From: a virus
Length of the DNA stretch: 28,151 nt
Strand: one strand, 5' to 3'
Virus record (IMG/VR): IMGVR_UViG_3300042507_002324
Location: 1-28,151 of that record
In this document: piece by piece, positions 1 to 28,151 of the stretch
How the letters are laid out: each line of letters opens with the position of its first letter
How positions within the stretch are numbered: the stretch's first letter is position 1
The notes under the pieces: model-generated
What the model was told of the DNA's origin: nothing
The model's database searches: none
The model's input: only the letters and a program-made list of their open reading frames with translations
Position numbers and translations under genes: made by a program

Positions 1-140
1 CGCGCAATCGCCGCATACTTTTAGCTTTTTGATTCCATGGCATTGCTAATGGTAACAAGACCGCATAACGTATTGCTATTTGTGTTTGACGCAATGCAAA
101 TTGTAAGTAAATCGATGAGGGAGATGTAATTGCAAATGTA

Positions 141-164
141 ACTTGCTGATTGCTAATAGCAAGT
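141..164. repeat. Perfect 7-bp inverted repeat (hairpin)
   Basis: ACTTGCT (141-147) and AGCAAGT (158-164) are exact inverted copies around a 10-base loop that itself contains TTGCTAAT. The word TTGCTAAT also occurs near 43-50, so the region has short repeated words. No T-run follows, so it is not a typical terminator; an operator or RNA hairpin is possible. Confidence 0.45.
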
Positions 165-237
165 AGGCAGGATTGTCCCTCCCCATCTCTTCACAACCTT
201 TAACACACCTCACATACGAGAACGCAACATGGCTCCG

Positions 238-306
238 TTACGCGCATGCGTGCACACATACGTGTGCGGGTATTGCGTGCGTGTGCGATGCGTGCGCATG
301 TCGCGT
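238..306. other. Alternating purine-pyrimidine tract (possible Z-DNA-forming)
   Basis: This stretch is almost entirely alternating purine-pyrimidine and mixes CG, CA/TG and GC steps. It includes the short palindromic pair GCACAC / GTGTGC around an ATAC loop and ATGCG / CGCAT around TG. Such sequence is prone to Z-DNA or cruciform structure under negative supercoiling. The composition is unlike the coding sequence that follows. Function is unknown; it may be incidental or part of a regulatory or origin region. Confidence 0.4.
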
Positions 307-519
307 GGTGCTTATTCTGCGGAATGCGTCTGTGGCGCTGTGGAATGCCTGCAAACAGCGAGCAGGTCTGTTAACGGATGTTAAAATCCACTTTGCAACC
401 ATCTTGTTTTCAGCCAGTTAAAAAAAACTTTCATGGGTCACATACCAAAGGTTCATGCCTTGACGTCATGTAGGCAGAAGGGGAGGACGAGCCAACCCAA
501 TCACCACACACACACAGAG

Positions 520-615
520 ATGTTCACAGCAATCATCACCATCTCCGCCATCACCATCAATAGCGGTTTGGCCATTTACTTAATCGTTGAACATTTAATT
601 GGGAGGAAACAATAA
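520..615 (+). CDS. 31-aa single-pass membrane protein
   Basis: A very short gene whose ATG follows a CA-repeat leader (505-516), the same placement seen before the next genes. The product is mostly one hydrophobic segment (about residues 3-25, Ile/Ala/Leu-rich) ending in a basic tail (GRKQ). It is predicted to be a single-span inner-membrane peptide. A longer in-frame start exists at 433, but its extra residues are low-quality and bypass the CA leader, so 520 is preferred. No family is recognised. As the first gene of a phage early block it could act on host membrane processes, but that is a guess. It ends CAA-TAA, like several neighbours. Confidence 0.5.
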   Translation: MFTAIITISAITINSGLAIYLIVEHLIGRKQ

Positions 616-655
616 TTCAGTTCCCCTAATCGTTAACCTATTAAACACACACACA

Positions 656-922
656 ATGGAAACTCAAGTTCAAGCCATCCTCCACAAAATTTTCGATGCG
701 GAGGAAGTGAAGCAGGTCAAGCAGGCAGTCAAAGACAAAGGTTCCGTCGAGCTATACACTCTACGCACCATGCTCCATGTAACTGGGATTCAGTTCGGGA
801 GCGATGAGTACCACGAGATGTTCGACATCATGGAGGAGCTATTCGAATGCCCAGTATTCGTTAGTTGCTACGACGACATCGTGGCCATGGATGCAGAGAT
901 ATACGAAGAATACCACATGTGA
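656..922 (+). CDS. Small acidic phage protein, unknown function (88 aa)
   Basis: ATG directly follows a CACACACACA leader; an upstream in-frame start at 599 lies inside the preceding gene and is rejected. The product starts with a Lys/Glu-rich predicted amphipathic helix (residues 8-28) and has a strongly acidic C-terminal half with MEEL, DD and YEEY clusters. No membrane segment, signal peptide or known catalytic motif is seen. Size, acidity and position fit an early protein that binds a host target, but no homologous family is recognised. The gene is followed immediately by two CAATAAACCCAC copies (926-937, 954-965). Confidence 0.7.
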   Translation: METQVQAILHKIFDAEEVKQVKQAVKDKGSVELYTLRTMLHVTGIQFGSDEYHEMFDIMEELFECPVFVSCYDDIVAMDAEIYEEYHM

Positions 923-925
923 GCA

Positions 926-972
926 CAATAAACCCACATCACCACACGTTAAACAATAAACCCACAGAAAAC
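926..972 (+). repeat. Repeated early-gene leader module, with two exact CAATAAACCCAC copies
   Basis: CAATAAACCCAC occurs at 926-937 and again at 954-965, separated by a CGTTAA-containing spacer (CGTTAA at 947-952), just before the ATG at 973. The same 12-mer recurs at 2095-2106. Related copies precede the genes starting at 656, 1339, 1846, 2112 and 2602. The module has no Shine-Dalgarno sequence and no recognisable -33/-7 promoter pair. It most likely forms an unstructured CA-rich translation initiation region, though a promoter or recombination role is possible. Confidence 0.65.
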
Positions 973-1272
973 ATGTCCTCACTCATCTCAACCATCTACG
1001 TGTTCGACACGCTGTCCATCGCAGGATGCTACCTTCCTGCTCTCATCAACGGGGATGCATCGGGCATCGACGAGACAGAGTTCGCTGAACTCGACAGGTT
1101 CCTGATGGAACTGCGCAACAGGATTCGTGAGCATCACGATGCCGACGAGGATATTCGCTACGACCTTGTGGTGACCAGTGATGAGTCATTCATAGGCATG
1201 TGCGAAGTCAGCGGGCTGTATTCTGACTGCCACGATGTGGATGTGGTTGCACATGTATCTCGTCGGTCATAA
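973..1272 (+). CDS. Small acidic phage protein, LINGD-type (99 aa)
   Basis: Start chosen at the ATG after the CAATAAACCCACAGAAAAC leader; an in-frame start at 865 would overlap the previous gene heavily. The product is acidic, with PALINGDASGIDETEFAELDRFL at residues 18-40, then an Asp/Glu/His-rich middle and a C-terminal part containing SGLYSDCHDVDVV. The pattern of a LINGD-SG-(D/E)-E segment followed by a late Cys-containing segment resembles small uncharacterised proteins I recall from Bacteroidetes phages and plasmids; this is memory, not a search. No enzyme motif is visible. Its net negative charge would suit DNA mimicry or protein binding, but this is untested. Confidence 0.65.
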   Translation: MSSLISTIYVFDTLSIAGCYLPALINGDASGIDETEFAELDRFLMELRNRIREHHDADEDIRYDLVVTSDESFIGMCEVSGLYSDCHDVDVVAHVSRRS

Positions 1273-1338
1273 AAAAGTTGCATCAGCACACAATAAACAG
1301 ATTCCCTCTCACGTTTAACATTCAAACACACACACACA

Positions 1339-1641
1339 ATGAACACGATTCTTTTCGAAACAGAGGCAAACAAGCGTGCGTCAGACGCACGATTGGCCAA
1401 GTCAAAGAAGCAGGTTGTTGACTACATGGTCGTCCTCGTAGAGGAACTGGAGTCCTTGAACGAAGAACTGCTACGAATCAAGGCATTGCAACAGATGAAT
1501 GCCATGTGCGTCTTGAACGGCAGTGAGTCAGCGCCAACAGAAGAAGTTGAGTCCCTTGATAAACGGGAGCAAGACATTCGCATGGCAATTACGAACAAGA
1601 AGAATTACCTTATCGTCCTCATCGAATCTCAAGCACAATGA
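1339..1641 (+). CDS. Coiled-coil early protein, unknown function (100 aa)
   Basis: ATG follows a 14-base CA repeat (1325-1338). The product is nearly all predicted helix: a Lys/Ala-rich start, then a heptad-like stretch (about residues 28-50, VVLVEELESLNEELLRIKAL), a short loop with Ser/Gly/Pro, and a second charged helix ending SQAQ. This suggests a small antiparallel or dimeric coiled coil. It carries no Cys/His cluster or membrane span. The stop overlaps the next start (ATGA at 1638-1641), implying translational coupling. No family recognised. Confidence 0.7.
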   Translation: MNTILFETEANKRASDARLAKSKKQVVDYMVVLVEELESLNEELLRIKALQQMNAMCVLNGSESAPTEEVESLDKREQDIRMAITNKKNYLIVLIESQAQ

Positions 1642-1805
1642 TTAACGCTCTCTTGACCTTCAGGAACTCCGCTGGACGCACCTTCGGTAGCCCAAAGAAC
1701 TTCTCTGACCAAACGCACATCGATAACTACATCAACTTCATGATGCGTAAGGGACACAAGTTCGTGGACATCTTCTACGCAGACGACAACGATGCGCCAC
1801 AATAA
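1638..1805 (+). CDS. 55-aa protein coupled to the coiled-coil gene
   Basis: This small frame begins with ATG overlapping the previous stop (ATGA) and ends CCA-CAA-TAA, its stop being part of a CAATAAACACAC repeat copy. The product is soluble and mixed-charge: MINALLTFRN at the start, an aromatic/basic centre (YINFMMRKGHKFVDIFY) and an acidic tail (ADDNDAP). It fills an otherwise empty gap exactly, which argues for a real gene. The FRNxxGRTFG...YI.FM.RKGHKFVDIFY layout resembles tiny phage proteins of unknown function; nothing further can be said. Confidence 0.6.
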   Translation: MINALLTFRNSAGRTFGSPKNFSDQTHIDNYINFMMRKGHKFVDIFYADDNDAPQ

Positions 1806-1845
1806 ACACACCCAATCAAACGTTAAACAATAAACACACACAGCT
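1800..1845 (+). repeat. Repeated early-gene leader module
   Basis: CAATAAACACAC (1800-1811) overlaps the stop codon of the previous gene. It is followed by CGTTAAA (1821-1827) and a second CAATAAACACACACAG (1828-1843) that ends two bases before the ATG at 1846. This is the clearest copy of the module: CAATAAAC, spacer, CGTTAA, CA-repeat, ATG. Confidence 0.65.
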
Positions 1846-2082
1846 ATGATTACGACATCAAATTCAAAGGTCTCTGTTTCGGACATCATCCGTTACGAGG
1901 AAGGCGACATGACCGTACGGGAGATGGTATACTTCTTCTCCCTGCTCATCCAGTCAGGCATGTTGCCATGGATGCAGGGTTCATACGGACGCATGGCCAT
2001 GCAGTTGTTCGAGTACGAATTGCTCGATGCAAGCGGTCAGGTGAATCAAGACATCCTCGAAGAGTTTATCAGCAGATTTTAA
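1846..2082 (+). CDS. Small phage protein with GxYGRxA motif (78 aa)
   Basis: ATG is two bases after a CAATAAACACACACAG leader. Residues 22-60 read as a compact helical domain: MTVREMVYFFSLLIQSGM, then LPWMQGSYGRMAMQLFEYELLD, ending in an acidic/hydrophobic helix (DILEEFISRF). Small phage proteins with a MTVxEMxxFFxxLIxSG...LQGxYGRxAxxLI pattern are common in phages of many hosts and have no established function (I believe a DUF7417-type family, from memory). Length matches that family. Likely an early protein; mechanism unknown. Confidence 0.72.
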   Translation: MITTSNSKVSVSDIIRYEEGDMTVREMVYFFSLLIQSGMLPWMQGSYGRMAMQLFEYELLDASGQVNQDILEEFISRF

Positions 2083-2094
2083 CATCTGTTAACA

Positions 2095-2111
2095 CAATAA
2101 ACCCACTCACA
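2095..2111 (+). repeat. Short copy of the early-gene leader module
   Basis: Exact CAATAAACCCAC (2095-2106) preceded by CTGTTAAC and followed by TCACA immediately before the ATG at 2112. It is the third exact copy of this 12-mer in 1.2 kb. Confidence 0.6.
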
Positions 2112-2561
2112 ATGTCAGTTCAATCAATCTCCAACCTGATGCCGAGCAAGGCATACTTGGACACCATTCGTAACGGCGGCATCTCCGTCAACCACAAAGG
2201 CGAGACACCTCCATCCACAGGATTCATGGTTGGTGGTGTTGAAGATGATAACAAGAGCTACACCATTCCATTCACGGATTTCGATGGATTCTCATTCGCG
2301 TTCCAACAACTGCTCACAAGGTTGAGCAACCTGCCGGAAACGGAGCGCGAGTGCATGTACGTTGGAACGTGGTTGAACGAGAACTTCGTTGACCCGCTCA
2401 CTCACAGCACAATCACTATCATCGAGTTGGAGTTGTCTATGCACATCTCCTCACTTGAGAGAGCCATGAAGCTTGGCAAGGCGTTCAATCAGTTGTACAT
2501 CTATGACCTTGCGGAAGGCAAGAGCATCAAGGTTGAAAAAGATGTGCCTCAAGCACAATAA
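2112..2561 (+). CDS. Phage early protein, unknown function (149 aa)
   Basis: Start chosen at the ATG right after the repeated leader; the longer in-frame start at 1968 lies inside the previous gene. The product has a Gly-rich N-terminal part (NGGISVNHKGETPPSTGFMVGG, residues 20-41), a central acidic/aromatic part (FTDFDGFSFAFQQLL), and a C-terminal helix ending in AMKLGKAFNQLYIYDL near residue 117-132. The order GG...GE.P..GFMVGG then A...G..FNQL.IYDL resembles uncharacterised proteins in other tailed phages. No catalytic or membrane motif. Ends CAA-GCA-CAA-TAA, the last bases shared with the repeat module and with the end of the gene at 1339-1641. Confidence 0.72.
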   Translation: MSVQSISNLMPSKAYLDTIRNGGISVNHKGETPPSTGFMVGGVEDDNKSYTIPFTDFDGFSFAFQQLLTRLSNLPETERECMYVGTWLNENFVDPLTHSTITIIELELSMHISSLERAMKLGKAFNQLYIYDLAEGKSIKVEKDVPQAQ

Positions 2562-2601
2562 ACCATTCAGGTAACCCGTTAATTAAGAAACACACACAGC
2601 A
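2556..2601 (+). repeat. Repeated early-gene leader module
   Basis: CAATAAACC (2556-2564) overlaps the previous stop codon, CGTTAA lies at 2577-2582, and CACACACAGCA directly precedes the ATG at 2602. Element order and spacing match the copy at 1800-1845. Confidence 0.6.
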
Positions 2602-2841
2602 ATGTCACAAGAAAAGAAGTACCCCAACGGACTGCGAGAGTACCTTGAGACACTCGTCATGATGTCAGTTGAACTGGAGGCAAGAGACCTGCCCATGCAT
2701 ATCATCAACTACATAGACCATGCTATCGATTGGTCGGAAGAGTTTGAGCAGATGTACAGCGGCAGAAACATGAGGATATGGGATGGTGATTGGTTGGATG
2801 CAATCCAAGAATTTGTAGATAAAAAGATTTCAGAATCATGA
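2602..2841 (+). CDS. Small acidic protein, unknown function (79 aa)
   Basis: ATG follows the last clear CA-repeat leader. The product is acidic and predicted mostly helical: a charged start (MSQEKKYPNG), a helix with MMSVELEARDLPMHIINYIDHA, then an acidic Trp-rich segment (DWSEEFEQMY ... IWDGDWLDAIQEFVDKK). No family recognised. The stop overlaps the next start as ATGA (2838-2841), so the two are probably translated together. Confidence 0.65.
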   Translation: MSQEKKYPNGLREYLETLVMMSVELEARDLPMHIINYIDHAIDWSEEFEQMYSGRNMRIWDGDWLDAIQEFVDKKISES

Positions 2842-3011
2842 ACAAACTACCTGAAGACGAGTTGATTGAGTTGGCCGAAGGTCCCAACAACGACATAGCT
2901 GACGCTGCTATGGCAGAACTACGCAAACGATTCGATGCATCGTACGGATGGTGCCCCGAACTTGACTATGCAGTTGTCAAACGAGAAGAGTGTGAGAAAC
3001 TAACCCAATAA
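2838..3011 (+). CDS. 57-aa protein, unknown function
   Basis: Found by hand translation. It starts at the ATGA overlap with the previous gene and ends CAA-TAA-TAA. The N-terminal half is a predicted acidic helix pair (MNKLPEDELIELAEG then DIADAAMAELRKRFD), followed by YGWCPELDYAVVKREECEKL with two Cys residues 12 apart. The tight packing between neighbours on both sides supports a real gene. Unrecognised. Confidence 0.55.
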   Translation: MNKLPEDELIELAEGPNNDIADAAMAELRKRFDASYGWCPELDYAVVKREECEKLTQ

Positions 3012-3021
3012 TAAAAACAAA

Positions 3022-3240
3022 ATGAAAACCCCAGTCGAACAACTGATTGAGAAAATTCGGCAACGTGCCACACTTCTGAAAGAAGGAAATAAAACAGAAC
3101 GACACAATAGCAGGATTCTGTTTGGCGTTGCGGCTATGTCAAGACAGTTCCTCGAAATCGAACGAGAGTTCATCGAACAGGTTCGAACGGGTATAGATGC
3201 GCCCGAAAAGGATGAAACTATACCCGATAGCGCCCAGTAA
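3022..3240 (+). CDS. Small helical protein, unknown function (72 aa)
   Basis: ATG follows an A-rich leader (AATAAAAACAAA) with no Shine-Dalgarno, typical for Bacteroidetes. The product is Arg/Glu-rich and predicted almost fully helical (residues 4-60), with a short hydrophobic patch ILFGVAAMS in the middle and a disordered acidic tail ending DSAQ. It stops with TAA-TAA. No family recognised. Confidence 0.6.
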   Translation: MKTPVEQLIEKIRQRATLLKEGNKTERHNSRILFGVAAMSRQFLEIEREFIEQVRTGIDAPEKDETIPDSAQ

Positions 3241-3267
3241 TAATCAATCGCCCCTAAAATTCACGTC

Positions 3268-3570
3268 ATGGGAATGCACAAAGAGACCAAGGACAAGATA
3301 ACAACGCTAACTGAATGTTTTGAGTTAGTGATTTGGATGGCCATCAGATACGCAGATGGACGCCACACCTACGCACCGGGAGATGTTAGGCATGCAATCA
3401 AGATGTTCCAAAGTGTGTACCCATCGTGGAAGCCACAGACAGACATCACGATTAAGAAACCAAACCTCACGGATGAACCCGAACTCTTCTACGAGTCAGA
3501 CCACTTATGGGATTTAGTAAACAACGAAAATGAACGAAACCAAGAAGACGTACAAGGAGATGTACCTTGA
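3268..3570 (+). CDS. Phage protein, unknown function (100 aa)
   Basis: Two in-frame ATGs (3268 and 3274) could serve; the first is used. The product has an N-terminal helix (LTECFELVIWMAIRYADGRHTYAPGDVRHAIKMF, residues 14-47) and an acidic, likely flexible C-terminus. The segment with DGRHTYAP followed by a helix resembles small uncharacterised phage proteins with a TYAP/D-xxR pattern, but I cannot name a family. Its last 41 bases overlap the next gene. Confidence 0.6.
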   Translation: MGMHKETKDKITTLTECFELVIWMAIRYADGRHTYAPGDVRHAIKMFQSVYPSWKPQTDITIKKPNLTDEPELFYESDHLWDLVNNENERNQEDVQGDVP

Positions 3571-3751
3571 GCAGAACGAGGAACGTAACCTCGACGGATA
3601 CCTGAAGGGTGACCTTGCCATCCTGTTCGACATCATCCACCCCTACCAAATGTGGAGCGAACTGGACAACACCAAGTTCAGCATGAAGGTGTCCTTCAAG
3701 GAACGATACGAACCACAACTGCATCTCTTTTTTGATAACCCAGTAACCTGA
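3530..3751 (+). CDS. Small charged protein, unknown function (73 aa)
   Basis: Starts inside the end of the previous gene (41-base overlap) in another frame. The product begins Lys/Glu-rich (MNETKKTYKEMYLEQNEERN), then has a hydrophobic helix (LAILFDIIHPYQMW), and a C-terminal stretch ending LHLFFDNPVT. Codon use matches the neighbours (C/G-ending Lys, Asn and Phe codons), which supports it over the overlapped tail. Unrecognised. Confidence 0.55.
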   Translation: MNETKKTYKEMYLEQNEERNLDGYLKGDLAILFDIIHPYQMWSELDNTKFSMKVSFKERYEPQLHLFFDNPVT

Positions 3752-3777
3752 ATTAAACAAGTTACTATATTCGCCAC

Positions 3778-4014
3778 ATGATTGCAGATGTGGTATTTAA
3801 GAACGCATACGGGGCAGATGTCTGCCTCACCATCCACGATGTTAACGAAAGCGACAACTGGCACTTCGTTACATCCTCAATAGACAACCAATCTTATGCC
3901 ATCAACATCTTCAGAGAGTCAGAGTCAATGCGATGCTACGTCCACTACGTCTACGGAGCAGACGACATCGACCACCTCAAGCGATTCGAACCCGAATCAT
4001 TTTCAATCGTTTGA
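3778..4014 (+). CDS. Small protein upstream of and overlapping the DnaA-HTH gene (78 aa)
   Basis: The ATG lies four bases after TATATTCG, one mismatch from the Bacteroidetes -7 box TAnnTTTG, and the 26-base gap before it is one of the few in the block, so a promoter here is possible. The product is a mixed alpha/beta-like chain (VVFKNAYGADVCLTIHDVNESDNWHFVTSSIDNQSYAINIF...) with no known motif. Its last 119 bases overlap the next open frame, and both cannot easily be fully real. Either the next gene starts inside it, or a +1 shift at the TTTT run (4000-4003) joins the two. Confidence 0.5.
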   Translation: MIADVVFKNAYGADVCLTIHDVNESDNWHFVTSSIDNQSYAINIFRESESMRCYVHYVYGADDIDHLKRFEPESFSIV

Positions 4015-4594
4015 CGAGACCCTCGCTAACTACGAGCAGGAACTTCACAAACGTGTGTGTTTCAATCAGATAACTGCTGTACGAAATACCTTCTACGCGA
4101 TTACTGGGCACCACGACAATAAAAGCAGGAAGGAGTACGTTGTTAAACCAAGGGCGGCACTGCTCTGCGCCCTGTCCACCAAGTACACACTAACTGACGT
4201 GGCAAAGGCGTTTGACATACACCACGCCACGGTGATTCACCACCGCAAGCACCACGAAGGAAACCTATCAGCATGGAAGGGATACAAGGAAATCTTTGAC
4301 AAAGCAATTCAAACACTTCATTCAATGCCATTCATCAAGTCAACGTCATTCCCGGACAACCCACCCAAGTCGTTCAACGAGTGGCAGGAACACCTGCTCG
4401 AACAGCGCCGTCAAATCTTCGAAAAAAATATCGGCATGGTAAACATCACAGATGAGATGTCCTCACAGCAGGACATGGTAGACAAGTCGAAACTCCTTGA
4501 CCGCATGTTGAAGGAGATTCGAGAGGGTGCAGACCTGAACTCTGCGGCACAGCGCGTATTAAATGATGCTATCAATTATGGATTCACTAAATGA
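3896..4594 (+). CDS. DnaA domain IV-like helix-turn-helix DNA-binding protein
   Basis: With the only ATG in frame (3896) the product is 232 aa. Residues 84-122 (KPRAALLCALSTKYTLTDVAKAF, then DIHHATVIHHRKHH) match the layout of the DnaA C-terminal HTH, where a basic recognition helix follows a DHxTVxxxxxK-type loop; here it reads HHATVIHHRKHH. There is no AAA+ ATPase part, so it is an orphan DNA-binding domain, as found in some phages, and may bind an origin or DnaA boxes or interfere with host initiation. The first ~35 residues are Ser/Thr-only sequence lying in the overlap with the previous gene and look like a chance reading, so the true start may be downstream (non-ATG) or via a frameshift. 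The C-terminus (about 160-232) is a charged helical region. Confidence 0.72.
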   Translation: MPSTSSESQSQCDATSTTSTEQTTSTTSSDSNPNHFQSFDETLANYEQELHKRVCFNQITAVRNTFYAITGHHDNKSRKEYVVKPRAALLCALSTKYTLTDVAKAFDIHHATVIHHRKHHEGNLSAWKGYKEIFDKAIQTLHSMPFIKSTSFPDNPPKSFNEWQEHLLEQRRQIFEKNIGMVNITDEMSSQQDMVDKSKLLDRMLKEIREGADLNSAAQRVLNDAINYGFTK

Positions 4595-4791
4595 AAAGCA
4601 AGCGAAAGTTCGTGTTCATCTTCACCCCATTGTCGATAGACATCGCGGATGATGCGTTCAGGTTTTCTATCTGCGATGTAATCACAAGGTCAGGCATAGC
4701 TTCGAGCCTGTTCTCTGTTGGATACATCAAGTATCGACACCGCAACGTGTACTACATGGACTTGTTCTTCGCACGATTCAGCAACCTATGA
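4591..4791 (+). CDS. Small basic protein, unknown function (66 aa)
   Basis: Coupled to the DnaA-HTH gene by an ATGA overlap and to the next gene by another (4788-4791). The product is basic and aromatic (KSKRKFVFIFTPLSIDIADDAFRF ... YIKYRHRNVYYMDLFFARF), suggesting a compact beta-rich fold rather than a membrane protein. No known motif. Position suggests a partner or accessory of the neighbouring replication-type protein. Confidence 0.55.
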   Translation: MKSKRKFVFIFTPLSIDIADDAFRFSICDVITRSGIASSLFSVGYIKYRHRNVYYMDLFFARFSNL

Positions 4792-5000
4792 ACGACCAGC
4801 TCATGTACGCTGTCACCGCCACACGGAACAGCCACCTCGAGGTCCTCACCTTCCCCATCGGGGTATTCGACGACAAAGACACGGCCATCGAAAGCGCCCG
4901 CAATCACAAAGAGCAGTTCGGGAAACACTACGACTACTACGTCTATGAGTTCACAAAAAACTTGGTAAATACGAGTTCACCACCTATCTTCGTTGTCTAA
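4788..5000 (+). CDS. Small protein, unknown function (70 aa)
   Basis: Third gene of an ATGA-coupled set (3896, 4591, 4788). The product reads as a short beta-alpha-beta unit: MYAVTATRNSHLEVLTFPIGVFDDKDTAIESARNHKEQFGKHYDYYVYEF. This order (strand, acidic loop, DKDTAIESA helix, aromatic strand) is common in tiny phage proteins of the form YxVxxxxD...V.VF.dke.A...A. It has no catalytic signature. Function unknown. Confidence 0.55.
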   Translation: MNDQLMYAVTATRNSHLEVLTFPIGVFDDKDTAIESARNHKEQFGKHYDYYVYEFTKNLVNTSSPPIFVV

Positions 5001-5023
5001 TCACAATTCAATACAATAGAGTT

Positions 5024-5356
5024 ATGGCACAGGAGTTAAAGGACGAAAAGGTCATGGAGTGGGAGGCCCTCGAGTTAGGGGTCGCTCAATGGGCCAAGGA
5101 CAGGGGGCTGCTCAAGCGTGAGAACGCCCCATCACAGATGATGAAGGTCGTGGAGGAACTCGGCGAACTTGCCGAGTGTATCGCCAAGCGCAAGCGTGCC
5201 TCCACCACGGCAGACGCAGTTGGTGACGTGCTGGTCACTATCATCATCCTCTCGTATCAACTTGGCATCGACCCCCAGTACGCTCTCGACCTTGCGTACA
5301 ACGAAATCAAAGACCGCGCAGGGAGCACCATCAACGGAGTATTCATCAAGAAATGA
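5024..5356 (+). CDS. MazG-like nucleoside triphosphate pyrophosphohydrolase
   Basis: The 110-aa product carries the all-alpha NTP pyrophosphohydrolase signature: KVVEELGELAECIAK (about residues 41-55, the Mg-binding ExxE part) and DAVGDVLVTIIILSYQLG (about 64-81, the second acidic ExxD-like part with D64 and D68). Length fits single-domain phage MazG proteins. These enzymes hydrolyse (d)NTPs to monophosphates plus pyrophosphate; phage copies are thought to adjust nucleotide pools or alarmone levels during infection. It opens the nucleotide/DNA metabolism block and is ATGA-coupled to the next small gene. The leader (CAATACAATAGAGTT) has no Shine-Dalgarno. Confidence 0.85.
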   Translation: MAQELKDEKVMEWEALELGVAQWAKDRGLLKRENAPSQMMKVVEELGELAECIAKRKRASTTADAVGDVLVTIIILSYQLGIDPQYALDLAYNEIKDRAGSTINGVFIKK

Positions 5357-5478
5357 ACGACCTTGAAATCAACTACATCTACACAAGAGGAAACTCTTGG
5401 TACATCACGCCGTCAGCGGCAGTCGCGAACTGGAGGGGCGAAACATACTACGCCATCGAAAGTCGCGTTAGAGAATGA
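5353..5478 (+). CDS. 41-aa protein coupled to the MazG-like gene
   Basis: Found by hand translation; its ATG overlaps the previous stop (ATGA). The product MNDLEINYIYTRGNSWYITP... ends in ETYYAIESRVRE and is aromatic, soluble and too short for a known domain. An alternative frame through the same DNA is the N-terminal extension of the ERF gene (from 5363), but that gene has a better start at 5528, leaving this frame as the likely occupant. Unknown function. Confidence 0.4.
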   Translation: MNDLEINYIYTRGNSWYITPSAAVANWRGETYYAIESRVRE

Positions 5479-5527
5479 AGTGACAGCAAATCAAATTCAC
5501 GAGCCACAAGCTCAAAAACACAATTCA

Positions 5528-6148
5528 ATGAACATTCAATCAAAGTTGCTGGCTGTTCAGTCAGAGTTAAAAGCCCCCAAGGGCCAGTTCAACTCCTTCG
5601 GTAAGTACAAGTATCGTTCATGTGAGGACATCCTCGAAGCGGTGAAGCCCTTGCTCGTGAAACATGGTCTAACCATGACCATCTCCGACAAAATAGAAGA
5701 ATATGGGGGGCGTGTATACGTCATGTCCACGGTAACTGCCTTTGACTATGACGGAAACGCACACAGCGTTAGTGCCTACGCCCGTGAGGAGGAAACCAAG
5801 AAGGGCATGGATGCGTCACAGGTGACTGGAGCCACATCCTCCTATGCACGTAAGTATGCCCTCAACGGGATGTTCCTCATCGACGACACCAAGGACAGCG
5901 ATGCCACGAATACCCACGGCAACGAACCTGCCCAGTCACATGGACGTGTGCCCGTAGGCGGAGCGGCGGCGCGTGACGCCATCGCAGAGGAAGAATCCAA
6001 GCAGGAATCCATGTCCATGATGGACAAGGCCGTGGCCTACCTGAAGTCAGCCACAGACCGCAAGACAGCCTACGACAGCGTGATGAAGCACTACGGCGCA
6101 CAACTGACTGACAATCAGAAGGAAGCCCTGAAGAAGTTCGTCCGATGA
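5528..6148 (+). CDS. erf: ERF-family single-strand annealing recombination protein
   Basis: 206 aa from the ATG at 5528 (after AACACAATTCA); the longer 5363 start adds 55 low-complexity residues overlapping another gene. The N-terminal domain shows the ERF signature: KYKYRSCEDILEAVKPLL (about 25-42), an acidic Y-V/M strand, then MDASQVTGATSSYARKYALN (about 96-115) and GMFLIDDTKDSDA. ERF proteins form rings that bind single-stranded DNA and anneal complementary strands. The C-terminal third (about 130-206) is a variable linker plus a small helical domain. It is ATGA-coupled to the RecE-like exonuclease at 6145, a classic two-component recombination pair, with an SSB-like protein two genes on. 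Confidence 0.9.
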   Translation: MNIQSKLLAVQSELKAPKGQFNSFGKYKYRSCEDILEAVKPLLVKHGLTMTISDKIEEYGGRVYVMSTVTAFDYDGNAHSVSAYAREEETKKGMDASQVTGATSSYARKYALNGMFLIDDTKDSDATNTHGNEPAQSHGRVPVGGAAARDAIAEEESKQESMSMMDKAVAYLKSATDRKTAYDSVMKHYGAQLTDNQKEALKKFVR

Positions 6149-6933
6149 ACTTGCCCCAACTCCTCGAGGCTCGGTACGGGAAACCGCACCTGTCCTACAG
6201 CAGCCTCAAGCAATCGCTCGAGGACATCGCTCGGTTCGATGCGTACATGAAGAAAGAGATTACATACAAGTCCGATGCCCTTGACTTCGGAACCCTGTAC
6301 GACATGCTCCTCTTCGAACGTGACAAGGCCATGGAGACCTACATAATCGTGGACCACGAGTACATCCTCGAGCGTTGTTCTGCGGCCACCCAGTCCACCA
6401 AGTCACCCAAGGCCACCAAGGAGTACAAGGAGGTCAAGGAAGCCATCGAGAACGACCTGACCGCAAACGGAAAAGTCCTTTGTAACCCCGACGACTGGAA
6501 GACGGCCAACGACATGATTGACCGACTGCACACCTGCGGAATCACGAAGGAGTACTTCGCTGGCGACTACCAAGTCCCCATCATGAAGAACATCCTCGAC
6601 ATCAAGGTCAAGGGATTCATCGACTGCTGGGACAAGGACAGGGCCATGGTGGTGGACAGCAAGTCCACACGAAGCATCAGCGGATTCCGTTATGACGTAG
6701 GCAAGCTGTCTTACGACATCCAAGCGTACCTGTACATGCAGGCCACGTCAGCAAAAGAGTTCTACTGGGTTGCACAGGAGAAAGATTACCCTTACCTTCC
6801 CGCTGTCGTCAAGTGCAGCGAAGAGACACTATTCAAGGGTGAGATGAAGACCCGAGCAGCCATAGCACGAATCAAAGATTTCCTCAAGAATAACACGGAC
6901 CCTAAATCTGATTTTGTCACCTATGAAGTCTAA
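6145..6933 (+). CDS. RecE/exodeoxyribonuclease VIII-like PD-(D/E)XK exonuclease
   Basis: 262 aa. The nuclease core reads VKGFID (D160), AMVVDSKST (D171, K173) and YDIQAYLYM (Q193 with Y190), matching the PD-(D/E)XK pattern of RecE/YqaJ/DUF3799-type phage exonucleases. The N-terminal half (HLSYSSLKQSLEDIARFDAYM ... ALDFGTLYDMLLFE) is also typical of this family, in which substrates are loaded through an entry domain. The enzyme should resect double-stranded ends to give 3' single strands for the ERF protein encoded just before it. Start is ATGA-coupled. All four core residues are present, so it is probably active. Confidence 0.87.
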   Translation: MNLPQLLEARYGKPHLSYSSLKQSLEDIARFDAYMKKEITYKSDALDFGTLYDMLLFERDKAMETYIIVDHEYILERCSAATQSTKSPKATKEYKEVKEAIENDLTANGKVLCNPDDWKTANDMIDRLHTCGITKEYFAGDYQVPIMKNILDIKVKGFIDCWDKDRAMVVDSKSTRSISGFRYDVGKLSYDIQAYLYMQATSAKEFYWVAQEKDYPYLPAVVKCSEETLFKGEMKTRAAIARIKDFLKNNTDPKSDFVTYEV

Positions 6934-7030
6934 GACCAAAGAAAGAATCAAGGACATCGCAGAGAACGTCCTAATCGTCGCAACCCTATTCCTATTCCAT
7001 CTTTTAATCACCAATTTTGTTGAGCAATGA
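6923..7030 (+). CDS. 35-aa membrane peptide between exonuclease and SSB-like genes
   Basis: Found by hand translation. The ATG overlaps the last codons of the exonuclease gene and the stop overlaps the next start (ATGA at 7027-7030). A basic N-terminus (MKSKTKERIKD) leads into one hydrophobic span (about residues 15-31, VLIVATLFLFHLLITNF), so a single-pass inner-membrane peptide with cytoplasmic N-terminus is predicted. Exact coupling on both sides supports it. Function unknown; a small phage membrane effector is possible. Confidence 0.5.
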   Translation: MKSKTKERIKDIAENVLIVATLFLFHLLITNFVEQ

Positions 7031-7344
7031 GCAAAGAAAAGAGCTATGACAGCGTCCTGATGGGATTCGCTGATGAGCCGAAGTACAACAACGGACAGCT
7101 GGTTAGCTGGCGCGTAAAGCTTCGGGATTTTGAAATCAAGGAAATCCTTGACCGATACCTGTCCAAGAATGCTGAAGGCAAGGGCCAAGCATACATCACC
7201 ATGTTCATGAGTAAGGAAGGTAAGCCTTTCGCTCGTGTGTACAACCCCAACAGCGAGTCAGCTAAGGAGTACCGCGAGAAGAACATGAAGCAGAATGAGC
7301 GGGCCGCTACCCCAGTCGCTGACGACAACGACCTACCATTCTAA
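7027..7344 (+). CDS. Probable single-stranded DNA-binding protein (SSB-type acidic tip)
   Basis: The 105-aa product ends DDNDLPF, closely matching the conserved bacterial SSB C-terminal tip (D-D-D-I-P-F) that recruits partner proteins. The body (about residues 8-80) is a beta-rich, charged domain with strands such as YDSVLMGFADEP, SWRVKLRDFEIKEIL, GQAYITMFMSKEGKPFARVYNP, followed by a flexible Lys/Glu/Asn linker. That is the right order for an OB fold plus disordered tail, though the fold is not a textbook SSB sequence. Placement after ERF and RecE-like genes fits a recombination/replication ssDNA binder. Confidence 0.7.
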   Translation: MSKEKSYDSVLMGFADEPKYNNGQLVSWRVKLRDFEIKEILDRYLSKNAEGKGQAYITMFMSKEGKPFARVYNPNSESAKEYREKNMKQNERAATPVADDNDLPF

Positions 7345-7687
7345 GATTCTCGGCTGTCTGTGTGTGATTGAATGGGGGTTGAGGGACATTGTGTTCCTCA
7401 GCCCCTCTTCTTTCGAAGCCGAGGCGAATGGAAAGCGATACACCTTCCACGCATGCATCATAGAACACTTCAACACCATGGTAGATATACCTGTATTTGA
7501 GGAGGACTTTTTGGTGATGTGCATAGCAAACAAGTCAGGTGACAACACCATCGTGCTCACCCATGATGACTGCAAGGAGGTGATGGGAACGTCAGTAGAT
7601 TTTCACTGGGTGGCAGAGTTCATAAAGAAGAGAATGAGTGTCACCGTTACCAATGAACAAAAACAGCCTACCAATTTACTACGTTGA
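7295..7687 (+). CDS. Phage protein, unknown function (up to 130 aa, start uncertain)
   Basis: The only upstream ATG (7295) lies inside the SSB-like gene, and the first ~20 residues it adds look like chance reading. Non-ATG starts after 7344 (GTG at 7364 or TTG at 7379) would give about 100-107 aa. The confident part reads DIVFLSPSSFEAEANGKRYTFHACIIEHF, then EEDFLVMCIANKSGDNTIVLTHDDCKEVM and HWVAEFIKKRM, a plausible small alpha/beta domain. Codon use changes to normal after about 7370. It overlaps the next gene by 35 bases. No family recognised. Confidence 0.5.
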   Translation: MSGPLPQSLTTTTYHSKILGCLCVIEWGLRDIVFLSPSSFEAEANGKRYTFHACIIEHFNTMVDIPVFEEDFLVMCIANKSGDNTIVLTHDDCKEVMGTSVDFHWVAEFIKKRMSVTVTNEQKQPTNLLR

Positions 7688-7904
7688 ACTCACCGTGACA
7701 TACAAGCACGGAAAGAAAGAGATGACGAAGGACGTGTGGTGCATGAGTCACAGCACAGACGTGCTGGACATCATGGACGACCCCCTGTCAATCTCAACCA
7801 TGGAGAGGCAGATATACTCCTCTACATACAAATCCGAAAAAAGAATCACAATTAAAAAAGTACGGACATGGAAACAACTTGGAATGACGAACTACAACAG
7901 GTAG
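7653..7904 (+). CDS. Small basic protein, unknown function (83 aa)
   Basis: ATG 7653 chosen (an in-frame start at 7638 is also possible). The product is a Lys-rich, strand-like chain: PIYYVELTVTYKHGKKEMTKDVWCMSH, then an acidic helix (TDVLDIMDDPLS), then basic KSEKRITIKKVRTWKQLG. It may be a small beta-barrel or nucleic-acid-binding protein, but no motif proves this. It overlaps the genes on both sides by 35-37 bases. Confidence 0.55.
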   Translation: MNKNSLPIYYVELTVTYKHGKKEMTKDVWCMSHSTDVLDIMDDPLSISTMERQIYSSTYKSEKRITIKKVRTWKQLGMTNYNR

Positions 7905-8119
7905 ATATGGTCAACAGCCCCAATCACTATAGGTCTTTCCCCAAAGAGACGTGGGAGATGATGGTTGACATCTGGGGTGCAGACAACTTCGTTGTGTACT
8001 GCGAGATAAACGCCTTCAAGTACAAGATGCGTGCAGGTGAGAAGCCCGGCCAGTCAGTTGAGCAGGACCTGCAAAAGGCTGAATGGTACCTGAAAAAGGC
8101 AAACGACTACAGGAAATGA
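7868..8119 (+). CDS. DUF3310 (SaV-like) phage protein
   Basis: 83 aa with the full DUF3310 pattern: VNSPNHYRS near residue 15-23 (the N-x-P-x-H-Y element), YCEINAFKYKMRAGEKPGQ (about 44-62) and a final helix DLQKAEWYLKKA. These proteins are very common in phage replication regions and are often labelled nucleotide kinase on weak grounds; a biochemical role is not settled. Overlaps the previous gene by 37 bases and is ATGA-coupled to the primase-helicase at 8116, implying a replication-linked job. Confidence 0.85.
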   Translation: METTWNDELQQVDMVNSPNHYRSFPKETWEMMVDIWGADNFVVYCEINAFKYKMRAGEKPGQSVEQDLQKAEWYLKKANDYRK

Positions 8120-9900
8120 AAGTAACCCTGTATCGGTCTATCCACGACACGGATAAACCATACCATATCCATATGGACGTGGCGCTGGACAGAATCCAGC
8201 AGGGCAAGTCCAAGGACACCGTAGAGCGGTTCCGTACGAGCAGGGAACGGGAGGATAAGATGTCCCTCCCTGTGGTCCTGTGGAGCGGCACGTTCAACAA
8301 GCGTTCCGACAGCGAACTTGTGGAGCACAGCGGATACATAGTCCTTGACTTCGACCACATCGACGTTCAGGCTGGGAAGACGCAGGTGGGTTCCGACCAG
8401 TACGTCAGAGCCTGTTGGGTGTCCCCTTCTGGGGATGGACTCAAGGCCCTTGTGAAGGTCACCAACCCTGAGCGCCACAGAGACCATTTCAGGGCTATCA
8501 AGGCATACTTCAGCAAGTCGTATGGGCTGGAGGTAGATGAGACAGGCATCAACGAATCACGGGCTTGTTTCGAGTCCTATGACCCGGACATCGTTGTCAA
8601 GGATGAGAGCACCCCGTTCGGAGGCCTGATAACCAAGCACAGCGAGGAACAGACTCCAAGCCAGCCATATGTCTACACAGACTACATGAAGCTGAACCTG
8701 GCCGCACGTATGATTCGTCAGGCGCAGGATGGGGAGAAGCACAACACGCTGCTCAAGGCCTCACGCCTGTGTGGCGGATACGTGTCTGCTGGGCGCATGG
8801 AGGAGGAAGAGGTCATCAGAGTTCTGTTCCGTGAGATACAGAAGCGGGACATAGACTCCGAGGAGCATGCCCTCACCACCATCCGTGCAGGACTGGAGGC
8901 AGGCAAGAACGCTCCACTTCGGGACATCATCAACGACGAGAAGTCGGTCACACGGGAACTGCTCATCAACGATGGGGACATGTCGTTCATCTCGTCAGAC
9001 GACTCTGACTACAGGATGATTGATGACTTTGTCAACGGAAAGATTCTGATTGGTCTGGACACAGGGGACCCCAACCTCGACAAATACTTCAGGTACAAGC
9101 GAGAGTTCGTCATCATCAACGGCCACAGCAACGTGGGCAAGACGACGATGGCCCTGTACATGATGGTCAACGCCAGCCGTAGGCATGGGTGGAAGTGGGT
9201 GCTCTACTCCTCTGAGAACAGCACGTGGTCGGTCAAGATGACGCTGATGGAGTTTGCCACAGCCATGCCCATCAAGACTCAGAACTACGAGCAACGCAAG
9301 GAGGCGTACCGCTGGGTCAATGACCACTTCACTATCATCAACAACAATCAGGTGTACAGCTATTCCGACATCATCCTATTTATGGAGAAGGTACGCAGGA
9401 TTCAACACGTGGATGCTGTCTTTGTAGACCCATACAACAGCCTCAAAATTGACCTGAAGAACACGGCCATAGGTGTCCATGACTACCACTACGAGGCAGC
9501 CTCAGAGTTCCTTACGTACAGCACGGCCAACAACATAGCCGTGTGGCTCAACATGCACGCCGTGACGGAGGCCCAGAGACGCAAAGGCGACGATGGTCTC
9601 CCCATAGCCCCATACGCTGAGGACACCGAGGGTGGTGGCAAGTTCGTGAACAGGGCAGACTGCTTCATCACCATCCACCGCAAGGTGCAAGCCCCTGACA
9701 TGCAGTCACGTAGGACCACAGAGCTACACGTCAGGAAGGTACGTGAGGTGAAGACGGGTGGACAACCCACGCCTTTAGACGAGCCAATCACGTACGCCAT
9801 GAACCCAACCATGACAGGATTCAGGGCGCTGAGCACTGGCAACGAACTGTTTGAGCCAATAGGCCTGGACTTCACGAGATACCAAGTATTTAACGAATGA
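8116..9900 (+). CDS. Primase-helicase: VirE_N/BT4734-like domain fused to a RecA/DnaB-type ATPase
   Basis: 594 aa from the ATG overlapping the DUF3310 stop; the 8083 start is in an unlikely extension. Residues ~45-165 match the VirE N-terminal/BT4734-like family: GYIVLDFDHI (acidic pair D78, D80), CWVSPSGDGLKALVKV (100-115) and ESRACFESYDPDIV (147-160), the latter two typical of this archaeo-eukaryotic-primase-related group. Residues ~195-265 form a helical linker domain. Residues ~300-594 are a RecA-like ATPase with Walker A GHSNVGKTT (336-344), Walker B AVFVDPYNS (434-442, D438) and LNMHAVTEAQRR (478-489). It probably primes and unwinds at the phage fork. No TOPRIM or zinc-ribbon primase is present. 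Confidence 0.82.
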   Translation: MKVTLYRSIHDTDKPYHIHMDVALDRIQQGKSKDTVERFRTSREREDKMSLPVVLWSGTFNKRSDSELVEHSGYIVLDFDHIDVQAGKTQVGSDQYVRACWVSPSGDGLKALVKVTNPERHRDHFRAIKAYFSKSYGLEVDETGINESRACFESYDPDIVVKDESTPFGGLITKHSEEQTPSQPYVYTDYMKLNLAARMIRQAQDGEKHNTLLKASRLCGGYVSAGRMEEEEVIRVLFREIQKRDIDSEEHALTTIRAGLEAGKNAPLRDIINDEKSVTRELLINDGDMSFISSDDSDYRMIDDFVNGKILIGLDTGDPNLDKYFRYKREFVIINGHSNVGKTTMALYMMVNASRRHGWKWVLYSSENSTWSVKMTLMEFATAMPIKTQNYEQRKEAYRWVNDHFTIINNNQVYSYSDIILFMEKVRRIQHVDAVFVDPYNSLKIDLKNTAIGVHDYHYEAASEFLTYSTANNIAVWLNMHAVTEAQRRKGDDGLPIAPYAEDTEGGGKFVNRADCFITIHRKVQAPDMQSRRTTELHVRKVREVKTGGQPTPLDEPITYAMNPTMTGFRALSTGNELFEPIGLDFTRYQVFNE

Positions 9901-9937
9901 TATTATATAACCATAGCTGTATTATATATTTGTGGTC
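9901..9937 (+). promoter_or_regulatory. AT-rich promoter-like region with a direct repeat and a TAnnTTTG box
   Basis: The only clear gap in the replication block. TATTATATA occurs at 9901-9909 and again at 9920-9928, with starts 19 bases apart. TATATTTG (9925-9932) matches the Bacteroidetes -7 consensus TAnnTTTG exactly and ends five bases before the ATG at 9938. No good -33 TTG is visible. The spacing would place transcription start close to the ATG. A middle promoter or operator is likely but unproven. Confidence 0.45.
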
Positions 9938-10522
9938 ATGCATAGAAAAAAAGGGTCGGCTACGACTCCTCGTGCAAACACAAGGAAGAGACAGCTTGGG
10001 AAGTATAAGTCTCAGTTAGAAAAGTACTGCGCTGAAAGGCTCCAGCAGGAAAATCTAAACTTTATGTACGAGGGCAAGGAGTACGTGTTGCAGGAGTCAT
10101 TTAACTACAACGGGGTATACTACAAGATGACAAGGGGGAGCAAGGACCTCGTAAAGAGAACCAACTCACACATCCTCCCCATCAAATACACTCCAGACTT
10201 TGTAGGAACTGACTACAACTTTGTCATAGAAACAAAGGGGTATATACATGAACAGCACACATTTCAGCTCAGATGGAAGATGTATTTGGACTACCTTTGT
10301 AAAAGCGGGGAACCTCTCCCCGCTCTTTTCTTACCCAAAAACAAGCAACAGGTAGACGAGTGCATTAACATAATTTTAGATTTAATACACGATGAACGAA
10401 TACAAACTCTCGGAGATGTACGCGATGGCCACTCAAAGAATGGCAGACGCGGTAACAGAACTCTACGAAGACCTTCACAATCAGGACGGCAGACCGATTT
10501 TCAAGAGGGAGAAGATTTCTGA
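9938..10522 (+). CDS. Endonuclease I-like Holliday-junction resolvase
   Basis: 194 aa from the ATG at 9938; a GTG at 9932 would add two residues. The catalytic set fits T7 endonuclease I: E27 in QLEKYCAERL, YTPDF with D87, FVIETKG with E98 and K100, then LRWKM. Such enzymes cut branched DNA and resolve replication or packaging intermediates. The last ~43 residues (from about 152) overlap the next gene for 131 bases and are Arg/Gly/Ser-rich chance-like sequence, so the functional protein may effectively end near residue 150 or the overlap may hide a frameshift. Confidence 0.78.
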   Translation: MHRKKGSATTPRANTRKRQLGKYKSQLEKYCAERLQQENLNFMYEGKEYVLQESFNYNGVYYKMTRGSKDLVKRTNSHILPIKYTPDFVGTDYNFVIETKGYIHEQHTFQLRWKMYLDYLCKSGEPLPALFLPKNKQQVDECINIILDLIHDERIQTLGDVRDGHSKNGRRGNRTLRRPSQSGRQTDFQEGEDF

Positions 10523-10604
10523 AGGGATGGCCAAGTTTAGAAAGGCTGTCACTTTGGAGATTGACCTCGTAAAGCAGGCTGCTCTTGAGTTCCAGGGCAA
10601 GTAA
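10392..10604 (+). CDS. Small helical protein, unknown function (70 aa)
   Basis: Starts within the end of the endonuclease I gene. The product is a coherent, all-helical chain (EYKLSEMYAMATQRMADAVTELYEDLHNQDGRP then KISEGMAKFRKAVTLEIDLVKQAALEFQGK) with normal codon use, which makes it more believable than the overlapped tail of the other frame. The short middle segment DGRPIFKREKI links two helices. Perhaps a small partner for the nucleases on either side. No family recognised. Confidence 0.6.
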   Translation: MNEYKLSEMYAMATQRMADAVTELYEDLHNQDGRPIFKREKISEGMAKFRKAVTLEIDLVKQAALEFQGK

Positions 10605-10617
10605 GTTCAAGTCCTCC

Positions 10618-11079
10618 ATGGCCGTAGGCCTGAAGGGGGAGGTCATGTGGGCGGAGCACCTCGCATCGAAAGGACACGATGTGGTATTCTCTGACGCTGG
10701 GGTAAACTATTGGGACCTCATGGACTCGATGGGCAACTACTACGAGGTGAAGCTTGACGAGAAAGCTATGTACTATGCAAAGAAGCACAACAGGCCTCCT
10801 AACATGTTCCTTGAGTACTGGAGCACCAAGAGGAACAGCTTCTGCGGTGTCATGGTGCTGGAGGTCGATTTCTTCGTGTACATAATCAAGAGTCTCGAGA
10901 AGCTATACACGGCGTATGTATTTGATTACCCGGTATTTCTGAATCACCTGTCCGTCACAAAATACCCATCAAGAGATAATAGCTCCACTGGAGACAATAA
11001 TGCTCTTGGGTATGTCGTTCCTATAGAAACGTTGACAAAATCTGAAGAAACAGGATTCATAAAGTCCGTAATTCTTTAG
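10618..11079 (+). CDS. PD-(D/E)XK-like endonuclease, second nuclease of the block
   Basis: 153 aa from the ATG at 10618; a TTG at 10585 would extend it into the previous gene. A nuclease core is visible: GLKGEVMWAEHL (E8), NYWDLMDS (D33), NYYEVKLDE (E43, K45) and later NMFLEYW (E66). This order (E, D, ExK) is the PD-(D/E)XK pattern of small phage and restriction-type endonucleases. The C-terminal half is beta-rich and unassigned. Could be a replication/repair nuclease or act on host DNA; its exact substrate cannot be told. Confidence 0.68.
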   Translation: MAVGLKGEVMWAEHLASKGHDVVFSDAGVNYWDLMDSMGNYYEVKLDEKAMYYAKKHNRPPNMFLEYWSTKRNSFCGVMVLEVDFFVYIIKSLEKLYTAYVFDYPVFLNHLSVTKYPSRDNSSTGDNNALGYVVPIETLTKSEETGFIKSVIL

Positions 11080-11086
11080 TATCTTG

Positions 11087-11115
11087 TGAGCCGTTTCCAT
11101 CTAAAAATCGGCTCA
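11087..11115 (+). promoter_or_regulatory. Hairpin covering the start of the ribonucleotide reductase gene
   Basis: TGAGCCG (11087-11093) and CGGCTCA (11109-11115) are a perfect 7-bp inverted repeat around a 15-base loop. The last stem base is the A of the ATG. No T-run follows, so it is not a terminator. In mRNA it would tie up the bases right before the start codon and could tune translation of the reductase; it is too small for a cobalamin riboswitch. Confidence 0.5.
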
Positions 11116-13010
11116 TGAAAAACACAGATTCCCACTCGATTCCGTGGGGGGAGGTAGGTTACCCCGTCTTCAAAAGAACCTACGCAAGGGCAGTTGAAAA
11201 CAGGACCGAAGAGTGGCCAGAGACAGTTGAGCGCGTCGTCAAGGCGTGCAATGAACAGCTGGGTTGTGGCTTCTCTGACGTCGAAAAAGATGAGCTGAGA
11301 CACATAATGATGTCTCTAAAAGGAACCGTGGCTGGCAGGTTTCTGTGGCAGCTTGGTACCGAGACCGTGGACCGCCTCGGTCTCCCCTCGCTTCAGAACT
11401 GCGCCTTCGTGGTCGTAGACAAGCCTGTCAGACCATTTACGTGGGCATTCGAGATGCTCATGCTGGGCAGCGGTGTTGGGTTCAACATCCAAAGAGAGAA
11501 CGTAGGTGAACTGCCTAACCCCCTACCCAATGTGACCATCACACGGATGGACAAGAACGATGCAGACTTCATCGTTCCTGACAGCAGAGAGGGCTGGGTG
11601 GAACTCCTCAGACGTGTCCTCGAGGCTTCGTTTGTGACCGGAAAGGGATTCACCTTCGCCACACATCTCATCCGTTCCAAGGGCTCCCCAATCAAAGGCT
11701 TTGGGGGGACGGCATCAGGACCAGAGGACCTGGTTTGGGGGATGATGGAAATAAACAAGCTGCTCAACGCCAAGGAAGGCGCAGCACTTACCCCTGTGGA
11801 CTGCCTCGACATCATGAACATCATCGGTAGAATCGTGGTGGCTGGCAACGTGAGACGCTCAGCACAGATTGCTATCGGGGACCCCGACGATGTGGAGTAC
11901 CTGAGCGCCAAGCGATGGGACCTTGGCAACATTCCTAACTGGAGGGCTATGTCCAACAACAGCGTTGTGTGTGGCAACATAAACAACCTGCACGAGTCGT
12001 TCTGGGATGGCTATAACGGCAACGGAGAGCCATACGGAATCATCAACCTCGATGCCACCAGACGCATGGGGCGAACGGGTGAGACCCAATACCCTGACCC
12101 AGAGGTTCGTGGATTCAACCCATGTGCAGAGCAGGGCCTCGCCAACTTCGAGACATGCTGCCTTGCAGAGATTTACCTTCCCAACATAGAGTCCTACGAG
12201 GAACTAAAGAAGGTAGCACGTTACCTGTACAGGATAAACAAGCACAGCCTCGCCATCAAGTGTGCCGTAAAGGAGACAGAGCACATCGTGCACAGGAACA
12301 TGAGGATGGGTATCGGGGTTACTGGTTACCTTCAGGCCACAGAAGAGCAGCGCACATGGCTTGACTTGTGCTATGTGTATCTTAGAGAATATGACAATGA
12401 ATACTCTAAACTTGCTGGATTCCCTCGCAGTATTAAGCTCACCACGGTTAAGCCATCTGGAACACTTAGTCTTCTCGCTGGCGTTACACCAGGAGCACAT
12501 CCTGCCTATAGCCAATTCTACATCAGGAGAATTCGAATGGCCTCAGGTAGCCCTCTTGTTAGAGCAGCAAAAGATTCTGGTTATCCAGTAGAGTTCGTAA
12601 GAAACTTCGACGGGACGGAGGACCACGGCACGGAAGTGGTAAGCTTCCCATGTAAGTTTCCTCAAGGGACAACTCTGGCCAAGGACATGACGGCCATCGA
12701 CCAGCTGGAGGTCATCAAGAGACTTCAGAAGGAGTGGTCTGACAACGCTGTGTCCGTGACCATCTACTACAGACTTCATGAGCTAGAGGACATCAAGCAG
12801 TGGCTGAGAGAGAACCTGCATGTGGTAAAGTCGGTTTCGTTTTTGCTTCACAACGAACACGGGTTTGACCAAGCCCCACTGGAGGAAATCACGGAGGAGA
12901 AGTACCTCGAGATGTCGTCTATGGTCAAGCCATTGGTGTCTATCGACGGCATTGGATTTGATGATGTGGACATCGCTGACTGCGACACAGGAGCATGCCC
13001 AGTACGATGA
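11115..13010 (+). CDS. nrdJ: Adenosylcobalamin-dependent (class II) ribonucleotide reductase
   Basis: 631 aa. Reduces ribonucleotides to deoxyribonucleotides for phage DNA synthesis using coenzyme B12. Key residues are present: C96 in LQNCAFV and C348 in ETCCLAE (the redox pair), C337 with E339 in FNPCAEQ (thiyl radical Cys and catalytic Glu), and the C-terminal C623/C628 in DCDTGACPV that regenerate the active site. MLGSGVGFNIQ and TVKPSGTLSLLAG are also class hallmarks. Spacing C337-C348 (11) and C623-C628 (5) equals that of the monomeric B12-dependent triphosphate reductase type, though this one is about 100 aa shorter. A stretch at about 12370-12610 uses A/T-ending codons unlike the rest. 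Confidence 0.93.
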   Translation: MKNTDSHSIPWGEVGYPVFKRTYARAVENRTEEWPETVERVVKACNEQLGCGFSDVEKDELRHIMMSLKGTVAGRFLWQLGTETVDRLGLPSLQNCAFVVVDKPVRPFTWAFEMLMLGSGVGFNIQRENVGELPNPLPNVTITRMDKNDADFIVPDSREGWVELLRRVLEASFVTGKGFTFATHLIRSKGSPIKGFGGTASGPEDLVWGMMEINKLLNAKEGAALTPVDCLDIMNIIGRIVVAGNVRRSAQIAIGDPDDVEYLSAKRWDLGNIPNWRAMSNNSVVCGNINNLHESFWDGYNGNGEPYGIINLDATRRMGRTGETQYPDPEVRGFNPCAEQGLANFETCCLAEIYLPNIESYEELKKVARYLYRINKHSLAIKCAVKETEHIVHRNMRMGIGVTGYLQATEEQRTWLDLCYVYLREYDNEYSKLAGFPRSIKLTTVKPSGTLSLLAGVTPGAHPAYSQFYIRRIRMASGSPLVRAAKDSGYPVEFVRNFDGTEDHGTEVVSFPCKFPQGTTLAKDMTAIDQLEVIKRLQKEWSDNAVSVTIYYRLHELEDIKQWLRENLHVVKSVSFLLHNEHGFDQAPLEEITEEKYLEMSSMVKPLVSIDGIGFDDVDIADCDTGACPVR

Positions 13011-13061
13011 AGCACATATCTCAATGCTGGATAAGCCAGCTATACTATTTCGGTAAACAGG

Positions 13062-13087
13062 AAAGGGGCACAGGCCCCTTTCTTTTT
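13062..13087 (+). terminator. Rho-independent terminator of the plus-strand genes
   Basis: AAAGGGGC (13062-13069) and GCCCCTTT (13074-13081) form a perfect 8-bp stem around loop ACAG, followed by CTTTTT (13082-13087). It lies just after the reductase gene and before two converging minus-strand genes, so it marks the boundary between the two transcription directions. Read from the other strand the stem is followed by few T residues, so it mainly stops rightward transcription. Confidence 0.9.
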
Positions 13088-13130
13088 GCCCTTAGTTTAC
13101 ATTACGGGCTGAAGTATAAGTATGTAGACT

Positions 13131-13271
13131 TTATTTCTCTTGTTGTTTAATTTTCCTCTCTTGCTTCAGCATCTCTGCTGTGGGCTTCTTTCCTGAACCA
13201 CGGTTGGCCCTGATATTGTCCCACAGGCCTCTCGGCGAATAGGAACCATCCTTCCTCTTCATTAAATTCAT
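13131..13271 (-). CDS. 46-aa basic phage protein (RGLWDNI type)
   Basis: Found by hand translation of the minus strand. It begins at an ATGA overlap with the previous small gene and ends just before the convergent terminator. The product is basic: MNLMKRKDGSYSPRGLWDNI, then RANRGSGKKPTAEMLKQERK and a Lys/Gln tail. The segment SPRGLWDNIRANRGSGKKPT...M is a pattern I have seen in many tiny phage virion-region proteins, though the function is not known. It is the last gene of the leftward late operon. Confidence 0.65.
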   Translation of the reverse strand: MNLMKRKDGSYSPRGLWDNIRANRGSGKKPTAEMLKQERKIKQQEK

Positions 13272-13396
13272 CTTCCTTGACCCCTGTACTTCTTGTTGTA
13301 CATTTTACTTGTCTTGTTGTCAGAGTCACTCTTTGCATGGCCACCAACAGATTTCTTTTTGCTTAGTACAATTTTACCAGTTTCCTTCTTAGCCAT
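13268..13396 (-). CDS. 42-aa Lys-rich phage protein
   Basis: Found by hand translation. MAKKETGKIVLSKKKSVGGH starts the product and SKMYNKKYRGQGR ends it; the C-terminal NKKYRGQGR is typical of a tiny basic phage protein that usually sits next to the RGLWDNI-type one. It begins eight bases after the metallopeptidase stop codon and is ATGA-coupled to the next gene. Its charge (about a quarter Lys/Arg) suggests nucleic-acid or membrane-surface binding, but no role is known. Confidence 0.62.
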   Translation of the reverse strand: MAKKETGKIVLSKKKSVGGHAKSDSDNKTSKMYNKKYRGQGR

Positions 13397-13404
13397 GTGT
13401 AAAT

Positions 13405-14613
13405 TTAATCATTTTTGTTCATGTGCTCATTTATCTTCCTGACTATCTCGTGGATGTCTTCAGGTTTGTTGACATGATATGGGGGGATGTACAACTCTCC
13501 ACAATCACAGTCCTGTCCATACACACTCAAAAGCAGTTGAAGGTCGTTGGTGGTAACCAAATGGTCTAGGTCTAAGTCAGCCTCTGTGCAGTAGTTACAG
13601 TTGAAGTACGACAACAAGTGCAACAGGTCTGACGTCCCAACAAAACAGTCTCCGTCAAAATCACCAAAACAGAATGTTTCGTCGGAGAACAAGTCAGACC
13701 GCTGGTACTCAAGCATAGCATGCATCCTGTCTATCTGCCCAGGAGTAAACATATTCCTGCACTCTTCGTGGCAATAATCCATGTGATTGTCAGCAGTGAA
13801 GGGAACGCCATTGTACGTGGTAACGGGGCAGTGATACCCAGGAACCCCAGGACACCCATAGCTAACCTTAGTCGGGGGTGTGTCGCACACATAATCGCCT
13901 GTATGTTCGCATGTGCCTAGGTTCAAGCCACAGCTTGATACAGATGTAGTGTTATTCTTGAACACGTGATGCAACCCACAGTAGTGCCCCATCTCGTGGG
14001 TGAGCGTCTCGTTTTCAAATCTAAACGTGAGGTGAGGGCCATCTACACCAAACACCTCTGTCTCCACCCATACCCCGTCAAGAGTAGACCAAGGGTAGTA
14101 TGTGACCCATGCAAATCCAAGTACAGATGAGCAGAAGTCCGGGGCAACGTACACGTTGCAGTATTCTGCCGTGTTCCATTTCACCATGTTTGTCCACTGA
14201 GCCATCTGAGTACCGTAATCCGGGAAACAGACGCCTCCATTATTTCTGTATGACGTTGCCCATGCAAATGAACCAAGATGGGTGTAGGTGACGTCAACGA
14301 GATTGAACGATATGCTCGTCCCCTCAAAGTCTACATTTAGCTGTTCGAATGCATCAATAACAACATCAAGACCTACGTTGCTGTTAGGGAAGTATTCGTT
14401 GTCGTGAAGGACGTGAACCACACAGTTAATTGTTTTCTCTGTGTACACACGATTGGCAGAACTGTAGTCTTCTGGAAGCGTGTTTTCTTGAGAGCCCATG
14501 ACAACACACTCTTCTTGAGCAGGCGCAGGTGCAGCACAGAAAGAAAAGGACATGCACACAGTAAGAAACCACAGCACAGGCCAGGCGCTTCTGAGGGGGA
14601 GAGAATGATTCAT
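13405..14613 (-). CDS. Secreted pappalysin-like (M43) zinc metallopeptidase with dockerin-like calcium repeats
   Basis: 402 aa. Residues 1-32 are a signal peptide (hydrophobic core at about 11-26, Ala/Pro-rich cleavage region). The catalytic domain has HEMGHYCGLHH (206-216, zinc ligands H206, H210, H216 and catalytic E207), the family-typical TGDYVCDTPP (238-247) and the Met-turn DNHMDYCHEECRNMFTPGQIDRM region with M278. Many Cys residues suggest disulphides. Two calcium-loop repeats follow: FGDFDGDCFVGTSDLLHLLSYF (316-337) and ADLDLDHLVTTNDLQLLLSVYG (345-366), as in dockerin/EF-hand tails. It is ATGA-coupled to the holin gene, so it is made with the lysis proteins. Such peptidases are usual in secreted flavobacterial proteins but unusual in a phage. 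Its target (host envelope, capsule or extracellular matrix) is unknown. Confidence 0.88.
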   Translation of the reverse strand: MNHSLPLRSAWPVLWFLTVCMSFSFCAAPAPAQEECVVMGSQENTLPEDYSSANRVYTEKTINCVVHVLHDNEYFPNSNVGLDVVIDAFEQLNVDFEGTSISFNLVDVTYTHLGSFAWATSYRNNGGVCFPDYGTQMAQWTNMVKWNTAEYCNVYVAPDFCSSVLGFAWVTYYPWSTLDGVWVETEVFGVDGPHLTFRFENETLTHEMGHYCGLHHVFKNNTTSVSSCGLNLGTCEHTGDYVCDTPPTKVSYGCPGVPGYHCPVTTYNGVPFTADNHMDYCHEECRNMFTPGQIDRMHAMLEYQRSDLFSDETFCFGDFDGDCFVGTSDLLHLLSYFNCNYCTEADLDLDHLVTTNDLQLLLSVYGQDCDCGELYIPPYHVNKPEDIHEIVRKINEHMNKND

Positions 14614-15071
14614 CGTTTGTTAAGTCTTATCTTTTCGTATGAACGCCCAGCAAAGTATGCAGTAAACGCAGTTGTCATCAAAACACTAAATACATCTATG
14701 TAAGATTCATTTATGTTAAATGCCACGTTTTCAATGCTGTCGGTGACTACAAATATAGTGAATGAAAGTATCAAATACATTAAAATCATGGGCCTTATAT
14801 TCTTAGACAACCATGAGTCAGACATCATATCTGACTTCCATCGTTCAGTCACATTGTCCTGAGCATTGGACTCATACTCCATGAGCATCTTCTCAAGTTC
14901 CATCTTCTCTTGAGCGGTCATGTTTGGCTCAAGGTCTATGAGCCTCTTGACCACGCCAAGAGCCCCTTGGTCTGGAAGCAGTTCTCCAACTGTCTCCAGA
15001 ACGTCAGGGGCCTTGTCCTTCAGCCAGATTCCGACCTTGGTGTCCTTAATCTTCTTTCGGTCCTTTCTCAT
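14610..15071 (-). CDS. Holin of the 3TM (gene-transfer-agent type) family
   Basis: 153 aa. The N-terminal ~85 residues are a charged, coiled-coil-like cytoplasmic part (KDKAPDVLETVGELLPDQGALGVVKRLI, NMTAQEKMELEKMLMEYE). Two or three hydrophobic segments follow: RPMILMYLILSFTIFVV (about 94-110) and the region of VFSVLMTTAFTAYFAGRSYEKIR (about 127-149). The start RPMIL and end FAGRSYEKIR are typical of 3TM holins that form inner-membrane pores to release lysis enzymes. It overlaps the giant gene by 26 bases and the metallopeptidase by 4, placing it firmly in the late operon. Confidence 0.82.
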   Translation of the reverse strand: MRKDRKKIKDTKVGIWLKDKAPDVLETVGELLPDQGALGVVKRLIDLEPNMTAQEKMELEKMLMEYESNAQDNVTERWKSDMMSDSWLSKNIRPMILMYLILSFTIFVVTDSIENVAFNINESYIDVFSVLMTTAFTAYFAGRSYEKIRLNKR

Positions 15072-18000
15072 TGTAAAGTTTGTTGAAACGCATCATAATC
15101 AAACGCTGCTCCTCGTAGAGTTCAAAGATTCTGTTCTGTCTGTCCACATAGTTTTCCATCTGTTCAGCCAACCTTATCTTCTCCCTGTTTGTTTTTAACA
15201 TTTTTTCAGTTCTCTTGGCCTCATTGCTAAGAAGATATATACTTCCATAACGAGACTTCTCTCCCCTTGTCTTTGGGTCCTCATATTCATCAAGCAATTG
15301 CTTCGTGGTTATAAGGTTGTCTCTGAACTTGTCGTAATCATAATGCTTTCCAATCTCACCATATATATTTCTTACCAGAGGCAGGTCACTGAGAGTCATC
15401 TTAACCCACTCACCCTCCTTTATCATCTGAGCGGAGTTATATATCAAGGTGCCAGTTCTACTAACAAACCTACCCGCACCGCCTATATAGAAGTTCCAGT
15501 AGTGATACAGTCTGTCTGGGTTAAAGTCCAGTGCCCCAGGGGTATACTCACTTCCACCTGTTGACTCGTTCATCCACTGAGCCATGTCTCTCAAGAACTT
15601 GGGAGACTTGTACGCAAGCTGATATTCTGGAACAGGTGTCCCAAATGGCATTTGCTCTCTGTACACAATAGTCCCAAAGAAAGTCTCGTTGATAGCTGCC
15701 TCACCAAAGGCTGCAAGCCCAGAAGGAGTAAGCGCCGTAATCAGACCTTTTTCAGGAGTTGAGTAGCTTCCAAACTGGACTGGCGAGAATGAGTTCAGGA
15801 TAGAACTCATCGTAAAAGCAAAGGCATCGTCTGCTTCTCTTTCGCCAAGAACGGTAGAAGTGACGGCTTCACCAAACGAGGATAGTATACCAAACCCATA
15901 AGCCATAGGAAGCTTGAAGTACTTGTCCTTCTCATACATAAGTATAAGGTTTCTTTGCTTCTCATGGTCAGGTATCTTGTTGTACAACAACTCACCATCC
16001 TCATCCTCTCCACTCATAGCTATGTTGATGGCGGTCAGTGCGCTGCTAAGACCAAATAATCCCAAGCCAAGTTTCTGGGCCTTTCTGAGTCTCTTGACGG
16101 TTGTCCCATCCGGAAGCGTCACGTTCTTGCGAGAACCCATCGTAGTAAAGAATCTATAGCTACCCTGGATGCTGGCCCCGAAGAACAACTTGAACTGATT
16201 CAACGTGATTCCCCACTCACCGTACTTGTTAAAGTTCACGGTTATGTTCTTGGCAAGCTGTGCTGCCTTGGGTCTTGACATGCCCTTTTCTCTTCCGGCT
16301 ATGTAGACAGAAAGCCTGATGGTCTGTTCGAACGCATCATTGACTCCCTCCACGTATCCACCAATTTTTCCAAGCGCCTTCTTCGTGAGATACAGTTTGT
16401 TTGGAGATAGGTCTCTCTCAAGTTCTCTGGCAATCTCGGATAGCGGCTTGGCGTAAGTATACCCAGTAAGGCCACCGTCCTCAATCATCTCATCCATGTA
16501 CTGATTTATCTCAGGACTACCAGGTCTTCCGTTGGCCCTTGCAACCAACGACTTCATCACTGGCCAAACCTTTTTCTTGATTTTGGCTACCTCCTTTTCT
16601 ATATCAAAACCAGCTGCTATGCCTCCTTCCTCGCTTTCGTATGCAGCATTGAATAGAGCAGCCTCAAGGTCTCTGGTGAAGTTCGGGATGAAGAACTCGG
16701 GGTTCATCGTGGTGAGCGACTTACGCAACCAGGCAGTTGGCAGAAGGGCAAGCATCTTGTTGAATGCGTTTACCTTGTCCACCCCCATGTTCTTCAACTG
16801 CTTGGCAAGAGATGGGTTCTGGAACCTGATGAATAACTGCTTACCCTCAACTCTTACACCAACGGTTGAGTCAGCGCCAAACTCTACGGAGGTCTCTACG
16901 CTCCACACTGATGATGGATTCTGCTGAACCAGGTTCAACAATGACACAAGGGCCTCGTTCTTTCTTGCCTTGATTCTCAGTGCCGCAGACGCAGATATAA
17001 TGTTGGCAAGCACGTTGGTTGCCTTGCTCGCCCTGCCCTTGGCCTTCTTACTAGTTCTTCCATAAACGTGTATGCCAGAGCCGCCAGTGGGGTAGACAGT
17101 TGTTTGAGCATCCTTCTCGTCTAAAGCAATACCATACAGCGGAACGTAGGTTTCGTCCTGCTCCCAAGAATCTATAACATCCTGAGACTCAAGACCAAAG
17201 TCAATCATAATCTGTCTGTTCTCAGCGAGCATATCCTTGAACATCTTAGCCCCTTGCTCAAGAACCTCCTTGGGGTACTTCTGCTCAAGTTCTTCAATCA
17301 ATGCATCCGCCTCCTCGTTCGACATGCCAGAGCCGTTTTCTTTGCCATACTTCTCGAATATCATCTGGTTTCGAGACGGGGCATGAAGGGCGTACAAGTA
17401 ATCCGACAGGTCGTCAGACATCAGCTTGTTCTTTCTCATGAACTCCTTGGCTGCGTCAAGCTTAGTCTCGAACTTTTTGAAGTCGGACATTGTCTTACCA
17501 GGCATGAGTTCCTCCATCATTCTGAAGTCAGACTCAAGACCAACCTTTCTGCCCTGAGCCTTGACATCCTCAGTGAGCCAAAGAATTTCAGCGTACTTAT
17601 CCTGCAAGACCCTCCTTACATTAAGAAGCATGGCTCTGAAGTTTGACAACTCAGATGGCTCATACTCGCTCTGACCCTGGTCATTCATAGGGCCTTGGTA
17701 ATATACCCCATCAACTGCCTGCTGACTATGTATGGAGTTCTCAGGCTCATGCATGGACAGCATGGTGTCGTACAGCTGACGCATCTTGTCGCTCAGTTCA
17801 ATCTCAAGAGGAGTTCCCTTGATGCTGCTGTATATCTCGCCAAGCCAGTTCTTGAACGACTTGAATATATTTACAAGAGACAGGTTGGACACAGAGCCAT
17901 CGTACAGGAACTTCTCAAAGCCCTCTGCAAATGCCTCGCTGGTGTCTCTACCCCACTCCTCATGACCAGCCCACTCCAAGACAGTTTCTCTCTCCTCTTC

Positions 18001-21000
18001 GGTAAGATACTGCTCGTAGAGGTGAGCCAGTTCGTGGAGAGGGGACGTGACGTCTGGACTTGATATAGCGTACACCACGCCCTCCTTGTTCTTGATGGCT
18101 ATAGCCGCCCTTTGATTCTGGAAGTATACCTGCTCCTTGTTGTCTATGTTGTATATAGAGCCATCCTCCCCAAGTTTGTAGATGGGGGTGCGAAGTCTTG
18201 ACACGAAGTACTTATCGTAGTTCGGGTCCTTGAGTCTCCACATCGGCTCCTTTATTGTATCGGGTCTGTTGTCCCAAGTCTTGGTGACATATTCTATAGT
18301 TCTGTTGTCACCCTCCCCGTTAAACCCTACGAATACCCCAATCTGTCCTCTAACGTTTATGTTGTCCCCAGGAACCAGGTTAGGCAACTGTCTCGTGTTT
18401 CCAGACATCTTGAAGTCACCCTCCACAGGGGTCATGGGTCTCGTGGTCTGGGCACGCAATCCAGCTGGCCCCCTGTTCCACTCCGACACAACCATGTCGA
18501 ACCCATTCTCATTTGCAGCCTTGGTAACCCAGGCCAGCTGATGGTTGAACGAAGGGAACTTGGCGTTGGGGTTGTCCATGAACTTTCGGTACGACTCAAG
18601 AGCTTGGTCAAACAGGTTAAGCTTGTCCTCGTTGAAGTAGTACACTTTGTTCTTGGGAACCTTGACGATGTGAGGCACGTTTGGAGATACCTCCTTTGTT
18701 GAATCCACATAGTACATGGCCACCCCGCCCACCTGACCTATGGCAGCAGCCTCGTCTCTGGAGGTGTGCGTCTTCTCCCCGGCCATAGGCTTGACCTGGT
18801 CTCTTCTTTCGTCGGAGTAGTGTCTGAAGACGTAGTTGCCCTCGTCATCCTGGGTCATGACAGCATCAACCTCCTCAGGCAAAGAGTATGCGTTGTTGTT
18901 CTCTATAAACGGGTCTATGTTGTTGTCTTTCAGTCTCTGCGCTATCTCTGCATACTGCTGCTTTGAGAACGTCTTTGGGTTCTTGCCGCTTGCGCCAGTC
19001 TGTATGGTGCTGAAGTCAGACATCTTGAACACAGAGAACTGACCAGCAAATCTTGCGAACTTCATGGCGAGGGCCTCGTTGTCCTCAGGAACCATGATGT
19101 TTATATCTATGGAAACTTTGTCTGAGTTGGGGAACTTGTAAAGCCCAAACTTGACCTCGTCCGTGGCGAATACCTCCTTCATCGTGTTGATGTAGTCGGC
19201 AATCATCTCTGGAGTCAGTTCGCTCTGCGTGGTGTTGAAGGAGCCTACAGGAACCACAAGGCCAGTGCCCTCAGAGAACCCCGTTCCTTCATAGTTGAAG
19301 GTGGCCCCATCCTCCTCAGCCACGTCCAGGCCTTTGATTCTATCTACCTGAGCCTTAGTATTTTGTGCAAGTTCTTTCTTGTTTACAGTTGGGCCCTGCA
19401 TCAAAATCTGCGTGGTATCAGTGCCGTCAGCTTTTCTTTGAATAGTTTTAACTGCCTTGCTTAATCCAGAACTCGCTGGCAAGGTCTTACTCATTCTCTC
19501 CTTGTCACTGGATATAGGCATGTTGCTTCCAGGTTCAAGAGGATGCTCCACCATGTTGCCCCAGTATTCTCGGTTACCGTATATGTTTACTTTTACCTTA
19601 GTGTCTGGATTTATAACCTGTGCAGCCCAGCCGTAAGACTTATGCGTGTACATGCCATTCTCGGCAGTATCAACAGCAACAAACGTATTTCCGTTAGGGT
19701 TAACATCAACCTCAACAGAAGCGTATACCATCCCGTTTTTTACCGTTCCCTTGTCATATTGTGAGGTAAACATATCCCTCAAAACAGGCTCACAAAAACC
19801 ACGTTCAAGAGCATGTCTTATGTCTCCAGCAGTAATTCTTTTAGTCTTGCTTTTGTTTGGCTTAAAGTCCTCCTTTGATTCAAAGTTGCCTATGTCAAAC
19901 AACACGCTGACTAACTCTTCTCTAAGGTTTTTATTTTCTTTTGCCGCATCAGCAAGATATGCGGTTAGCGTCTCGGAAAACAAAAACCTATCCTGAAAAC
20001 TTCTTTTCTGTATAGCAGAATATATTTTTTCAAGAACAACTTCAAAGCTGTCTCTTTTCTTTATGTCTGCTTTTAATTGTATTAGTTTTGTTTTCTTTAT
20101 TCCAGTCTCTTCATCAACACTTTCTTGAAGCTTGGACTTAGTGCTTGCTTGGACAAGTGCTTCAACGAGAGTTGGTTTTTTCAAGGCTGACTTAGGGTCT
20201 CTAACCATCATCTCCAACAACCTGACAAAACCAGTGTTGAAGGTGTGATTAGTTCTAAGCTTTTTCATATTTGTAGTAATGAGGGCAAGTCTAACCTTAC
20301 CATCCTTACTTTCCTTAGCTGCTTTGTTCAGGGCATTGACAAGTATGTTCGTCGCGTTTTTTGTGGTAGACACCCAGAACAAATTGCTTTCTCTTGCCCC
20401 AGGAATGAGCGGGTAATAAACACCCCCCTCTCCTTCCATGATTAAAGTTCCTTTTCTGGCAATGTCACCAGCAAACATTCCATCAGGAATATGTAGAACC
20501 ATAGATGCATCAAAGAGAGATTCTATATCAGCCTCGTCATCTATAAGTCCATCGGCCTTTAGCTGAGCAAACTCTTCGTCATTCTTCAGCCACGTTCTTG
20601 TGAATCCGTTCTCGCTAAGCTTTATGTTTTCTTGGAACAGCAGCACCTCCTCGGTGTTGTCTGGGACTATCTTGCCATCAGGGGTGACGGACTTGGCCTT
20701 CTCCCACGACACACGACCGTACATCTCCTCCTTGCTAATTCCGTCTCTCTTGGCCATATTGGTAATCATGACGTCAGCCACAGCGGCGTCAGCCTTGGCC
20801 TTGTCTTTGGGCAATCCGAACACCACCTCAAAAGTCTTGGCAAGCTGGGCCTTGTTCTTGGGCTTAGATATTTTTGCAGACTCCTTGGCCCTTGCATCAG
20901 CAAACTTGGCGTCCATGGGGCTTGCAGTACCGCGCTTGACCACAAGCTTTGCAGGCTGTACCATCTGCCCGTTCTTTCTTATCTCTGGCTTTGACACAGA

Positions 21001-23931
21001 CGAGACAATCTCTTGGCCTCTCGGAAGGTTGTTGTCTGGTATGTAGGCAACCTCATCGAGTTCATTAGGGATGTATCTCTCTCCTATACTCGGCGCCACG
21101 TAAGAGTAGCCAGAAGTTCTAAGCTGTTCTCTTGCGTCATCAAGTTCCTTCTGTTGCTGCTGTGTCAGCCTAGTCCCGCGAGCCACGGCATCTTCATGCT
21201 GAGCCACTAAAGTGGCCATACGGACTGGCTCTGTTTCTATAGACAGGAGTCTTGACAGCCTTGCCATGGATGGGTTAGACTTCTCCGCTGGCGCAGGCTT
21301 CTCCTTTATTGGGGAGGATTTTGGCTTTGTAGGTGTTTCGACAGGTACTTTACTTGCAGACTTCTTGGCAGTTGCTTTAGTTTCGACAGGTTTAGAAACT
21401 CTTTCTGCGAGTTTGCTGGCGACGTACTCGTCATGTTCTCTTTGGAATTGTTCATCTTGTTCTAAAAGTTGGTTTACTCTCTCAACCTGTTGTGGCGACT
21501 CGGCGTTAGCCAAAAGTACTTGATAGGCAACGTCTTCTGCAAGCTGTCCCTCGAACATCTTTCTTTCGTCACTGCCCGCCTTCTTCAAGCTGACCCTTGC
21601 GACATTTCCACTATCATCATATTCGATACCAAGAGTTGGTAACTCAAGCTGTGCTTCAAAGCTCTCACCATCCACTTCTATGGTCTCGTCTTTCAAAACT
21701 CTTACTCTCTCTGGCTCAGCCTGGATGCCAACCTCAGACAGGTCCTTCTCAAAGACCTCCGTGTAGTTTCCTATCTCATATACCTTGTCCTGTGTCTCAA
21801 AAACCAAGGTCTGGTCCTGAACATACAGGTCCCCTTTAACAGGTTCATCAAACTTTACTCCACCAAACGAGGTGAGGGTGGCTGGTCTATTCAACGATTC
21901 TTGAACCGTGACCTCCTGAGGGGCAACACTTTCCACCGGGGTCTCAACAACAGCCTCAGCAGTTCCCTGAACGGGAACCTCTCCAAGCTGTTCCTCTGTG
22001 ACTCTGTTTATATAGGAGTTGTTTATGTCTGCTATCTCTGCATCTATAGCCGCTACACGCTGTGCCGTCACCTGACCAGCATCAGCCTCCCTTCCCTTTT
22101 CAGGGGTTCCGGCTGTTTTCGAAAGGTTTCTTCTTTCAAGTTCAAGGTTGATAATTCGACGTCTGTCTTCAGAGGAAACGGCAGGGTCTATCCTGTCCGC
22201 TACCTGTGCTCTGAAGGCTTTCTCCTCAAGAACGCCAGACAGTTCTGGGTCGTTGTTTATGGTTATGGTGAGGTCCTTGAGAGACTCTGGTGTTGAGGAC
22301 TCAATTATTCTTCTAGCTTGCTCTCTGTCTACCTTTTTGTCATTTATGGTATATGACGGCATTGCCTTGGCAGTGTAGTCGTCAAGCATGGCCTGCCCAA
22401 CGGTCAAGGGAGCGGTACCAGCCTCGGCCAAGCCCTCTATAAGTATGTCTGCACCAGAAATCTTCTGACCAGCGGCCAGCTGTCCAGCAAATTCACCAGC
22501 AGCACCAAATGCACTCTCTATAGGTGCAATAGCCGCGACCCTAGAGGCGGTGTCTAGGCCCCTCTTAACGAGAGCCTTCGAAGCAGCGCCACCAACCCCC
22601 ATACTAACGCCATCTACAATACCTATCGCAATACCCCTTCTTACTGAATTAGAAGCGACTGTGTTATATATGTCTTCGTTATTTAGGGCCACTTGGATAT
22701 TTTCCGGAGTCCACTGCATCCCTCTGTTTGCCATCTCCTGTTGAAGGAGGTCAACAAATGTTGCAGTAGTCTCGAGAGTTGTAGACGCGGCGCCAAAAGC
22801 AAAAGGAATAGAGCCAACAGCACCGCCTATTGCTCCAGGGATGGCCCCAACCCCACCAGCAGCGGCACCAACAGCAGCGCCACCTGCTGCCGACCCAGCT
22901 ACTGTACTTGCAAAGGCTGTTGCCGAGGCCTTGTTAAAAAGGCCTGCAAGAGACTCAAGAGTGATTGTAGGCAGTATTGATGGGTTTCTGCCTATAGCAT
23001 ACAGGGCAGCAAGAGCTGTGCTCTCTCCGTTAGCCTCTGCATCCTGTATGCTCTGCTGGAAATCAAGCATCTCGGCAGACACCCCATATTTATCTACAAA
23101 TCTTTGATGCTCGTTAGCGGCACTCATAAATTTTTCAGCCTGAGACAGGGTGACATTGCCCCTAGTAACCATTATGTCGGCAACCTCTGCGGCAGCGTCA
23201 TTGGCTGAAAGAGAACCAGCTATACCCCTGGCTATGTCATCAAAGATGTCAAGCATAGCAGAGGTGTATGTCCCCTCCGACTCCATGTAGAACTTAAGGC
23301 CCTCATAAAGACCTGGAGCATTCGGAAATGTTTCCTTGACAAGCTGAGGTATAAAGGCCTGGTTAGCTTTATCCTCAAGGGCCTTGCGTCTTGCTGCTAT
23401 TATCTCTGCTTGACGCTGGTCAATCATCTGAGGCAGTTCCTCCATAGGGGCCTCCATAGCTTGTTGAATCTGAGCCGACCTCCAGTCGTCCTCAGTAAAC
23501 CCATACTTTGCAACAGCCTCATCAGAAATCTCACCAAGGTTTCTGTCAGAAAGCACACTTGACCGAACAAAGTTGTGCATAACCTGATTGTACGATGGGC
23601 TAGCCTGGGGTTTATGTGAACCCCTGTACGGCATTATAACGTCGTCAGACCGTAAACTAGCCTGGACCTCAGTACCTCTTAGGGAAGAAAAGCCTCCCGA
23701 AGAAGGAGCAGACGCTGGCGAAAGGTCTTTTTTTTTTGGCTCACCGCCGAAGTAAGCCTGGTAGAACGAATCAGATGACAGGTCTGTCATTTGATTTTGA
23801 ACTAAATAGCCGTACAGCTGATTGTACTTTTGCTTGTCTGAGCCGTAAGTGTTGTAAAATTCGTCGGCACTCAAGTCTGTCATGCCGTTAGACTGCAAGT
23901 ACTGATACAGTTGTTGATATTTTTCGTTCAT
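15046..23931 (-). CDS. Giant polyvalent (LPD-type) virion/ejection protein with embedded metallopeptidase
   Basis: 2961 aa, about a third of the window. Seen from the N-terminus: two copies of an ~27-residue repeat (5-31 and 36-62, pattern YxxLYxYLxxNxMTDLSxDxFYxxY); a Gly/Ala-rich hydrophobic stretch (about 334-385); a Lys/Pro/Ala-rich linker (about 834-900); several alpha/beta regions; a segment starting FRHYSDERR (about 1700) like those in polyvalent proteins; a zincin core HELAH (1966-1970) with E1999/E2003 in SEAFAEGFEKFL; and an LPD38-like region LPTAWLRKSLTTMNPEFFIPNFTRD (about 2394-2418). Polyvalent proteins are injected with phage or plasmid DNA to counter host defences. Position next to ejection-type genes suggests an internal virion protein, but this is inference. 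Confidence 0.8.
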   Translation of the reverse strand: MNEKYQQLYQYLQSNGMTDLSADEFYNTYGSDKQKYNQLYGYLVQNQMTDLSSDSFYQAYFGGEPKKKDLSPASAPSSGGFSSLRGTEVQASLRSDDVIMPYRGSHKPQASPSYNQVMHNFVRSSVLSDRNLGEISDEAVAKYGFTEDDWRSAQIQQAMEAPMEELPQMIDQRQAEIIAARRKALEDKANQAFIPQLVKETFPNAPGLYEGLKFYMESEGTYTSAMLDIFDDIARGIAGSLSANDAAAEVADIMVTRGNVTLSQAEKFMSAANEHQRFVDKYGVSAEMLDFQQSIQDAEANGESTALAALYAIGRNPSILPTITLESLAGLFNKASATAFASTVAGSAAGGAAVGAAAGGVGAIPGAIGGAVGSIPFAFGAASTTLETTATFVDLLQQEMANRGMQWTPENIQVALNNEDIYNTVASNSVRRGIAIGIVDGVSMGVGGAASKALVKRGLDTASRVAAIAPIESAFGAAGEFAGQLAAGQKISGADILIEGLAEAGTAPLTVGQAMLDDYTAKAMPSYTINDKKVDREQARRIIESSTPESLKDLTITINNDPELSGVLEEKAFRAQVADRIDPAVSSEDRRRIINLELERRNLSKTAGTPEKGREADAGQVTAQRVAAIDAEIADINNSYINRVTEEQLGEVPVQGTAEAVVETPVESVAPQEVTVQESLNRPATLTSFGGVKFDEPVKGDLYVQDQTLVFETQDKVYEIGNYTEVFEKDLSEVGIQAEPERVRVLKDETIEVDGESFEAQLELPTLGIEYDDSGNVARVSLKKAGSDERKMFEGQLAEDVAYQVLLANAESPQQVERVNQLLEQDEQFQREHDEYVASKLAERVSKPVETKATAKKSASKVPVETPTKPKSSPIKEKPAPAEKSNPSMARLSRLLSIETEPVRMATLVAQHEDAVARGTRLTQQQQKELDDAREQLRTSGYSYVAPSIGERYIPNELDEVAYIPDNNLPRGQEIVSSVSKPEIRKNGQMVQPAKLVVKRGTASPMDAKFADARAKESAKISKPKNKAQLAKTFEVVFGLPKDKAKADAAVADVMITNMAKRDGISKEEMYGRVSWEKAKSVTPDGKIVPDNTEEVLLFQENIKLSENGFTRTWLKNDEEFAQLKADGLIDDEADIESLFDASMVLHIPDGMFAGDIARKGTLIMEGEGGVYYPLIPGARESNLFWVSTTKNATNILVNALNKAAKESKDGKVRLALITTNMKKLRTNHTFNTGFVRLLEMMVRDPKSALKKPTLVEALVQASTKSKLQESVDEETGIKKTKLIQLKADIKKRDSFEVVLEKIYSAIQKRSFQDRFLFSETLTAYLADAAKENKNLREELVSVLFDIGNFESKEDFKPNKSKTKRITAGDIRHALERGFCEPVLRDMFTSQYDKGTVKNGMVYASVEVDVNPNGNTFVAVDTAENGMYTHKSYGWAAQVINPDTKVKVNIYGNREYWGNMVEHPLEPGSNMPISSDKERMSKTLPASSGLSKAVKTIQRKADGTDTTQILMQGPTVNKKELAQNTKAQVDRIKGLDVAEEDGATFNYEGTGFSEGTGLVVPVGSFNTTQSELTPEMIADYINTMKEVFATDEVKFGLYKFPNSDKVSIDINIMVPEDNEALAMKFARFAGQFSVFKMSDFSTIQTGASGKNPKTFSKQQYAEIAQRLKDNNIDPFIENNNAYSLPEEVDAVMTQDDEGNYVFRHYSDERRDQVKPMAGEKTHTSRDEAAAIGQVGGVAMYYVDSTKEVSPNVPHIVKVPKNKVYYFNEDKLNLFDQALESYRKFMDNPNAKFPSFNHQLAWVTKAANENGFDMVVSEWNRGPAGLRAQTTRPMTPVEGDFKMSGNTRQLPNLVPGDNINVRGQIGVFVGFNGEGDNRTIEYVTKTWDNRPDTIKEPMWRLKDPNYDKYFVSRLRTPIYKLGEDGSIYNIDNKEQVYFQNQRAAIAIKNKEGVVYAISSPDVTSPLHELAHLYEQYLTEEERETVLEWAGHEEWGRDTSEAFAEGFEKFLYDGSVSNLSLVNIFKSFKNWLGEIYSSIKGTPLEIELSDKMRQLYDTMLSMHEPENSIHSQQAVDGVYYQGPMNDQGQSEYEPSELSNFRAMLLNVRRVLQDKYAEILWLTEDVKAQGRKVGLESDFRMMEELMPGKTMSDFKKFETKLDAAKEFMRKNKLMSDDLSDYLYALHAPSRNQMIFEKYGKENGSGMSNEEADALIEELEQKYPKEVLEQGAKMFKDMLAENRQIMIDFGLESQDVIDSWEQDETYVPLYGIALDEKDAQTTVYPTGGSGIHVYGRTSKKAKGRASKATNVLANIISASAALRIKARKNEALVSLLNLVQQNPSSVWSVETSVEFGADSTVGVRVEGKQLFIRFQNPSLAKQLKNMGVDKVNAFNKMLALLPTAWLRKSLTTMNPEFFIPNFTRDLEAALFNAAYESEEGGIAAGFDIEKEVAKIKKKVWPVMKSLVARANGRPGSPEINQYMDEMIEDGGLTGYTYAKPLSEIARELERDLSPNKLYLTKKALGKIGGYVEGVNDAFEQTIRLSVYIAGREKGMSRPKAAQLAKNITVNFNKYGEWGITLNQFKLFFGASIQGSYRFFTTMGSRKNVTLPDGTTVKRLRKAQKLGLGLFGLSSALTAINIAMSGEDEDGELLYNKIPDHEKQRNLILMYEKDKYFKLPMAYGFGILSSFGEAVTSTVLGEREADDAFAFTMSSILNSFSPVQFGSYSTPEKGLITALTPSGLAAFGEAAINETFFGTIVYREQMPFGTPVPEYQLAYKSPKFLRDMAQWMNESTGGSEYTPGALDFNPDRLYHYWNFYIGGAGRFVSRTGTLIYNSAQMIKEGEWVKMTLSDLPLVRNIYGEIGKHYDYDKFRDNLITTKQLLDEYEDPKTRGEKSRYGSIYLLSNEAKRTEKMLKTNREKIRLAEQMENYVDRQNRIFELYEEQRLIMMRFNKLYNEKGPKED

Positions 23932-23950
23932 ATTGTTTATCAGTTAAATG

Positions 23951-25417
23951 TCATTTTCTTACCGCTCCTTGGGACGTAAAGAACATTTTTTGACCACCGC
24001 CCCCTCCTTGACTTGTGGGGGTCTGGAAACCAGTAAGAGTTTGATATACCGCTCCGCTCTTCCAAGCATCTAAAGCAAACTGCCCCCCGTATACTTTCTT
24101 TAGCAATCCCTCAATATCTCTTGCCGCATCAGTATTGTAGGGGACAGTTATATCACCTATGTTAGTTCCATCAGATGACGTAGCATTCTTAATAATCATG
24201 CGGTCAGAAAGGAATGTGATGTTCTTTGGAACAACAGTCACCTTTCCTTCAAGTCGGTCTCTTGTTTCTGAATCAACATGCTGGGAGAGGTTTATTCCTG
24301 CCACTAAAACCTTTTCATCGGCTATATTAGGTAAAGAGTAATTATACCCGGTTTGTATTTCTGGAAGCCTGCTAAAAGAGCCAACACCAGCTGCTATTTT
24401 TTCTTCAAGCGACAAAGGAATCTCAACATTTTCTACCTGTGCAGTAACGAAAGATAGTGGCTGTGGTTTTACTTCTTTAGGGGTGGTTGTACGCGAAGTA
24501 GAAGCCCCTGTCGGAGCGTAAGTCTTCTTCATACCCGAGAACGGGGCAAGAACTGCATTAGCATACGTTTCGGCGTAAACCTCATTGGCGTCTTTTTCTG
24601 GGTCGTCTACTAACAATGTGCCCATAGTCTGCTGATAATGCATCTTTGCGGACGCCATAAGCGCATCGTCGTTAGATATAGATACAACAAGACCCGGCCT
24701 GACTTTATCTGCCCATAACTTACCAGTTTCCCCGTTATTGACAGCTAACATGGCGAGCGGTCTGTACTCATTAGACAGTTCAAGAGGGTCGATATAGTTC
24801 CAATCTATCTGAGGCAGGAAAGGGGCTGGGTTGGCAGCTATAGGTATGTCAAACAACGGTATTTGTCCGGTTGCCCCAATACCATTATATTCAACCACCA
24901 CCGAACCATCTTCAGCAACATCCCAGCTAGCTATTCCCATGCTCTGAGCCATGTCAGCCTTCCGGGTATATGTGCTCAGGTCTTCAGTCACCTTCTTGGT
25001 CTTGTCTGGATACAGGTTACGATTCTGCATGTACTTCATGGTCTCCTGAAGCACGGGCTTTACTGTCTCGTAGTGGTTGCTAAAGTACCCGTGCATGTTA
25101 GAGACGTTGCCTATGTCTCTATAGAAGTCCTCAATGCTTGTGTACTGGCTGTTCTTGAGTTTGTCGGCTACCTGACCACGCACCTCGTTGAAAATCTGTA
25201 TGGGCTGGTCACCCCACCCGTTGGTTCTGAACCCATACAGAGCCTCAAGCTGCTTCAGTCTAAATGCATTCTTTTTTTCTTGAGACTCAATAATTTGAGC
25301 CATGTTAGCCCTTTGCTGCTCCTGAATTATGGCAATTCTTTTTTGCAGGGCATCTGCATAAGATTCCTGCGTGGCTACAGGAGCCACATAGCCATAGTAC
25401 GGTGTTTCTTCTGCCAT
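23951..25417 (-). CDS. Probable virion/ejection protein (488 aa)
   Basis: The N-terminal ~75 residues are a Gln/Glu-rich predicted coiled coil (DALQKRIAIIQEQQRANMAQI ...). The middle is a mixed globular domain with YNGIGATGQIPLFDIPIAANPAPFLPQIDW, and the C-terminus has a Pro/Thr/Ser linker and a Gly-run near the end (TSQGGGGGQKMFF). There is no signal peptide, catalytic motif or membrane span. It sits one base after the 319-aa gene and 19 bases before the giant gene on the same strand. In such phages this position is taken by internal core or ejection proteins. No specific family is recognised. Confidence 0.6.
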   Translation of the reverse strand: MAEETPYYGYVAPVATQESYADALQKRIAIIQEQQRANMAQIIESQEKKNAFRLKQLEALYGFRTNGWGDQPIQIFNEVRGQVADKLKNSQYTSIEDFYRDIGNVSNMHGYFSNHYETVKPVLQETMKYMQNRNLYPDKTKKVTEDLSTYTRKADMAQSMGIASWDVAEDGSVVVEYNGIGATGQIPLFDIPIAANPAPFLPQIDWNYIDPLELSNEYRPLAMLAVNNGETGKLWADKVRPGLVVSISNDDALMASAKMHYQQTMGTLLVDDPEKDANEVYAETYANAVLAPFSGMKKTYAPTGASTSRTTTPKEVKPQPLSFVTAQVENVEIPLSLEEKIAAGVGSFSRLPEIQTGYNYSLPNIADEKVLVAGINLSQHVDSETRDRLEGKVTVVPKNITFLSDRMIIKNATSSDGTNIGDITVPYNTDAARDIEGLLKKVYGGQFALDAWKSGAVYQTLTGFQTPTSQGGGGGQKMFFTSQGAVRK

Positions 25418-25418
25418 G

Positions 25419-26378
25419 TTAATCCTTGAATTGAGGCTGAGAGAATATGCCCCTTACGACATCATACAACATCATAAGTTCCTGTCTGGATATTTTCTTA
25501 CCAGCCGACTTCTTTTCCTTTATTTCCTCGTATGCGTCCTCTATGGCGTCAGCTTGGTCTGGATTTATGATGTACTCACCACCCGTCATCTCCCCAATCT
25601 TAGCCCCATCCTTCATGATGTCTATGGGGTTTGTCTTGTGGCTAAACGGACCTGGGGTTTTTTTGACCTTCATACCCTTTTCACCAACTACGCTCCCAAG
25701 TCCAGGTGCCGCAAGGGACATGCCTATGTTAGCAACGCCCCCAAGTATGTCTCCCCACGCCCCTCTCTTCTCAGCCTTAAGGGCTTCTATATTCTGAAGG
25801 GCTTGGTTTCTTGCTGAAGTAGCTTCTGCCAGCCCCATCATGCCCATATTCTGTTTGAGACCGATGTTTTGAGCCAGCACATTCTGCTCAAGATTTGCTA
25901 GATTCGACTTAGACGCAATCTCTCTCTGCACATCAGCCATTTGCTGCTGTTGCATCTGTTGAGCTTGATTGCGTTGGATGTTGCCAAGCATCCCTCCAAG
26001 TACTCTAGGGTCAGCTGACGCGGCCTGCAATGCTGTTGCTGAGGCTGACTGAATGCCTGAAGTATCAGTGGGTCTTATGCCAGCCATAGCTAGGTCTCTC
26101 TGGGCCTGAGATACTTGCATGTCATACATCCCAGAGGCAAAATCACTTTTGTATTTGGCTACATCTTTTTTAGCCTGTCCCAAAAGGCCCTGCTGCTCTT
26201 TAGTCCTCTTCTTGTTTCCAATAAGGTCTATGACACCTCCTACAATACCAGCCCCTCCGGCTATAGCGCCGCCACCAGGTATTTGACCTGGGATAGGGTT
26301 TCCTAACGTATCTGTGCCTCCAGCGGTGGGAGACCATCCAGACAAAAACGTATTCCAATCAAACTGACCGTTTGCCAT
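25419..26378 (-). CDS. Ejection/internal virion protein (319 aa)
   Basis: The N-terminal part is Gly/Ala-rich with membrane-active potential (GGGAIAGGAGIVGGVIDLIG, about 33-52). A long Gln/Ala/Met-rich predicted coiled coil follows (about 60-205, QRNQAQQMQQQQMADVQRE), then a second Gly/Ala segment (ILGGVANIGMSLAAPGLG) and the phrase IGEMTGGEYIINPDQADAI, common in phage tail or internal proteins. The layout resembles podovirus gp14-type ejection proteins that help DNA cross the host envelope. TACCTTTG, an exact TAnnTTTG box, lies four bases upstream of the ATG, hinting at its own promoter. Confidence 0.68.
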   Translation of the reverse strand: MANGQFDWNTFLSGWSPTAGGTDTLGNPIPGQIPGGGAIAGGAGIVGGVIDLIGNKKRTKEQQGLLGQAKKDVAKYKSDFASGMYDMQVSQAQRDLAMAGIRPTDTSGIQSASATALQAASADPRVLGGMLGNIQRNQAQQMQQQQMADVQREIASKSNLANLEQNVLAQNIGLKQNMGMMGLAEATSARNQALQNIEALKAEKRGAWGDILGGVANIGMSLAAPGLGSVVGEKGMKVKKTPGPFSHKTNPIDIMKDGAKIGEMTGGEYIINPDQADAIEDAYEEIKEKKSAGKKISRQELMMLYDVVRGIFSQPQFKD

Positions 26379-26390
26379 TTTACAAAGGTA
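26379..26390 (-). promoter_or_regulatory. TAnnTTTG box just upstream of the ejection protein gene
   Basis: On the minus strand TACCTTTG lies at 26390-26383 and is followed by TAAA and the ATG (26378). It matches the Bacteroidetes -7 consensus exactly, but no -33 TTG is seen at the usual distance. If used, the transcript would begin at or next to the start codon. Chance occurrence is possible. Confidence 0.35.
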
Positions 26391-26398
26391 ATGTTTTG

Positions 26399-27361
26399 TT
26401 ATGAACTTGCATCCAGCTTGGAGTGCGAGTATTCAGTATTTACTGCATACAGCTCAAACGGCTTTCCGTCAGCAGGGGTCTGCAACGTAATCATAGCATA
26501 CTTGCCTCTAATCTGGTCTCCATTCAACGATGGGTCAGAGACAGAATAAATCACATTGCCAGCCTCTATGCCGGGAGTCGATGGCCACAAACTTGCGAAT
26601 GCAGCAGAGCTGAAAGAAAAGACAGCGTATAAAGAGTTGTTAAAATACTTAATAGAAACTAGGTTATAAGCAGAATCAGAATAACAAGTATCTGGATTAA
26701 AAACCTCTTGAGTAGCATTTGCTTTTGTAAAGTTTATGCTGTCATACGGCTCCTTAGAGTGAGCTACTTTTACACCCTGCGGCATGCCATAAGAGATGTA
26801 CTCTGAGTTTATCTGGTTGGCAAAGTAAAACGTATTGGGCTCTATGTTTTCTATGAGCCCGATGTTTTTAAGGTGTTGAGCCGAGGCAGGAGCATTGTTG
26901 ACTAACAACTTACTGCCAAGTGTGCCCACAACATTTACCTGCTTGGTAGAATTGACTATCGAGCGGCCGATGTCTGAATACAAACCCTCTTCCCTTGGTG
27001 TAAACGACTTAAATACAGATACTTGTTTTTTTGTTACAGAGTTATCCGGAAGGTCAATGTTAGTCGATACAGAAGAAAAAAATTGATTCTGGTTACTCTC
27101 AAGAGAAATAGCATTGTACACCTTTTCCATTGAAGGATTTTCATTTGAAACCACAATCAAAGAACTAGGATGGTTTTCGTTATAAAATCTATTTCTAGTC
27201 TGATTTTTATTGTGCTCCCAACAAAGGACGTCAGTGTTGCTTGTGTTCTTAGACAAGGAAAATGAAGCAAAGTAGTTGTCTATGCTGCCATAGCAATCTG
27301 GCTCAAAACTGTATCTTGTTTTCCAGAATTTATTGTTAGTTGAGAATGCGTATGTGGGCAT
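26399..27361 (-). CDS. Probable virion structural/tail protein (320 aa)
   Basis: Start at 27361, one base after the previous stop; the longer in-frame start at 27424 overlaps that gene and is rejected. The product is beta-rich and Asn/Ser-rich. Its N-terminal third (FEPDCYGSIDNYFASFSLSKN ... VLCWEHN ... NRFYNENHPSSLIVVSNENPSMEKVYNAISLE) has the WEHN...FY...S.I.VVSN..P...KV.N..SLE pattern found in structural proteins of Bacteroidetes phages. The C-terminal half lacks known motifs. No signal peptide or catalytic residues. The gene and its neighbour to the right are clearly A/T-richer than the rest of the window. Confidence 0.6.
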   Translation of the reverse strand: MPTYAFSTNNKFWKTRYSFEPDCYGSIDNYFASFSLSKNTSNTDVLCWEHNKNQTRNRFYNENHPSSLIVVSNENPSMEKVYNAISLESNQNQFFSSVSTNIDLPDNSVTKKQVSVFKSFTPREEGLYSDIGRSIVNSTKQVNVVGTLGSKLLVNNAPASAQHLKNIGLIENIEPNTFYFANQINSEYISYGMPQGVKVAHSKEPYDSINFTKANATQEVFNPDTCYSDSAYNLVSIKYFNNSLYAVFSFSSAAFASLWPSTPGIEAGNVIYSVSDPSLNGDQIRGKYAMITLQTPADGKPFELYAVNTEYSHSKLDASS

Positions 27362-27362
27362 A

Positions 27363-28151
27363 TTAAGAAAATACTTGTTGGTTATAATCAACGCTATCCA
27401 TAGCAACTGAATTGCCATATGCACTAAGAAATGCCAAAAAGAGATTTGTATTTATACTTAATAGTTTGTCGCTGTATATAGAGCCGTTTTCGGAGTTTTC
27501 ATCAGGGCACAAAATCATTCTAGACGCATATTCTTTTGCTCCAGCCCCAACAAATGCTTGGTTAAGCTTTTCTTTTAGTTCGCCTTTAGTAACATTTGCG
27601 CTTGCTATAATATGAAGCAATTTTATAGCATTATATTTAATTCTGTCGTATTCGCTGGTATTTGGATTTACGCTATTGGAAGAAGGTATTGACAAGTTGT
27701 TACTGTCTTGAATAAATTCTATGCCGTCGTAACCAAACTCAGACAAGAAATCGCTTAATAAGTTGTATTCTCCACTTATTGCTATTTCTTTTGCGTTATA
27801 TCCAATTTCATTTTCGTTCAATTCGTCTGTGTTGTTGTAAACTATAAGGCCGTAAAAAGACAAAAATGACAGCATATCAGGAGTTCCAACATCACCATTA
27901 TTGGTTGCATCAAACTTTGAAAATTCAGGGAAAAACTCTACGGTATTTGCGTATTCAGCTAGATATGCTAGGTCTAAGAAATTAAGGCCAAGTATATTGA
28001 CATAGTCATCTAAAGTCTCTATAACGTAGTTGTTTAACCCAGCACAAGAATCGTATTCACATCCGCCAAACAAGAGGTTTCCATTTACATCATAAACTGG
28101 GTCACTACTATAGTTGTGATATGGTTCAACGCTGTCGTCGTCTGGATAAAA
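27363..28151 (-). CDS. Partial late protein with dockerin-like calcium repeat (5' end outside the window)
   Basis: The frame stays open to the window edge; the TTG at 28073 is only an internal codon, and the visible 262 codons (through base 28151) begin mid-protein with an acidic YPDDDSVEPYHN stretch. It has a GGCEYDSCAG Cys pair, then FDATNNGDVGTPDMLSFLSFYG, which matches the calcium-loop pattern of the secreted metallopeptidase (D-x-N-x-D-x-GT-x-DLL-x-LLS-x-F). The rest is helical with no known domain. It stops one base before the 320-aa gene start. Position and calcium repeat suggest an adsorption or tail-tip component, but this is inference. Confidence 0.55.
   Translation of the reverse strand, partial: FYPDDDSVEPYHNYSSDPVYDVNGNLLFGGCEYDSCAGLNNYVIETLDDYVNILGLNFLDLAYLAEYANTVEFFPEFSKFDATNNGDVGTPDMLSFLSFYGLIVYNNTDELNENEIGYNAKEIAISGEYNLLSDFLSEFGYDGIEFIQDSNNLSIPSSNSVNPNTSEYDRIKYNAIKLLHIIASANVTKGELKEKLNQAFVGAGAKEYASRMILCPDENSENGSIYSDKLLSINTNLFLAFLSAYGNSVAMDSVDYNQQVFS

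Follow-up and report, generated by a model that had tools for sequence, protein, structure and literature searches.

M43 enzymes and phage lysis cassettes are each already known, and spanin genes often stand third in the latter, after endolysin and holin. To our knowledge the breaching of the outer membrane by tailed Bacteroidota phages is poorly understood. The solved structures closest by sequence to the virus protein described here are those of mirolysin (Tannerella forsythia) and ulilysin, and mirolysin carries a cysteine switch, its zinc being blocked by a Cys of a short pro-segment (PMC6949598). Shared with these enzymes are the catalytic domain, the zinc motif, the Met-turn, four disulfide Cys, a short Cys-bearing N-terminal pro-segment and an export signal. 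In contrast to them the protein is virus-encoded, has an HEMGHYCGL signature, an extra invariant Cys and a pair of calcium-binding loops after the catalytic domain, and lacks a KLIKK/T9SS C-terminal domain and (in the clade A described below) the Arg and Cys-Gly of the switch. Spanins (Rz/Rz1, u-spanin) are resembled in that the gene is third after endolysin and holin in some relatives (L010, L012-L016, L024) and in a putative action on the outer envelope, but the window protein would be an enzyme and not a fusion device, has neither a membrane anchor nor a convincing lipobox, and is optional in relatives. The M15 endolysins (phrog_894) are also metallopeptidases of these phages and some adjoin holins, although their peptidase family is a different one and peptidoglycan is their target. 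An M43 family confined to viruses and linked to lysis genes seems to be new, since neither a phage M43 or phage pappalysin nor an exported protease acting as a lysis partner was found in the literature searched, which lay mostly outside subscription journals. An ORF adjoining the holin of Tenacibaculum phage Larrie is labelled 'metallopeptidase'.

The window (the whole stretch analysed, a 28,151-base IMG/VR virus record) carries at 13405..14613, on the minus strand as are all window features given below, an ATG-started gene for a 402-aa M43 (pappalysin-type) metallopeptidase. Its product scores 67.8 bits with Peptidase_M43 (PF05572; cut-off 23, E=1.3e-18), whilst a PHROG search gave no match. 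A structure model of moderate quality (mean pLDDT 62, with residues 216-287 poor) matches 6r7w with a Foldseek E of 2.5e-10, and its top 21 matches are all mirolysin, ulilysin or PAPP-A/A2. Family profile and predicted fold thus both place the protein in M43. The initial annotation, made from the DNA letters, had described a full signal peptide, an intact zinc site and the family Met-turn, and each is borne out: the hydrophobic N-terminus (residues 1-32, 14518..14613) ends APA|QEEC with a predicted cut before Gln33, the zinc-binding active site HEMGHYCGLHH occupies residues 206-216 (13966..13998) and the Met-turn NHMDY residues 276-280 (13774..13788), the latter two being invariant or nearly so across an alignment of 27 virus M43s. 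C235, C254, C262 and C285 are invariant and align with the four Cys of the two mirolysin disulfides.

Dockerin-like repeats had also been proposed, and here the claim holds in part. After the catalytic domain, and followed by a short C-terminal helix, lie two predicted calcium-binding loops, DFDGDCFVGTSD (residues 318-329, 13627..13662; D318, D322 and D329 invariant) and DLDLDHLVTTND (residues 346-357, 13543..13578; D346 and D357 invariant), both of canonical form with 12 residues and a D-x-D-x-D-x6-D pattern. However Pfam calls no Dockerin_1 domain in the window protein, and the relative L045 scores below the cut-off (17.8 bits against 22.9, E=0.0039). Elsewhere in the window a partial ORF for an apparent virion protein (27363-28151) has a single dockerin-like stretch, FDATNNGDVGTPDMLSFLSFYG, and so a calcium-loop theme may be common to it and the M43 protein.

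Directly upstream of the M43 gene is a holin gene (14610..15071) identified by a match to PHROG 3427 (E=5.5e-20), with GTA_holin_3TM below cut-off, and its stop overlaps the M43 start by 4 bp in the sequence ATGA. The minus-strand order is virion-type genes and a giant protein, then holin, then M43. The giant protein (15046-23931, 2,961 aa) has a homologue in L092 whose C-terminal third is about 30% identical to large Vibrio and Escherichia phage proteins, and a match of 26399-27424 to the Crassvirus muzzle C-terminal domain (PF25729, E=1.7e-8) suggests that tail parts of the window phage are related to those of crAss-like phages. Two overlapping small basic ORFs (13131-13271 and 13268-13396; 46 and 42 aa) directly follow M43 on the same strand, so the operon may continue beyond M43. 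The coupling to the holin noted initially is clear, but the placing of the gene inside a lysis cassette needs narrowing, because there is no endolysin within the 28,151 bases and in a near-complete relative about 44 kb separate the M15 endolysin from holin-M43; in the window the cassette therefore amounts to holin and M43 only.

A scan of 2.9 million IMG/VR contigs gave 59 loci encoding M43 relatives at 31-100% identity. They form three clades, A (56-100%), B (39-45%) and C, which has extra domains (about 30-39%). By our own reading of terminase, portal and gene order, which is no formal classification and in which acquisitions may not be independent, the phages fall into six backbones. Backbone I, that of the window, has all three clades at about one position, with holin-M43 in clade A, holin-(TM protein)-M43 in clade B (L033/L034) and, in clade C (L055/L056), convergent M43 and holin genes. 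Backbone II (L010-L016, L024) has M15 endolysin-holin-M43-GroES, and in L010, L012-L016 and L024 this is a true endolysin-holin-M43 cassette, back to back. Backbone III (L022, L025) has M15-M43, backbone V (L043, L048-L050, L052, L054) has M43, a 67-aa TM protein with a weak holin match and then M15, and backbone VI (L057) has M43-TM protein and, about 1 kb further, an amidase. A lysis gene is thus found at M43 in five of the six, the exception being backbone IV (L032, L035-L041) with M43-GroEL-GroES and no lysis gene adjacent; the clade B genes of L035-L041 run directly into the phage GroEL and GroES genes. The initial annotation had advised searching phage genomes for M43 beside holins. The two genes overlap or abut in 25 loci (gaps of -4, -1 or +5 bp), and the coupling seen in the window is repeated in many related phages, with lysis genes adjoining in unrelated backbones too. 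Recurrence of the holin-M43 order on many independent contigs rules out an assembly artefact. Among 50,697 phage records one weak M43 fragment alone was recovered (MT837139, an unannotated faecal fragment), and no phage isolate matched in these searches. In L028 a 1,369-aa ORF (11170-15279) with no NCBIfam or PHROG match overlaps the M43 end.

The export signal seems a constant feature, being carried by all virus M43 relatives in which the start is present. By the Q rule of Bacteroidota (PMC5837995) a Gln follows the signal-peptide cut, and in the virus relatives listed a Gln stands after A, G or S and a Cys lies further on (for L048-L050 and L055 this Gln was read from the alignment, the pattern listing having chosen an earlier, spurious one). 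Both Gln33 and Cys36 are invariant in all 27 aligned proteins. Cys36 (14506..14508), in a short pro-segment of residues 33 to about 60, is the candidate for a cysteine switch of the mirolysin type, and of the Arg-x-Cys-Gly motif the Cys is kept throughout, the Gly is present only in clade C and part of clade B, and the Arg is absent; clade A retains neither Cys-Gly nor Arg. By analogy with mirolysin a switch is thus likely yet unproven, and the virus enzymes would probably be latent at first. The Q rule, together with a putative capsid protein of the near-complete relative G003 that matches Flavobacterium and Cellulophaga phages, leads us to infer Bacteroidota hosts, which are probably aquatic. 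Phages of Porphyromonas gingivalis also have proteins predicted for the host Sec route with Gln at +1, of unknown function, and no protease is reported among them in the part of that account available (PMC10367356). Small Q-rule secreted proteins also occur near M43 or M15 genes in the present set (L022:6570-7025, L025:11511-12002, L090:7836-8336).

Other fates for the exported protein were considered and rejected. A lipoprotein is disfavoured because FSFC, at the end of the hydrophobic core, is a poor lipobox, and the Gln cut site follows in all aligned proteins, as it does after the more ambiguous FSSC and LFSC ends of some relatives. The signal is of the cleavable type only, and the window protein has no TM or lipoprotein anchor linking inner and outer membranes. 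Signal peptide and lack of a PHROG match argue against a virion protein or endolysin. Export by type IX secretion (T9SS) was rejected too, as a sorting domain is missing from clades A and B (none was found in the window protein by Pfam, NCBIfam or hhalign) and clade C has a weak similarity alone. By the tests made here the window protein is not a spanin, not a dockerin by Pfam and not T9SS cargo. The clade C tail, found in L045:5930-7924, L050, L052 and L055-L057, resembles the second half of a T9SS sorting domain (39 columns, with an hhalign probability of 86%), is recognised by neither Pfam nor NCBIfam, and hints that phages may exploit the type IX secretion of the host.

The gene is mobile between phages. 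L024 and L016 are 79-99% identical in DNA over both flanks but 49-80% inside M43, the change falling at the gene limits, and the M43 of L028 joins the C-terminus of the L020 protein to a window-like catalytic domain. L076-L078 have the same holin and no M43, which makes M43 dispensable for lysis in general. Such exchange of alleles at the M43 borders, in phages whose remaining DNA is about 90% alike (L024/L016; L028/L020), is what would be expected if substrates vary by host, and it fits an enzyme that clears proteins off the surface of the infected cell or of its debris and so blocks superinfection and progeny re-binding, the position by the holin then reflecting late expression only. A sorting-like tail in clade C would suit such delivery to the cell surface. 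Nevertheless the clade A and B enzymes, having no sorting domain, should stay periplasmic before lysis, the clade C tail is one that the domain databases do not recognise, and the receptor is itself putative, so that we consider this destruction of receptors a possible but secondary explanation.

That the gene might be a captured host passenger with no role in infection could be argued from the abundance of M43 genes in likely hosts and from the relatives that do without it. Set against this, omega for M43 is about 0.04-0.14 in the closest pairs with measurable dS, showing strong purifying selection, and every virus copy that extends to the active site has it intact. An ORF of L031 (9920-10753), near-identical to that of L025, ends early at 277 aa, past the active site, and may be a decayed copy or a sequencing error. 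There are 57 invariant columns over 27 virus M43s, down to 30% identity, a conservation far beyond chance. With the old virus-only grouping described next and the repeated spread between backbones, selection and distribution largely refute the passenger reading, to which we give hardly any weight. M43 is thus a selected accessory gene, optional and exchanged.

In a tree of 52 catalytic domains a 100/99 branch separates all virus M43s from 25 cellular Bacteroidia M43s, the cellular sample being a limited one collected from 395 genomes by searching with the window protein. M43 relatives occur in 341 of these 395 genomes, but three queries (the window protein, one protein of clade C and a virus-family profile) found no close donor; the best profile match (164 bits) covers the catalytic part only, and no cellular gene there matches the whole profile. 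A peptide-pattern scan of 84,980 cellular genomes gave one distant relative and no close copy, using exact short peptides that would miss diverged copies, and order-level donor searches covered 22 and 10 genomes only. The virus proteins therefore appear to be a virus-specific branch of pappalysin (M43) metallopeptidases, and recent host capture is rejected on distribution, selection and tree. The picture is opposite to that of a gene absent from related phages and newly inserted from a host, which the initial annotation had named as counting against its proposal: there are 59 loci, low omega values and a separate, supported virus group. Since M43 relatives are so widespread in Bacteroidia and the characterised ones are secreted, and since calcium loops suit work outside the cytoplasm, an enzyme released at lysis could digest exopolymer, neighbours or dissolved protein and so help spread or feed the host population. 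Yet a diffusible public good is of little gain to a lytic phage, and linkage to lysis genes in most backbones is only loosely explained by it, which makes a community role of this kind rather improbable.

We favour a lysis-associated envelope or surface protease, loaded into the periplasm before the holin fires, and give this a probability of roughly one half, ahead of the stripping of receptors and debris and, further behind, of the community enzyme. Its support comes from motifs, family and fold, lysis-gene linkage, purifying selection, the virus-only group and the Q-rule Gln with its Cys. As judged from solved relatives, M43 would be exported through Sec, the signal cut would expose Gln33, the protein would fold in the periplasm with disulfides, and Cys36 on the zinc would hold it latent. 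It may build up late, together with the holin. After holin triggering, with wall and outer membrane giving way, the enzyme may be activated by calcium and autolysis and might then cut lipoproteins or proteins of the outer membrane or surface layer, both in the dying cell and in its debris (the substrates are a guess), speeding envelope break-up and freeing progeny from receptor-carrying fragments. Capsule, matrix or neighbouring cells may be targets, as the initial annotation had suggested. Its wider interpretation stands as to an exported M43 that is coupled to the holin and recurs beside lysis genes, whereas its link to lysis timing does not hold strictly everywhere, because the window has no adjoining endolysin and the clade B lineage with GroEL keeps M43 off lysis genes. 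That lineage, the M43-free L076-L078, the convergent L055/L056 and the loss of the switch Cys-Gly and Arg in clade A all count against the favoured reading. So do small coiled-coil TM proteins of the same genomes with a weak likeness to Rz spanins or holins, since a spanin substitute may then be unneeded. A bolder form, in which Bacteroidota phages finish lysis with a protease-driven step and the latent exported metalloprotease, coupled to the holin, takes over or strengthens the role of spanins through cleavage of proteins that keep the outer membrane or surface layer together, we regard as doubtful.

Overall the findings suggest that protein cutting at the envelope or surface is a part of virus exit. 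The virus M43s show phages using the host Q-rule export route for a potentially self-inhibited enzyme, and if M43 strips surface proteins this would bear on superinfection and on organic-matter release in aquatic lysis. A conserved virus-only M43 family, placed by holins and endolysins in several backbones, provides a concrete and testable candidate for outer-membrane breach.
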